Origin: Zunongwangia mangrovi
Lineage (GTDB): Bacteria > Bacteroidota > Bacteroidia > Flavobacteriales > Flavobacteriaceae
Length of the DNA stretch: 64,000 nucleotides
Direction: 5' to 3'
NCBI RefSeq assembly: GCF_900112105.1
Contig: NZ_FOKV01000006.1
Location: 1-64,000, forward strand
In this document: piece by piece, positions 1 through 64,000 of the stretch
Position numbering within the stretch: position 1 is the stretch's first letter
How the letters are laid out: the number at the start of each line of letters is the position of its first letter
The notes under the pieces: generated by a model
Seen by the model: the letters and a program-made list of their open reading frames with translations, nothing else
Database searches by the model: none
Told to the model about the DNA's origin: nothing
Position numbers and translations under genes: made by a program

Positions 1-3000
1 GAAGATCTTTCCGCAGGAAATTACACACTCACCGTTCGTGATGCAAATAATTGTGCAATTTCAACAAGTATTGAGATTACGCAGCCAGATCAATTAACAA
101 TGGCTCCGGCAACTACCGAAAACGTATCTTGTTTTGGTGGGAATGATGGATCGATTTCAGCAGGAACTATTTCTGGAGGAACAGCTCCGTATCAATATTC
201 GATAAATGGAACTGATTTTTTTACCGCTTCAACTTTCGAAGATCTTTCAGCAGGAAATTATACACTGACTGTGCAAGACGCAAATAATTGTTCGATTTCA
301 ACCAATATTGAAATTACCCAGCCAGACCAGTTATCAATGACGTCGGCGATTACCGAAAATGTTTCTTGTTTTGGTGGCAATGATGGGTCAATTTCCGCAG
401 GAACGATTTCAGGTGGAACTCCACCCTATCAATATTCGATAAATGGGATTGATTTTGTTTCAAATTCAACTTTTGAAGATCTAAATGCTGGAAGTTACAC
501 GATGACGGTGCGTGATCAAAATAACTGCTCGATTTCTACCAATATCGAAATTACCCAGCCAGAGCAATTAGAAATGACGGCGGCAACAACCACCAACGTT
601 TCTTGTTTTGATGGCAATGATGGGTCGATTTCAGCAGGAACTATTTCGGGTGGAACTCCACCATATCAATATTCAATAAACGGAACTGACTTTTTTACTA
701 ACTCAACTTTCGAAGATCTTTCCGCAAGAAATTACACACTCACTGTTCGTGATGCTAATAACTGCTCCATTTCAGAAGAAATTGAAATTACGCAGCCAGA
801 TCAGTTAACCATGGCTCCGGCAACTACCGAAAATGTTTCTTGTTTTGGTGGCAATGATGGGTCAATTTCCGCAGGAACGATTTCGGGAGGAACCACTCCG
901 TATCAATATTCAATAAACGGAACTGATTTTTTTACAACTTCCACTTTCGAAAGTCTTTCTGCAGGAAATTATACACTAATAGTGCGTGATGCAAATAACT
1001 GCTCGATTTCAACAAATATCGAAATTACGCAGCCAGATCAATTAACCATGGCTCCGGCGACTACCGAAAATGTTTCTTGTTTTGGTGGCAATGATGGGAC
1101 AATTTCAGCAGGAACAATTTCTGGCGGAACGGCTCCTTACAGCTATAGCATTGATGGAACAAACTTTCAATCTGATGGAGATTTCACAAATTTATCTTCA
1201 GGAAACTATACGCTAACAGTTTTGGACGCGAATAACTGCCCTACCACAGAAAATATCACAATTATAGAGCCTAATTCGATTTCAGCAACGGCACCTACAA
1301 TTACCAATGTTTCCTGTTATGGCACTTCTACCGGAGAAATCATAGTTGGAAATATTACCGGCGGAACTGCTCCTTACGAATACTCAATAGACAATATCAA
1401 TTTCCAATCTGGCAAAACATTCGCAAATTTATCATCTGAAAACTACACGGTCTTTATAAGAGATGCAAATAATTGCTCTTTTCAACAAATTGCCAATGTA
1501 TCACAGCCAGACAGGCTTAATTCTAGCTACAACACCACCAATGTTGCCTGTTTTGGCGGAACATCTGGAAGCATAGATTTCACTGGTGTTTCTGGCGGCA
1601 GTGATGCTTATGAGTATAGCATCGATAATGGAAATACCTGGAAAAGTTCTCCTTACTTCAGCAACCTTTCTACTGGAATCTATATCTTAAAACTTAGAGA
1701 TCAAAATAATCTAGAGTGTGAAAGAATCATTGCTGAAAATGTAACAATTACGCAACCCACAGCAGCACTTTCAGTTACAGCTTCAACAACCAGGACAACA
1801 GTTTTTAATTCTAATACTGGTAGTGCTACGGCCAATGTTACTGGTGGTACAGCAGGTTACACATATCAGTGGCGACTTGCAGGAAACTCGACTATTATTG
1901 CCACAACACGAAGAGCTTCAGATCTGGCATCTGGAGACTACACCTTAACTGTTGTGGATAGAAATGGCTGTAGTGAGACTATTGATGTTCGGGTAAATGA
2001 AATCTTAAGAGCGCAAGTTTTACCAACTTCGATATGTGAAGGAGAAGACAGTATTAGAACCTCATATTTTGAGGTATTAGACGGAAGTGCCGAAGGTGGA
2101 GTTGCTCCTTATACCTACACCTGGGATTTTGATAGCGATGGCACATACTCATCTAATTCAGGGATAGGACCGCATAGAGTGACTTATCCAAATGAAGGAA
2201 ATAGAACTATCACCCTTACAGTAACTGATGCAGAAGGTGTAAGTAAAGACTTTATTTACTACCAATATGTTGGTGAATGCTATGTAGACAATTGTGGGTC
2301 AAACGATTTTAGCCTTGTAGGCTACTATATTGGGGATGCAAATGGGAATAGGGTAAATTCTTCTAACTGTAATGATGGTGGACAAAAATATATTTACGTT
2401 CGCCTAGATCAAAACCCTACCAGATATTCTCTTTATGCTGAATTTACCTATAGCGTAACAAGTCTGGAAACAGGAATTACAACGGTTACAAAAGAAAATG
2501 GATGTTTTTACGAAGAACAGGCCATACCTTCTGAAGCAAGAGCTATACCTATAAATTACAATTGTGGGGATGAAGTATCGATTGACAATATTTACCTTAC
2601 TTATTCCAATCAGAAAAAAAGATCCTGTGGGCAAAGTCAAAACCCAAAATGTTTTTCTACAAATAACCAGGAAATAATTTTCACACCATTGTATGCTCAG
2701 GCAACACCAAATCAGCTAAATTGTTTTGATTCTGAACTTGGTACTATTACAGTACAGGCTTCTGGTGGTAGAGCTCCATATCAGTACAGCAAATCGAATG
2801 CAAATGGAGGTTATCAATCTGATAACGTTTTTAGAATTCTGAAAGCTGGAGATTATGATGTTTGGGTAAAAGACGCTGAAGGAACCGTTTTCCAAATTCC
2901 AACAGTAACTATAGCACAACCAGACACGCCGATATCAATGGAATTCGATATTCAGCAACCAGTGTGTTACGGTGATGAAGCAAGTGTCACTGTAAATCCG

Positions 3001-6000
3001 TCTGGAGGAACTCCATATACTGCAGAAGGAGTTGAACCTTATGAATATTTATGGAATGATGCTGCAGGCTCTACAAGTAAGACTTTAGGTGGTCTTGATC
3101 CTGGAGAATATACCGTGACTGTTATAGATAGCAATCAATGCCAGGCGATAGAAACCATTACGATTATCGAACCAGAGCAACTGACACAGGCAATTACCGG
3201 AAGTGATCAGGAATTGGGTTGTGGTTATTATGAAACTACTCTAGAAGCAAATACTGTTGAAGTCGGCTCAGGAATCTGGACTGTAGAAAGCGGTCCGGCA
3301 AATTACACCTTTAGCGATGCTACAAATCCAAACTCAGATTTTAGCGGTGATGAAGGTGAGTATATATTAAGATGGACCATTTTTAATGAAAATTGTTCTA
3401 ATTACGACGAACTTAATTTAAAAATGTCTGCTGATTGCAGCACTTTGGATTTTGATGGTGTAGACGATCATATCTTAATGGGCGATTCATTCGACATGAA
3501 TAATAAAGAATCATTCACAGTAGAAGCCTGGATCAAAGCCGAGAATAGTACTGGCACCAAGACAATATTAGCTAAAAAAGACATTCAAAATTTTAATACT
3601 GGTGGATATGATTTTGTGATCAATGGAGGTTCACCAGCATTTCGATGGAATGGCAATTCGATTTCTACTTCCTATCGTATTACCCAGGGAATTTGGCATC
3701 ATGTTGCCGTTATTTACGAAGATGGAACCATACGCCTTTATGTAGATGGTGTACGACTCTCCAGCCGAAGCGCAAACTTACCTGAAGATAACGCTGCTCC
3801 ATTTATCATTGGTGCTATTTACAATAGTGCAGATCCAGATGTACCATCTAATTATTTTGACGGATGGATCGAAGAACTAAGAATTTGGAACAAAAGCCTT
3901 ACTGAAGAGCAGCTTCGATTTTTAATGAACCAAAGAATACAGGTAAATAGTAATCCACTTAGAGGAACCGTGATCCCTTTAGATGTACCTGGTGATCTAA
4001 GCTGGAACAACCTTGATGCCTATTATCAGCTTATAGGAAATTCTGAAGCACTTGCTGATGGTGTAACTCCAGATTTTACAGGTAACAATACCAGTGGCCT
4101 GATGAGAAATATAAATTCTTCTCAGGAAAATACAGCGCCACTTCCATATGTGTTAAATGAAGAAGGTTTAGATTGGACCAATGACGCCACCTGGAGATTA
4201 GCTGCTGTAATCAACCAAAAAGAAGTATCAGAAAGGCAGGTTTGGAAAGCTCCTGGAGCATATGGAATCGACGGAAACACAACGATCGACTGGAATATTG
4301 TCGAGATTTCTAAAAATGTTTTCTATCCTTATACCAACAGTACTCAAGCATTACAATTACTTGGCTTGATATCAATTTCAGACACCTTAGATATCAACGG
4401 AACCAATCCCCCGGGAGGTAGCGCAGGTAATCCATTGATCGTTACAGATTACTTGAGTTTAGATGGAGTGATTGACCTAAATGGCGAATCTCAACTTATT
4501 CAAACCGAAGGTAGTGTGCTCGATCCAAATAGTACGGGAAATATTCTTCGAGATCAACAAGGAACAGCAAATTCCTATAACTACAACTATTGGTCATCAC
4601 CAGTTAGTACAACTACCGCAAATTCGGGCTATACGATTGCTGAAGTTCTTAAGGACGGTACAGATCCAAATAAAACTCAGAACATCTCTTTTAAGAGACA
4701 ATATACCTGGGCAGATTCTAGAAGTTATTCCGGAGAAAAAAGAATTAGTACTTACTGGCTGAATACTTTTCATCAAACTGCAACCTACGCTGGATGGAAA
4801 CAAATAGACCAAAACACTACATTAAGCGCTGGTGAAGGTTATACTATGAAAGGAACCTCTGGTTCAGTAGATATTTCGTCACTCCAAAATTATACATTCA
4901 CAGGTCTACCTAACAATGGCGATATAACCTTAGCAATTCAACCAGATGAAAATTTCCTTATAGGGAATCCTTATCCTTCAGCAATAGATGCTGAGCAATT
5001 TATCTTAGATAATTTGGATAGTGGCTCTGTTAATGGTGCTACAGGAGATAAGAACTTGTTTAACGGCGCTATCTATTTTTGGGATCATTTTGGACAAAGC
5101 AATTCTCACTACTTACAGGATTATGTGGGTGGGTATGCTACTCTAAATTTAATAGGAAGTGTACCAGCAGTTGCAACAGACGAAAGAATTAACGCAACAA
5201 ATGCTCAAAGTGAAAGGATGCCAGGAAGATATATACCGGTTGGGCAGGGCTTCTTTATTAGTAGCTATTTAAATAATTCGAATAGCAATGTTACTATAAC
5301 TGCAGGAGATATTCTTTTTAGAAACGAACAAAGAGTCTTTAGAAAAGAAGGCGCAGAAGAAGAATCTCAGTTTTTGAGACCGGAGAGTGTTTTTATGAAA
5401 AATGCTAGTGTAGAACTGAAGGCTGATGAGCGTCAAAAAATTAGATTGAATTTTAGATCTCCAGGAGGAATTAATCGTCAGATCGTTGTGGGAGCCGATG
5501 AGAATACAACTTCTGGCTTCGATCTTGGCTACGATGCCCCGCTTTACGACCGCCAGCGCGAAGACATGTTTTGGCTGTTAGACAACCAGCCCTTGGTAAT
5601 TCAGGGAGTACCAGATTTTAATAAACATCGTACGCTGGATCTGGGAGTTTTAGTTACTTCTGCAAATGAATTTTATATTGAAATCGACTCCTTGGAGAAC
5701 ATTTCCTCAGAAAAAGAAATCTATCTTCTGGATCGCAGTGATAGCACTTATTTTGACCTAAGGGCCGAAAAATATATTGCTACGATAGATAGTGGATATC
5801 ACAATAATAGATTTGCCATTACTTTTCAGAAATTAGAAAATCAGGAAGAAGAAGATGATTCCGAAGAAGAGCAAGGTAATGAAGAAGAGGAAGAAAATGA
5901 CGAGGATAATGGTGATTCCGAAGAAGAGCAAGGTAATGAAGAAGAGGAAGAAAATGACGAGGATAATGGTGATTCCGAAGAAGAGGAAGAAGAAGATGTT

Positions 6001-6375
6001 GACACAGAAAACCCTGATGATTCTGAGGATGAAGATGACGATAGTGAGGACCCAGATGATAATACGGAAGATCCTCAAAAACCAGAGATACCTGATGAAG
6101 ATGAAGCTGAAGACGAAGAAGATGAGCTTACCGGGCATTTCAACATAGCTTATCTTTCTGATGAAGAAAGCGTATACCTTGAAAACCCGGAATTCATAAA
6201 AATAGACCGAATTCTTATTTACAATATTAATGGAAGTCTGATCAAAGAATTCAATGAAGTACCAGTGATCGAAGAGATTTATATTCCGATGGAAAACAAG
6301 ATGAGTTCTGCCGTTTATATCCTTAAACTCTTTACAGAAAAAGGAGTCACCAACTTAAAATTTGTAAGGAACTAA
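1..6375 (+). CDS. Giant SprB-repeat secreted protein, 3' part (5' end outside window)
   Basis: The reading frame is open from base 1, so the gene starts upstream; the first Met at 100 lies inside a repeat and is not a start. About 2124 codons are present. Bases 1-1760 hold SprB-type repeats of about 79 residues, each with NVSCFGGNDGSI near its start and an APYQYSING-like core; a PKD-like stretch (VAPYTYTWDFDSDG, about 2095-2250) and more repeats (2700-3180) follow. About 3430-3920 is a LamG/concanavalin-like domain (DFDGVDDH, ESFTVEAWIKA, GIWHHVAVIYEDGTIRLYVDG). An acidic Glu/Asp/Asn linker (5842-6125) leads to a C-terminal module ending in ILKLFTEKGVTNLKFVRN, a type A sorting signal of type IX secretion. 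Inference: exported, surface-anchored or released adhesin or matrix protein; SprB itself is a gliding adhesin, but that role is not shown here. Confidence 0.9.
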   Translation, partial: EDLSAGNYTLTVRDANNCAISTSIEITQPDQLTMAPATTENVSCFGGNDGSISAGTISGGTAPYQYSINGTDFFTASTFEDLSAGNYTLTVQDANNCSISTNIEITQPDQLSMTSAITENVSCFGGNDGSISAGTISGGTPPYQYSINGIDFVSNSTFEDLNAGSYTMTVRDQNNCSISTNIEITQPEQLEMTAATTTNVSCFDGNDGSISAGTISGGTPPYQYSINGTDFFTNSTFEDLSARNYTLTVRDANNCSISEEIEITQPDQLTMAPATTENVSCFGGNDGSISAGTISGGTTPYQYSINGTDFFTTSTFESLSAGNYTLIVRDANNCSISTNIEITQPDQLTMAPATTENVSCFGGNDGTISAGTISGGTAPYSYSIDGTNFQSDGDFTNLSSGNYTLTVLDANNCPTTENITIIEPNSISATAPTITNVSCYGTSTGEIIVGNITGGTAPYEYSIDNINFQSGKTFANLSSENYTVFIRDANNCSFQQIANVSQPDRLNSSYNTTNVACFGGTSGSIDFTGVSGGSDAYEYSIDNGNTWKSSPYFSNLSTGIYILKLRDQNNLECERIIAENVTITQPTAALSVTASTTRTTVFNSNTGSATANVTGGTAGYTYQWRLAGNSTIIATTRRASDLASGDYTLTVVDRNGCSETIDVRVNEILRAQVLPTSICEGEDSIRTSYFEVLDGSAEGGVAPYTYTWDFDSDGTYSSNSGIGPHRVTYPNEGNRTITLTVTDAEGVSKDFIYYQYVGECYVDNCGSNDFSLVGYYIGDANGNRVNSSNCNDGGQKYIYVRLDQNPTRYSLYAEFTYSVTSLETGITTVTKENGCFYEEQAIPSEARAIPINYNCGDEVSIDNIYLTYSNQKKRSCGQSQNPKCFSTNNQEIIFTPLYAQATPNQLNCFDSELGTITVQASGGRAPYQYSKSNANGGYQSDNVFRILKAGDYDVWVKDAEGTVFQIPTVTIAQPDTPISMEFDIQQPVCYGDEASVTVNPSGGTPYTAEGVEPYEYLWNDAAGSTSKTLGGLDPGEYTVTVIDSNQCQAIETITIIEPEQLTQAITGSDQELGCGYYETTLEANTVEVGSGIWTVESGPANYTFSDATNPNSDFSGDEGEYILRWTIFNENCSNYDELNLKMSADCSTLDFDGVDDHILMGDSFDMNNKESFTVEAWIKAENSTGTKTILAKKDIQNFNTGGYDFVINGGSPAFRWNGNSISTSYRITQGIWHHVAVIYEDGTIRLYVDGVRLSSRSANLPEDNAAPFIIGAIYNSADPDVPSNYFDGWIEELRIWNKSLTEEQLRFLMNQRIQVNSNPLRGTVIPLDVPGDLSWNNLDAYYQLIGNSEALADGVTPDFTGNNTSGLMRNINSSQENTAPLPYVLNEEGLDWTNDATWRLAAVINQKEVSERQVWKAPGAYGIDGNTTIDWNIVEISKNVFYPYTNSTQALQLLGLISISDTLDINGTNPPGGSAGNPLIVTDYLSLDGVIDLNGESQLIQTEGSVLDPNSTGNILRDQQGTANSYNYNYWSSPVSTTTANSGYTIAEVLKDGTDPNKTQNISFKRQYTWADSRSYSGEKRISTYWLNTFHQTATYAGWKQIDQNTTLSAGEGYTMKGTSGSVDISSLQNYTFTGLPNNGDITLAIQPDENFLIGNPYPSAIDAEQFILDNLDSGSVNGATGDKNLFNGAIYFWDHFGQSNSHYLQDYVGGYATLNLIGSVPAVATDERINATNAQSERMPGRYIPVGQGFFISSYLNNSNSNVTITAGDILFRNEQRVFRKEGAEEESQFLRPESVFMKNASVELKADERQKIRLNFRSPGGINRQIVVGADENTTSGFDLGYDAPLYDRQREDMFWLLDNQPLVIQGVPDFNKHRTLDLGVLVTSANEFYIEIDSLENISSEKEIYLLDRSDSTYFDLRAEKYIATIDSGYHNNRFAITFQKLENQEEEDDSEEEQGNEEEEENDEDNGDSEEEQGNEEEEENDEDNGDSEEEEEEDVDTENPDDSEDEDDDSEDPDDNTEDPQKPEIPDEDEAEDEEDELTGHFNIAYLSDEESVYLENPEFIKIDRILIYNINGSLIKEFNEVPVIEEIYIPMENKMSSAVYILKLFTEKGVTNLKFVRN
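100..1284 (+). repeat. Tandem 237-bp SprB repeat units
   Basis: Unit starts at 100, 337, 574, 811 and 1048 are exactly 237 bp (79 codons) apart. The first four units are nearly identical in protein and very similar in DNA; the fifth begins the same way and then diverges from about 1120. Bases 1-99 are the tail of a further unit, so the array continues upstream. Confidence 0.9.
5857..5970 (+). repeat. Two perfect 57-bp tandem repeats coding an acidic 19-residue unit
   Basis: Units 5857-5913 and 5914-5970 are identical in DNA and each codes DSEEEQGNEEEEENDEDNG. A third partial unit (DSEEEEEE) follows from 5971. The repeat keeps the reading frame. Confidence 0.92.
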
Positions 6376-6486
6376 TTTTTTCTAAGAAGCGAAAAGTAAA
6401 AATCACTTCCAAAAATTATCGAAAAACTTCCTATCGATATTAGATAAATTTAGACTATTTTTTGTAGTTCTTGAAGTTATAAAAAC

Positions 6487-6516
6487 AAAAAAGCGGAGTA
6501 ATTTCTCCGCTTTTTA
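6487..6516. terminator. Bidirectional intrinsic terminator between the repeat protein and rsmG
   Basis: Stem AAAAGCGGAG (6489-6498), loop TAATTT, stem CTCCGCTTTT (6505-6514), with A-run before and T-run after, so it can serve both converging genes. Confidence 0.85.
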
Positions 6517-7146
6517 TTAGCCTTTATACTTTAGTGGCAAATGCACCACTTTTTTGGTTTCGAAAAAATCTTCTTCAAAATAATCGGTTAGTTCATAGAT
6601 CTTGGCGGTTTGATAATCTGCCAGTTCTTCTGAAAGATCTCCTCCTTTTAAATAGAGAATTCCGTTTTTCAATTCATGATTACTTTTTTTAGCAATTTTA
6701 CCTTTTGTCCATCGCACAAAAGTTGGCATTGCGGCTACTGCTCTACTAATGATAAAATCGTAATGTCCATCGACATTTTCAACACGATCGTTCGTGGTTT
6801 TTACGTTCTTTAAACCTAAACCTGCAACGGCTTCTTCTACTACCTTCATTTTTTTACCAATAGAATCTACTAAATGAAAATTTACTTCAGGAAAAAGAAT
6901 AGCCATAGGTATTCCTGGAAAACCACCTCCAGTCCCAACATCAAGAATGTGCGAATCTGGATTAAATTTTTGCACCTTTGCAATCCCTAAGGAGTGCAAA
7001 ACGTGACGCAGATACAATTCGTCTATATCCTTTCTACTTACCACATTAATTTTAAGATTCCAATCTTTATAAAGATCTTCTAAGTTTTCGAAGTGAGTTA
7101 TTTGCTGCGGACTTAGTCCGTCAAAATATTTCCTGATTAATTCCAA
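6517..7146 (-). CDS. rsmG: 16S rRNA (guanine-527-N7)-methyltransferase RsmG
   Basis: 209 residues, the normal size for RsmG (GidB). It methylates N7 of G527 in 16S rRNA using S-adenosylmethionine. The SAM-binding loop is clear as HILDVGTGGGFPGIPMAI near residues 66-83, preceded by LYLRHVLHSLGI typical of the family and followed by the ND.RVE acidic strand. The gene stands alone, converging on the repeat protein across a shared terminator and divergent from the desaturase gene. Confidence 0.95.
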   Translation of the reverse strand: MELIRKYFDGLSPQQITHFENLEDLYKDWNLKINVVSRKDIDELYLRHVLHSLGIAKVQKFNPDSHILDVGTGGGFPGIPMAILFPEVNFHLVDSIGKKMKVVEEAVAGLGLKNVKTTNDRVENVDGHYDFIISRAVAAMPTFVRWTKGKIAKKSNHELKNGILYLKGGDLSEELADYQTAKIYELTDYFEEDFFETKKVVHLPLKYKG

Positions 7147-7221
7147 CTGATCAAATTTTGAACAAAATTAGAAATTTAGTATTAAAGTGGCTATTTAATT
7201 CGTTTCGAAAGTATAATATTT

Positions 7222-7229
7222 TACCTTTG
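7222..7229 (+). promoter_or_regulatory. TAnnTTTG promoter element before the desaturase
   Basis: TACCTTTG matches the Bacteroidota -7 consensus TAnnTTTG and lies 20 bases before the ATG at 7250, implying a short leader. Confidence 0.6.
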
Positions 7230-7249
7230 ACTATAGTTTAAGTTTAAAA

Positions 7250-8356
7250 ATGGATTTATCACAACCACATATAAGATTCTCTCGCAAGGATTCTGCAAAA
7301 TTTTTTAGAACCCTAAACAAGCGAGTAAACAGTTATTTTAAAGAAAATAACATCAAAAAAACAGGAAACTGGCAATTACATTTAAAAGCTGCGATCATGT
7401 TTTCGCTATTTTTAACGCCATATTTCCTTATTCTCACTCTCAACATTTCCCAATGGTGGATGCTTTTACTTACCATCGTTATGGGGATAGGAATGGCAGG
7501 AGTAGGAATGAACATTATGCATGACGGAAATCATGGCTCTTATTCTTCCAAAAAATGGGTAAATAAATTTATGGGAGGCACCATTTACATCCTTGCAGGG
7601 AATGTTTATAACTGGCAGGTGCAACACAATGTGCTTCATCATACTTATACCAACATCCATGGACATGATGAGGATTTAGATGCGGGTAGGATCATTCGTT
7701 TTTCAAAACATGCCAAATGGCACAGAATTCATAAATTTCAGCATTATTATTCTATCTTTTTATATGGACTTTTAACTTTCAACTGGGCGATTACCACAGA
7801 TTTCAAGCAAACAAAAAGATACTTAAAAAGAAAACTTTCTTACGGAAAAATGCCTAACCCAATAAAGCAATGGAGCACTGTTGCGATTACTAAATTGATA
7901 TATGTTTCGGTTTGGATCGTACTACCAATGCTTATTTTATCAATTGCCTGGTGGAAGATTTTGATCGGCTTTTTTATAATGCATTATACAGCAGGTTTAA
8001 TTTTAAGTGTGGTATTTCAATTAGCCCACGTTGTTGAAGAAACCGATATGCCTTTACCAGATGATACAGGTTCGATGAAAAATACATGGGCGATACATCA
8101 ATTATTTACCACGGTTAACTTTTCAACCAAAAATAAAATAGTAAACTGGTTTACCGGTGGCCTAAACCATCAGGTAGAACATCATATTTTCCCAAATATT
8201 AGCCATATCCATTATTCGAAGATCGCAGAGATCGTAAAAGAAACGGCAAGGGAATGTAATTTACCATACAACGAATACAAAACCACACGCGCAGCGATTA
8301 TCGCCCATTTTAAATATTTAAAAGAAATGGGAACAAAGCCTGCAATATCGTCTTAA
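7250..8356 (+). CDS. Membrane fatty acid desaturase (acyl lipid/acyl-CoA type)
   Basis: 368 residues with the three histidine clusters of the di-iron membrane desaturases: H91-D-G-N-H95, H126-N-V-L-H130-H131, and H307-Q-V-E-H311-H312. The HQVEHH form resembles front-end (Delta5/Delta6, linoleoyl-CoA) desaturases, but there is no cytochrome b5 domain. Several hydrophobic stretches (for example about 46-66, 70-88 and 208-265) fit an integral inner-membrane protein. It likely introduces a double bond into membrane acyl chains with electrons from a ferredoxin-like donor. The aspartate aminotransferase gene begins 24 bases downstream on the same strand. Regiospecificity cannot be read from sequence. 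Confidence 0.9.
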   Translation: MDLSQPHIRFSRKDSAKFFRTLNKRVNSYFKENNIKKTGNWQLHLKAAIMFSLFLTPYFLILTLNISQWWMLLLTIVMGIGMAGVGMNIMHDGNHGSYSSKKWVNKFMGGTIYILAGNVYNWQVQHNVLHHTYTNIHGHDEDLDAGRIIRFSKHAKWHRIHKFQHYYSIFLYGLLTFNWAITTDFKQTKRYLKRKLSYGKMPNPIKQWSTVAITKLIYVSVWIVLPMLILSIAWWKILIGFFIMHYTAGLILSVVFQLAHVVEETDMPLPDDTGSMKNTWAIHQLFTTVNFSTKNKIVNWFTGGLNHQVEHHIFPNISHIHYSKIAEIVKETARECNLPYNEYKTTRAAIIAHFKYLKEMGTKPAISS

Positions 8357-8380
8357 TACTTATTTATTAATCATTTTAAA

Positions 8381-9571
8381 ATGCAAGAAAAACTCTCTAA
8401 CAGGATTAACAATTTAGCAACCTCGCAAACGCTAGCAATGGCAGCGAAAGCGCGTGAATTAAGAGCTGAAGGTAAGGATGTGATCGGGCTTTCACTTGGA
8501 GAGCCAGATTTTAATACACCAGATTTCATTAAAGATGCCGCTATTCAAGCTATCAATGACGACTACAACTCGTACACGCCAGTCGATGGATATGTAGAGC
8601 TTAAGGATGCTATTATTACTAAATTCAAAAGAGATAATAACTTAACGTACACCTATCCTCAGATCGTGGTTTCTACAGGTGCAAAGCAATCTTTAGCTAA
8701 CGTAGCTTTAGCTATGCTTAATCCTGGTGACGAAGTTATTTTACCATGCCCTTACTGGGTAAGTTATGCTGAAATCGTAAAACTTGCAGAAGGTATTCCT
8801 GTTGAAGTATCTACAACGCTAGAGTCTAATTTTAAAATGACTCCAGAACAACTTGAAGCTGCAATTACTCCTAAAACTAAAATGCTTTGGTATAGCTCTC
8901 CATGTAATCCAAGTGGAATGGTATATACTAAAGAAGAGCTTAGAGCTTTAGCCGATGTATTAGCGAAGCACCCTGATATTATCATTGTAAGTGACGAAAT
9001 TTACGAGCACATTAACTACATTGGTGGTCATGCTTCTATGGCAGAATTTGAAGACATGTACGATCGTACTGTGACCGTAAATGGTGTAGCAAAAGCTTTT
9101 GCGATGACGGGTTGGAGAATTGGTTATATTGGAGCTCCTGCATGGATCGCACGTGCTTGTAATAAATTACAGGGACAGGTAACCAGTGGCGCAAACTGTA
9201 TCGCTCAAAGAGCAGTAATTACTGCTTTAGAAGCTCCAGTTAGCAAGATTAGCTACATGGTAGATACTTTTAAAACCAGAAGAAAGCTAATTATCGATCT
9301 ATTAAACGAAATCGAAGGTTTTGAAACTACAGAGCCAGAAGGTGCTTTTTATGTATTCCCAAATATTTCTTCTTACTTCGGAAAAACAATTAAAGGGCAT
9401 ACCATAAATAATGCAACAGATTTCTCTATGTTCTTATTAGAAGAAGCCCTTGTAGCAACTGTTACCGGTGATGCTTTTGGTAATCCAGAATGTATTCGAA
9501 TTTCTTATGCGGCAAGCGAAGCACAGATCGAAGAGGCATTAAAAAGAATAAAATCTGCTTTATCTGAATAG
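8381..9571 (+). CDS. aspC: Class I/II pyridoxal-phosphate aminotransferase, aspartate aminotransferase type
   Basis: 396 residues, full length. The PLP-binding lysine is K238 in VNGVAKAFAMTGWRIGY; the NPSG motif (SSPCNPSGMVY) and the SDEIYEHI strand place the cofactor aspartate and tyrosine as in bacterial class I aspartate aminotransferases. The expected reaction is aspartate + 2-oxoglutarate to oxaloacetate + glutamate, in the cytoplasm. It follows the desaturase gene closely and ends at a strong terminator. Related members use prephenate or aromatic acids, so substrate range is less sure than the family. Confidence 0.9.
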   Translation: MQEKLSNRINNLATSQTLAMAAKARELRAEGKDVIGLSLGEPDFNTPDFIKDAAIQAINDDYNSYTPVDGYVELKDAIITKFKRDNNLTYTYPQIVVSTGAKQSLANVALAMLNPGDEVILPCPYWVSYAEIVKLAEGIPVEVSTTLESNFKMTPEQLEAAITPKTKMLWYSSPCNPSGMVYTKEELRALADVLAKHPDIIIVSDEIYEHINYIGGHASMAEFEDMYDRTVTVNGVAKAFAMTGWRIGYIGAPAWIARACNKLQGQVTSGANCIAQRAVITALEAPVSKISYMVDTFKTRRKLIIDLLNEIEGFETTEPEGAFYVFPNISSYFGKTIKGHTINNATDFSMFLLEEALVATVTGDAFGNPECIRISYAASEAQIEEALKRIKSALSE

Positions 9572-9594
9572 TTTTACTTTCTGAAAAGCAACAA

Positions 9595-9623
9595 TAAAAA
9601 AACCGGCTAATGCCGGTTTTTTT
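9595..9623 (+). terminator. Intrinsic terminator after the aminotransferase
   Basis: Stem AAAAACCGGC, loop TAAT (9608-9611), stem GCCGGTTTTT followed by Ts. Confidence 0.9.
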
Positions 9624-9682
9624 ATTTCTGTTTTATACTGAATATTAGTATTTTAGACTACTAATTTTTTAATATTCTAAGC

Positions 9683-10309
9683 ATGAAATCGATTTCAAAA
9701 AGCATTTCAAAAGCATCGATTCTAAAATATATTTTTGAAATTTTAGTAGTTGCTTTTGGGATTTTCTTAGGAATCATCGTAAGCGAAAATATTTCAAAAA
9801 ATAAACGGAAAAAGGAACTAAGAACATCGATCGATCTAATGCTTGAAGAACTCAACTTTAACCGACAAAACTTAAAAAATTCAGTTGCATATCATCAAAT
9901 ATTAGAAAAAAACTACCATAAACTTTTCAGCAATGTTACTGAAAACGAATTAAACACTCCTTATCTTAAATCTAAATATGCGCCCATCAATAAAATTGAA
10001 AACTGGAAAGGCCCAATGATTCCAAGTATAGAAACAAGCATGTTCCAAAGCATTAGAACGGCTAATATTCTGCAGGATTTAGATATATCTTCTATTCAGA
10101 ATATTTCAAAAACCTATTCAGCTTTAGAAAATTTCAATCAGTTTAAAAATAAATGGTGGGATCGTTTTATGAGCTTAAACTCTGAAACAAAAACAAGAGA
10201 TTTTATGCTAAATTTCGATATTTTATTTAGTGACATCGTAGCAAGTGAAACACGAATGATACAACGTATTGATCACGAGGTTGAACTTTTAAAACAGATC
10301 GATTTTTAA
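9683..10309 (+). CDS. Single-pass membrane protein of unknown function (DUF6090-like)
   Basis: 208 residues. One strong transmembrane segment (about 15-35, FEILVVAFGIFLGIIVSENI) is followed by a basic stop (SKNKRKKELR) and a helical extracytoplasmic or cytoplasmic domain rich in Asn, Lys and Glu. The layout, one N-terminal membrane helix then LMLEELNFNRQNL, resembles the DUF6090-type proteins common in Flavobacteriia, which have no assigned role; this is recall, not a search. It sits alone, its stop overlapping the stop of the converging trkH by four bases. No catalytic motif is visible. Confidence 0.7.
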   Translation: MKSISKSISKASILKYIFEILVVAFGIFLGIIVSENISKNKRKKELRTSIDLMLEELNFNRQNLKNSVAYHQILEKNYHKLFSNVTENELNTPYLKSKYAPINKIENWKGPMIPSIETSMFQSIRTANILQDLDISSIQNISKTYSALENFNQFKNKWWDRFMSLNSETKTRDFMLNFDILFSDIVASETRMIQRIDHEVELLKQIDF

Positions 10310-11802
10310 CGATTTCTCCAGAAGAATGGGGTGAGGATAATTAGAACGGTAAATAATTCTAATCTTCCTATAAGCATTAAAAAAGAACACCACCATTTAC
10401 CAAAATCTGGTAACAGATCAAAGTTATTTACAGGGCTCAAAGCTCCAAATGCAGGACCAATATTTCCTAAAGAAGAAGCCGCGCCACCAATAGCAGTTTC
10501 AAAATCTAAACCTAAAGCTGCCAAAACCACCGCACCAATAATAAAAGATAACATATAAAGGATAAAAAATCCCTGAATATTAAATACAATATCACTGTTA
10601 ATCGACTTTTTATTGAAGCGCACCGGCAAGATCGCATTGGGATGAAGCGTACGTTTAAATTCAATAAATCCGTTACGAATCATAATAATATGCCGCATCA
10701 CTTTTACGCCACCTGCTGTACTCCCGGCACAACCACCAAGAAAGAACATTCCAAAATAAAAGATCGTTAAGAATGGCGTCCACATCGTAAAATCTGCCGA
10801 CACGAATCCAGTAGTCGTAATAACCGTTAACACCTGGAATAAAGAATGCCGAAAAGCACTTTCGCCTTCTCCCAAAACCATTGGATGATCGATAGAAGAC
10901 AATGAAACATCTGCCTGAAAATATACAATTAGCGATGAAATTATAGTAAAAGCTCCTACAAAATAGAAATACCATTTAAACTCATCGTCCTGCAAAACAC
11001 GTTGCACACGACCTTTAAACGCAAAATAACTCATCACAAAGTTACTACCCGCCAGGAACATAAATAGAATGATAATGTACTGGATCATTGGATTATCGTT
11101 CCAATAGGCCATACTGGCATTTTTGGTAGAAAATCCTCCAGTCGACAAGGTACTAAATGCGTGGTTTATAGCATCAAAAAAGTCCATTCCTGCAAGCATT
11201 AACAAAAGTGTTTCAGCAGCAGTATAACTTACATAAATTAACCATAAACGCTTTGCCGTATCGGTAATTCTTGGCTTCAGTTTATCTGCACTTGGCCCGG
11301 GAGATTCCGCAGCAAATAACTGCATTCCACCTATTCCCAATAATGGTAAAATAGCAATCGCCAAAACGATGATTCCCATCCCTCCTATCCAGTGCGTTAA
11401 GCTCCGCCAGAATAAAACTCCCTTGGGAATCGATTCAATATCATTTAAAATAGAGGCTCCTGTAGTGGTGTAACCAGACATAGTTTCGAAAAAAGCATTG
11501 GTAAAATCTGGTATCGCTTTGGTCATCACATAAGGTAACGAACCACTTAGCGCCATAAAGATCCAGCCAAAACTTACAATGATATAACCTTCACGTACTT
11601 TTAATTCTTTTCTATGGCCACGAGTGGTAAACATGAGTAGCGTACCAATAAGCAAGGTCACCAAAGCTGCGGCAGACATCCCGAGAGTTACGCCATCTTT
11701 ATAAATAAAACTAATAAGTACCGATAGCAACATAAAACCACCGTTACAAATTAACAGCAGCCCCATGACATGCAAAATGACCTTAAAGTTTAATTTTGGC
11801 AT
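10306..11802 (-). CDS. trkH: Potassium uptake transporter, TrkH family
   Basis: 498 residues, polytopic inner-membrane protein. The pore loops of the TrkH/KtrB superfamily are visible, for example SGYTTTGASIL, LSTGGFSTKNASM, TTTGFVSADF and SSLGNIGPAFG, each supplying a selectivity-filter glycine. The GGCAGSTAGGVKV segment is the conserved loop of the D3 region. It works with TrkA, encoded immediately upstream: the trkA stop and trkH start share one base (TAATG at 11800-11804), a sign of translational coupling. Confidence 0.95.
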   Translation of the reverse strand: MPKLNFKVILHVMGLLLICNGGFMLLSVLISFIYKDGVTLGMSAAALVTLLIGTLLMFTTRGHRKELKVREGYIIVSFGWIFMALSGSLPYVMTKAIPDFTNAFFETMSGYTTTGASILNDIESIPKGVLFWRSLTHWIGGMGIIVLAIAILPLLGIGGMQLFAAESPGPSADKLKPRITDTAKRLWLIYVSYTAAETLLLMLAGMDFFDAINHAFSTLSTGGFSTKNASMAYWNDNPMIQYIIILFMFLAGSNFVMSYFAFKGRVQRVLQDDEFKWYFYFVGAFTIISSLIVYFQADVSLSSIDHPMVLGEGESAFRHSLFQVLTVITTTGFVSADFTMWTPFLTIFYFGMFFLGGCAGSTAGGVKVMRHIIMIRNGFIEFKRTLHPNAILPVRFNKKSINSDIVFNIQGFFILYMLSFIIGAVVLAALGLDFETAIGGAASSLGNIGPAFGALSPVNNFDLLPDFGKWWCSFLMLIGRLELFTVLIILTPFFWRNR

Positions 11803-13151
11803 TACAGGAATAATTTTTCAACCTTCTTAATAGATCTTGGAAGACAGCAAACCACAATTCGGTCGCCGGGTTTTATTAAAAATTCACCTAAAGCGATAAT
11901 CCCTTCACCATGACGAATAATCCCACCAATAATTGCTGAACGAGGAAAATCAAGGTTTTTAATTTTTTTATCAGCTACCTGAGATCCCGGCTTCACAATA
12001 AATTCCAAAAGCTCGGCATTCATATTGTTCAGCTTGGTCATGGCAACTACTTCTCCTTTTCGTATATATCTAAAGATATTATTTGCTGCAAGAAGTTTTT
12101 TATTGATCAGTGTATCGATTCCTATAGAATGACTTAACTGAAAATAATCCATATTTTCAACTAAACTTATCGTTTTCTTTACACTTTTAGATTTTGCTAC
12201 CAGGCAGGACATGATGTTGGTTTCAGAATTACCGGTAACAGCGATAAAAGCATCCATATCGTGAATGTTTTCTTCTTCCAGCAATTCTACATTACGACCA
12301 TCGCCATGAATAATCAAAGTATTAGGCAACTCGTCTGCAAGATCGTAGGCTTTATCTTTATTGGTTTCAACAAGTTTTACGTTGAAGTTATTTCGGCCAA
12401 GATCTCGGGCTGTTTTTCGCCCAATTTTACTACCGCCCAGAATCATTACACTTTTAATTTCCTGTTTGGTTTTTCCGGTAAGTTTATATAATTCTTCTAC
12501 CCCACTTTTAAGCGTAATAAAATATACCTGATCTCCTTCTTTAAATTGCGTATCTCCACGCGGAATTAAGGTATACTGCGTACCAAAACGCTGAATCGCA
12601 ATAGGAACAAAATTAAGCTGCGGAAATATCCTGGCTGCTTCCTTCACTGTTTTCCCTACAAATCGCGCCGTTCTTGATAAACTTAAACCAATCATAGTTA
12701 GCGCTCCTTCTTCAAATTCGTAAGAATCGTTAAAGGCCGACTGGTTCAGCAATAATCCAATCTCTCGCGCCGCCAGGGCTTCCGGAGAAATTAACTCGTC
12801 TATCCCAAATTGGGTAAAACCAATCTCTTCTTTTTTCTCTAAAAATTCGGTATTCGAAATTCGGGCGATCGTTCGCATTGCACCAAGCTGTTTCGCTAAA
12901 ACACAAACCGTAATATTAGTCGCTTCGCTAGAAGTTACACTAATTAGCATATCGGTATATTTTACCTGTGCTTCCTTTAAAATCGCGATCGAACTGGCAT
13001 CTCCTTTTATAGTACGAATATCCAGATGCGTATCTGCATACTGCAACCTATCCCGATTAGGATCGATTAGGGTAATGTCCTGTGATTCAAAAGAAAGTAA
13101 TTTAGCTAAATGAAAGCCCACTTCACCCGCGCCGGCGATAATTATCTTCAT
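11802..13151 (-). CDS. trkA: Trk system potassium uptake protein TrkA
   Basis: 449 residues, cytoplasmic gating subunit with two tandem halves, each an NAD-binding Rossmann domain followed by a TrkA_C domain. First nucleotide-binding loop IIAGAGEVGFHLAKLL at the N terminus, with the acidic TLIDPNRDRL strand after it; second half begins near residue 233 with SVMILGGSKIGRKTARDL. First gene of a trkA-trkH operon; promoter region faces menG across 139 bases. Confidence 0.95.
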   Translation of the reverse strand: MKIIIAGAGEVGFHLAKLLSFESQDITLIDPNRDRLQYADTHLDIRTIKGDASSIAILKEAQVKYTDMLISVTSSEATNITVCVLAKQLGAMRTIARISNTEFLEKKEEIGFTQFGIDELISPEALAAREIGLLLNQSAFNDSYEFEEGALTMIGLSLSRTARFVGKTVKEAARIFPQLNFVPIAIQRFGTQYTLIPRGDTQFKEGDQVYFITLKSGVEELYKLTGKTKQEIKSVMILGGSKIGRKTARDLGRNNFNVKLVETNKDKAYDLADELPNTLIIHGDGRNVELLEEENIHDMDAFIAVTGNSETNIMSCLVAKSKSVKKTISLVENMDYFQLSHSIGIDTLINKKLLAANNIFRYIRKGEVVAMTKLNNMNAELLEFIVKPGSQVADKKIKNLDFPRSAIIGGIIRHGEGIIALGEFLIKPGDRIVVCCLPRSIKKVEKLFL

Positions 13152-13266
13152 ATAACAGCTTAAAATTGTAAAGAAGTAGCAAATGTAAGTTATTTTTGAA
13201 TAAACCTAAAACTGAGGAGATAAGAACAATTCAGAAATGTTTATCTACAAATTATTCTATAAAACT

Positions 13267-13274
13267 TATCTTTG
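13267..13274 (+). promoter_or_regulatory. TAnnTTTG promoter element before menG
   Basis: TATCTTTG, a perfect match to TAnnTTTG, 16 bases before the ATG at 13291. Confidence 0.6.
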
Positions 13275-13290
13275 ACCCAAAATTGCAAAA

Positions 13291-14022
13291 ATGGGCAAAA
13301 AAGTTACTCCGTATCAAGGTTCTTCGCAAAGCAAAAAGCAACAGGTAGAGAAAATGTTTGATAACATCTCTGGGAATTACGATGGCTTAAACCGCGTAAT
13401 TTCGATGGGAACAGATGTTAGCTGGAGAAAAAAGGTGGTACAAATGGTTAAAGACCACCGGCCAGAAACTGTTTTGGATATTGCAACCGGAACCGGAGAT
13501 CTTGCCATCCAGATCGCTGAAGCTGCCGATGCTAAAAAGATCGTTGGTTTAGATCTTTCTGAAGGAATGCTTAAGGTTGGTCGTAAAAAAATTATGTCCA
13601 AAAACCTGCAAACTCAGATTGAAATGATCCAGGGAGACTCTGAAGCTTTACCTTTCGAGGATAATTCTTTTGATGTGATCACTGTTGCTTTTGGAGTTAG
13701 AAACTTTGAGACCTTAGAACTTGGCCTATCAGAAATTTACCGTGTGCTTAAAAAAGGTGGATTGTTTATTGTTTTAGAAACCTCGGTTCCTACTAAATTT
13801 CCGTTTAAACAGGGCTACAAGTTTTACAGCAGTTTGATCTTGCCTACTATTGGAAAATTGTTTTCTAAAGACAAGGAAGCCTATACGTATTTAAGTAAAA
13901 GTGCGGCAGAATTCCCATACGGAGAAAAATTCAACAATATTTTAAAGAAAATTGGGTTTACAAATGTAGCAAGTGATCCACAAACTTTAGGAGTTGCTAC
14001 CATTTATAACGCATCCAAGTAA
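13291..14022 (+). CDS. menG: Demethylmenaquinone methyltransferase (UbiE/MenG)
   Basis: 243 residues, class I SAM methyltransferase. Motif I is [15 protein letters not shown], and the family signatures [17 protein letters not shown] near the N terminus and [13 protein letters not shown] in the middle are those of UbiE/MenG. It methylates demethylmenaquinone to menaquinone; flavobacteria use menaquinone, so the menaquinone role is preferred. It is followed after 16 bases by the porT homologue and probably shares its transcript. Confidence 0.95.
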
Positions 14023-14038
14023 TTATCAAGGTAATTGT

Positions 14039-14761
14039 ATGAAACGATATTTCTTACTATTCATCATTTTATTTTCATTTACACAAGCGCAGGCACAGCT
14101 TTTCTCGAAAGAAAAAGTGCAGCAAAGTGTAGATATCGATAATAAACGATGGTCGTGGGGTTATTTTTTGGGTTTCAATTCGTACGATTTCAATTTTAAA
14201 TATAACGAGTACGATAGCAGTCCGCGTACCGGTCGCGAAGTAGCCGTACAAAGAAATATTGGTTTTAATGTTGGTCTTTTAGGAAACTTAAAACTTCATA
14301 AAAATCTTGATCTACGATTGCAACCGGGTGTTAATTTTGCTTCCCGAGGATTTTATTTTCCTTTAGGTAACGGTGTAAACGAAGAAAACAGGTATCGCGA
14401 AATCAATTCTACCTATATTCATGTTCCGCTATTGCTAAAAATAAACACCAATCGCTTAAATAACTTTAGGCCATTTTTGATTGGCGGCGTTTCATATTCA
14501 GCCAACCTTTCCAGTAATGAAGATAAAACCGACGATAATTATGCTGGGCAATTTAGAATGACCACCAATAATTACAATTGGGAAATTGGCTTTGGTATCG
14601 ATTTTTACCTGTATTACTTCAAATTTACGCCTTCTATTCGTGGGGTATTTGGATTTAATGACGAGTTAATTCGCGATGATGCTCCTAATGATGGAAGATT
14701 CACTGGAAATATCGATAAAATGGAGACCAGGGCGATATTTTTAAACTTTACTTTTCAGTAA
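14039..14761 (+). CDS. porT: PorT/SprT family outer-membrane protein of type IX secretion
   Basis: The start at 14039 (ATGAAACGATAT) is chosen because it gives a clean signal peptide, MKRYFLLFIILFSFTQAQAQ, whereas the longer frame from 13994 overlaps menG and has no signal. 240 residues follow the PorT layout: short signal peptide, then an eight-stranded-like beta-barrel with alternating aromatic strands and a C terminus ending in Phe-Thr-Phe-Gln. PorT homologues are required for type IX secretion in gliding Bacteroidota. Its position directly after menG agrees with the arrangement I remember from other flavobacteria. It provides a secretion route for the repeat protein at the window start. 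Confidence 0.85.
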   Translation: MKRYFLLFIILFSFTQAQAQLFSKEKVQQSVDIDNKRWSWGYFLGFNSYDFNFKYNEYDSSPRTGREVAVQRNIGFNVGLLGNLKLHKNLDLRLQPGVNFASRGFYFPLGNGVNEENRYREINSTYIHVPLLLKINTNRLNNFRPFLIGGVSYSANLSSNEDKTDDNYAGQFRMTTNNYNWEIGFGIDFYLYYFKFTPSIRGVFGFNDELIRDDAPNDGRFTGNIDKMETRAIFLNFTFQ

Positions 14762-14858
14762 ATTATCGCTGAAGATTTTTTTAACTTTTCACATCAGTAA
14801 TTCTAGACTACCAGGCAAGATTCGATAAAATTCAAGCCTTTTTCTGAAAACCTAAAGT

Positions 14859-15581
14859 TTATTTTCTTCGGAATTCACTAAGGAAAATTGCTGTTGCCGT
14901 CGCCACATTTAAACTTTCGGTTTCCTGAGATTGGCCAAATTGAGGAATACTTATTTTTTCTGAAATCAATTGTTCTATTTCTGAAGTAATTCCGTTCGCT
15001 TCATTTCCCATCACCAACACAGCTTTTTGCTGAAGTGTTTTTTGATATACATTTTCACCTTCCATAAAGGTTCCGTAGCTCACCAGATCCTGAGATTGCA
15101 AGAATTCAGACAGATTTTTATAAACCACATTTACCCTGGTGATCGATCCCATGGTAGATTGGATCACTTTGGGATTAAAACAATCTACCGTGTCCTGGCT
15201 ACACACCAGGTTTTTCACGCCAAACCAATCACAAAGCCTAATAATAGTTCCCAAATTTCCGGGATCACGAACGCCATCTAAAGCGAGTGTTAGATCGTCT
15301 AAAACTTCTAATTTTTGCTGCGGAATTTTAAAAAGTGCCAAAGCAGTTTGCGGCGTTTTAAGAAAACTGATCTTCTTAAGCTCGCGTTCTTCAGCCAAGA
15401 TAAATTGATCCTCAGAAACATCGAAAATCGCCTCTGAAGCAAATAATTTTTCCAGCTGAAAATCAGAATTTAAAAGCTCCCGAATCACTTTGATCCCTTC
15501 AGCAACAAAAAGTCCGTTTTTTTGTCGGTACTTTTTTTGAGCAAGGCTCGTTATTAATTTAATTTGGCTTTTACTAACCAT
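14859..15581 (-). CDS. TrmH/SpoU family RNA 2'-O-methyltransferase
   Basis: 240 residues, with an N-terminal substrate-binding domain (LITSLAQKKYRQKNGLFVAE) and a SPOUT catalytic domain. Visible SPOUT motifs are LALDGVRDPGNLGTIIR (motif 1), VLVMGNEANGI (motif 2) and ISIPQFGQSQETESLNVATA (motif 3), which form the knotted SAM site. It resembles RlmB-like enzymes, but whether the target is 23S rRNA or tRNA cannot be decided. It lies divergent from the following BamA/TamA-like gene. Confidence 0.9.
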   Translation of the reverse strand: MVSKSQIKLITSLAQKKYRQKNGLFVAEGIKVIRELLNSDFQLEKLFASEAIFDVSEDQFILAEERELKKISFLKTPQTALALFKIPQQKLEVLDDLTLALDGVRDPGNLGTIIRLCDWFGVKNLVCSQDTVDCFNPKVIQSTMGSITRVNVVYKNLSEFLQSQDLVSYGTFMEGENVYQKTLQQKAVLVMGNEANGITSEIEQLISEKISIPQFGQSQETESLNVATATAIFLSEFRRK

Positions 15582-15591
15582 CCAAAAAATG

Positions 15592-15599
15592 TATTTTTG
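15592..15599 (+). promoter_or_regulatory. TAnnTTTG promoter element before the BamA/TamA-like gene
   Basis: TATTTTTG, 20 bases before the TTG start at 15620. Confidence 0.55.
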
Positions 15600-15619
15600 A
15601 TCACTTTAAAAACTACTGT

Positions 15620-18187
15620 TTGAAAAGGCTTTTCGCAAAAATATCATTATTTTTTTTAGTATCTCTTATTCTGTTTTCGTGCGACGCAGTAAAACGCCTT
15701 GACGATAACCAGCAACTATTAGAGAGGAACGAAATTTATGTAAATGGTGATAAAATTAGCCAGGCGAGCATCTATAATCAATTAGATAAAGAGCCCAATA
15801 CGCGGTTGCTAGGTATTCCATTACGATTGCATTTTTATAATCTAGCCCGCCCAAATATCGATTCTATTTTAGATCGAAAATATATTCAGGACTCGGTTAA
15901 ATTCAGAAGATTAGTAAACCGTCTTTCCAGAAAACAGTTTGATCAGTTAATTCAGAATAAAAAAGATTTTAACGCCTGGATTAAGCGCACCGGTGAAGCT
16001 CCGGTAACAGTGCGCAATGAAGATATAGAAGATTCTGAAGAAGAATTACAAGCCTATTATTGGAATAATGGTTGGTTTAATGTAGAAACTTCTTCTGAGG
16101 TTATTCCGCTTAGGAAAGAAAAAAGAGCGCGAGTAGAATATTTTGTAGAGACCGGGACACCTTACGATATCGATTCTATTAAAACCAGAATCAGCTCACC
16201 GGTATTGGATTCAATTTATAATGAACATGACCAGAATTCGATCATAAAATCTGGCGTGCAGTATAAAACATTAGATTTTAATGCAGAAAGGGATCGTCTA
16301 ACCTCACTTTTCAGAAACAACGGAGTTTATAATTTTGAACAGGAATATATAAGTTTCGACGCCGATACGATCAATACTAATAACAATGTAAACACGAGTG
16401 TGATTATTAGTGATTTACCAACTAACGAAGAAGATACGGTAAAAAACACCTTTAAAATTCACAAAATTAGCCGTGTAAATATTATTACCGACTATAAATT
16501 CCTTAATAAGAATAAACCGCTTTTAGATAGCGCTCAGGTTAAAGGAGACTTTTATCTCTACTCTTATGATGAGTTAGATTTTAAACCAGAAGCAATTACA
16601 GATGCTGTATTTATTAGACCGGGGCGAATTTACCGTGATATCGATCGTACCCGAACCTATAGCCGATTAAATTCTTATCGCGTTTTTAAATATCCAAACA
16701 TCCAGTACATGCCAGATCCGGCAGATAGTACCGGAACAGATTTGATCACGAATATATTTTTAACGCCGCAGCAAAAATATTCTCTTGGATTCGATTTTGA
16801 TGTTTCCCAATCTAATATTCAACAATTTGGGATAGGATTTGGTGGTTCTCTTTTAATTAGAAATGTTTTTGGTGGAGCTGAAAATTTTGAAATCTCTGCA
16901 CGCGGAAGCATAGGTTCTTCTAAAGATGCAGTAACGACCAGCGACCAGGATCGCTTTTTTGATATTACCGAAATTGGAGCTGATGTAAGCCTTAGTTTCC
17001 CAAGAATATTCCTGCCTTTTAATACTGAAAAATTTATCCCTAAATATATGTCTCCATTTACTTCATTAAGTCTTGGGGTAAGTACACAAACTAATATTGG
17101 GCTAGATAAACAAAATATTACAGGAGCATTAAATTATAAATGGACGCCGTCGAGAAGATTGTCGAACAGTTTCGATCTGTTAGATATTCAATATGTAAGA
17201 AACCTGAATGCAGCAAATTATTTTAATGTATATCGTAGCTCTTATCAGGATCTAAATGAAGTGGTAAATTCGGTTAATGTGGTTACAGATCCGGCCTATC
17301 TAAACGGAAGCGGAAATCTTACCATCCCAAACGGTGCCGATGCATTTATTGATGATGTTCAGAATAACAGAAGTGTCACGACGGGATTAACAGATAATCA
17401 ATCCCAGATTGTTAGAAATATTGGCGAAAGAAAACAGCGACTGACAGAAAACAACCTGATTTTTGCCTCTAATTTCACCTATCTGTGGAATACAAAAGAC
17501 AATCTTTACGATCGTGAATTTACCAGATTCAGATTCAAAATTGAGACCGCCGGAAACTTTTTATCTGCTGTTGCCAGTGTTGCAGATCTCGATAAAAATG
17601 AAAATGGAAATTATGATGTTCTAGGAGTAAACTTCTCACAATACATCAAACCAGAGATCGATTTTATAAAACATTGGGATCTGGGTCACGATAATATTTT
17701 TGCCGTTAGAGCATTTGGTGGTGTAGCAATTCCCTACGGAAATGCCAATAGTATCCCATTTACGAGAAGTTTCTTTGCAGGTGGACCCAACGATAATCGT
17801 GCATGGCAAGCTTATGATCTTGGCCCTGGAAGCAGCGGTGGACGTAACGAGTTTAATGAAGCAAACATGAAACTTGCTTTTAACATTGAACATCGCTACA
17901 ATCTATTTGGATCTTTGAACAGTGCATTTTTTGTAGATATTGGTAATATTTGGAACGTTTTGGATATTGTAGAAGATGAAGCTTCTACTTTTACATCCTT
18001 CTCAGATCTGCAAGACCTCGCTGTAGGTTCTGGTTTTGGCTTACGATACGACTTTAATTTCTTTATCCTTCGTTTTGATATAGGATTTAAAACCTACAAT
18101 CCTGCCAGATCATTAGGCGACAGATGGTTTAAAGAGTATAATTTTGGTAGTGCCGTGTACAATGTTGGTATCAATTATCCTTTCTAA
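15620..18187 (+). CDS. BamA/TamA family outer-membrane assembly protein, lipid-modified
   Basis: 855 residues from a TTG start. TTG is preferred because it gives a full lipoprotein signal (MKRLFAKISLFFLVSLILFSC, lipobox LFSC) and no ATG lies nearby. The N-terminal half carries POTRA-like repeats (residues about 30-370); the C-terminal half (about 380-855) is an Omp85 barrel, with FFAGGPNDNRAWQAYDLGPG the conserved RGF/RxW-like loop and a final aromatic strand ending in Phe. This type, called BamA/TamA-like or sorting-and-assembly OMP in flavobacterial annotations, probably inserts or exports outer-membrane proteins; the exact client is unknown. Lipid anchoring is unlike classical BamA. Confidence 0.85.
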   Translation: MKRLFAKISLFFLVSLILFSCDAVKRLDDNQQLLERNEIYVNGDKISQASIYNQLDKEPNTRLLGIPLRLHFYNLARPNIDSILDRKYIQDSVKFRRLVNRLSRKQFDQLIQNKKDFNAWIKRTGEAPVTVRNEDIEDSEEELQAYYWNNGWFNVETSSEVIPLRKEKRARVEYFVETGTPYDIDSIKTRISSPVLDSIYNEHDQNSIIKSGVQYKTLDFNAERDRLTSLFRNNGVYNFEQEYISFDADTINTNNNVNTSVIISDLPTNEEDTVKNTFKIHKISRVNIITDYKFLNKNKPLLDSAQVKGDFYLYSYDELDFKPEAITDAVFIRPGRIYRDIDRTRTYSRLNSYRVFKYPNIQYMPDPADSTGTDLITNIFLTPQQKYSLGFDFDVSQSNIQQFGIGFGGSLLIRNVFGGAENFEISARGSIGSSKDAVTTSDQDRFFDITEIGADVSLSFPRIFLPFNTEKFIPKYMSPFTSLSLGVSTQTNIGLDKQNITGALNYKWTPSRRLSNSFDLLDIQYVRNLNAANYFNVYRSSYQDLNEVVNSVNVVTDPAYLNGSGNLTIPNGADAFIDDVQNNRSVTTGLTDNQSQIVRNIGERKQRLTENNLIFASNFTYLWNTKDNLYDREFTRFRFKIETAGNFLSAVASVADLDKNENGNYDVLGVNFSQYIKPEIDFIKHWDLGHDNIFAVRAFGGVAIPYGNANSIPFTRSFFAGGPNDNRAWQAYDLGPGSSGGRNEFNEANMKLAFNIEHRYNLFGSLNSAFFVDIGNIWNVLDIVEDEASTFTSFSDLQDLAVGSGFGLRYDFNFFILRFDIGFKTYNPARSLGDRWFKEYNFGSAVYNVGINYPF

Positions 18188-18202
18188 GCCAGTTTATTTT
18201 AT

Positions 18203-18210
18203 TATTTTTG
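18203..18210 (+). promoter_or_regulatory. TAnnTTTG promoter element before fbaA
   Basis: TATTTTTG, 22 bases before the ATG at 18233. Confidence 0.6.
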
Positions 18211-18232
18211 TAAACCTAATTCAACTTAAATT

Positions 18233-19300
18233 ATGAGTCACAACATTAAACCTGGTGTAGCAACCGGAAAGGAAGTACAAGAAATATTCAATTACGCTAA
18301 AGAGAAAGGCTTTGCCCTTCCTGCTGTAAACGTAATTAGTTCAAGCAGTATTAATGCTGTATTAGAAACTGCTGCTGAATTAAATTCTCCTGTTATTATT
18401 CAATTTTCTAACGGAGGTGCACAATTTAACGCTGGTAAAGGTCTTTCTAACGAAGATCAAAAAGCTGCCATCGCTGGTGGTGTTGCTGGTGCTAAGCATG
18501 TACAAACATTAGCTGAAGCTTATGGAGCTACAGTTATTATGCACACAGACCACTGTGCCAAGAAACTTTTACCTTGGATAGACGGATTATTAGATGCCAG
18601 TGAAGCGCATTTCGAAAAAACCGGAAAACCTCTTTACAGTTCTCACATGATCGATTTAAGTGAGGAGCCAATTGAAGAAAACCTTGAGATTTGTAAAAAA
18701 TATCTTGAGCGTATGAGCAAAATGGGAATGACTCTTGAAATTGAATTGGGTATTACCGGTGGTGAAGAAGACGGAGTTGACAATAGCGATGTTGATGCTT
18801 CTAAACTTTACACTCAGCCAGAAGAAGTAGCTTATGCTTACGAAGAATTAAGCAAAGTTAGTGACCAGTTTACTATTGCTGCTGCTTTTGGTAACGTTCA
18901 CGGTGTTTATAAGCCAGGAAACGTAAAACTTACTCCAACGATCCTTAAAGACTCTCAGGAATATATCACTAAAAAATACAATGTTGAAGAAAACCACATC
19001 GACTTTGTATTCCACGGTGGTAGTGGATCTACTGTAGAAGAAATTCGTGAGGCTATTGGATACGGAGTTATTAAAATGAACATCGATACAGATCTTCAAT
19101 ACGCATACCTAGAAGGAATTAGAGACTACATGAGCGAAAACAAAGATTATCTTGCTGCGCAAATTGGTAATCCTGAAGGTGAAGATTCTCCAAACAAAAA
19201 GTACTACGATCCTAGAAAATGGGTTCGTGAAGGAGAACTTACTTTTAAAGCTCGTTTAAAGAAAGCTTTCGAAGATCTTAACAACGTAAATACTTTATAA
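18233..19300 (+). CDS. fbaA: Class II fructose-bisphosphate aldolase
   Basis: 355 residues, the length of class IIA aldolases of the E. coli FbaA type. The catalytic/zinc motif is HTDHCAKKLLPW with H104, catalytic D106 and zinc ligand H107; further ligands lie in the LEIELGITGGEEDGV (Glu), AAFGNVHGVYKPG (His) and VFHGGSGST (His) motifs. It cleaves fructose 1,6-bisphosphate to glyceraldehyde 3-phosphate and dihydroxyacetone phosphate in glycolysis and gluconeogenesis. accD follows on the same strand after a terminator. Confidence 0.96.
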   Translation: MSHNIKPGVATGKEVQEIFNYAKEKGFALPAVNVISSSSINAVLETAAELNSPVIIQFSNGGAQFNAGKGLSNEDQKAAIAGGVAGAKHVQTLAEAYGATVIMHTDHCAKKLLPWIDGLLDASEAHFEKTGKPLYSSHMIDLSEEPIEENLEICKKYLERMSKMGMTLEIELGITGGEEDGVDNSDVDASKLYTQPEEVAYAYEELSKVSDQFTIAAAFGNVHGVYKPGNVKLTPTILKDSQEYITKKYNVEENHIDFVFHGGSGSTVEEIREAIGYGVIKMNIDTDLQYAYLEGIRDYMSENKDYLAAQIGNPEGEDSPNKKYYDPRKWVREGELTFKARLKKAFEDLNNVNTL

Positions 19301-19313
19301 GAATAAGCTTAAT

Positions 19314-19350
19314 AAACAGCTGAGATTATTAAATTTCAGCTGTTTTTATT
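19314..19350 (+). terminator. Intrinsic terminator after fbaA
   Basis: Stem AAACAGCTGA and TCAGCTGTTT around a 12-base loop, followed by a T-rich run. Confidence 0.7.
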
Positions 19351-19417
19351 TTTTGATATTAATTGCTCTTTTGTAAATGACGTTGACTGAACAAAAGAGA
19401 TAAAAACTTGAAATACT

Positions 19418-20281
19418 ATGGCTGCTGCTTGGTTTAAAAGAACACAAAAAGGTATCCAAACCCCTACTGAGGAGAAAAAAGATGTTCCAAAAGGCTTATG
19501 GTATAAGTCCCCAACAGGAAAAATCGTTGATGCAGAACAACTAGAAAGCAATTTCTATGTAAGTCCAGAGGATGGTTATCACGTAAGAATAGGAAGTAAT
19601 GAATATTTCCAGATCCTTTTTGATGATAATAAATATAAAGAACTGGATAAAGGACTTTCTGCCAAAGACCCTCTTAGCTTTAAGGACACCAAAAAATATA
19701 CTGATCGCTTAAAAACCGCCCAGGATAAAACTGGACTTAAAGACGCTGTAAGAACAGCAGTAGGAAAATCTAAAGGTAAAGAACTGGTTATTGCCTGTAT
19801 GGACTTTAAATTTATTGGAGGTTCTATGGGATCTGTAGTTGGTGAGAAAATCGCTCGCGCAGCAGATTATGCAATTCAGAATAACCTGCCTTTTATGATC
19901 ATTTCTAAATCTGGTGGAGCCAGAATGCAGGAAGCAGCACTTTCTTTAATGCAGTTAGCTAAAACTTCAGTAAAATTAGCGCAATTGGCTGAAGCTAAAC
20001 TTCCTTATATTTCTTTATGTACAGATCCTACTACAGGAGGAACAACCGCTTCCTTTGCAATGTTAGGAGACATTAATATTTCTGAACCTGGAGCACTTAT
20101 TGGATTTGCCGGCCCTCGTGTGGTTAAAGACACTACTGGTAAAGATCTTCCTAAAGACTTCCAGACTTCAGAATTTTTAAAGGAACACGGCTTTTTAGAT
20201 TTTATCACCAAAAGATCTGAACTTAAGAACAAGGTAAATCTTTACCTGGATCTTATTCAAAATCAACCGGTAAGAGCTTAA
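19418..20281 (+). CDS. accD: Acetyl-CoA carboxylase carboxyltransferase subunit beta, without zinc ribbon cysteines
   Basis: 287 residues. The crotonase-like carboxyltransferase core is typical: [47 protein letters not shown] and [14 protein letters not shown]. With AccA (encoded at 59977-60930) it moves the carboxyl group from biotin to acetyl-CoA, making malonyl-CoA for fatty acid synthesis. The N-terminal region aligns in register with the zinc ribbon of E. coli AccD, but the four cysteines are replaced: KSPTGK stands for the first CxxC and YVSPEDGYH for the second. From memory this loss is shared by other flavobacterial AccD proteins. Start at 19418 gives the expected [12 protein letters not shown] beginning. 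Confidence 0.95.
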
Positions 20282-20333
20282 TTATCGGTAAAATAATATT
20301 TAAAAAATAAATAGTATTTGTACAAAAAAGTAG

Positions 20334-20341
20334 TACATTTG
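20334..20341 (+). promoter_or_regulatory. TAnnTTTG promoter element before rpsO
   Basis: TACATTTG, 53 bases before the rpsO ATG, suggesting a leader of about 45 bases. Confidence 0.55.
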
Positions 20342-20393
20342 CGGCCTGACAGAAAAGCTGTCAATACATAAAAATCATTTAAATAATATTGGA

Positions 20394-20663
20394 ATGTATT
20401 TAACTAAAGAAAAGAAGGAAGAAATCTTCGAAAAGTACGGAAACGGTAAAAACGATTCTGGTTCAGCTGAAGGACAAATTGCATTATTCACTTACAGAAT
20501 TTCTCATTTGTCTGAGCATTTAAAAAGCAATCGTAAAGACTTCAACACAGAGCGTTCTCTTGTTGGTCTTGTAGGAAAAAGAAGAAGACTTCTTGATTAC
20601 TTAATGAAAAAGGATATCATGAGATATCGTGCGATCATTAAGGAATTAGGATTAAGAAAATAA
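20394..20663 (+). CDS. rpsO: 30S ribosomal protein S15
   Basis: 89 residues, normal S15 length, all-helical primary 16S rRNA-binding protein. Signature stretches are GSAEGQIALFTYRISHLSEHL and LVGKRRRLLDYLMKKD. Followed by a strong terminator and then pnp, the widespread rpsO-pnp order. Confidence 0.97.
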   Translation: MYLTKEKKEEIFEKYGNGKNDSGSAEGQIALFTYRISHLSEHLKSNRKDFNTERSLVGLVGKRRRLLDYLMKKDIMRYRAIIKELGLRK

Positions 20664-20669
20664 TTTTCA

Positions 20670-20693
20670 GGGGGCTTTTTGCCCCCTTTTTTT
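20670..20693 (+). terminator. Intrinsic terminator after rpsO
   Basis: GGGGGC (20670-20675), loop TTTTT, GCCCCC (20681-20686), then seven Ts. Confidence 0.93.
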
Positions 20694-20911
20694 ATACAGC
20701 CCGGGTAGCTGTAAATACCCAAAAATAAGTTCTTTACAATATAGGATCACTCCTATTTTAGAAATTGTCACCCAAGTAAGGGTAGTTTTTCATTGGTCTG
20801 CCTGCAACGACAACAACACAACTCCTGGCCGTCCAGATAAAGACGGAAAGACCATATGTTTAACTAATATAGATCTGGTGAAGTTATTCAGATCAAGAAT
20901 TCGAAATTATT

Positions 20912-23107
20912 ATGATTCCAAAAACATTTAAGGAGGTTATCGATTTAGGAGATGGTAGAACCATTTCTCTCGAGACCGGTAAATTGGCAAAACAGGCTCA
21001 TGGTTCTGTTGTTGTACAAATGGGTAACGCAATGTTACTTTGTACTGTAGTGTCTTCGTACACGCCAACTACAATGGATTTCTTTCCATTAACATTAGAT
21101 TACCGTGAAAAATTTGCTGCTGCAGGACTTTTCCCTGGAGGGTACTTTAAAAGAGAAGCAAGACCAAGTAGCGAAGAAATTTTAGTAATGCGTTTAGTAG
21201 ACCGTGTACTGCGTCCACTTTTCCCTAAAGACTATAAATTTGAAACTCAGGTAATGATCCAGTTAATGTCTCATGACGACGAAGTTATGCCAGACGCATT
21301 AGCAGGACTTGCCGCATCTGCCGCTATTCAATTATCAGACATTCCTTTTGAAACTCCAATTTCAGAAGCAAGAGTTGCAAGAATTAATGGCGAATTTGTT
21401 CTTAACCCAAGTAGAGAGAAACTGGATGAAGCAGACATGGATATCATGGTTGGTGCTTCTGCAGACTCTGTAATGATGGTTGAAGGACAAATGGACGAAT
21501 GTTCAGAAGAAGAAATGGCAGAGGCTATTAAATTCGCACATGAAGCTATTAAAGTTCAGTGTGAAGCTCAAACCAAACTTGCTGAAGCATTTGGCAAAAA
21601 AGAAACTCGTGAGTATGAAGTAGCCGAAACAGATGAAGATCTTGAAAAGAAAATTCATGAAGCTACTTACCAGAAAGCATACGATATCGCTAAAGGCGGA
21701 ACTAGCAAAAAAGAAAGAAGTCAGGCTTTTTCAGATCTAAAAGACGAAGTATTGGCTATGTTCTCTGAAGAAGAATTAGAAGAGAAAGGTAAAATGATCT
21801 CTGGTTATTTTGCTGCTGCTCATAAAAATGCTGTTCGTGATCTTACACTAAAAGAAGGAATTAGACTTGACGGTAGAAAAACCGACGAAATTCGTCCAAT
21901 TTGGTGTGAAGTTGATTATTTACCTTCTCCACATGGTTCTTCTGTATTTACCAGAGGAGAAACTCAGGCGCTTGCTACTGTAACTTTAGGTACGTCTCGT
22001 GAGGCTAACCAGGTAGATCTTCCAACTTATCAGGGTGAAGAGAATTTCTACTTACATTATAACTTCCCTCCTTTCTCTACCGGTGAAGCATATCCTATTA
22101 GAGGAACTTCAAGAAGAGAGATTGGTCACGGTAACTTAGCGCAAAGAGCATTAAAAGGAATGATTCCTGCAGATTGCCCTTATACCGTGCGTGTTGTTTC
22201 TGAAGTTTTAGAATCTAACGGTTCTTCTTCTATGGCAACTGTTTGTGCTGGCACAATGGCTTTAATGGATGCAGGGGTTCAGCTTAAAAAACCAGTTTCT
22301 GGTATCGCTATGGGATTAATTTCTGATGGTGAAGATTATGCTGTACTTTCTGATATTCTTGGTGATGAAGATCACTTAGGAGATATGGACTTTAAAGTGA
22401 CTGGTACTGCAGATGGTATTACTGCCTGCCAGATGGATATTAAAATTAAAGGACTTTCTTACGAAATCTTAGTTAAAGCACTTAAGCAAGCACGTGACGG
22501 TAGATTACATATTCTTGGTAAACTAACCGATACGATTGCAGAGCCTAATACGAACGTAAAAGGTCATGCTCCAAAGATCATCACCAGAAGAATTCCTGGA
22601 GATTATATTGGTGCATTAATTGGACCTGGTGGAAAAGTGATCCAGGAACTACAAAAAGAAACAAAAACAGAGATCGTTATTAACGAAGATCCTGTTACTG
22701 AAGAAGGTATAGTTGAAATTCTTGGTACAAACCAGGATGGTATCGATAAGGTTCTTGCTAAAATCGATTCTATTACCTTCAAACCAGAAAAAGGAAGCGT
22801 TTACGAAGTAAAAGTGATTAAACTTCTTGATTTTGGTGCTGTAGTAGAATACGTTGAGGCTCCAGGAAACGAAGTATTACTTCATATTTCTGAACTTGCC
22901 TGGGAACGTACTAATAATGTTACCGATGTTGTAAATCTTGGTGATGTTATCGACGTTAAATACTTTGGTGTAGATCCAAAGACCAGAAAAGAGAAAGTTT
23001 CGAGAAAAGCTTTACTTCCTAGACCAGAGCGTCCGGAACGCAAAGAAGGTGGAGATCGTAATCACAACAAACGTGATGATCGCAAACCAAGAGGAGATAA
23101 AAAATAA
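20912..23107 (+). CDS. pnp: Polynucleotide phosphorylase
   Basis: 731 residues with the full domain order: RNase PH-like domain 1 (about 1-220), alpha-helical linker (about 225-300), RNase PH-like domain 2 (about 310-550, [17 protein letters not shown]), KH domain (about 555-615, [20 protein letters not shown]) and S1 domain (about 620-690), then a charged basic tail rich in Arg, Asp and Lys. It degrades RNA 3' to 5' with phosphate. The 218 bases between the rpsO terminator and pnp may be its leader; they include an inverted repeat CCGTC/GACGG near 20830-20848. Confidence 0.97.
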
Positions 23108-23130
23108 TCCTTTAGATTATATATTCTTAG

Positions 23131-23161
23131 AAAAAGGCATCGAAATTCGATGCCTTTTTTA
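23131..23161 (+). terminator. Intrinsic terminator after pnp
   Basis: AAAAAGGCATCG, loop AAATT, CGATGCCTTTTTT. Confidence 0.92.
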
Positions 23162-23200
23162 TTGTTAATTGCATATCTGCAATAGATCATAATGAGGTGT

Positions 23201-23326
23201 AGTCATTCTGAACCTGCCTTGCCGGCAGGCAGATCTGATTCAGGGTCTCATCATAATAGTTCATTGTTCAATACAGTAAGAGATTCCGGATCAAGCCCGC
23301 CTGCCGAACGGGCAAGTCCGGAATGA
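23201..23326. repeat. REP-like palindromic pair between pnp and rpoD
   Basis: Two related elements in opposite orientation. The first (about 23202-23253) has CCTGCC (23213-23218)/GGCAGG (23224-23229) inside CTGAA/TTCAG. The second (about 23279-23326) has ATTCCGGA (23283-23290)/TCCGGAAT (23317-23324) around GCCCG/CGGGC (23295-23313). The reverse complement of the second lines up with the first (GTCATTC at one end, TCTC at the other), so they form an inverted pair like a bacterial interspersed mosaic element. Confidence 0.8.
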
Positions 23327-23410
23327 CGAAAACAATGAATTATTACAAATTAAGGATATTCAGATTATTTTTTATTTTCTTTTTTCTGAATAAAATCGCA
23401 ATCTTCTTTT

Positions 23411-23507
23411 CGCGTTAGGGATTGGAGCGAAAAGCCCGTAGTTGCTGCAAGCAACGCGGACTTGCAGCAGAAAGCCCGACCCAAAATAAGTATTTTGGGT
23501 AACGCCC
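23411..23507. ncRNA. Candidate structured RNA or repeated intergenic element upstream of rpoD
   Basis: A compact element closed by GCGTTA (23412-23417)/TAACGC (23500-23505). Inside are a stem GCTGCAAG (23444-23451)/CTTGCAGC (23461-23468), and a hairpin ACCCAAAATA (23479-23488)/TATTTTGGGT (23491-23500) that touches the closing stem. The motif GAAAGCCCG occurs twice (23430-23438 with one extra A, and 23470-23478). A competing hairpin GTTGC/GCAAC (23441-23455) overlaps the first stem. Similar AGGGAT...GAAAGCCCG...AACGCCC segments recur, as far as I remember, in flavobacterial intergenic regions, where they also create false ORFs. Strand and function are open. Confidence 0.5.
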
Positions 23508-23592
23508 AAATAAAAATTAAATAAACATTTTGTAACATTTTTTGATCTTCTTACGTATAAACATATACAAGAGCTATTCACAATTAAAACCC

Positions 23593-23598
23593 AAGGAG
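23593..23598 (+). promoter_or_regulatory. Strong Shine-Dalgarno site of rpoD
   Basis: AAGGAG seven bases before the ATG at 23606. Most other genes in this window show no such site (for example fbaA, pnp, aspC), as expected for Bacteroidota, so this one stands out. Confidence 0.75.
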
Positions 23599-23605
23599 AA
23601 GATAG

Positions 23606-24469
23606 ATGAGACAACTTAAAATTACGAAGCAGGTAACTAACCGTGAAACTGCTTCGCTAGATAAGTATTTGCAAGAAATTGGTAAAGTAGATTTAATTAC
23701 CGCAGACGAAGAGGTAGAATTAGCACAAAGAATTAAAGCGGGTGATAACCGTGCTTTAGAGAAATTAACCAAAGCGAACTTACGTTTTGTGGTTTCTGTA
23801 GCAAAACAATATCAAAACCAGGGATTAACACTTCCCGATCTTATAAACGAAGGTAACTTAGGGCTTATAAAAGCTGCGAAACGTTTTGATGAAACTCGTG
23901 GTTTTAAATTTATATCTTATGCCGTTTGGTGGATTAGACAATCTATCTTACAGGCATTGGCAGAGCAATCTCGTATTGTACGTTTGCCACTTAACAAAAT
24001 TGGATCTATTAACAAGATCAATAAAACTTTTGCTTTCTTAGAGCAATCTCACGAGCGCCCACCAAGCGCCGAGGAAATTGCAAAAGAGCTTGATATGACG
24101 ATTAATGACGTTAAGGAGTCTATGAAAAACTCTGGTCGTCACGTATCGATGGATGCTCCTTTGGTAGAAGGTGAAGATTCTAACCTATATGATGTATTAC
24201 GATCTGGTGAATCTCCAAACCCAGATAAAGATCTTTTACATGAATCGCTAAGAACAGAGATTGAGCGTGCTTTAGAAACGCTTACTCCTCGTGAAGCTGA
24301 TGTTATTCGCTTATATTTTGGATTAGGAGATCAACACCCTATGACGCTTGAAGAAATTGGCGAAACTTTTGATCTTACTCGTGAGCGTGTAAGACAGATC
24401 AAAGAAAAAGCGATTAGAAGATTAAAACATACATCTCGCAGTAAGATTTTAAAAACCTATTTAGGTTAA
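23606..24469 (+). CDS. rpoD: Primary RNA polymerase sigma factor, sigma-70 family
   Basis: 287 residues. Region 1.2 ([20 protein letters not shown]), region 2 with the -10 recognition helix and the core-binding stretch ([20 protein letters not shown]), region 3 ([20 protein letters not shown]) and region 4 with the helix-turn-helix [20 protein letters not shown] are all present. Region 1.1 and the large non-conserved insert of the E. coli protein are absent, the normal short form of the housekeeping sigma factor in Bacteroidota, which reads TAnnTTTG promoters. The gene stands alone between unusual non-coding regions. Confidence 0.95.
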
Positions 24470-24471
24470 AA

Positions 24472-24597
24472 ATATTTAAGATGACAACAGTTTAGTGGTG
24501 GGAGTGATGACCCAACCATGAAAATAACTGTTCGTTTTTTGATTGATGAATGACCCCGGAGTGATGACCCGGGGTCGCTTCATTTATAAGCTTTTGT
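24472..24597 (+). repeat. Double-hairpin element, copy 1 (directly after rpoD)
   Basis: 126 bp repeated at 24917-25042. First hairpin: AACAGTT (24486-24492)/AACTGTT (24526-24532), inner stem GGTGGG (24497-24502)/CCCAACC (24511-24517) with one bulged A, loop AGTGATGA; a CGTTTTTT tract follows, so it can terminate rpoD. Second hairpin: GACCCCGG/CCGGGGTC near 24552-24576, with the same AGTGATGAC loop, extended by TGAA/TTCA. Confidence 0.85.
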
Positions 24598-24916
24598 AAT
24601 TTTAAATAAACTCAAGATTTAGCCTCAAAAATTGAGCTGTTCACAAGTCTGATTTACTTTCTACATTCAAAATCATCAAAATCGAAATTTAGATTTTAAT
24701 ATTTTTTTATACTTGCTAAATTCTATTTTTATTAAAATTGTATAGAGACGAAACGTTTCTAAATATTTAAAAAGATTAAAGTTAAATTAAAATTTATTGT
24801 TTCTAAATGAAACTTATTAAATTTGAAACTGATTTACGCTGAAGTCTTTTAAGCCAAAAAAATGGCCAGACTTTTGCTTAAATTAAATTATTGAGATTGA
24901 AAATTTAGAATTAAAG
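24598..24916. other. AT-rich spacer without genes between the two double-hairpin copies
   Basis: 319 bases, very AT-rich, no convincing reading frame on either strand and no tRNA-like fold seen. It contains GTTTCTAAATATTTAAA and TGTTTCTAAATGAAAC, loose local repeats of GTTTCTAAAT, but nothing that can be named. Confidence 0.6.
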
Positions 24917-25042
24917 ATATTTAAGATGACAACAGTTTAGTGGCGGGAGTGATGACCCGACCATGAAAATAACTGTTCGTTTTTTGATTGATGAATGACC
25001 CCGGAGTGATGACCCGGGGTCGCTTCATTTATAAGCTTTTGT
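24917..25042 (+). repeat. Double-hairpin element, copy 2 (upstream of the BLUF gene)
   Basis: Identical to copy 1 over 126 bp except C24944 in place of T24499 and G24959 in place of A24514. These two positions face each other in the first hairpin, so a T-A pair has become C-G. It ends 72 bases before the BLUF start. Confidence 0.85.
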
Positions 25043-25114
25043 TAATCCTGGGTTTCTAAGGCTTAAAGTGAAGCCTTTTGAATACATTTATAATTAACCA
25101 ATAAATCCAATAAT

Positions 25115-25519
25115 ATGAAACGATGGGCGATTTGCTATGTGAGCTCAGCTTCTCCTGCTATTGAAGAAACAGATATTAATGAAGTACTATCATGGACACA
25201 ATCCTGGAATACAGATCACAACATAACAGGATTTCTGTTATATTCAGAAGGTAATTTTTTCCAGGTTTTAGAAGGTGATGAGCTAAAGGTAAAAGATGTG
25301 TTTCAAAAGATAGAGAAAGACCGCAGGCATCGTAACTTATTCAAAATCTTTAATCGCGAGATCAAACAAGATCAATACGATGAGTATTCCTGCGAATTTT
25401 TATCTAAATACAACGAATCTGAAGAGCTTAACGAAAACTATTATCTACAGTATCTAAAAAATCTGGATCACTCTTCGCAAACTGCTGTAAAGAATATTTT
25501 AAAAGCTTTTGTAGATTAA
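25115..25519 (+). CDS. Short BLUF-domain blue-light sensor protein
   Basis: 134 residues, a single BLUF domain that binds FAD, with about 40 extra residues forming C-terminal helices as in short PixD-type proteins; no output domain. The light-reaction residues fall at the same numbers as in cyanobacterial PixD (Slr1694): Y8 (AICYVSSA), N32 (SWNTDHNITG) and Q50 (FFQVLEGD). The usual W91 and M93 are Y91 and C93 here (DEYSCEFL). It probably signals by binding a partner; no obvious partner gene lies beside it, as lplA converges from the other strand. Confidence 0.9.
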   Translation: MKRWAICYVSSASPAIEETDINEVLSWTQSWNTDHNITGFLLYSEGNFFQVLEGDELKVKDVFQKIEKDRRHRNLFKIFNREIKQDQYDEYSCEFLSKYNESEELNENYYLQYLKNLDHSSQTAVKNILKAFVD

Positions 25520-25546
25520 TATTAAAGTTCACACTTTTCTGAGGAT

Positions 25547-26551
25547 TTATTCCTCATCTTCTCCATAAATTAGATCGATAAAATCTTCTTTTGGTAAATC
25601 TCCAAAATAAAATTTGGTATCAATATCGGCCAAAAGCGATTCTATTTCTGGTTTATCGTAACGTGCGCCAATCAATCTATTTTCAATGTTAGTAACAGGT
25701 TCTTTACCAAAGAAATCACCAAAGATCTTAAACTCTTCAATTCGGCCTTTATCTACAAAAATTCGCAGATCGATCTCGCCAATTTTGAATCGTTTGGTTC
25801 GCTGAATATTAAATTTTGGTGATCGCCCATAATTCCAATCCCAGGAATCGTACTTTTCAGCCTTCAATTTATGCACTCCTTCCCATTCTTCTTGAGTTAA
25901 ATGGTAGGTTTCAAATTCCTCTCGTTCTTCGTAAAGTCCTTTCAGAATAATGCTTCTGAAGCTTTCAATGTCTAAAGATTCCTCCAAAAACTCACTAATA
26001 TTAGCGACACGGCTACGAACAGATTTATGTCCTTTAGACTGAATTTTACTCATTTTTACCTGTAACGCCCTGGTGACTTCATCTAAATTTGAATCTAGCA
26101 GGAGCGTACCATGACTAAACATTCTTTTTACGCTACTAAACTGTGCATTTCCCGAGATCTTTCGATCGTTAACTACGATATCATTACGTCCTTTTAATTC
26201 GGCCGGCACACCCATTTTATTCAGCACTTTAATTACAGGTTCTGTAAATTTTCTAAAATTATTCAGGCTCTTCACATCATAATCTGTAATAAAACTGAAA
26301 TTCAAATTACCAAAATCGTGATAAACGGCACCACCTCCGGAAATTCGGCGGACTACCTTGATATTGTTTTCTTCAACATAAGAATGGTTGATCTCTTCTA
26401 GCGTGTTTTGATTTCTACCTATAATAATCGAAGGTTCATTGATATAAAACAACAAATAATCCTGACCTTGTTTAAAATTCCGAAGTATATATTCTTCTAA
26501 GGCTAGGTTTAAAAAAGGATCGTTATTTCCTTCATTTTCGATAAAAATCAT
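25547..26551 (-). CDS. lplA: Lipoate--protein ligase A
   Basis: 334 residues, with the N-terminal catalytic domain of the biotin/lipoate ligase fold and a C-terminal accessory domain, the bacterial LplA layout. Motifs: IIIGRNQNTLEEIN, VVRRISGGGAVYHDFGNLNFSF (lipoate and adenylate site), ELKGRNDIVVNDRKISGNAQ (with the catalytic lysine in RKISG) and HGTLLLD. It activates lipoate with ATP and attaches it to the E2 subunits of 2-oxoacid dehydrogenases and to GcvH. Confidence 0.94.
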   Translation of the reverse strand: MIFIENEGNNDPFLNLALEEYILRNFKQGQDYLLFYINEPSIIIGRNQNTLEEINHSYVEENNIKVVRRISGGGAVYHDFGNLNFSFITDYDVKSLNNFRKFTEPVIKVLNKMGVPAELKGRNDIVVNDRKISGNAQFSSVKRMFSHGTLLLDSNLDEVTRALQVKMSKIQSKGHKSVRSRVANISEFLEESLDIESFRSIILKGLYEEREEFETYHLTQEEWEGVHKLKAEKYDSWDWNYGRSPKFNIQRTKRFKIGEIDLRIFVDKGRIEEFKIFGDFFGKEPVTNIENRLIGARYDKPEIESLLADIDTKFYFGDLPKEDFIDLIYGEDEE

Positions 26552-26653
26552 GGTCTTTTTTCTTTAGGTTATTCAAAGATATTCAATTAAAAATCGATAA
26601 AGAAGCCGCTTAAGCTTTTCCTCATAATCTTTACACGTCAAACATATTCTTAG

Positions 26654-26661
26654 TATTTTTG
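26654..26661 (+). promoter_or_regulatory. TAnnTTTG promoter element before rpe
   Basis: TATTTTTG, 22 bases before the ATG at 26683. A longer reading frame would start inside this element at 26659, which argues for the ATG. Confidence 0.6.
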
Positions 26662-26682
26662 TTAGAGAAACATTCTGTAACA

Positions 26683-27345
26683 ATGAAAGAAAAGATAATT
26701 GCCCCTTCCCTACTCGCTGCAGATTTTGCTAACCTGCAACGCGATATCGAAACAGTTAATAATAGCGAAGCACAATGGTTTCACATCGATATAATGGATG
26801 GTGTTTTTGTTCCCAATATTTCATTTGGAATGCCAGTCTTAAAAGCGATTCAAAAACATGCCAAAAAGCCTTTGGATGTACACCTTATGATCGTAGATCC
26901 AGATCGATACATCAAAGATTTTGCAGCGCTTGGCGCAGATCATCTTACCGTACACTTTGAAGCCTGTACACATCTACACCGAACATTACAGGCAATAAAA
27001 GCCGAAGGAATGAAAGCCGGCGTTGCTATAAATCCGCATACTAATGTAGATTTATTGAAAGATGTGATAAAAGATATCGACATAGTACTTATAATGAGCG
27101 TTAATCCCGGTTTTGGCGGACAATCTTTTATTGAGCATACCTACAATAAAGTACGCCGATTAAAAGAAATGATCCTTAATCAAAATGCTGAAACTTTGAT
27201 TGAGATCGATGGTGGGGTAACCAATAAAAATGCTTTAGAATTAACAAAAGCTGGTGCAGATGTTCTGGTTGCCGGTAGTTTTGTTTTTAAGGCTGAAAAT
27301 CAATTAGAAACTATTAAAGATCTTAAGAATCTTGCAAACTCATAA
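26683..27345 (+). CDS. rpe: Ribulose-phosphate 3-epimerase
   Basis: 220 residues, TIM barrel. The start ATG at 26683 gives MKEKIIAPSLLAADFANL, the usual beginning. Metal and catalytic residues lie in WFHIDIMDGVFVPNISFG (His and catalytic Asp), DVHLMIVDPD (His), MSVNPGFGGQSF and EIDGGVTNKN (second catalytic Asp). It interconverts ribulose 5-phosphate and xylulose 5-phosphate in the pentose phosphate pathway. It overlaps the next gene by 14 bases, so the two are likely co-translated. Confidence 0.96.
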   Translation: MKEKIIAPSLLAADFANLQRDIETVNNSEAQWFHIDIMDGVFVPNISFGMPVLKAIQKHAKKPLDVHLMIVDPDRYIKDFAALGADHLTVHFEACTHLHRTLQAIKAEGMKAGVAINPHTNVDLLKDVIKDIDIVLIMSVNPGFGGQSFIEHTYNKVRRLKEMILNQNAETLIEIDGGVTNKNALELTKAGADVLVAGSFVFKAENQLETIKDLKNLANS

Positions 27346-28303
27346 CGATACTTACGACATTGTAATTATAGGTGGTGGCCCCATAGGAATTGCATGCGGT
27401 CTAGAAGCTGAAAAACATGGCTTATCCTACGTAATCCTGGAAAAAGGTTGTTTGGTGAATAGCCTTTACTATTACCCCACGAATATGACTTTCTTTTCTA
27501 CTTCTGAAAAATTGGAGTTAGACGGAATTCCTTTTATAAGCACCAATCCTAAGCCAAGAAAAGCTGAAGCATTAGAATATTATCGCAGAATTGCTACTTC
27601 TAACGAAATGAACATTCGCCTGTTCGAAAAGGTTACTGAAGTAAAATCAGACTCGGCAGTAAAAGAAGTAATCACCACAAAAGGTTCGTATAAAGCTAAA
27701 AATGTTGTAGTAGCTACTGGTTTTTACGATATCCCAAATTATATTGGCGTGCAAGGAGAAGAACTCCCTAAAGTAGCACATTATTACAATGACCCTCATT
27801 ATTACGCTACGCAAAAAACCATTGTTGTAGGTGCTAGCAACTCGGCTGTAGATGCTGCTTTAGAAATTTATCGAAAAGGCGGAAATGTTACCATGATTGT
27901 TAGAGCTGAAGATATTGGGCCACGAGTAAAATATTGGGTTAGGCCAGATATCGTAAACAGGATTGAAGAAGGAAGCATTAAAGCATATTTTAATTCGAGC
28001 ATCACAGAGATTAAAGAGAACGAAGTTATCGTACAAACCCAAGACGGCGAAGTGCATATCGAAAATGATTTTGTGCTGCTTCTAACCGGATATCGACCTA
28101 ATTTCGAGTTTTTAAATAAAATAGGGATCTCTCTAAAAGATGAAAGTAAGCGCATCCCGATGTACGACGAAAATACGATGGAAACCAATATTCCCGGGAT
28201 CTATCTTGCCGGTGTTATTTGCGGCGGAATGGAAACTCACAAATGGTTTATAGAAAATTCACGTATTCACGCGAAACTTATCGTAGCCAACATTGTTGGG
28301 TAA
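27332..28303 (+). CDS. ypdA: YpdA-family FAD/NAD(P)-dependent reductase (putative bacillithiol disulfide reductase)
   Basis: 323 residues from a TTG start inside the rpe end; no ATG lies before the FAD-binding loop IVIIGGGPIGIACGLEA, so TTG is the best choice. A second dinucleotide loop, TIVVGASNSAVDAALEI, binds NADPH, and the late FAD motif is IPGIYLAGVICGG. It is like thioredoxin reductase in fold but lacks the CxxC redox pair, a feature of YpdA/Bdr, which reduces bacillithiol disulfide in Firmicutes. Whether this organism makes bacillithiol cannot be seen here. Confidence 0.85.
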   Translation: MQTHNDTYDIVIIGGGPIGIACGLEAEKHGLSYVILEKGCLVNSLYYYPTNMTFFSTSEKLELDGIPFISTNPKPRKAEALEYYRRIATSNEMNIRLFEKVTEVKSDSAVKEVITTKGSYKAKNVVVATGFYDIPNYIGVQGEELPKVAHYYNDPHYYATQKTIVVGASNSAVDAALEIYRKGGNVTMIVRAEDIGPRVKYWVRPDIVNRIEEGSIKAYFNSSITEIKENEVIVQTQDGEVHIENDFVLLLTGYRPNFEFLNKIGISLKDESKRIPMYDENTMETNIPGIYLAGVICGGMETHKWFIENSRIHAKLIVANIVG

Positions 28304-28461
28304 AATCAAGAACCTTGGGACAAGCGAAGTGAAATCACCCCCTTAGTGAGGGGTAAAAAATAGAATCTCAAATTTTGCAATTTCAAGACTGATTTTTGCT
28401 GAATTTGGGATTTCTTTTTTTGCGTTAAAATGAACTATCTTTAGGTATTCGATTTCTTATT

Positions 28462-29208
28462 ATGCCAGCTGAATATCACATTTTAAACGGCGATGCCTTG
28501 AAACATCAATTTCCCGCCGCAATTAAAGGCGATTTAATCATTGCACGTGAATGTTTGATTGAAGGCCCAACCCAGGAAACAGATTTTGACCGATTTTTCA
28601 AGAAAAGAGCTGAATTTATTGCTAAAACTTATGCTGAAACTGAAGAAAATCACCTTAAAAAGGTAAAATTTGAGTTTCAGAAGATCTTAGATATTAAAGA
28701 AAACTGCGAAATTAATCTATGGTTTGAGCATGATCTTTTTTGCCAGGTTAATTTTTGGTTTGTAAGCACCTTAATTGCTGAAAATCCACATTTGAACAAG
28801 GTTTTTTTAGTGATGCCAAATAAACTTAGCCAATTTGGTTTTGGTGGATTAAGTAAAACCGAATTAATCGAAGCCTACAAACATCGAAAATCGATAAATA
28901 ACATTCAGTATTTTGCAGCACTCTGGCGATATTATCAAAATAATGATCTGGAAGAATTAAAACTAGCGGCTAGAAATCTTCAAAAAGAATTTCCTTTTTT
29001 GCTTCCAGCTGTTGAAGCTCATATTGCAAGAATTCCGCATAAAAATGATCCTGCCCGCCCGGTAAAAGTAATTTTAGAGATCATGAATGAGCTGAAAACT
29101 GAAGAATTTATTCCTGTTTTTAAAGAATTCGGTAAAAGAGAAAGCATCTACGGTTTTGGTGATCTTCAGGTGAAAACACTTGTTGAAAAAGCACGAAAAC
29201 TTCGATAA
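28462..29208 (+). CDS. DUF1835 domain protein of unknown function
   Basis: 248 residues, soluble, no signal or membrane segment. The N-terminal part (EYHILNGDALKHQFP, LIIARECLIEGP) and the middle (INLWFEHDLFCQVNFWFV) are the DUF1835 pattern seen in many bacteria without known function. The strand-helix pattern hints at a nucleotide- or metabolite-binding alpha/beta fold, but no catalytic motif is clear. Monocistronic, followed by repeat element A. Confidence 0.75.
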   Translation: MPAEYHILNGDALKHQFPAAIKGDLIIARECLIEGPTQETDFDRFFKKRAEFIAKTYAETEENHLKKVKFEFQKILDIKENCEINLWFEHDLFCQVNFWFVSTLIAENPHLNKVFLVMPNKLSQFGFGGLSKTELIEAYKHRKSINNIQYFAALWRYYQNNDLEELKLAARNLQKEFPFLLPAVEAHIARIPHKNDPARPVKVILEIMNELKTEEFIPVFKEFGKRESIYGFGDLQVKTLVEKARKLR

Positions 29209-29215
29209 GTAAAAC

Positions 29216-29303
29216 ACCTAGGGCAAGTATAGAAGGCATTCGTTGGGAATAAATATTTAATTTCGAGGCAAACCTCGAGGTATCATACCCTTTGGCGGTG
29301 CCG
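29216..29303 (+). repeat. Inverted repeat element A
   Basis: About 88 bp that matches the reverse complement of 31324-31413. Shared blocks are AGGGCAA, GGCATTCGTTGG, AATAAAT, ATTTCGAGGCAA, CCTCG and CTTTGGC. It contains the hairpin CGAGG (29264-29268), loop CAAA, CCTCG (29273-29277). Confidence 0.85.
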
Positions 29304-29309
29304 ACAAAA

Positions 29310-29335
29310 CAAAACCCCGAAAGAAACTTCCGGGG
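29310..29335 (-). terminator. Intrinsic terminator of the 119-aa protein gene
   Basis: Read on the minus strand: CCCCGGAAG, loop TTT, CTTTCGGGG, then TTTTGTTTTGT. One G-T pair in a nine-base-pair stem. Confidence 0.8.
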
Positions 29336-29361
29336 CATGTATCACAACATTTAAGTATTTA

Positions 29362-29721
29362 TTAGATCAACACTAATTCTGATGAGCTAATAATTTCATT
29401 TCTATTTAATAGTTTTCCGTAGAATTCAAGGTCGTTCTTTTCACTTTTAAATGATTCGTCCAACCATTCTGTAGCTTTATGCACAGGGAAACTAAATACT
29501 TTAATATTTGGATATCCTTGTGGCGATGATCCCTGATTAATGCCAATTTCTATAGTCTTATCATTCTTGTTATAAAAAACAAACTTTGCTAAAAAATTAT
29601 GACGTAGCAAATCGATAAAGTCCTGCGGAATTTTTTCACAATCCGTGCACTCCTCGATATACTGATTTACCAATACCCTCAATGATGTTTTAATCTCCTC
29701 CGTTCTTAAATAAGATGCCAT
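29362..29721 (-). CDS. Hypothetical protein, 119 residues
   Basis: Not recognised. It has a promising start (MASYLRTEEIKTSLRVLVNQ), even composition, a possible zinc-ligand pair (ECTDCEKIP) and its own terminator, so it is probably real. Predicted mixed helix and strand, no signal peptide, no membrane segment. It is divergent from the sugar porter and both lie between inverted repeat elements A and B. Confidence 0.65.
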   Translation of the reverse strand: MASYLRTEEIKTSLRVLVNQYIEECTDCEKIPQDFIDLLRHNFLAKFVFYNKNDKTIEIGINQGSSPQGYPNIKVFSFPVHKATEWLDESFKSEKNDLEFYGKLLNRNEIISSSELVLI

Positions 29722-29995
29722 AGTTTTTAGTTTTTTTGTTGTTAATACTCAGCGAAAATAGTTTCAATCCATAGACTTAAAAAAGCATTTATGTAAGGTT
29801 TAACTCGAAGATATAAAATCTTCACAATATCGTTTTCGTAGGTGTCTCAATTTTACCCCGCCTAAAATCAGAATCAAATAATTGCGTATTTTCACTAATC
29901 TCCTGAAATACAAATTCCTGAAATTTTAAAGCTTAAATTATCATTTCAATAAAAATGGCTATATTCTAAAAAAATTTAAATTTTATTTTAACAAA

Positions 29996-31318
29996 ATGAA
30001 TAAAATCGTACTCTGGTCACTTTGCGCCGCATTTGCAGGATTTCTATTTGGTTTCGATACTGTAGTGATATCGGGAGCTGAGAAGCAATTACAACAAATC
30101 TGGCAAAGTTCAGATGCCTTTCATGGCACCTTTGTAATTGGTATGGCATTATGGGGTACGGTTGCCGGAGCACTCTTTGGAAGTTTCCCAACAAATTTCC
30201 TCGGAAGAAAAAAGAGTTTATTTTTTATAGGAATTTTATACGTGATTTCAGCTTTGGGATCTGCCCTGGTAGACGATCCTTATACCTTTGGGATATTTCG
30301 TTTTACTGGTGGATTAGGAGTTGGAGCTTCAACGATTGCTGCGCCCGCTTATATTTCTGAAATTGCTCCTGAAAAAGATCGGGGAAGATTAGTAGCCTTT
30401 TATCAATTCAATATTGTTTTAGGAATGCTAGCGGCTTATGCTTCAAATTATCTTTTACGAGAAACCGGAAGCGAACCCTGGCGCTGGATGATTGGTATGG
30501 AAGCTTTACCTGCTTTAATTTATACATTTTTGGTACTCGTTATTCCGCAGAGTCCGCGTTGGTTAATTTCGCAGGACAAAATAGAAAAAGCACGTTCTAT
30601 TTTAGCGAAAATCGACACCTCTAAAGATTTAGACAGCAAGATCGCAGAAATTAAAAGGCAATCAGATCACGGTAAATCTTCCAAAGAAAATATCTTGATG
30701 AAGAAATATCGAAAACCTTTGATCTTAGCTTTTCTTATTGCTTTTTTCAATCAGTTTTCGGGAATTAACGCCCTACTCTATTACGCACCAAGAATTTTTG
30801 AAGAAGCCGGTTTAGAAGAAAGTGCTTCGTTATTAAGTAGTATTGGCGTTGGCGTGACCAACATTATTTTCACCTTCCTTGCCTTATTTTTAATCGACCG
30901 GTTAGGACGAAGAACTTTGATGTTTATAGGATCTATTGGTTATATTGTTTCTTTAGCAATGGTTTCAGCTGCCTTCTTTTTAGATTGGGGTGGGATGAGT
31001 GTCCCTATCTTTATCTTTATTTTTATCGCAGCTCATGCAATTGGGCAGGGTTCTGTAATTTGGGTTTTTATTTCTGAAATTTTCCCCAATCATTTACGCG
31101 CCGGCGGGCAGGCATTTGGATCTTCAACACACTGGGTACTTGCAGCGATTATTCCGTCACTAGTACCAGTTTTATTTGGAAGTATTGGTGCAGGCTGGGT
31201 ATTTGCCTGTTTTGCATTTATGATGGTTTTACAACTATTGTTTGTGAAATTTATGATGCCCGAAACCAAAGGAAAATCTCTAGAAGACCTCGGCCTCGGA
31301 CTATCAGATAGAGAATAA
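29996..31318 (+). CDS. Sugar porter of the major facilitator superfamily (XylE/GLUT type)
   Basis: 440 residues, 12 predicted membrane helices. Sugar porter signatures: GFDTVVISGAEKQLQ in helix 1, FLGRKKSLF after helix 2, PQSPRWLI after helix 6, FNQFSGINALLYYAPRIFEEAG (helix 7, sugar-binding QxxGxN-like pattern), DRLGRRTLM after helix 8 and PETKGKSLED at the end. It likely imports a monosaccharide with protons across the inner membrane. Being next to the PUL, a product such as arabinose or galactose is a fair guess, but no evidence fixes the substrate. Confidence 0.9.
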   Translation: MNKIVLWSLCAAFAGFLFGFDTVVISGAEKQLQQIWQSSDAFHGTFVIGMALWGTVAGALFGSFPTNFLGRKKSLFFIGILYVISALGSALVDDPYTFGIFRFTGGLGVGASTIAAPAYISEIAPEKDRGRLVAFYQFNIVLGMLAAYASNYLLRETGSEPWRWMIGMEALPALIYTFLVLVIPQSPRWLISQDKIEKARSILAKIDTSKDLDSKIAEIKRQSDHGKSSKENILMKKYRKPLILAFLIAFFNQFSGINALLYYAPRIFEEAGLEESASLLSSIGVGVTNIIFTFLALFLIDRLGRRTLMFIGSIGYIVSLAMVSAAFFLDWGGMSVPIFIFIFIAAHAIGQGSVIWVFISEIFPNHLRAGGQAFGSSTHWVLAAIIPSLVPVLFGSIGAGWVFACFAFMMVLQLLFVKFMMPETKGKSLEDLGLGLSDRE

Positions 31319-31323
31319 TTTAT

Positions 31324-31413
31324 TGGCAGAGCCAAAGAGTATAACCCCCGAGGCTTGCCTCGAAATTCAAAATTTATTTCCAACGAATGCCATGTAGGCT
31401 TTGCCCTAAGGTA
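31324..31413 (-). repeat. Inverted repeat element B
   Basis: Reverse complement copy of element A at 29216-29303. Contains hairpins CGAGGC/GCCTCG and TTGGC/GCCAA. It fills the space between the converging sugar porter and the last GH43 gene, so it may also act as a terminator region. Confidence 0.85.
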
Positions 31414-31415
31414 AT

Positions 31416-32384
31416 TTACTCTTCTTCATAAATTCCTTTAGTCGTCATAACGATAGGCTTGATAGTACCATCTTCGTTGTATTCCATTTTTTCGATACAA
31501 ACAGATCTACTATAGCTGGAACCATCGGTTTGGATTCCTCCATTGTGGTAAATAAAATACCACTCGTTATTAAAATCTACGATCGCCTGGTGGTTGGTAT
31601 TACTGTTTCCGGCAATCTCGTTTAAGATGCCTTTGTATTCATAAGGACCTTCGATATTATCTGCCATAGCATAAGCGATCTTCTCTGGGAAACCTGTAGC
31701 ATAGGTTAGGTAATATTTCCCGTCTTTTTTGTGAACCCATGGAGCTTCAGTAAATTCTAAACCTTCAAAGTCTATTTTCTTGATCTCCCCATCGATCTCT
31801 ATCATATTATCTTTAAGCTTGGCGTAATAGCAAACTCCATTTCCCCAAAATATCCAGGGCTGGTCGTCGTTATCAATAAAAATTGCAGGATCTATACACG
31901 TCCAGGAATGTGTAGATGCAAAACAATCTTCATTAGTCAATAATGGTTTTCCCAGTGCATCTTTGTAAGGACCTTCTGGTTTATCTGCAACAGCAACGCC
32001 TATACCATTCCAGTTTGTGCTGATGTACCAATAATATTTATCATTTCTTTTCATTACGTGGCCCGCATAAGCATCTCCACTTGTTGCCCATTTAAAATCT
32101 GTAATCTTTAAAGGAATAGGATGTTCTTCCCAGGTTTTCATGTCTTTCGTAGAAAACACCAGCCAATCCTTCATTTTATATCCTTTTTGGCCACCTTCGT
32201 AATCGTGCCCGGTAAACAACCACAGTACATCATCGTCTACAAAAGCAGCAGGGTCTGCAGTGTATTTATGCGTAAAGATTGGGTTTTGTGTAGGTTTAAA
32301 AACCATAGATGAATCTTTTTGCGCATAAATGCCCACTCCAAACAGTGAACATATCATCACTAAAATAACTTTTCTCATTTTCAT
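31416..32384 (-). CDS. Glycoside hydrolase family 43 protein (last gene of the PUL)
   Basis: The start at 32384 (MKMRKVILVMICSLFGVGIYAQ) is chosen for its signal peptide; the longer frame from 32429 overlaps the neighbouring pseudogene. About 322 residues form one five-bladed propeller. Catalytic-type residues are placed as in GH43: Asp in YTADPAAFVDDD (base), Asp in SWTCIDPAIFID (pKa modulator) and Glu in FTEAPWVHKKDGKYYL (acid). GH43 members of this type are mostly alpha-L-arabinofuranosidases or beta-xylosidases. Periplasmic or surface location is likely. It is transcribed with the rest of the PUL. Confidence 0.88.
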   Translation of the reverse strand: MKMRKVILVMICSLFGVGIYAQKDSSMVFKPTQNPIFTHKYTADPAAFVDDDVLWLFTGHDYEGGQKGYKMKDWLVFSTKDMKTWEEHPIPLKITDFKWATSGDAYAGHVMKRNDKYYWYISTNWNGIGVAVADKPEGPYKDALGKPLLTNEDCFASTHSWTCIDPAIFIDNDDQPWIFWGNGVCYYAKLKDNMIEIDGEIKKIDFEGLEFTEAPWVHKKDGKYYLTYATGFPEKIAYAMADNIEGPYEYKGILNEIAGNSNTNHQAIVDFNNEWYFIYHNGGIQTDGSSYSRSVCIEKMEYNEDGTIKPIVMTTKGIYEEE

Positions 32385-32394
32385 TAATCTTAAT

Positions 32395-32620
32395 TTATTC
32401 TTTTGCGGGTGCACCACCCCATTTATCATTAAGCCGTTTTATTTCTTCTTTGGTTATACCAATTACACTTCCATGCCGCGGAAAAAAATCTTTGGTAAAA
32501 CTTTCTCTAAGTTCGCCTTTTCCTGTGCCTTCAAAATAGGCAAAAAGATACGCGTCCATTTTTTTTTTGGGCAATCGATAACTGCGAAAGAAATAGCAAG
32601 ACTAACAATCCAAATTTCAC
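32395..32620 (-). pseudogene. Collapsed GH43 gene: signal peptide and two end fragments with a frameshift
   Basis: Read on the minus strand. A GTG at 32620 begins a signal peptide (KFGLLVLLFLSQLSIAQKK). At a run of ten A (32559-32568) the frame shifts; with nine As the protein would run on as MDAYLFAYFEGTGKGELRES, the first residues of a mature GH43, and then directly into DFFPRHGSVIGITKEEIKRL, a typical GH43 C-terminal end (compare FHPRHGTVMPITTEEMQRL in the gene at 33736-35892). About 250-300 middle residues, with all the catalytic sites, are gone. The piece ends at TAA (32395-32397) 11 bases before the next gene. Interpretation: an internally deleted, inactive gene copy. Confidence 0.8.
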
Positions 32621-32636
32621 TTTTATACCTCAGGTT

Positions 32637-33731
32637 TTAAAAGTCAAAATTCCAATGATCGGCTAATTTTTCAGCTTCTTTTTGACTAAGATGAATAACC
32701 GCACCATGCTTTGGTGAAGAAAAATTTGTGGCCTTCATCACTCCTTCATTAAAATGTCCCAGATTTTTAAAATTCTCAAAATCTGTGGTTTCCAAAAATC
32801 CAAAGTTATGCGGCTGAATTCCGTAGATATCATACATCAAGATCCATTTATCTTCACCGATGATCTTCCATACATTTGGCGCTTCACTAGCTTGTGGTTC
32901 TTCATCGATCCATTTTTCCTGATATTGGTATCCTTTATTTATTTCTGAAGAAACTGCCTGCTTAATTCCAGGCGTACCATCATGCGGTGTGTAAAACATA
33001 TGAAACTTATCTCCAATTTCACTAATATCGGCATCGATATAAGAGACTTCTTTTGGATAATCGAAGATCAATTGTGGCGGCGAAAGTAAACTATCAAACT
33101 CTTTGTTTACATACGAATAATACATCTGATTACGCTCATTACCCGTTCGCATGGTGTAATACAGCATAAATTTACCCGCTTTTTTATCGAATATCGTCTC
33201 TGGCGCCCAAGCTGCTCCAACTTCATCAAAACCATCAAAAGATTGATCTAAACGAACATTTGCTTTACTCCAGTGAATTAGATCCTTAGATTTCATTAGT
33301 ACAAATCCGCGATTATTTCCCCAGCCATATTTCTCACCCTCACGTTGCCATTCGGTTTCCCGAAGTCCGTCAAGTTTTGCGAAAATATGAAGATCTGTCA
33401 TTGCCAGGTAAAAATTCCCTTCTGGCCCGCGATAGATATGAGGATCGCGAATTCCTTTTTGTTCAGCAATGGTATCGCCGGCAATTACGGCTTTACCCTC
33501 ATTAATATCGGTAAAACTCTTACCGTCTTTACTTAAAGCCATGTGCAGGCTATGGTCGTTATCCTTAAAATAGACCATTAAATAAGCGGCCATTTTATCC
33601 TGAACCTGCTTTTTTGTGTCTGAATTTTCTTCGGAATTTATTTCAGCTTTATTTTCAGAAGCAGTTTGTTTACAAGAAACAATTCCAAAAATAAACATCA
33701 AAAACATACAAAATCGTATCCAATTTCTCAT
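32637..33731 (-). CDS. Glycoside hydrolase family 43-like lipoprotein
   Basis: 364 residues. Lipobox FGIVSCKQ with the cysteine at 20, then a Glu/Ser/Lys-rich linker to about residue 45. The propeller domain begins with AAYLMVYFKDNDHSLHMALSKDG and contains GIRDPHIYRGPEGNFYLAMTD (catalytic Asp base in IRDPH), VGAAWAPETIFD and SYIDADISEIGDKFHMFYTPHDG (second acidic site), and the end SSPKHGAVIHLSQKEAEKL. Related proteins act on arabinose-containing glycans, though several are uncharacterised. It is five bases from the preceding GH43-GH43 gene. Confidence 0.85.
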   Translation of the reverse strand: MRNWIRFCMFLMFIFGIVSCKQTASENKAEINSEENSDTKKQVQDKMAAYLMVYFKDNDHSLHMALSKDGKSFTDINEGKAVIAGDTIAEQKGIRDPHIYRGPEGNFYLAMTDLHIFAKLDGLRETEWQREGEKYGWGNNRGFVLMKSKDLIHWSKANVRLDQSFDGFDEVGAAWAPETIFDKKAGKFMLYYTMRTGNERNQMYYSYVNKEFDSLLSPPQLIFDYPKEVSYIDADISEIGDKFHMFYTPHDGTPGIKQAVSSEINKGYQYQEKWIDEEPQASEAPNVWKIIGEDKWILMYDIYGIQPHNFGFLETTDFENFKNLGHFNEGVMKATNFSSPKHGAVIHLSQKEAEKLADHWNFDF

Positions 33732-33735
33732 GGTC

Positions 33736-35892
33736 TTATTGTAAAGGTGCGATGCCTTCTAAAGTCGGCTTAACTTCAATGATCGAACCATCTTCGTTAA
33801 ATTTAAGACTGTCGATAGAAACTTCTCTATGGTATCCTGCAGCTCTTCCTATCGCCTCTCCTTTAGGACGGGTAAAACGATGATATACCAAATACCATTC
33901 GTCTTTTCCAGGCACTTGGATAACCGAATTATGACCTGTAGCTAAAATTTCTTTTTCTACATCCTTTTGGATCACGATATTATCTTCAGGAATATTAAGC
34001 GGGCCAAGCGGACTATCTGCTGTGGCATATCTCACTTTATAGTTAGGGCTTCTGGTATCATCTTCAGCCCACATGAAATAATATTTCCCATTTCTAAAAA
34101 ATACTTCAGCGCCTTCTCTAAATGTACCATCTGGAGTGATCACTTTAGGTTTTTTACTTTTTATAGTCGTCATATCATCATTAAGCTCTACAACACCCAA
34201 AAATCCATTGCCCCAGTACAAATAATTTTTTCCTGTTTGTGGATCTTCAAAAATATCTGGATCGATATTTTGCCCACCACGAATACCTTCTGGTTTTTCC
34301 GAAATTAGTGGCGCTCCAGAATCTTTAAATGGTCCTTTTGGACTATCTGAAACCGCAACACCTACCTGCTGCGCAGCGGTGAAATAATAGAAATATTTGT
34401 AGGCTCCGTCTATTTCTTTTTCGATCATGGTTGGTGCCCATGCGTTTCTGCTGGTCCATTCAACGTCTTTTTCCAAATCTAAAATTACTCCTTCATCCGT
34501 CCAGTTTACCAGATCTTCAGAAGAAAATGTTTTAAAATAAGTTCCAGACCAACCGGTAAAACCATCGCTGGTTGGGTATAAATAGTATTTTTTATCTTTT
34601 TCAGAATAAATAATTTCAGGATCTGCATAATAACCTTCTACCACTGGATTATTGGCAACTGCTGCGGTAACCTCAAAACTTGTTACCTCATCACCAGTTG
34701 AAATTTCGTAAGAAACCGGCCCATTAGAAAAATCCTGAGCACCTTCAGGAGAAACCGCAACCCCAGGAAGTGTTTTAAGCTCAGGATCAAAATTGGTTAA
34801 ATCTGTCCCATATTTTACAGGAAGATAAATAGTATTTTCATCGCTTTTAATTACAATATTGTTGGTTTTTATAGCCGAATTTGAAGCTCCTGTTACGCCA
34901 ACAAGATCATCTGAAGGAAAGGCTTTTAGTAAACGCTGCATTTCTTCAGTAGTAATTGGCATTACAGTACCATGCCTTGGATGAAAATTCATAGAAATAT
35001 CTTCATCTACGATCTCAAAATTCTTTAAATCTGAACTTTTAGTAAACTGGTAACTCCCGTCGATATACACATCGTACATCAAGATATAATCTTCAGAATT
35101 AATTAATTTGAAAACTCCAGATCCTTCTACGGCTTTATCGGTTTGGTCTACATTACCAGGTTCTGCTTTATATCCTGAAGTTAAAGAATCTGAAATCGCA
35201 ACTTTAATTCCTTTATCGCGATCACCTTCGGTTTTATAGAACAAATAAAATTTGTCGTCTTTTTTAATAATATCGCCATCTATAGAAGCTTTTTCATTTG
35301 GATTAAAAAACAACTGTTTTGGCGCACTTTCTAATCCTGTAAAATCTTCGTTTACATAAGCATAATAGATCTTATCATAACTTCCCGGCTCTAACATCGA
35401 GAAGTAAACCATATATTTTTTTGCTGAAGGATCATAAATGGTTTGTGGTGCCCAAACCCGCATCACTTCAGAAAATTCTGGATAAGTTTGTGGAATATCG
35501 ATAATCGTACTGGACCAGCTTAGCATATCATCAGACTTTAATAGCGTCATCGCCGTGTTTGTCCAGCCTTTCTGTGCTAAAAGATCTGTAACCACCATGT
35601 AGTAACCGCTGCCATCCTCTTTTCTTAAAATATGAGGATCACGAACACCACCGCTTCGGCTTATAGAATCTGAATCTATTATTGGTTCGTTGTTGTTTAA
35701 AGCATGGAAGTTATAGCCATCTTCACTTATCGCATATCTAATTGCTTCTTCGCCATCGCCATTACCGGTAAAATACGTAAATAAGTAAGCGGTGTATTCA
35801 TTATCCTTCTTGCTATCAGAACAGGAAAACAGCACTAAAGAGCATAATAACAAAACAAGAATACTCGGCTTAAATAAGAATTTGACATTCAT
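33736..35892 (-). CDS. Two-domain GH43-GH43 fusion lipoprotein
   Basis: 718 residues. Lipobox LVLFSCSD (Cys 24). Domain 1 (about 33-330) runs from AYLFTYFTGNGDGEEAIRYA through GVRDPHIL (catalytic Asp) to FHPRHGTVMPIT. A linker (about 340-425) with a strand-rich segment (ENTIYLPVKYGTDLTNFDPE) looks like a small beta-sandwich. Domain 2 (about 430-718) has YYADPEIIYSEKDKKYYLYP (Asp base), NIDPDIFEDPQTGKNYLYWG (Asp) and FREGAEVFFRNGKYYFMWAED (Glu acid). The two domains belong to different GH43 branches, so one polypeptide may remove two different side-chain linkages. Outer-membrane anchoring is likely. Confidence 0.88.
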   Translation of the reverse strand: MNVKFLFKPSILVLLLCSLVLFSCSDSKKDNEYTAYLFTYFTGNGDGEEAIRYAISEDGYNFHALNNNEPIIDSDSISRSGGVRDPHILRKEDGSGYYMVVTDLLAQKGWTNTAMTLLKSDDMLSWSSTIIDIPQTYPEFSEVMRVWAPQTIYDPSAKKYMVYFSMLEPGSYDKIYYAYVNEDFTGLESAPKQLFFNPNEKASIDGDIIKKDDKFYLFYKTEGDRDKGIKVAISDSLTSGYKAEPGNVDQTDKAVEGSGVFKLINSEDYILMYDVYIDGSYQFTKSSDLKNFEIVDEDISMNFHPRHGTVMPITTEEMQRLLKAFPSDDLVGVTGASNSAIKTNNIVIKSDENTIYLPVKYGTDLTNFDPELKTLPGVAVSPEGAQDFSNGPVSYEISTGDEVTSFEVTAAVANNPVVEGYYADPEIIYSEKDKKYYLYPTSDGFTGWSGTYFKTFSSEDLVNWTDEGVILDLEKDVEWTSRNAWAPTMIEKEIDGAYKYFYYFTAAQQVGVAVSDSPKGPFKDSGAPLISEKPEGIRGGQNIDPDIFEDPQTGKNYLYWGNGFLGVVELNDDMTTIKSKKPKVITPDGTFREGAEVFFRNGKYYFMWAEDDTRSPNYKVRYATADSPLGPLNIPEDNIVIQKDVEKEILATGHNSVIQVPGKDEWYLVYHRFTRPKGEAIGRAAGYHREVSIDSLKFNEDGSIIEVKPTLEGIAPLQ

Positions 35893-35980
35893 TTTGGTTA
35901 GATTTTCAGATTTTATTAGTTAAGTGTTAAATATACACTTTTTTAATCAATTTAATGCGTTTCAACTTTGAGCCTTAGCA

Positions 35981-37108
35981 TTATAAGGTCCAATTTTCTT
36001 TCCATCGAATTATCGGTTTATCGTTTTCCCACTCGATAGGTAACCAGATATAACGGCCATCGATATGATTTTCAGGCTTCCAGCGATCTGCCATAAAAAT
36101 AAAACTATCCTCTTTTCCCTGCACCGGTAAAATAAAAGTACTCTGAGAGAAGAAAGTTTTATCGGCATGTTTTCCTCTGGCCGGGTTTCCTAATTTTTCC
36201 CAGGGCCCCATGATAGATTTAGCTCTGAAGGATCTTGCAGCATTTGGTGCCCAACCGGTTAATCCAGAAGTGATCATATAATAATAGCCATCTTTTTGAA
36301 AAATAGCCGGGGCTTCATTTTGCCCGCCAGGCTGCATACGTATCCATTCTCCAGTAAAATCAAGGTAATTATCGGTTAATTTTGAAATATGCAGGGTTTG
36401 ATTCTCTTCTGAGGAAGTAATGTGATACGCCGTACCATCGGTATCAATATAAATCGTCATATCACGAGACATTTGCCCCTTTTCAAAATCTCGTCTAACA
36501 AACATTCCTTCATTTAATGCTTTTCTCCATTTTGGCGTCCACCATTCTTTTGGCTCACCATCTTTTGGAGTTTCTTTCCATTCTTCTTTAAAATTTTGTG
36601 GCCATTTCTTCGAATTTGGGCGGTAAGATTTTATATAAGTAAACGGCCCAGTTGGAGAATCACTGGTTGCTACTCCTGTTCTGGCAGCGGCATAGCCCTG
36701 ACCTTTTAATTCTAAATGAAACCACATTACGTATTTATCGGTTTTTTCGTTATAAACCACTTTTGGACGTTCCATTACACTGCCCGAAGTAATTTCTGAA
36801 TCTGGATCTTTAGCTACGGAAAGCGCTACGCCTTCATTCTTCCAATTATATAGATCTTCAGAAGAATATACGGTAATCCCAACTCGGGCCAAACTAGATT
36901 TTCCTTTGTGTTCGCCGTACCAGTAATAGGTTCCGTCTTTAAACATAATCCCACCACCATGTGCATTAATATGGTTTCCTTCAGAATCTTTCCAGATTTT
37001 GCCTGGATAAAAAGCGGTGTAATTTGGTGCGGTAGATTGTGCGCTTAGACTAACAGTCGTAAAAAACAACACAAATAAAATGAGGTATTTGAATTTCGGA
37101 TTTTTCAT
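35981..37108 (-). CDS. GH43 protein resembling exo-beta-1,3-galactanases (subfamily 24 type)
   Basis: 375 residues with signal peptide ending LSAQS. The N-terminal motif INAHGGGIMFKDGTYYWYGE and the SGSVMERPKVVYNEKTDKYVMW segment match the GH43 branch that includes exo-beta-1,3-galactosidases. E112 in ERPKV lies where, as I recall, the Phanerochaete enzyme has its catalytic acid, and the APAIFQKDGYYYMITSG segment supplies a further site. These enzymes remove galactose from the beta-1,3-galactan backbone and can bypass side chains. No carbohydrate-binding module is attached. Substrate is inferred from family and neighbours. Confidence 0.78.
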   Translation of the reverse strand: MKNPKFKYLILFVLFFTTVSLSAQSTAPNYTAFYPGKIWKDSEGNHINAHGGGIMFKDGTYYWYGEHKGKSSLARVGITVYSSEDLYNWKNEGVALSVAKDPDSEITSGSVMERPKVVYNEKTDKYVMWFHLELKGQGYAAARTGVATSDSPTGPFTYIKSYRPNSKKWPQNFKEEWKETPKDGEPKEWWTPKWRKALNEGMFVRRDFEKGQMSRDMTIYIDTDGTAYHITSSEENQTLHISKLTDNYLDFTGEWIRMQPGGQNEAPAIFQKDGYYYMITSGLTGWAPNAARSFRAKSIMGPWEKLGNPARGKHADKTFFSQSTFILPVQGKEDSFIFMADRWKPENHIDGRYIWLPIEWENDKPIIRWKENWTL

Positions 37109-37123
37109 TTTCTGTGGGGAGAA

Positions 37124-38353
37124 TTAGTGTGCATGATCTATTGGAATGGTTTTTCCACCCCAAATTTTCTTTTGAGTCCATGGTTTTGCCGGTGCCGTCC
37201 AGAATTCATCTTCAGGAGAAAGTCCTAAAACAAGAAAAGCTTCTGTACTTAAATAAAGGCTTCCGGTAGAAATATAACCTTCACCTATATTATTTTGATG
37301 CCCAACAAGACCAACTTGAAGCCAACCTTCTTTATCGAAAGTCCCTTCAGCTTCAATTTGTCTTTTTATTACAGCGTAAAGTGCTGATCGAACCTGAGAT
37401 GGTTTTAATTCCTTGCTTAGATTTTTCCATAGCGCCACTTGTGAAAGTGATTGAAATGCTCCAAAACGATAGGCTAAAGATCTACCAATTGGCGGATAGG
37501 TTCCGCCGGGAGAAATTAATCGTTCCTGGATACTGGCGTAACGTTGCGCGCGCTGTTGCACTTTTTTAAAATCTTCTTTTCGGCCAACTCCGGCTTCATC
37601 CATTGCTTTTAAAATATCCAGTAACATTGGCTGAATTACAAAACTATTGTAGTAATCCCAGTGAAAATCTGGCCCATCACCATACATTCCGTCGCCCAGA
37701 TACCATTCCATGTGTTTGTTGATTGGATAGGAAAGCCTAACCATATCGGCACTTTTATCAAACTTCAGTAAAGCAGCTTCTACCATTCCCGTAAACAACA
37801 ACCAATTGCTGTAGTAAGGTTCGATATCTCTAGACGATTTTAGCGCTTTTATGACATTCTTTTTTGTGGTTTCTGAAAGTGGTTCCCATAACTGTTTTGG
37901 TGCTCTAAGTAATCCCTGGGCAAGAAAAGCAGCATCTACCAGAGGCTGGCGATCTTTGTTGAAGTTCATAAAATCTGCAGATTCTGGATCTGTTGCTTTA
38001 TCGATCGCTTTTTGCGCTAATTCGATATATTTTTTTCTAATTTTACCTTCCTTGGTATCATCTGGCCCAAGTTCTAACCAGGGAGCAATTCCAGATAATG
38101 TTCTACCAAAAGCTTCCAGATAAGTGACATGAGTACGATCGTCCCAGGCACCCGGGGAACGCTCTATTGGCATGTTTTCTTTTAGTTTTCCTTTAGCCAG
38201 ATTGCTTAAAACAGGATCTGCTATTTTCACTAAAGAGTTCACGTAAAATTCACGCACTTCCTTAGGCGCAGGTTGATCTACTTCCTGAGCATTTACATTG
38301 AAACTTAAAAAAAGTAAACTTAGCAGAAAGCTGATATTCGATAATTTAAACAT
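37124..38353 (-). CDS. DUF2264 family protein (possible beta-glucuronidase-like glycoside hydrolase)
   Basis: 409 residues, signal peptide (SLLFLSFNVNAQE), then an alpha/alpha-toroid-type protein with DUF2264 hallmarks: SPGAWDDRTHVTYLEAFGRTLSGIAPWL, DFMNFNKDRQPLVDAAFLAQGLLRA and FHWDYYNSFVIQPMLLDIL. I recall that Bacteroides DUF2264 proteins in arabinogalactan loci were assigned to GH154 (beta-glucuronidase); I am not certain of that link. It is four bases from the GH16 gene and 15 from the following GH43 gene, so it is firmly part of the operon. Confidence 0.75.
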   Translation of the reverse strand: MFKLSNISFLLSLLFLSFNVNAQEVDQPAPKEVREFYVNSLVKIADPVLSNLAKGKLKENMPIERSPGAWDDRTHVTYLEAFGRTLSGIAPWLELGPDDTKEGKIRKKYIELAQKAIDKATDPESADFMNFNKDRQPLVDAAFLAQGLLRAPKQLWEPLSETTKKNVIKALKSSRDIEPYYSNWLLFTGMVEAALLKFDKSADMVRLSYPINKHMEWYLGDGMYGDGPDFHWDYYNSFVIQPMLLDILKAMDEAGVGRKEDFKKVQQRAQRYASIQERLISPGGTYPPIGRSLAYRFGAFQSLSQVALWKNLSKELKPSQVRSALYAVIKRQIEAEGTFDKEGWLQVGLVGHQNNIGEGYISTGSLYLSTEAFLVLGLSPEDEFWTAPAKPWTQKKIWGGKTIPIDHAH

Positions 38354-38356
38354 AAT

Positions 38357-39205
38357 TTATTTTTTCTGATATACTCTTACATAATCTACTTCGTACTTTC
38401 TAGGGAAACTTGTACTCGAAGGATCACCGCCATTGCCTCCAATGGCTAGGTTGAGCAAAATATAATGTGGTTGATGAAAAGGATTAAATCCGTCTGGATT
38501 TTTAGTTGTAGTGAGATCTATCGTATTTAATAATTGGTTATCAAGGTAGATTTTAATAGAATCTGCCGTCCAATCCATTTTCCAAATATGATATTTATCT
38601 GCCCATTTTGGATCTTTTTGAAGGAATTCTGAAAACGGAATTTTCTCGCTATCCCAAGATACATATGATGTTTTTCCTTTCCAGGCGGCATTGGCTAAAA
38701 TTGCAGGTTTTTGATCGACTAAATAATATTCCATCACATCGATCTCTCCATTAGAAGGCCATCCTTTTTCGATGCCAAGCGTCCAGATCGCCGGCCACAT
38801 CCCCATAGAAGTATCGATCTTTGCTTTAACTTCTAAAATACCAAATTGAAAATCGAATTTTCCGTTAGTATTTATACTTGCTGAAGTATATTCAGCAAAC
38901 TCCCTGTTTTCTTTCCAATTTCGACTTTCCGGCTGATATTGTAGATTTTTAATTGATTCTTTTTTTCCTGAAATAACCAGTTTTCCATCCTGAATATTAG
39001 CATTTTCAACTTGATACCATTGCAATTCTTCATTCCGCACAAAACCATTTTCATAAGACCAAAACTCAGGATTTGGCTTGGTTCCGTCTTCAAATTCATC
39101 TGCCCAAATGAGTTTATATCCTTCAGGAACGCTACTTTTTTGCTGAGCAGCACAAGACTGAAAAAACAGCGCTAAAATGACTAAAATTGATATTTTTTGA
39201 AACAT
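38357..39205 (-). CDS. Glycoside hydrolase family 16 endo-enzyme, lipoprotein
   Basis: 282 residues. Lipobox FFQSCAAQ (Cys 18). Beta-jelly-roll with the active-site strand GEIDVMEYY: nucleophile E154, D156 and acid/base E159. Substrate-side features include WSYENGFVRNEELQWYQVENA and ILEVKAKIDTSMGMWPAIWTLG, as in the laminarinase-like subfamily 3. GH16_3 members cut beta-1,3-glucan, and in some arabinogalactan loci beta-1,3-galactan; the surrounding galactose- and arabinose-directed enzymes favour galactan, but a glucan cannot be excluded. It is the first gene after a 279-base gap. Confidence 0.88.
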   Translation of the reverse strand: MFQKISILVILALFFQSCAAQQKSSVPEGYKLIWADEFEDGTKPNPEFWSYENGFVRNEELQWYQVENANIQDGKLVISGKKESIKNLQYQPESRNWKENREFAEYTSASINTNGKFDFQFGILEVKAKIDTSMGMWPAIWTLGIEKGWPSNGEIDVMEYYLVDQKPAILANAAWKGKTSYVSWDSEKIPFSEFLQKDPKWADKYHIWKMDWTADSIKIYLDNQLLNTIDLTTTKNPDGFNPFHQPHYILLNLAIGGNGGDPSSTSFPRKYEVDYVRVYQKK

Positions 39206-39344
39206 ATTAATGTATTCAGCTTAAAAAAATGCAATTCAAGAGGTATCGAAATAGCTTTTTGGCTTCGATTTCAACTTAGAATAGACTCTCCAAAACTTGT
39301 CCCAAAAGACATTTAATGTTTTGAAATATCTTAGTGATCAAGTA

Positions 39345-39384
39345 AACTATCCCCAGAGGAAATACATCCATTTAGGGGATAGTT
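39345..39384. promoter_or_regulatory. Perfect 10-bp inverted repeat in the gap between GH2 and GH16
   Basis: AACTATCCCC (39345-39354) and GGGGATAGTT (39375-39384) enclose a 20-base loop. The 279-base gap (39206-39484) is the only wide gap within the PUL operon and has no reading frame of its own. The repeat could be a transcript-processing or attenuation site or an operator; it lacks a following T-run, so it is not a classical terminator. Confidence 0.5.
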
Positions 39385-39484
39385 CTCAACTCACACTGTA
39401 AATATTTTAGACTCTTTTTTAGAATCTAACTCTTAGAATTAAGGTTTTATAAGTTTTATGCTAGTTTTATACAATTTCGACATT

Positions 39485-43919
<4,435 letters not shown>

Positions 43920-43943
43920 TAGGATTTTGAACTATAAGATTAT

Positions 43944-45254
43944 TTAATTTTTCGGCAAATTTGAAACTTCCAAAATCCTCACCATTGTAGGTTTAGCTCT
44001 AGCAAGTCCTTCACCATCAACCTGAGTAACTTTTTGAACAAAAACATGTAATTTTTCTTCGTTTTCCCAAAGCTGCAAATCATAATTTGGTTCCCACTCT
44101 CCAACAGATTCTTCTGTGAGATCGATCACCTTCCAAGGCTCGTCGCTATGTAATTTGTGATATGCCACAGACACTTTATTTTCCCTTTCGGCGTCTCTAA
44201 ACAAAAGATAAATGATTGGATTATTTTTAGTTTCTTTAATTAAAATATCTGGTCTGGAAATTGGAATTTTCTTGGTACCGCCACCGCCTAATTGAAATGA
44301 TGATTTTCTAAAATTGGTGTTTTCATGCTTCCATTTTCCATCTTCAGCATAAATAATTTGATAATCTGTTTTATTATTTTCTGTCCAATAGGTTACGATA
44401 AAAGGATTTCCATTTTTATCGGCCGTCATAGAGGTTTGATTGATCAATTCACTTTTCTGCGGAATCTTCCAGGCGTATTCAGCTGTATCTGCGGTGATAG
44501 GTAGCTCATATTTTTCTCCGTTTGATCTTTCCCAGGTTTTTCCACCGTCTTTAGATCTAGCATACGCCATATCGTGATTGGTAGAAACATCCCAGCTTTC
44601 TCGCCAAACCCAGGATAAATGAATTGTTCCCTGCTTATCTACACTAGCTTGCCAGTAAGCATTGCGCTCTCCTTCGCCATCTATAAGATTTTCATGCAAA
44701 TCTGTCCAATCTTGAGTTTTAGTATTATAAAGTTTTGAAACTAGTTTGCCTTTGCCAGATTGCCCAGAACGATATAAGAACAAAAGATCACCATTCTTAA
44801 GATTATAAAATTGCGGATAAGAAAGCTTATTTTCATCCTTACCTGTCATCCTTTGTTTTTCTCCCAATTGCGCACTTAAAGCTGAACTTCCTACAGCATA
44901 ATTTAATGGATTGTCATGATGATCCCAACTTACATGTAGTTTCTGATCTCCATCTACAGCAAGACTAATAGAATTATGGGCGTCTTTTGCATTGCCTTTA
45001 AAATTAGATTTATTTAAATGGAAATTCGATGATTTAAGCTCCCTTTTCGCAATAATCATTTGCCCATTATTATCATAGTACCCTAGAAACTGAAAGTCGC
45101 CAGTAGATGCCACTGCATTCTTTCTAAAAATGGTTGTATTTACTGAATTATTTGCCCAGCCTTCTCCTACTTCTATATCTTTTATTTTGATCGAGGAGCA
45201 GGATGTGATAAACAAAATTATCACTAAGTAGAAAATAGGAAAAGGCTTGAGCAT
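43944..45254 (-). CDS. BNR_4 propeller lipoprotein, candidate polysaccharide lyase or rhamnosidase
   Basis: 436 residues. Lipobox LFITSCSS (Cys about 20). A seven-bladed-propeller-type protein with Asp-box-like DGGKTWE and the BNR_4 hallmark DAHNSISLAVDGDQKLHVSWDHHDNPLNYAV near residues 89-119. BNR_4 proteins include ulvan lyases (PL24, PL25), other lyases acting beside rhamnose-glucuronate linkages, and GH145 rhamnosidases. The His-His-Asn-rich DHHDNP loop is the conserved core of the ulvan-lyase-like group. With GH88 directly downstream, a lyase acting next to glucuronic acid is the most economical reading; the exact family cannot be fixed by eye. Confidence 0.72.
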   Translation of the reverse strand: MLKPFPIFYLVIILFITSCSSIKIKDIEVGEGWANNSVNTTIFRKNAVASTGDFQFLGYYDNNGQMIIAKRELKSSNFHLNKSNFKGNAKDAHNSISLAVDGDQKLHVSWDHHDNPLNYAVGSSALSAQLGEKQRMTGKDENKLSYPQFYNLKNGDLLFLYRSGQSGKGKLVSKLYNTKTQDWTDLHENLIDGEGERNAYWQASVDKQGTIHLSWVWRESWDVSTNHDMAYARSKDGGKTWERSNGEKYELPITADTAEYAWKIPQKSELINQTSMTADKNGNPFIVTYWTENNKTDYQIIYAEDGKWKHENTNFRKSSFQLGGGGTKKIPISRPDILIKETKNNPIIYLLFRDAERENKVSVAYHKLHSDEPWKVIDLTEESVGEWEPNYDLQLWENEEKLHVFVQKVTQVDGEGLARAKPTMVRILEVSNLPKN

Positions 45255-45260
45255 TATTTA

Positions 45261-47258
45261 TCAATTATTTATAGGTTGTGCACCTTCGTTAGCTGTTAAC
45301 GGCCATCCCGGATTTTGATAAATAGGAGATGACTCTAAATTATTATTCTCCGAAGTTATTAAAAAGTGCTGAATTGCAATCGGATCAAGATAATGAGCCA
45401 TTGTCCAGCTGTAACCATCATATACAAGTTCATCTCCTGTTTGCTCGTAAGGTCTTAAATATTCACTTCTTGTAGGAGAAGAAACGGTAGCACTTCCAGA
45501 ATCATAGACTAAGATTCCATCATCGTACCATTCCTGCATAGGTCCCCAAAGTTTAAATCCTTCAATATGATAATTATTATCAATTAACTGATCTAAAGAT
45601 CTCCATCTTTTAAGATCCATCCATCTAAGACCTTCCGCAAATAATTCATTTCTACGTTCTCTTCTAATATTATAAAGAGTAGGATCGATAAGCTGCCCTG
45701 CAGAATAAGCACCCCAATCACCTTCTGATTCAATTTGCATGTTGGTAGCCGCAATTGTATTTTCAAAATTAGGATTAACGCCAGCACGGTCTCTAATTGC
45801 TCTCCAATAACCGGCTGCAGTAGCATTTACGTTTCCTGTTAGAAGATAGGAAGCTTCTATATAGTTTAAATATGCTTCTGTTGCTCTAAATACCAAACTA
45901 CCTGTGTATCCCTGCCCGTTGTTTCCTTGTATTCCGTCGTAATTTAAACCTTTTCTAATGGTATAACCTGTAGAGTAAGCTTGTTCCCAAGCACTTTCAG
46001 TTATTCTAGGAACAGGCTCTACTGGAGTTATCTCATTACCTTCCTCTTCATTATATAAGATATTAATCTGCCCTGGTTGTTTTAAAAACAGCCATAATCT
46101 ACCATCTCTATTTTCTCTTACATCTTCAATATAATCATCACCAGCGTACCCAGAACCATTAGCATAAATTGGTAATCCATTATCCATAAGAAAAGATTCT
46201 ACTAAGCCTTTCGTCAAACCTACACCGTAATTACCACGCATCGCATGTACAGGTACATTATGAACAATTCCCAAGCCCTGGTCATAATCTCTCCATAAGA
46301 TTACTTCAGAAAAATCAGACATATCTTCTGCACCAAATAAATTAAAGTATGGGTTTTCAGCATCCACAGTAGATTGCTGAAGAACTCCGTTATTTGGAGT
46401 TAGTGAAAATGCTCCTGCAACTTCTTCTGCGGCGGTCATTGCTTCACCTAACAACCATTCAATCTCAGCATCAATGCTTCCTGCTTCATATTGCCAACCC
46501 TGATTATAAGCTTTATCGGCACCTGGCCAACCTGATCCGTTTGGAACAAAAGCCGTTCCTCTAAAGTTATCTAACCAGGTAGCTTCATATAATGCTACTC
46601 GAGATTTTACTAAAAGTGCTGCATATCTTGATAATCTGTTCTTATTTCCATCTGGAGATGAAGACATCATCATATTCGCAGCGTTGTCTAAGTCTGAAAG
46701 AATAAAACGAATAACTTCAGAACGTGGATCTCTCTCACTAGCTGCCGTTAAAAGTTCACTATCATCTGGTATCGGTTCGGTTACTATAGGAAAATCTCCT
46801 AAGGCCTGAACTTTATTAAAATATTCAAATGCTCTAAAGAAATAGGCTTCTCCTATAAAATGTTCTATACCTTCTTCGCTACCGGTAATTTCTCCGTTTT
46901 CGTACCTTGGGACTACAGTGCTAAGGAAATAATTAATATTTCTAATATTCGTAAAACTCCAGCTTCCACCTGTTTGTCCTACTCGCCATTGACCCGGTAC
47001 ATATTTATTATCATAATCCATATTTGCCATGTTATCAGTATCAGAATCGATACCAAATGTTCCAAAGCTCCAGTTCCCATGTGTTGGTAAAATTCCGTAT
47101 AACTCTATAGTGTATGATGCTAATTGAGATTCTTCAAAAAGATAATCTTCAGGTATGATCTCTGACTCTGGTGGTCTTTCTAAAAAGTCATCACTACAAC
47201 TAAATAGAATACTTGCAATTGATAAAATCAATATTGGTTTTATATATTTTCTCATCAT
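45261..47258 (-). CDS. susD: SusD/RagB family surface glycan-binding lipoprotein
   Basis: About 665 residues from the start at 47258, chosen because it follows the susC stop and gives the lipoprotein signal MMRKYIKPILILSIASILFSC. The sequence has the SusD pattern: SCSDDFLERPPESEI, TPR-like helices (EEGIEHFIGEAYFFRAFEYF), and the C-terminal RRERRNELFAEGLRWMDLKRW block. It binds glycan at the cell surface and closes over SusC to pass oligosaccharides inward. It follows susC with only seven bases between. Confidence 0.95.
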   Translation of the reverse strand: MMRKYIKPILILSIASILFSCSDDFLERPPESEIIPEDYLFEESQLASYTIELYGILPTHGNWSFGTFGIDSDTDNMANMDYDNKYVPGQWRVGQTGGSWSFTNIRNINYFLSTVVPRYENGEITGSEEGIEHFIGEAYFFRAFEYFNKVQALGDFPIVTEPIPDDSELLTAASERDPRSEVIRFILSDLDNAANMMMSSSPDGNKNRLSRYAALLVKSRVALYEATWLDNFRGTAFVPNGSGWPGADKAYNQGWQYEAGSIDAEIEWLLGEAMTAAEEVAGAFSLTPNNGVLQQSTVDAENPYFNLFGAEDMSDFSEVILWRDYDQGLGIVHNVPVHAMRGNYGVGLTKGLVESFLMDNGLPIYANGSGYAGDDYIEDVRENRDGRLWLFLKQPGQINILYNEEEGNEITPVEPVPRITESAWEQAYSTGYTIRKGLNYDGIQGNNGQGYTGSLVFRATEAYLNYIEASYLLTGNVNATAAGYWRAIRDRAGVNPNFENTIAATNMQIESEGDWGAYSAGQLIDPTLYNIRRERRNELFAEGLRWMDLKRWRSLDQLIDNNYHIEGFKLWGPMQEWYDDGILVYDSGSATVSSPTRSEYLRPYEQTGDELVYDGYSWTMAHYLDPIAIQHFLITSENNNLESSPIYQNPGWPLTANEGAQPINN

Positions 47259-47265
47259 TATTTTT

Positions 47266-50200
47266 TTAGAAATTGACATTTAAGCCTAATGCAAATGTTC
47301 TTGAAAGTGGATAAACATTACCTCCAGATCCACCTCCAATGGTTTCAGGATCGAATATCTCGGATAGAGAAGTTCCTGTCCATAAGTTTTCTCCAGCAAC
47401 ATATACTCTAAATCTATTTACACCCCAATTTTCAAAAACCGTTGAAGGTATAGTATATCCTAATTGCACGTTTTTAAGCCTTATATAAGAGGCGTCCTGA
47501 AGATACCTTGATTGTTCTCTTTGATTTTTCAGGTTAAATACAGGTCTTGGATAATAAGAATTAAGGTTTTGACCAAGAGGATGATCCGCATTAGGTCTAA
47601 AATAATCCTCATGCTGAACAAAGCCGGTAGACCACCATTGCCCTGAACTTGAAGCGCCCCAGAAGTAGTAACTACCCTGAAAATAATCTCGCTCTAAAAT
47701 ACCCTGGAAAAATGCTCTAAAATCAAAGCCTTTCCAATCAGCATTAAGCGTAATTGCAAACGGATATCTAGACGTACTGTTTCCTATAACGGTACGATCT
47801 CCTGGATCATCTGAAGTCCAGGCACCAGAATCAATTCGTCCATCTCCATTAAGATCTCTGTACATGATATCTCCTGCAGCCCACTGGTTCCCTAGAGCAT
47901 CTTGTCCTCCATTTGGAAGCGAATTTAAATGCTCCTGCATTTGTTCATCGCTTTGTGCGATACCTATAGTTTCGTATCCCCATATTTCTCCTACTTTCTG
48001 TCCTTCCCTGTAAAGGTCTTCGTCAAGACTATTTGTAACATTAGGAAACTTAAGTATTTCTGCCTGTGAGTCAGATAACAAAATATCGATTCCATATCCT
48101 AAACCATTATCGAGTCGATCCTTCCAAGATAAGCTTAGTTCAAAACCATAAGTTTTTAAATCTGTATTATTTGTTCTGGGCACATCAGCACCTAAAACAA
48201 CAGGAAGTTCTGGTGCAGGACCTACCATATCAAATGTATTTCTGGTAAAATAATCAAAGGTTCCTGTAAAACGATTATTAAACATCGCAAAGTCTAAACC
48301 AACATTCCAACTTTGAACCCGTTCCCATGTTAGAGATTGACTTACCAGTCCTGGAGCACTACTTGTGTTTGGACGTTGTCCATTTACTAACCACCCACCA
48401 TCAGCAGTTCCTACAGGCATAGTTAAATAAGTAGGATACCAATTATCTGTATTTTGATTTCCTAATTCTCCCCAGGATCCTCGAATTTTAAGTGTACTAA
48501 TATTCCTTGAAAAATCATCCCAAAATTCTTCTTGAGCTAAATTCCATCCAGCAGATACTGAAGGAAACCATTGCCAACGTTGATCACTTTGATACCTTGA
48601 TGTTCCATCGTATCGAATATTAGCTTCTATTAAATAACGCTCTTTGAAATTGTAGTTTAGTCTGGCAAAATATCCGGCCGTTGCCCAATTTTGGTACTGT
48701 CCATCTACGCTAGGAGCTACAGTTTCTCCATTTACATCAACTCCAGATGTTAAGTTAATTACAGGGTTAGAAGGAAGGATTATTCCTTCTCTTTGAACAT
48801 TAAAGTCTCTGTATTTATTTAACTCAGATTGAAAACCGGCAGTTACGCTAAAATTATGAGCTTCGTTAATGTCAAAATTATAAGTAGAATACAAATTGGT
48901 ATTAAAATAATTTTCTCTAAAAGCGTATTCGTACACATGTGAACTTCTGGAATATAAGTAAGGATCGCCGGATACATCGTGATTATATGTTTGTAGTACG
49001 TGCCAATGTCTAAAGTCATTTCTAATCCTATAGTTAAATTCAGCAAAAATTTCCCAACCATCTAAAGGTTTAATTACTGCCTGTGCTTGTTGGTATAACC
49101 AATCTTTTTGACTTTCATCTCTACCACCCTCTGCTAGACCTAAAGCAGGTGAAGGTGAAGAGTATAAATAGCCATTAGGATCATGCAAAGGTAATATTGG
49201 CCAGCCCTGTCTCGCAAGATCCTGAAATAAACCACTAGACAATCTGGATGGCCTACCAAAATCTTCTCTAACAAATCGCATGGTTGCATTAATATTAAGC
49301 CACTCAGTTACATTAGCATTTATTTTTGCAGTTGTTGCATATCTTTGGAAATCGTCACGGTTAAATTCCATTAACCCATCCTGATCTAGATAATTCCCAG
49401 ATACATAATAATTGATATTATCACCACCTCCTCTTAGACTAAAATTGTGTTCTTGAGAGAAGGATTGATCTCTATATATGGCATCGTACCAATCTGTATT
49501 TGCATTCCCTTCGGCATATCCATCTGCCCAACGAGAAGGGTTATTGGGATTAGGAATTATAGGATCTGGAAATGTGCCATTTTGATAATCTTGAATTCTT
49601 TGTAATCTCTCCTGACTAAAGATTGGACCATTACCTCCATTCATATTTGCATCATTAAAAAAGAGAGCGAATGTGTAGCTATCCATCATCTCTGGTGTGT
49701 TGATAGGAGAACTTAATCTGATATTCGTACTATACTGTACAGAAGGAGCCCCTTTTTTTCCGTCTTTGGTTGTAACTAATATTACTCCAAAAGCTGCTCT
49801 TGATCCATATATTGAAGCAGCTGCTGCATCTTTTAATACAGAAACACTTTCTATATCCTGTGGATTAATGGCATTGATATCACCCTGCATACCATCTATT
49901 AAAACGAGAGGACTACCTGTAGATCCATTTCCGATTGTAGTAGTTCCCCGAATATTAATAGATGGTCTATCTTCCAAACTACCTCCACTGCTTTGGTTAA
50001 TATTTAAACCACCAACAGTACCCTGCAACATTTGCGTTGCATTTTGAACCGGTCTGGATTCAAAAGTTTCAGAATCTACAGATGCAACCGCACCAGTAAG
50101 ATTTACTTTTTTCTTTTTACCAAATCCGACTACGACCACCTCTTCAAGTTCTGCGGTATCTTCTTTTAGCGTTACGTCTATTGTAGATTGTTCACCAACC

Positions 50201-50457
50201 ATGACCTCTTTTGTAGCAAAGCCTAGAAAAGAAAACACCAATGTATTTCCTTTATTCGCTTGGATAGTATACAATCCATCAAAATCGGTGACTGTACCTG
50301 TAGAAGGATCACTTTTAATACTTACGGTAACTCCCGGCAAAGGAATTCCATCTTCATCTATAACTGTACCCGATACAGAAACCTCCTGGGCAAAAATGTT
50401 TAAAGATGAAAACAGCATTAATGCAGATAACAAAAACTTGTAATTGTAAAATTTCAT
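47266..50457 (-). CDS. susC: SusC/RagA family TonB-dependent outer-membrane transporter
   Basis: 1063 residues. Signal peptide (FSSLNIFAQE), a carboxypeptidase-regulatory-like N-terminal extension (VSGTVIDEDGIPLPGVTVSI to FLGFATKEVMVG), a TonB box region (EEVVVVGFGKKKKVNLTGAV), a plug domain (VGGLNINQSSGG, SIYGSRAAFGVILVTTKDGK) and a 22-strand beta-barrel ending in the aromatic LSRTFALGLNVNF. It imports oligosaccharides with TonB energy. First gene of the PUL operon, divergent from the regulator gene across 548 bases. Confidence 0.96.
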   Translation of the reverse strand: MKFYNYKFLLSALMLFSSLNIFAQEVSVSGTVIDEDGIPLPGVTVSIKSDPSTGTVTDFDGLYTIQANKGNTLVFSFLGFATKEVMVGEQSTIDVTLKEDTAELEEVVVVGFGKKKKVNLTGAVASVDSETFESRPVQNATQMLQGTVGGLNINQSSGGSLEDRPSINIRGTTTIGNGSTGSPLVLIDGMQGDINAINPQDIESVSVLKDAAAASIYGSRAAFGVILVTTKDGKKGAPSVQYSTNIRLSSPINTPEMMDSYTFALFFNDANMNGGNGPIFSQERLQRIQDYQNGTFPDPIIPNPNNPSRWADGYAEGNANTDWYDAIYRDQSFSQEHNFSLRGGGDNINYYVSGNYLDQDGLMEFNRDDFQRYATTAKINANVTEWLNINATMRFVREDFGRPSRLSSGLFQDLARQGWPILPLHDPNGYLYSSPSPALGLAEGGRDESQKDWLYQQAQAVIKPLDGWEIFAEFNYRIRNDFRHWHVLQTYNHDVSGDPYLYSRSSHVYEYAFRENYFNTNLYSTYNFDINEAHNFSVTAGFQSELNKYRDFNVQREGIILPSNPVINLTSGVDVNGETVAPSVDGQYQNWATAGYFARLNYNFKERYLIEANIRYDGTSRYQSDQRWQWFPSVSAGWNLAQEEFWDDFSRNISTLKIRGSWGELGNQNTDNWYPTYLTMPVGTADGGWLVNGQRPNTSSAPGLVSQSLTWERVQSWNVGLDFAMFNNRFTGTFDYFTRNTFDMVGPAPELPVVLGADVPRTNNTDLKTYGFELSLSWKDRLDNGLGYGIDILLSDSQAEILKFPNVTNSLDEDLYREGQKVGEIWGYETIGIAQSDEQMQEHLNSLPNGGQDALGNQWAAGDIMYRDLNGDGRIDSGAWTSDDPGDRTVIGNSTSRYPFAITLNADWKGFDFRAFFQGILERDYFQGSYYFWGASSSGQWWSTGFVQHEDYFRPNADHPLGQNLNSYYPRPVFNLKNQREQSRYLQDASYIRLKNVQLGYTIPSTVFENWGVNRFRVYVAGENLWTGTSLSEIFDPETIGGGSGGNVYPLSRTFALGLNVNF

Positions 50458-51005
50458 TTGCTGTATTTGATTGAATTATTAGAAATTATGAAAACGATTT
50501 AGTTGCGATTTAAACCGTATAACAATATTCCTTAAATTCTATATAAAACATGAGGTAGCAAATGATATTTATAGAGGTATAAAATGTTCAAGTATTAATA
50601 ATAACCTAAAGATCAGATATGTATATATTTAATTTTTACATTCCATTAATAAAAAAGAAGCCTGTTTATTTCGCTCTGACTTCTTCATCTCCATCGTTTT
50701 ATCATTGAACATAAAAAACCAAGATTTTTGGTTCTAATTCTTTAAAGAATTAGAAGTGAACGTATATCATAGTAGAATCAGCAGTATAAAAATCTAATAA
50801 TATGCGTATGTTTTACATTTATTTTATAATTTTATTTGCTGCCTTTAGGTATTTGCTATTTTTAAAATACTATATCGTTTTCATATAAGAAGAGTTCAAG
50901 CGCTTTACTTAAATGAAATGACTAATAAAGTGTTTATTTTAAGTATATCTATATTAAGCTTTACAATCATAAGTCTTAACAATAGTAAGCCACAAAAGAT
51001 TAAAT
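50458..51005. other. Divergent intergenic control region between susC and the HTCS regulator
   Basis: 548 AT-rich bases without a plausible gene. It holds a perfect 24-bp palindrome (50732-50755, half-site TTCTAATTCTTT) directly after a small hairpin AACCAA/TTGGTT (50717-50733). The regulator's own DNA-binding site and the susC promoter should lie here, but no TAnnTTTG element could be assigned to susC with confidence. Confidence 0.6.
50732..50755. promoter_or_regulatory. Perfect 24-bp palindrome
   Basis: TTCTAATTCTTT at 50732-50743 is followed at once by its reverse complement to 50755. It is too tight to form a hairpin loop easily and looks more like a protein-binding site. Two bases overlap the preceding hairpin. 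Confidence 0.55.
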
Positions 51006-54000
51006 ATGAAGCTATTCTTTTTCTCATTTCTGCTATACTTTATTATTACTTGCTTTCCACTAGAAAATCTATTCGCACAAGATGAACACCATAGTAACTT
51101 AGTTTTTAATAAAGAACTTAAATTCTACCATTATGACACTTCAAATGGATTGTCTAATAATATGGTAAGTTCTATTACAGAGGATGATCTAGGTTTTATA
51201 TGGATAGGAACAAATTCTGGATTAAACAGATTTGATGGAAGCGAGTTCGAAAAATTTGATAAAGAGAATTCAGGTCTGGCTAATAATTACATTCAGCAAA
51301 TTGTACCTGTAAACAATGGCGATCTATACCTTGCAACTAACAGAGGCATTCATACCTATAATATCAATACGCATTTACTTCAGCAAAAACCTTTAGAGAA
51401 CTCTTATTTATCAGATGGGATTACTAGTATTCTGGAATTCACGAAAGATATGCTGGTGGTGGGGGATTATTCTTATGGTGTTCATTTTATAAAAGGAAAC
51501 AGGCATATTGCACTTCAGCATAAAAATAACATGCAACCTGTTTTACTCAGAGAATATCGCATTAGCTCTTTGGGCAAAAAGGATGATAATTCTATTCTGG
51601 TGGGCACTTATAACAATGGTCTTTACAGCATTTCTATAGAAGATACCGTAGTTGTCAAACTGGAAAAGTTATTTAGCGGAAGAATAAATACGATCTATAC
51701 AGATTCTAAAAACAATAATTGGGTTGGCACAGATGAAGGCTTAAAACTTATTACAGAAACGAATGAAATAGTACAAATCAATAAGGAAAATAGTAAACTT
51801 ACAGATGATGCTATTCGTAGTCTTGTTGAAGATAACCAGGGTTTATTATGGATAGGTACACGAAATGGCGGATTGCATGTACTTGATCCTAATTCAATAG
51901 GGAGTAAAGAAATCAAAATTCAATCATTTTCACCAAAAACAGATGGTAGTAGTGTTTTTAACCGCAATATTTTAAATCTATTTAAAGATTCCAATGGTAA
52001 TATCTGGATAGGTACAGAAGCCGGTTTCGATTTTGTGGACCCTAAAGGAGAATCTATTCAATTAATCGATCATTCTGCGAATAAAGAAACACAAATTGCA
52101 CACGACAGGGTAAAAGCAATAACTAACGGAAAGAACGACAACATCTGGATTGGCACTGATGGTGGTGGGATAAATACCTATTCTTCAGAAACTAAACAAT
52201 TCTCTAAATTAGATATTCCCCTTGTTTCAGACCTGGTACTTTCCTTACTGGAAGATTCTAAAGACAATCTTTGGATTGGAACGTATCGCAAAGGAATTTC
52301 AAAATTCGATCTAAAAACGAAGAAACTTACTACCTATTTAGACCAAAAAGTATCTGAAGGCAGTGATGTACGATCGATATTCGAAGATTTAGAAGGTAAT
52401 ATTTGGGTAGGGACTAACCGGGGAGGTTTGTATAAATACCATCCTAAAAAAGATACCTTTATATATATAGACGATCTTAGTAAGCTGGATATTCGCGATA
52501 TCACCCAAAAGGACTCTGATGAAATTTGGCTTGCCACCTATGGAAATGGTATTATAAACTATAATTATAAAACTGGAGAGGCTTCAGGATATCATACATC
52601 AAATTCTGATTTTCCAACGAACGTAATCTTTAATATTCAGTTTGTAGATGATAATACGCTTCTTGTTGGTACGATGAACGAGGGATTATTGAATTTGGAT
52701 ATTGAAAACAACACAGTACAGCGATTTACTACCAATGATGGATTAAGCAACAATACCATCAATTCTATCACAAGAGATCTATCTGGTAATTTTTGGATTG
52801 GTACTAACGATGGCATAAGTCTGTACGAAATAGCTTCAAATAGTATCAGGAATCTTAATAATTTCAACAATATTCAGCAAAGTGAATTTAATATTGGGGC
52901 AAGCCTTCTAACCAAAAACGGAACATTACTGATAGGGGGAAATAAAGGTCTCAATATTTTTGCAACACAGGAACTATCAAATCCCAAAAAGACAGTTTTC
53001 CCTACCGTTTTTAAAAATCTTGAAATTTACGGTAAGAGTATAAGTCTAAACGATAGCACACAAACGGTGTTAGACAGATCTATTTCACTTACAGATACAC
53101 TTCGTATTAATCATAATCAGGCGTTATTTTCATTAGATTTTGCTTCCTTAAAATATCCAAAATCAGATAATATTGAATATTCCTACATATTAGAGGATTA
53201 CAGCGATCACTGGATCAATATAAAAAATGCTAATCGTATAAACTTTAGTCAGCTGCCGCCGGGCGATTATAATTTAAAGCTGAAAACGAACAATAATGAT
53301 TACCTGGAATCCTCAAATCAATTATTCATTCAGGTCATTCCGCCAATTTGGAGAACATTGCCGGCCTATGCCTTTTATTTAATTACCGCGCTACTTCTCA
53401 TTTGGTTTGGATTAAGATATTATACTGAAAAAATTAAACTGAAACAATCATTGGTTTTTGAGAAAAATCAACGCCAGTTAGAACAGGATCTTAATGAAGA
53501 AAGATTACGCTTTTACACAGGCTTTTCGCACGAACTAAAAACACCACTTACCATGATCCTGGCACCGGTAGAAAGTTTACTGACCGAAATTCGTAAAAAA
53601 GAGCACGCCAATAGTTTAAGGATCATCGAAAAAAATGCAAAAACCTTATTAGGCCGAATAAATAAGCTACTTGATTTTAGGCAAACCGAAGATGGATTAA
53701 ATAAGCTGAAAATCACAAAACATAACCTATCTGAATCTTTATCGAAGTGGATTGAGATGTACGAGCCAGTCGCTAATAAAAAAGGCATCGAAATAATTAA
53801 GAATATAGACTTAGAAGAAGCAATAATTTACTGCGATTTAGATAAGGTGCATATCGTCTTCAATAACTTAATGTCTAATGCAATAAAGTATACTTCAAAA
53901 GGAGACCAGATCAAGATCAAACTCAAAACTAAAGGAAAAGGTTACCAATTTTCGATAAAAGATAATGGTGCGGGCATTTCAGCACAAATCTTACCACATA

Positions 54001-55058
54001 TTTTCGATTGGTATTATCATTCTGACGAAAAAGTGAAGAAAGATGGCAGCGGAATAGGCCTCGCGCTTTCCAAGCGGTTTATAGAACTACACGGCGGAAA
54101 AATTAATGCTAAAAGTATCGAAAATCAGCATACTGTTTTTAAAGTATTTTTGCCCCAAGGGCAACCAGAGCATCTAGAAAACACCGATACTATTGAAGCA
54201 CACGATTTTGAAAAAGTAACTGCTGAAATTCTTAACGAAAATAAAGAACTAGAAACACGTGCCTTGCTTAATCCAAACGCCGATAGAGAGTTGGTGCTTT
54301 TAATCGATGATAATCCAGACATTCATCACTATTTATCATCGATCCTAAAAGAAAAATACGATCTTTTGCATGCTTTAAATGGACAGGAAGGGATAAATAT
54401 GGCTATAAAACATGTGCCAGATCTTATAGTTTCAGATATTATGATGCCAGAAAAAAGTGGTATCGATCTTACAAACACTTTAAAATCACGAAAGGAAACT
54501 ACGCATATTCCAATAATTTTGCTTTCTGCAAAAGATGCTCAGGAATCTATTATCACCGGCTATAACGAAGGTGCAGACGATTATATCACCAAACCTTTTA
54601 GTACCGCCATTCTTCAAGCCCGAATTAGAAATCTTTTAGACCGAAAATTCAGTTTACAGAAAACTTTGCTGAAAAAAGAAGAAAATGAGGAAACTGCAAA
54701 TACTGCCGAAAGCCAGCAGGTTAAAATTGAAAAGAAATTCCTTAAAAAATTCGAAAAGAAGGTACACGAACACATACAGGTTCAAGGTAAAATGGTCGAG
54801 TTAATTTCTGAAGAAATGGGCATGAGCCGTGCATCTTTATACCGAAAAATAAAAGCGCTTACCGGCAAGAGTATTAATGAATATATTCGTGATATAAAAC
54901 TGGATAAATCCTTATATTTAATAGAAAAAGAAGGATTAAATGTATCTATGGCCGCTTTTGAAGTTGGCTTTAATAACATGAAATATTTCAGAAAGATTTT
55001 TAAAGAGAAATTTGGCCAGTTACCCTCTGAATTTTCTCTAAATAGAGACCTCACCTAA
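51006..55058 (+). CDS. Hybrid two-component system regulator (HTCS) of the PUL
   Basis: 1350 residues. Signal peptide (to about 25), two seven-bladed propellers of Reg_prop repeats (about 40-690, with many WIGT.GG and LWIGTRNGGL units), Y_Y_Y domain (about 715-775), one membrane helix (about 783-804), HisKA with H842 in FSHELKTPLTM, HATPase (IKDNGAGIS, GSGIGLALSKRF), receiver with D1144 in LIVSDIMMPEKSG and TKPF, and a C-terminal AraC helix-turn-helix (about 1245-1345, MGMSRASLYRKIKALTGKS). It senses a periplasmic oligosaccharide and activates the locus. It is divergent from susC, the classical place. Confidence 0.96.
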   Translation: MKLFFFSFLLYFIITCFPLENLFAQDEHHSNLVFNKELKFYHYDTSNGLSNNMVSSITEDDLGFIWIGTNSGLNRFDGSEFEKFDKENSGLANNYIQQIVPVNNGDLYLATNRGIHTYNINTHLLQQKPLENSYLSDGITSILEFTKDMLVVGDYSYGVHFIKGNRHIALQHKNNMQPVLLREYRISSLGKKDDNSILVGTYNNGLYSISIEDTVVVKLEKLFSGRINTIYTDSKNNNWVGTDEGLKLITETNEIVQINKENSKLTDDAIRSLVEDNQGLLWIGTRNGGLHVLDPNSIGSKEIKIQSFSPKTDGSSVFNRNILNLFKDSNGNIWIGTEAGFDFVDPKGESIQLIDHSANKETQIAHDRVKAITNGKNDNIWIGTDGGGINTYSSETKQFSKLDIPLVSDLVLSLLEDSKDNLWIGTYRKGISKFDLKTKKLTTYLDQKVSEGSDVRSIFEDLEGNIWVGTNRGGLYKYHPKKDTFIYIDDLSKLDIRDITQKDSDEIWLATYGNGIINYNYKTGEASGYHTSNSDFPTNVIFNIQFVDDNTLLVGTMNEGLLNLDIENNTVQRFTTNDGLSNNTINSITRDLSGNFWIGTNDGISLYEIASNSIRNLNNFNNIQQSEFNIGASLLTKNGTLLIGGNKGLNIFATQELSNPKKTVFPTVFKNLEIYGKSISLNDSTQTVLDRSISLTDTLRINHNQALFSLDFASLKYPKSDNIEYSYILEDYSDHWINIKNANRINFSQLPPGDYNLKLKTNNNDYLESSNQLFIQVIPPIWRTLPAYAFYLITALLLIWFGLRYYTEKIKLKQSLVFEKNQRQLEQDLNEERLRFYTGFSHELKTPLTMILAPVESLLTEIRKKEHANSLRIIEKNAKTLLGRINKLLDFRQTEDGLNKLKITKHNLSESLSKWIEMYEPVANKKGIEIIKNIDLEEAIIYCDLDKVHIVFNNLMSNAIKYTSKGDQIKIKLKTKGKGYQFSIKDNGAGISAQILPHIFDWYYHSDEKVKKDGSGIGLALSKRFIELHGGKINAKSIENQHTVFKVFLPQGQPEHLENTDTIEAHDFEKVTAEILNENKELETRALLNPNADRELVLLIDDNPDIHHYLSSILKEKYDLLHALNGQEGINMAIKHVPDLIVSDIMMPEKSGIDLTNTLKSRKETTHIPIILLSAKDAQESIITGYNEGADDYITKPFSTAILQARIRNLLDRKFSLQKTLLKKEENEETANTAESQQVKIEKKFLKKFEKKVHEHIQVQGKMVELISEEMGMSRASLYRKIKALTGKSINEYIRDIKLDKSLYLIEKEGLNVSMAAFEVGFNNMKYFRKIFKEKFGQLPSEFSLNRDLT

Positions 55059-55090
55059 AAACAAAAAAGATAATCTAACCTCAACAAAAA

Positions 55091-56275
55091 ATGAAAAGAA
55101 TAATTACCACTTCTATTCTGGGGCTTTTGCTTGCTACAGGATGTAAAACTGAAAAAGCTGAAGAACCCGGTATTTCACTTTCAGTAAGTAACGACCTGGA
55201 TTTTGATAGAAGTGAAATTGTAAGTTTTGAAGCTGAAAAATTATTAGCCAAATTCGAAGAAACTCAGATAGATTATATCCACATCAAAGATTCAGCCGGT
55301 AAAATGTTAAGGCATCAATGGGTAGATTATGATGAAGATGGTACACCTGAAGAATTCCTGTTTATGGCAAAAGTTGGCGCAAATGCCTCTTCTTCCTATA
55401 AAATAGTTAGTGACAGTTCCTTTTCTATGCCAGAGAAAGAAGCGGTAGCCTATTCTAGATTTGTACCGGAACGAACAGATGATTACGCCTGGGAAAACGA
55501 CAAAATTGCTTTTAGAACTTACGGTCCAACCGGCCAGAAAGAAGCTTTAGAAGGTGTTGCAGGTAGCACTCTTTCCAGCGGAATAGACATTTGGTTAAAA
55601 AGAACTAATAAATCGATCATCAATAAATGGTATGCTGAACATGTAAAAAGTCCCGGATATTATCATACAGATCATGGTGAAGGTTACGATCCTTATCATG
55701 TTGGGAGCAGTCGAGGCTTAGGCGGTATAGGTATTTTTAAAGACGATAGCCTTTATGTTTCTCAAAACTTTATGGAATACAAAACCATCGCAAGCGGACC
55801 ATTAAAAACTATTTTTGAACTAAGCTACGATCCCTGGGGGCCTTACAACGTAAAAGAAACAAAAAAAATAAGTTTAGCCGTTGGGTCTAATTTCTCTAAA
55901 TTCGAGATCAGCCTTGAAGCTGAAGACGGAATCCCAAATTATGCAACAGGAATTACATTACACAATAACCAGGGGGAATATGAAATTAATGAAGAAGAAG
56001 GCTGGATTATGCATTGGGAAACTATCGACGATGCTAAAGTTGGTGAAGGAATTTTAATAGCACCAGCTGCTATTGATTCAGCTTTTGCTTACGTAAGTAA
56101 GGTTCCAGATCAAAGTAACCTTTTAATTACTACTGAACCTAAAAGTGAATTCACCTATTATGCAGGATTTGCCTGGGAGAAAAGTGGCGATGTAAGCAGC
56201 AAAGAAGACTGGATAGAAATGCTAAAAAAACAAGCTAAAATTATCGAATCTCCCCTCAAGATAAGTTTAGATTAA
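55091..56275 (+). CDS. DUF4861 family lipoprotein
   Basis: 394 residues. Lipobox LLLATGCKTE (Cys 18). The body is beta-rich: QWVDYDEDGTPEEFLFMAKV, YHTDHGEGYDPYHVGSSRGLGGIGI (conserved His/Gly-rich block) and YDPWGPYNVKETKKISLAVG are the DUF4861 signature. DUF4861 proteins are usual members of flavobacterial loci for uronic-acid polysaccharides, and a lyase or dehydratase role has been discussed, but I cannot assign one. The gene follows the regulator by 32 bases, so it may be co-transcribed with it rather than with the susC operon. Confidence 0.75.
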   Translation: MKRIITTSILGLLLATGCKTEKAEEPGISLSVSNDLDFDRSEIVSFEAEKLLAKFEETQIDYIHIKDSAGKMLRHQWVDYDEDGTPEEFLFMAKVGANASSSYKIVSDSSFSMPEKEAVAYSRFVPERTDDYAWENDKIAFRTYGPTGQKEALEGVAGSTLSSGIDIWLKRTNKSIINKWYAEHVKSPGYYHTDHGEGYDPYHVGSSRGLGGIGIFKDDSLYVSQNFMEYKTIASGPLKTIFELSYDPWGPYNVKETKKISLAVGSNFSKFEISLEAEDGIPNYATGITLHNNQGEYEINEEEGWIMHWETIDDAKVGEGILIAPAAIDSAFAYVSKVPDQSNLLITTEPKSEFTYYAGFAWEKSGDVSSKEDWIEMLKKQAKIIESPLKISLD

Positions 56276-56299
56276 GTTTTAAAAAGAGTCTATAAAATA

Positions 56300-56335
56300 A
56301 AAAAGTTCGCCAGCAATTGCTGGCGAACTTTTTTA
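56300..56335. terminator. Bidirectional intrinsic terminator
   Basis: AAAAAGTTCGCCAGC, loop AATT, GCTGGCGAACTTTTT; a perfect 15-base-pair stem between the DUF4861 gene and yjbQ. Confidence 0.93.
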
Positions 56336-56354
56336 TATGAAATATTATTCAATT

Positions 56355-56777
56355 TTATGATCCCATAAGTGTGAGTACTAATTTCCTGGAGCCGCCATGA
56401 TTACGGTGTTCACATAAATAGATTCCCTGCCAGGTTCCCAGGTTTAATCTACCATTTGTTACTGGGATTTGAACCGAAGTACCCATAAGTGACGCTTTAA
56501 TATGCGCCGGCATATCGTCTGAACCTTCAAAGGTATGACGGTAATATGGCTGATTTTCAGGAACCATTTTATTAATATGACTTTCAAAATCATCTCTTAC
56601 TGTAGGATCTGCATTTTCATTTATCGTTAATCCTGCAGAAGTATGTTTTATAAACGCCTGAAAAATTCCCTGCTGAATTTCACCAATCTCAGGAAACTGA
56701 TCTTCAATTTCGCCGGTTACTAAATGAAATCCTCGGGATCTAGGTTTTAATGCTATTTGTTTCTGAAATGTCTTCAT
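56355..56777 (-). CDS. yjbQ: YjbQ/UPF0047 family protein
   Basis: 140 residues, full length. Family motifs HTSAGLTINENADPTVRDD and WQGIYLCEHRNHGGSRKLVLTL give the conserved metal- or phosphate-binding His cluster. Members show weak thiamine-phosphate-synthase activity in vitro, but the true role is unsettled. It begins two bases after the stop of the small membrane protein gene and is probably the last gene of that cluster. Confidence 0.92.
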   Translation of the reverse strand: MKTFQKQIALKPRSRGFHLVTGEIEDQFPEIGEIQQGIFQAFIKHTSAGLTINENADPTVRDDFESHINKMVPENQPYYRHTFEGSDDMPAHIKASLMGTSVQIPVTNGRLNLGTWQGIYLCEHRNHGGSRKLVLTLMGS

Positions 56778-56778
56778 C

Positions 56779-56964
56779 TTACCAATCTTTCTTTTTATAA
56801 TTTAAATACGCCAAAACCAAACTTAAAACACCAATAACTATCATTAAAAAACCATTCAGGATGACATCTAACACAATAGTGTTAGATAAATACAGTACTT
56901 CTATAAGAATTAAAACCACCATAAATACTGTAAGTATTCTAAGTATAAAAAGTTTAGTTTTCAT
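56779..56964 (-). CDS. Small two-helix membrane protein, hypothetical
   Basis: 61 residues, two hydrophobic helices (about 5-28 and 35-52) with a short turn, ending in the basic tail YKKKDW. It overlaps the end of the upstream gene by four bases (ATGA type) and ends just before yjbQ, so spacing supports a real gene. No family recognised. Confidence 0.65.
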   Translation of the reverse strand: MKTKLFILRILTVFMVVLILIEVLYLSNTIVLDVILNGFLMIVIGVLSLVLAYLNYKKKDW

Positions 56965-58277
56965 GTTTTTTTCTTTTTCTTTTTAGCTGCAGGAAATAAA
57001 ACATTATTCAGTATTAATCGATATCCGGGAGAATTTGGATGTAATTCTAGCTCGGTTTTTGGATCTCCTACCCTATGCTGATAATCTTCTGGATCGTGCC
57101 CGCCATAAAACGTAAAAAAACCTTTGCCTTTTACACCATGAATATATCGTGCTTCCCCATTTACTTTATTCTCTCCCATTACCAGCACATTGGCTTTTAT
57201 ATTTTCTGGATTATAGGCTGTAGTTTGCCCCATAAATCCCTTTACTAATCTTGTATGGTTTTGAGTTAGCATGGTAGGAATTACATCCCATTTAGCCGAA
57301 TAATCCATAAGCGTAAAATAATCTTTCTCCATAGGCACGGCACGTTTAGACGTCATATCTATAGACGAAAACTCGTAAACCATAGGACTTCTTTCCAGGA
57401 TAAAATCTGTAAAAGCGAATGTATTATCAAATTCTAACTTAGATTGATATCCAGGATCGCTAGGGTCGCCATCAAACATTGGCTCTGCAATATCTGTGTA
57501 TTCTGCAGCCAACGCAATATCAAAACTATCTGTAGCGCTGCACATGGCGAACATAAATCCGCCGCCAACTACATAATCTCTAATCTTTAAGGCAACAGCA
57601 AGTTTTTCGTTTGAAACTTTATCATAACCAAGATTTGAAGCCAAAGTTTCAGCATTTTTTTTATCCTCAATATACCAAGGCGCGGTTCGATATGCTCTAT
57701 AAAACTTACCATATTGCCCCGTAAAATCTTCGTGATGCAGATGCAACCAATCGTATAGAATTAGTGCATCGTTTAAAACTTCAGTATCATAAATGGTTTC
57801 ATACGGAATTTCAGCATACGTAAGCGCCATTGTTACCGCATCATCCCAGGGCTTGTTCCCTTTTGGCGAATACACCGCAATCTTTGGGGCTTTTTCTAAA
57901 ATTACGCTTTCCATATTTTTAGAAGGACTCGAAATTTCATCTAATATCGACTTCGCATCATTATCGGTTAAAATTTCAAAAGAAACACCTCTAATCTTAC
58001 ATTCTCGCTCTAAGCTTTCTTCAGCTTCAAAAAGAAAAGAGCCGCCACGATAATTTAATAACCATTGAGCTTTGATCTGATTTTCTAGCGCGAAATATGT
58101 AATTCCGTAGGCTTTTAAATGATTTTCCTGGGCTTCTGGATCCATTGGCACCAGAATTTTATTGGCAAAACCGGAAAAACCTAAAAAGAAAAAGACAGTA
58201 AAAAGCAAAGCTGCTTTAAACTGTCTTTCGTTATTTTTTAAAGTATTTCTGAATTTAGAAAGGAACGTCACTATCAT
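56961..58277 (-). CDS. Asparagine-synthetase-B-like secreted protein
   Basis: About 438 residues if started at 58277; the true start may be later, because the frame overlaps the dnaB end and the signal-like stretch KAALLFTVFFFLGFSGFANK begins near residue 23. The mature part starts ILVPMDPEAQENHLKAYGITYFAL. Flavobacterial databases label such proteins asparagine synthetase B, but I see no glutaminase Cys2 or ATP-pyrophosphatase loop. There are GGGFMFAMCSATDSFDIA and GKGFFTFYGGHDPEDYQH, reminiscent of class I glutamine amidotransferase-like folds. Function is open. It ends in a run of seven lysines (PAAKKKKKKKT-like tail). Confidence 0.7.
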   Translation of the reverse strand: MIVTFLSKFRNTLKNNERQFKAALLFTVFFFLGFSGFANKILVPMDPEAQENHLKAYGITYFALENQIKAQWLLNYRGGSFLFEAEESLERECKIRGVSFEILTDNDAKSILDEISSPSKNMESVILEKAPKIAVYSPKGNKPWDDAVTMALTYAEIPYETIYDTEVLNDALILYDWLHLHHEDFTGQYGKFYRAYRTAPWYIEDKKNAETLASNLGYDKVSNEKLAVALKIRDYVVGGGFMFAMCSATDSFDIALAAEYTDIAEPMFDGDPSDPGYQSKLEFDNTFAFTDFILERSPMVYEFSSIDMTSKRAVPMEKDYFTLMDYSAKWDVIPTMLTQNHTRLVKGFMGQTTAYNPENIKANVLVMGENKVNGEARYIHGVKGKGFFTFYGGHDPEDYQHRVGDPKTELELHPNSPGYRLILNNVLFPAAKKKKKKT

Positions 58278-59808
58278 CATCCTGATTAAAATCATTCATA
58301 GAACTTCCAAAAGCTTCATCTGCACTTGGACTTGGAAGATTTGAGCTTCCAAACTCGTTATCATCACCATCGTTCATTTTAGAATGAAATTCGAAAGGAG
58401 AATCAAAGTCTTCTAAGTTATCAAATTTACCAAGATGACCAATAAATTTAAGACGGATATTTTCTAAACCACCGTTACGGTGTTTTGCAACGATAAATTC
58501 ACCTTGTCCTTCAGTTGGAGAACGCTCTTCATCATCCCATTCTTCAATTTTATAATATTCTGGACGGTAAATGAACGATACAATATCGGCATCCTGCTCG
58601 ATCGCTCCAGATTCCCTAAGATCTGAAAGTAATGGTCTTTTACTACCTCCACGAGTTTCTACCGCACGCGATAGCTGAGAAAGTGCAATTACCGGTACAT
58701 TTAATTCTTTTGCCAGCGCTTTAAGGTTACGTGAGATCGTCGAGATTTCCTGTTCACGATTTCCTCCTTTTTGCGTTCCTCCGGCCGTCATTAACTGAAG
58801 GTAATCGATCACGATCAATTTAATACCGAATTGCGATGCTAAACGACGTGCTTTTGCTCTAAGGTCGAAAATCGATAAAGACGGTGTATCATCTATAAAA
58901 AGTGGTGCTTTTTCAAGGTCTTTTACCTTCACATTAAGCTGTTCCCACTCGTGTTTTTCTAGATTCCCTGTTCTTAATTTTTCTGAAGAAAGCCCAGTTT
59001 CCGAAGAAATTAAACGCGTAATCAACTGTACCGAAGACATCTCTAGAGAGAAAAAAGCCACCGGTATTCCCTGGCCAACCGCAATGTTTCGTGCCATCGA
59101 TAAGGTTAATGCGGTTTTACCCATACCAGGACGCGCTGCAACGATAATCAAATCTGAAGGCTGCCATCCTGAAGTTAGCTCATCTAATTTATCGAATCCT
59201 GAAGGAACACCACTTAATCCTTCTCGATTTGATATGTCCTGAATTCGTGCCTTTGCTTGAATAACCAAACTTTGGGCAGATTCGGTTGATTTTTTAATAT
59301 TACCCTGGGTAACCTCGTATAATTTTGCTTCTGCTGAATCTAAAAGATCAAAAACATCTACACTTTCATCGTAGGCTTCTTCGATAATTTCCGCAGAAAT
59401 TTTTATCAAACTACGCTGAATATATTTCTGAAGAATGATCCTTGCGTGAAACTCGATATGCGCAGAAGATGATACTCTTTGTGTTAGCTGGATAAGGTAA
59501 TAGTCACCACCGGCTTTTTCGAAGTTCCCATCTTTCTTAAGTTGATTGGAAACCGTTAATAAGTCGATCGCCTCGGTATTTTCAAAAAGCTTGAAAATAG
59601 CTTCATAGATAAGCTTGTGCGAATTTTTATAAAACGCATCGGGGTGTAAGATATCAATAATTTCGTCTACCCCCTTTTTATCGATCATCATCGCACCAAG
59701 CACAACCTCCTCTAAATCAACAGCCTGCGGAGGTATCTTTCCTTTTTCCAGACTAATGACATTAGAATTTTGTTTGTTATATGCAGGTGATGTTGCGATT
59801 TTTTCCAT
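58255..59808 (-). CDS. dnaB: Replicative DNA helicase DnaB
   Basis: 517 residues. N-terminal DnaB domain (about 25-130, PPQAVDLEEVVLGAMMID), linker, and RecA-like ATPase with Walker A in VAARPGMGKTALTLSM, Walker B in KLIVIDYLQLM, and the conserved SRAVETRGGSKRPLLSDLRESGAIEQDAD segment with the arginine finger. It unwinds DNA at the replication fork as a hexamer. The C-terminal tail is acidic (DDDSDVPF). Confidence 0.97.
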   Translation of the reverse strand: MEKIATSPAYNKQNSNVISLEKGKIPPQAVDLEEVVLGAMMIDKKGVDEIIDILHPDAFYKNSHKLIYEAIFKLFENTEAIDLLTVSNQLKKDGNFEKAGGDYYLIQLTQRVSSSAHIEFHARIILQKYIQRSLIKISAEIIEEAYDESVDVFDLLDSAEAKLYEVTQGNIKKSTESAQSLVIQAKARIQDISNREGLSGVPSGFDKLDELTSGWQPSDLIIVAARPGMGKTALTLSMARNIAVGQGIPVAFFSLEMSSVQLITRLISSETGLSSEKLRTGNLEKHEWEQLNVKVKDLEKAPLFIDDTPSLSIFDLRAKARRLASQFGIKLIVIDYLQLMTAGGTQKGGNREQEISTISRNLKALAKELNVPVIALSQLSRAVETRGGSKRPLLSDLRESGAIEQDADIVSFIYRPEYYKIEEWDDEERSPTEGQGEFIVAKHRNGGLENIRLKFIGHLGKFDNLEDFDSPFEFHSKMNDGDDNEFGSSNLPSPSADEAFGSSMNDFNQDDDSDVPF

Positions 59809-59918
59809 AGCACGAATGTAACCAATTTGTTAACTAGCTCTTAAAAAAACAGAGATTTCTAGTTCACTAATAATAAACAATTTGGTTGTTGAAAACTTTA
59901 TTTTTTTGTTGATAAGGC

Positions 59919-59950
59919 CAAAAAAATCCGAAACACAGGTTTCGGATTTC
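59919..59950 (-). terminator. Intrinsic terminator of accA
   Basis: AAATCCGAAAC (59924-59934), loop ACAG, GTTTCGGATTT (59939-59949), with the U-run on the minus strand side at 59920-59926. Confidence 0.9.
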
Positions 59951-59976
59951 CGTTATATCGTATGATTTAGAACGGA

Positions 59977-60930
59977 TTAATCTTTATAGACTCCCATATC
60001 TAAATATTTATCCATTCTAGAACTTATCAAATCTTCCTTTGATAAGTTTTTAAGCTCTTCAAAAGATTTTAAAATAGATTTTTCCACAGCTTTAAAGGTT
60101 CCTTCTCGATCGCTATGTGCTCCACCAAGTGGCTCTTTTACGATCTCGTCGATAAGCTTTTGTTTCTTCATATCTTCAGCAGTAAGCTTTAAAGCTTCAG
60201 CAGCGGTCTCTTTATATTCCCAGCTTCTCCATAAGATCGAAGAACAGGATTCTGGAGAGATCACAGAATACCAGGTATTCTCTAACATTAATACCTTATT
60301 TCCTACACCTATTCCTAAAGCACCACCACTGGCACCTTCACCAATAATTACCACAATAATTGGTACGCTAAGGCGAGTCATTTCCATAATGTTACGAGCG
60401 ATCGCTTCACCTTGTCCTCTTTCCTCGGCCTCTAGTCCTGGGTAAGCTCCCGGAGTATCTACAAAACAAACTACAGGAAGATTAAATTTCTCTGCAGATT
60501 TCATTAAACGTAAAGCCTTGCGATATCCTTCTGGATTTGCCATCCCAAAGTTACGGTACTGTCGTGTTTTAGTGTTGAATCCTTTTTGTTGACCAACGAA
60601 CATAAAACTTTGATCACCAATTTTTCCAAGACCACCAATCATGGCTTTATCGTCTTTTACACTACGATCCCCGTGTAATTCTAAAAATGTATCACCGCAA
60701 ATCGCATTTATGTAATCGAGCGTGTAGGGACGGTTAGGATGTCTGGACAACTGTACGCGTTGCCATGCAGTAAGATTTTTGTAAATCTCTTTTTTCTTCT
60801 CCTTAAGTTTTTTCTCGATCTGTTTACAGGTGGCAGTTACATCAACTTCGCTTTCTTCCCCAATATTACAGGCGCGATCGTACTGCTCTTCCAGTTCTTT
60901 AATCGGTAATTCAAAGTCTAAATATTCCAT
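59977..60930 (-). CDS. accA: Acetyl-CoA carboxylase carboxyltransferase subunit alpha
   Basis: 317 residues, full length. It starts with [17 protein letters not shown] and has the core motifs [71 protein letters not shown] and [18 protein letters not shown]. It pairs with AccD (19418-20281) in the carboxyltransferase that makes malonyl-CoA. The two subunit genes are about 40 kb apart. Confidence 0.97.
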
Positions 60931-61015
60931 AAGTAGCTATGGTTGTTTTTATTTGAGCCTACAAATATAACAAACTTTAAATCGAAGAATTAAAGCGAAA
61001 GCTCAATAATTTTTA

Positions 61016-62092
61016 TTAACGTTTTGCTTTTAACAATAAAAAGACGGCCAGTATACCAAATGATATATTTGGGATCCATACTGCTAGTAGCGGCGAAAAG
61101 GTTGATTGCTCGGCAATTGTACCAAAAACCTTATCGAAAAATATAAAAATAAAAGCCAGCGAAATTCCTACAGCCAAATTAACTCCCATTCCTCCGCGAC
61201 GCTTCATCGAGGAAACTGCAACTGCAATAATGGTAAGAATAAATGCTGAAACCGGAATGCTTACACGTTTATAAGCTGCTACCAGATACATATTCATATT
61301 CCCAGATCCACGGCGACTTTCTTTTTCTATAAATTCGTTTAATTCTGAAAAACTTAAAGTTTCAGCGATATAAGTCTCTGGAGTTAATTCATCAAATTCG
61401 AAAGGTAGAATTGTATCTAATCTTGTTTCTTTACTAATTTCATCCCCAAACTCACCTACAACCCTTCTATCGACATTCGATAAAGTGTAGGTAGAATCTT
61501 CAGTATTAAATTTTAACCTGGAAGCACTAATCTTGAATTTAAGTTCATTGCCTTCAAAATGCTCTAAGGTGAAATTACTAGCTGTATGTGTTTTTGGTCT
61601 AAAATGACTGGCATAAATAACCTCATTATCATTTACCTGGCGATATACATCTTTAGTTTCCTGAGTTTCGTGGCCTCTTTTTAAATATTCGTACTTAAAT
61701 TCATTAAAACCTTTACTCGCTTTAGGCGCTAAGAACATACTTAATCCTAATGCAGCGATACAAACGATCGTTGCACCAATTATATAAGGCCTTAAAAATC
61801 GATAAAATGAAACGCCACTACTTAAAAATGCAATAACCTCTGTATTATTAGCCAGTTTAGATGTGAACCAAATTATAGAGAGGAAAAGAAAAAGCGGAAA
61901 TAAAAGATTAGCGAAATAGATTGTAAAATTTAGATAGTATTCGGCTACCTCAACAAAAGGAACTTCATTTTCTAAAATCTTATCGATTTTTTCAGCAAGA
62001 TTAACTGTAATCCCAATAGGAATAAACAGCAACAACATCATACTGAAGGTTCCTAAATAGCGCTTTAAAATGTACCAGTCTAAAATTTTCAA
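61016..62092 (-). CDS. LptF/LptG family lipopolysaccharide export permease
   Basis: 358 residues: three N-terminal membrane helices, a periplasmic beta-jelly-roll (about 145-270) and three C-terminal helices, the LptF/LptG (YjgP/YjgQ) plan. The start ILDWYILKRYLGTFSMMLLLFIPIG is characteristic. With LptB it extracts LPS from the inner membrane. Whether it is LptF or LptG cannot be told with certainty; linkage to tgt (12 bases away) is common in Bacteroidota. Confidence 0.92.
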   Translation of the reverse strand: MKILDWYILKRYLGTFSMMLLLFIPIGITVNLAEKIDKILENEVPFVEVAEYYLNFTIYFANLLFPLFLFLSIIWFTSKLANNTEVIAFLSSGVSFYRFLRPYIIGATIVCIAALGLSMFLAPKASKGFNEFKYEYLKRGHETQETKDVYRQVNDNEVIYASHFRPKTHTASNFTLEHFEGNELKFKISASRLKFNTEDSTYTLSNVDRRVVGEFGDEISKETRLDTILPFEFDELTPETYIAETLSFSELNEFIEKESRRGSGNMNMYLVAAYKRVSIPVSAFILTIIAVAVSSMKRRGGMGVNLAVGISLAFIFIFFDKVFGTIAEQSTFSPLLAVWIPNISFGILAVFLLLKAKR

Positions 62093-62104
62093 ACTACGAT
62101 TTTT

Positions 62105-63235
62105 TTATAGTCTTTTATCCATTTGCTTCACCATCATATCTTTCCAGGTTCTAAAATCTCCTGCTAAAATATGCTTTCTTGCTTCGCGTACCAACCAAAG
62201 ATAAAATCCGAGGTTATGGATGGTTGCAATTTGCTTGCCAAGCATTTCATTAACGGTAAATAAATGACGAACGTATGCTTTAGAATATTGCGTATCTACA
62301 AAAGTGATACCCATATCATCGATTGGTGAAAAATCATCTGCCCACTTCTTATTTTTGATGTTAATGGTACCATGAGCGGTAAAAAGCATTCCGTTTCTTG
62401 CATTTCGGGTAGGCATTACACAATCGAACATATCGATACCTAGAGCGATATTCTCTAAAATATTGATAGGAGTTCCTACTCCCATTAGGTATCTTGGTTT
62501 TTCTTCAGGAAGAATTTCAGTAACCACCTCGGTCATTGCATACATTTCTTCTGCAGGTTCTCCAACAGATAAACCTCCAATAGCATTTCCTTCAGCATTT
62601 CTTGAAGCAATATATTCTGCAGATTGTCTTCTTAGATCTTTATACGTGCTTCCCTGAACGATTGGGAATAAGGTTTGATCGTATCCATAGAGCGGCGGAG
62701 TTTCAGCAAAATGTTTAATACATCTATCTAACCAGCGATGCGTCATATGCATCGATCTTTTTGCATAATTATAATCACATGGATAAGGAGTACATTCATC
62801 AAAAGCCATAATAATATCTGCACCTATCTCTCGCTGAATTTCCATTACATTCTCTGGAGTAAAAACGTGATAAGAACCATCAATATGAGATTTAAACTTT
62901 ACCCCTTCTTCTTTAATTTTTCTTCTACCAGAAAGTGAATACACCTGGTAACCACCACTATCGGTTAAGATATTGCGATCCCAGTTCATAAATTTATGAA
63001 GACCACCTGCTTTTTTAAGAATCTCGGTTTTAGGGCGTAAATAAAGATGATACGTATTTCCTAAAATAATATCTGGATTGATCTCTTGCTTTAGCTCGGT
63101 TTGATGCACTCCTTTTACAGAAGCTACAGTGCCCACAGGCATAAAAATTGGTGTTTCTATTACTCCGTGATCTGTAGTTATCTTACCGGCTCTGGCTTTA
63201 CTAGCGGGATCGGTCTTTAAAAGTTCGAATTCCAT
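62105..63235 (-). CDS. tgt: Queuine tRNA-ribosyltransferase
   Basis: 376 residues from the ATG at 63235, preferred over an upstream in-frame start (63256) since it gives MEFELLKTDPASKARAG, the usual beginning. TIM barrel with LTDSGGYQVYSLSGRRKI (substrate Asp), MAFDECTPYPCDYNYA, AIGGLSVGEP and YLMGVGTPINILENIALGIDMFDCVMPTRNARNG (nucleophile Asp and tRNA contacts). It exchanges guanine 34 for a queuosine precursor in GUN tRNAs. The usual zinc-site cysteines are not obvious near the C terminus: the segment after VRHLFTVNEML lacks a CxCxxC motif. Confidence 0.93.
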   Translation of the reverse strand: MEFELLKTDPASKARAGKITTDHGVIETPIFMPVGTVASVKGVHQTELKQEINPDIILGNTYHLYLRPKTEILKKAGGLHKFMNWDRNILTDSGGYQVYSLSGRRKIKEEGVKFKSHIDGSYHVFTPENVMEIQREIGADIIMAFDECTPYPCDYNYAKRSMHMTHRWLDRCIKHFAETPPLYGYDQTLFPIVQGSTYKDLRRQSAEYIASRNAEGNAIGGLSVGEPAEEMYAMTEVVTEILPEEKPRYLMGVGTPINILENIALGIDMFDCVMPTRNARNGMLFTAHGTINIKNKKWADDFSPIDDMGITFVDTQYSKAYVRHLFTVNEMLGKQIATIHNLGFYLWLVREARKHILAGDFRTWKDMMVKQMDKRL

Positions 63236-63409
63236 ATAAAAAATTAATGGCTGCAAAGATACTTAACATTTCTGCAAATTAAAGTATTAAGATATTCCAA
63301 AAATAAAGTGTAACTTTAACACTTATATAAAATACTCACTCCTTTTCGTTTTGAGAAAGCATATTATTAGCTTATTTTAGCATTAAATATTCACAACAAT
63401 AACTATATA

Positions 63410-64000
63410 ATGGCAAACATTGAAGAATTAAAAAGTTTTGCTACCCAAGTACGCAGGGATATCGTAAGACAAGTTCATAAAGTTAGCTCTGGACACCCTG
63501 GAGGTTCTCTTGGTTGTACAGAATTTTTTGTAGCACTTTATCAGGAAATCATGGATCACGATCCTAGTTTTAATATGGATGGTGTAAATGAAGATCTTTT
63601 CTTCCTTTCTAATGGTCACATTTCTCCTGTATTTTATAGTGTACTTGCTCGTAGCGGATACTTTCCTGTTGAAGAATTAGGAACATTTAGAATGATCGAT
63701 TCTCGCTTGCAAGGACACCCAACAACTCACGAAGGCCTTCCAGGAATACGAATTGCTTCTGGATCATTAGGTCAGGGAATGTCTGTAGCCTTAGGTGCTG
63801 CGCAGGCTAAAAAATTAAATAAAGATAGTAAACTGGTTTATACACTTCATGGTGATGGTGAATTACAGGAAGGACAAAACTGGGAAGCTATTATGTATGC
63901 TGGAGCTAAAGGAGTAGATAATATTATATCTACTGTAGATGTAAACGGCCAGCAGATCGATGGTAGTACAGATACAGTACTTAACATGGGAGACCTAAAA
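63410..64000 (+). CDS. Transketolase, N-terminal subunit (3' end outside window)
   Basis: 197 codons from the ATG at 63410, open to the window edge. It begins MANIEELKSFATQVRRDIVR and has the thiamine-diphosphate motifs SGHPGGSLGCTE, ASGSLGQGMSVALGAA and GDGELQEGQNWEA. The short N terminus and this composition fit the split transketolases of Bacteroidota, in which a second gene supplies the C-terminal half; that gene would lie downstream. It links with rpe in the pentose phosphate pathway. No TAnnTTTG element found directly before it. Confidence 0.93.
   Translation, partial: MANIEELKSFATQVRRDIVRQVHKVSSGHPGGSLGCTEFFVALYQEIMDHDPSFNMDGVNEDLFFLSNGHISPVFYSVLARSGYFPVEELGTFRMIDSRLQGHPTTHEGLPGIRIASGSLGQGMSVALGAAQAKKLNKDSKLVYTLHGDGELQEGQNWEAIMYAGAKGVDNIISTVDVNGQQIDGSTDTVLNMGDLK

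Follow-up and report, generated by a model that had tools for sequence, protein, structure and literature searches.

A conserved two-hairpin element behind rpoD in Flavobacteriaceae: a probable small RNA gene with predicted pairing sites at start codons

A duplicated two-hairpin unit follows rpoD

The window (the whole 64,000-nucleotide stretch of Zunongwangia mangrovi DNA that was analysed) contains rpoD, whose product spans sigma-70 regions 1.2 to 4 according to its Pfam domains, followed on the same strand by two copies of a structured unit. The features of the locus are as follows.

23606–24469, + strand: rpoD, primary sigma-70 factor, 287 aa, 5′ of the element (Sigma70_r1_2, r2, r3 and r4 matches)
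24466–24597, + strand: copy 1 of the duplicated unit, made of a 5′ part, hairpin 1, linker and hairpin 2 (repeat comparison and fold)
24486–24532, + strand: copy 1 hairpin 1, with outer stem AACAGTT/AACTGTT (24486–24492 with 24526–24532) and a genus-type inner hairpin at 24495–24519 (fold and relatives)
24527–24553, + strand: copy 1 seed/linker ACTGTTCGTTTTTTGATTGATGAATGA, antisense to the start regions of other genes (genome matches)
24546–24583, + strand: copy 1 hairpin 2, with GC core 24552–24576, loop AGTGATGA and a genus-type lower stem (fold and covariation)
24911–25042, + strand: copy 2 of the duplicated unit (repeat comparison and fold)
24931–24977, + strand: copy 2 hairpin 1, whose inner hairpin (24940–24964) holds the C24944–G24959 pair (fold)
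24972–24998, + strand: copy 2 seed/linker, same letters as in copy 1 (copy comparison)
24991–25028, + strand: copy 2 hairpin 2, with GC core 24997–25021 (fold)

The initial annotation described two 126-nt copies, and this holds to the base: the stretches 24472–24597 and 24917–25042 differ at exactly two positions (T24499/C24944 and A24514/G24959). The full duplicated block measures 132 nt (24466–24597 and 24911–25042) and adds a third difference (A24471/G24916). The predicted folds of both copies are far more stable than those of dinucleotide shuffles (z = −5.8 and −5.7; 0 of 200 shuffles equalled either), the inner hairpin within hairpin 1 is of the GC type in the window copies, and each copy contains GGAGTGATGACC twice, which makes four occurrences in the window as a whole (0.03 expected at one mismatch or less). 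The two substitutions within the 126-nt copies had been read as a compensatory pair. Pairing in copy 2 is real, but the second change was not strictly required: because T24499 can pair with either A24514 or A24515 (AA, with a one-base bulge), it is compatible with compensation without demanding it. One-base bulges are predicted at 24514 in the fold of copy 1 and at 24960 in that of copy 2.

Six Ts do stand behind the first stem (24535–24540), as had been noted, and this stem may terminate rpoD. Hairpin 2 of copy 1 is probably a terminator, despite the poor T-run that follows hairpin 2 in the window genus. Terminator-like sites were called in both copies (two found, 0.2 expected), and a sigma-70 promoter scan between the copies returned four sites vs 3.4 expected. 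The stretch ATGAAAATAACTGTTCGTTTTTTGATTGATGAATGA was also considered as an 11-codon ORF, and this coding reading was rejected on the grounds that its ATG frame is not kept in relatives outside the genus (by eye).

The first reading of the sequence could put no family name to the unit, and Rfam 15 likewise gives no match to the element over the gathering threshold; at relaxed thresholds the best hit was snoRNA-like (17.5 bits vs a cut-off of 45). The sole Rfam family found in the window is the S15-Flavobacteria ribosomal protein leader (RF03161; 77.6 bits; 20334–20396), which lies before an 89-aa frame (20394–20663). Two palindrome-rich stretches are present between pnp and rpoD (23196–23340 and 23426–23510), one of them with CCTGCC...GGCAGG, and by eye they resemble dispersed repeats.

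Distribution in the family and linkage to rpoD

A DNA search of 149 genomes, Z. mangrovi included, returned matches in 67. Each of five further genomes of the window genus (G001–G005) has two or three copies, with rpoD directly upstream in the G001–G004 loci (the fetched G005 locus ends before reaching rpoD); duplication of the unit is a feature of the window genus, and the copies are not peculiar to the window. Outside the genus, rpoD lies just upstream in 23 of the 24 fetched loci, the remaining one (L021) starting at a contig end. The exact 21-nt core was found in at least 119 stretches of named contigs; of the matches listed (81 in 80 named loci), 73 stand behind rpoD. The question raised in the initial annotation, whether homologues sit behind this gene, is answered positively by both the listed core matches and the fetched loci.

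A covariance model (R1) was built from 18 of the 29 sequences of alignment A1, namely the rows with a short hairpin 1 that form alignment A2, because variable inserts misaligned hairpin 1 in the full alignment; two A2 rows were kept despite flaws (L016, with its 5′ end cut, and L032, out of register in stem 1). The model matches 145 of 199 family genomes, or 144 of 198 genera. An order-wide draw gave matches in 27 of 196 genomes: 25 are in the family, and the two outside it (E = 0.0017 and 0.0084) have a plain terminator behind rpoD. In the class-wide draw, six of 198 genomes match, comprising Z. mangrovi itself, three of genus g161 (which we infer to be Flavobacterium) and two marginal ones. 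Outside the family, matches to the element appear to be marginal only. Two g161 loci (L096 and L101) have degenerate partial copies just before the intact element, and in the partial copy of L096 the linker stops after GATTA and runs into another repeat.

A covarying hairpin 2 and a constant linker

In the 18-sequence alignment, hairpin 2 comprises nine pairs with 100% of cells paired, of which five are changed on both sides, and two positions show four pair types each; variation that fails to keep pairing was thus not seen in this hairpin across the 18 genomes. Hairpin 1 shows little variation, with 92% of its cells paired in the same alignment. Covariation over the whole structure reached 0.274 vs 0.089 when shuffled (0 of 500 as high), and slid controls gave 0.086 or less. 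The selection on RNA structure proposed in the initial annotation is supported, mainly by covariation in hairpin 2 of the relatives, whereas hairpin 1, being mostly invariant, says little about it.

Of the 24 relatives outside the genus, 22 have five or more Ts in a row behind hairpin 2, and TGAT in the loop of this hairpin is invariant in the 26 sequences of alignment A3. The loop of hairpin 1 is short in 18 of the 24 relatives outside the genus; the other six carry an inner hairpin or a longer insert, and L014 alone among them repeats the loop of hairpin 2. The design of one loop capping two different stems, true of the window copies, is therefore local and not general, and the window version with its repeated loop is a local elaboration.

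What stays constant is the linker of about 24–27 nt that joins the hairpins, ACTGTTCGTTTTTTGATTGATGAA. It is invariant in the 29 A1 sequences, a figure biased upwards because these sequences were found through the linker. Its variants are GATTGA in genus g161 and GAATGA or GAAAGA elsewhere. The linker is predicted to be partly to mostly open in three folded relatives and only partly open in copy 1 of the window genus. Comparison of the relatives shows a conserved predicted structure of two hairpins joined by a constant linker, with a covarying hairpin 2 that usually has a T-run. The first reading of the window overlooked the part most likely to carry the function, which is this linker, antisense at many start codons (see below).

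Could this anatomy be that of a mere transcription terminator of rpoD, with one or two hairpins and T-runs, locally duplicated and conserved for structure? Hairpin 2 is GC-rich, and both the T-runs in the relatives and the terminator-like calls in the two window copies fit such an account, as do 15 family genomes without the element, in which rpoD is followed by a plain terminator and no seed. A terminator, however, would not require a conserved loop, a constant linker carrying GATTGATGAA behind the T-run, or the antisense copies of the linker at start codons, which are rare in genomes without the element. We consider this explanation very unlikely.

Antisense copies of the linker at start codons

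In the Z. mangrovi genome, the 117-nt unit has 25 non-self matches, 23 in the linker part and two in the tail, and the two tail matches fall inside open frames. For 20 of the 23 linker matches, the antisense strand has an ORF of at least 40 aa whose ATG lies at −16 to +45 nt from the site end; the other three have none. Predicted linker duplexes average −24.8 kcal/mol for the 20 targets vs −10.7 kcal/mol for 40 window genes, a comparison that is descriptive since the targets were chosen by complementarity. Among the window genes, the best linker duplex is at the start of pnp (window position 20912; −19 kcal/mol).

Sites with up to two mismatches to ATCAATCAAAAAACGAACA were then collected from 18 other element-bearing genomes (100 sites fetched). 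In 81 of the 100 sites, a frame of at least 60 aa has its ATG within −22 to +60 nt, and in 65 within −10 to +25 nt. On the opposite strand, 4 of 100 sites were start-adjacent; for random positions the figure was 12% (2653 draws from the same stretches), and for the reversed pattern 6 of 18. The reversed pattern is the fairer yardstick, because start regions favour A-rich sequence, and the difference from it is significant (Fisher's exact test: p = 1e-4), with the caution that all site-based p values given here are optimistic because related genomes share sites. Among the 64 leaders with a start 0–40 nt behind the site, a spacing of exactly 3 nt between site and ATG is the most frequent (25 leaders). 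In these 64 leaders, the bases past the site lean to GTT (G in 30, T in 47, T in 36), extending the match to AACTGTT of the element, and upstream of the sites no base preference stands out; conservation within the 19-base site itself is by construction, as the sites were picked by pattern. Mismatches at the C positions of the site show no wobble-keeping preference by eye, the pairing-breaking change of G to A at a G position being about as common.

Among the listed exact matches to the 21-nt core, eight lack rpoD: two are further copies of the element (by eye) and six are antisense sites. These six, on five named contigs, end 2–4 nt before an ATG, and one of the frames has just 28 codons. In L314, L361 and L165, a 28-codon frame (MRTL..N...WN.KRR.R, stop) starts a few nucleotides behind the antisense site, and it may encode an unnamed leader peptide or very small conserved protein. 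Three antisense sites were seen within one 8-kb stretch of Flagellimonas allohymeniacidonis (L202), where one leader also has GTAATCAGCAGG, containing the complement of the hairpin 2 loop of the relatives.

Nine of the 100 cross-genus sites fall inside sense ORFs, and five of these are in M56/BlaR1-like frames by eye (L302, L322, L336, L340 and L358), where the motif is spelled out by codons for HSLIKKRIVM or a similar peptide. In-frame sites of the same kind in the Z. mangrovi genome are L003, L004 and L435; M56/BlaR1-like frames carrying the target motif were recognized by eye at C14:142749, C11:51492 and C25:1012623. These sites, one of which fits the motif without mismatch over 23 bases, may be a coding coincidence or real in-frame sites, and they were not counted as good targets.

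Comparison of the genomes shows predicted antisense copies of the linker that stand in fixed orientation at start codons, mostly 3 nt before the ATG, in element-bearing genomes. This bears on the idea that the element acts at the DNA level, either as an operator or promoter motif of a regulon or as a mobile repeat spread by transposition. Such an origin would suit the two or three nearby copies in the window genus and the degenerate partial copies in two g161 genomes. The sites are oriented one way (81 vs 4 of 100), though, and lie so close to the ATG that an operator or promoter would be unexpected there; moreover, 23 of the 25 non-self matches are to the linker and not to the hairpins, and phage and plasmid collections hold no match to the element. 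We therefore regard a DNA-level element as extremely improbable.

Sites and element occur together, and sites follow linker variants

Counts over 51 genomes used the same pattern, with the reversed pattern also run as its own query. Non-self sites numbered 131 in 21 element-bearing genomes, or 6.2 each (reversed: 0.43), vs 1.1 each in 15 family genomes without a model match (reversed: 0.40) and 0.2 each in 15 genomes of other families (reversed: 0.2). Site counts with and without the element differ significantly (Mann-Whitney: p = 2e-6, uncorrected for kinship). One of the family genomes without the element (G271) nevertheless has six sites, and among the residual sites in family genomes without the element two of the nine loaded ones are start-adjacent. 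Overall, the counts argue that the sites and the element occur together.

The fit between seed and target was examined with the pattern CNNTCATCAATCAAAAA in 48 genomes, 44 of which have a match. In the GATTGA lineage, 27 of 30 sites outside the element have CAATC, as the linker predicts (two have CTTTC and one CAGTC), and CATTC is found in 0 of 30. In the GAATGA lineage, five of nine sites have the predicted CATTC, the others being CAATC (two) and CCTTC (two). The GAAAGA lineage gave the predicted match in one of four sites, with no clear seed-target fit, and four GAATAA-type genomes have no match to the pattern. The covariation of seed and target has p = 8e-5, with one of the CATTC sites (that at C11:51492) inside an M56-like frame.

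These results also bear on a reversed direction of control. On that view, the leader motif ATCAATCAAAAAACGAACA before the ATG would generally enhance translation or bind a protein, and the element linked to rpoD would serve as an antisense decoy or sponge, itself regulated by those mRNAs. The motif is A-rich, as is favoured for initiation in Flavobacterium johnsoniae (PMC6847099), and the reversed A-rich pattern is start-adjacent in a third of its occurrences, and both fit such a role. A general leader, however, should not fall near background in genomes without the element, as this motif does; its non-A parts (ATCAATC and CGAAC) match the linker, and the bases before it track the linker variant, clearly in one lineage and partly in a second. 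A decoy is in our view highly improbable.

Predicted target genes

The 74 cross-genus targets outside frames, grouped by N-terminal motif with Pfam applied to examples, include PadR regulators (12), MacB/FtsX permeases (9), DUF2807-type (6), SusC-type (6) and CarboxypepD_reg-type proteins (4), ABC ATPases (3), DUF4252 proteins (2) and GLPGLI-type proteins (Pfam Porph_ging; 2). The remaining 30 fall in no group, and many of them have a hydrophobic N-terminal stretch. By a crude measure that can be taken as supportive, N-terminal hydrophobicity was found in 48 of the 74 cross-genus and 16 of the 20 Z. mangrovi targets vs 17 of 40 window genes. Envelope genes appear to dominate among the predicted targets.

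A site stands before padR in 14 of 18 genomes from which sites were fetched and also in Z. mangrovi, where padR is followed by a gene for a PspC/LiaF-type protein and, further on, one for a DUF2807 protein. In 13 aligned padR leaders (13 genomes of 12 genera, chosen for having the site), ATCAATCAAAAAATGAACAGTTT forms an island with few changes in variable surroundings, and the padR sites end 24–29 nt before the ATG. A set of 13 loci (10 of genus g161) encodes PadR, MacB-type ATPases, a serine-hydrolase-like protein and others, with no metalloprotease recognized by eye.

The last point is relevant to whether the element is an RNA already described from the family, namely Rfp18 of Flavobacterium psychrophilum or another Rfp RNA of the same study. 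Rfp18 is likewise a structured sRNA with predicted mRNA targets, conserved in other Flavobacterium species (PMC9723704). It is predicted to target metalloproteases and an adhesin, a deletion mutant has lower levels of two protease mRNAs, and pairing is described as occurring via a third stem-loop (PMC9723704), in contrast to the two hairpins and linker seed found here. Judged by the description of Rfp18, we consider identity with that RNA, or with one of the 85 new Rfp RNAs of the study, unlikely.

A proposed small RNA acting beside start codons

The reading that we favour, and hold to be very probable from the comparative evidence, is that the unit behind rpoD encodes a small trans-acting RNA, which would block translation of mainly envelope genes through pairing of its linker beside the AUG. 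Because the linker is antisense to the start sites of many envelope genes, the element probably controls their translation. Two features expected of an sRNA can be recognized in the sequence itself: a conserved seed complementary to several mRNAs, and a 3′ terminator hairpin of its own (from the covariation of hairpin 2 and the T-runs in the relatives).

The RNA would be released by processing of the rpoD 3′ UTR, with a promoter of its own in some lineages. The simplest route is release from the rpoD transcript, because 86 of 141 distinct cases have hairpin 1 starting 8–42 nt past the stop codon of rpoD and only nine of 141 upstream regions contain promoter-like sequence (1.2 expected; relaxed Bacteroidota-type consensus). 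The linker would then act as the seed, pairing over about 15–27 nt with the A-rich region preceding the AUG, which is favoured by the ribosomes of this phylum. The mRNAs of the phylum are described as having no Shine-Dalgarno sequences, and adenines at −3 and −12/−13 promote initiation in F. johnsoniae (PMC6847099); a block of initiation would be the likeliest effect, because the seed would cover the A-rich stretch that promotes it. Such pairing would lower the synthesis of mainly envelope proteins, the proposed regulon comprising the PadR-PspC operon, MacB/FtsX-type ABC transporters, DUF2807-type surface proteins, TonB-type receptors and lipoproteins. That the direction is repression we infer from the position of the sites and from the precedent of FopS, discussed below.

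Searches of the Z. mangrovi genome gave 0 matches to Hfq (control positive in five of 14 genomes), 0 to CsrA (control positive in three of 14) and 0 to RRM_1 of the RbpB type (control positive in Bacteroides ihuae); since none of them was found, pairing would work without Hfq, CsrA or an RbpB-type RRM protein. A partner, if there is one, might bind the conserved loop of hairpin 2. A bolder version would make the 3′ end of the rpoD mRNA a master regulator, giving rise to an sRNA that, with no known chaperone, forms duplexes of up to 27 nt in fixed register next to the AUG and governs a family-wide envelope regulon including PadR-PspC, with the loop of its terminator hairpin as the landing site for a new Bacteroidota RNA-binding protein; this we put forward tentatively, as something possible that we rather doubt.

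Significance

Less is known about post-transcriptional control in Bacteroidota than in bacteria that have Hfq. The element is a family absent from Rfam 15, about three in four genomes sampled from a large environmental family carry it behind rpoD, and it ties the primary sigma factor gene to the composition of the envelope if the proposed targets hold. Its long constant seed points to a directly testable list of targets, and the leaders with recurrent sites are suited to reporter tests. Because some members of the family are without the element and nearly all of its sites, they offer a natural comparison. An rpoD-linked sRNA was not described in the literature searched, which covers part of the published work.

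Comparison with known systems

Intrinsic terminators share the anatomy of hairpin 2 with its T-run, to which the element adds a conserved loop, a constant linker and antisense sites elsewhere in the genome. In enterobacteria, the sigma-E-dependent RNAs MicA and RybB silence many envelope mRNAs near their start codons, each with one short seed, and they need Hfq and a sigma-E promoter. The likeness here is that one seed would serve many envelope starts; the differences are the lack of an Hfq match in Z. mangrovi and the linkage to the gene for the primary sigma factor.

Closer in taxonomy are FopS and GibS. FopS RNAs of Bacteroides thetaiotaomicron are about 65–70 nt long and multicopy, one member deriving from a 3′ UTR, and FopS-10 blocks initiation on a susC mRNA (PMC11697453). 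FopS and GibS are described there as short RNAs from taxa said to be without classical RNA chaperones; they silence outer-membrane and other mRNAs by pairing next to the start codon, which blocks translation (PMC11697453). Pairing at the starts of outer-membrane protein mRNAs is matched here by position and antisense complementarity. In contrast, the FopS/GibS seed is at the 5′ end of the RNA (PMC11697453), whereas here the putative seed lies between two hairpins, and FopS and GibS are bound by RbpB, an RRM protein (PMC11697453), a type with no RRM_1 match in the Z. mangrovi genome. The passages on FopS and GibS mention no link to rpoD, and model R1 finds only marginal matches outside the family.

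From these descriptions, the element appears to differ from FopS in two features (the 5′ seed and RbpB), and equating it with Rfp18 does not seem to be supported by the description of that RNA. It would be unusual in its location after the primary sigma gene, in having a seed both long and constant, and in its recurrent set of envelope targets in a genome in which no Hfq was found. As the proposed mode of action resembles that of known start-codon sRNAs, we file it as a new family of the start-codon type.
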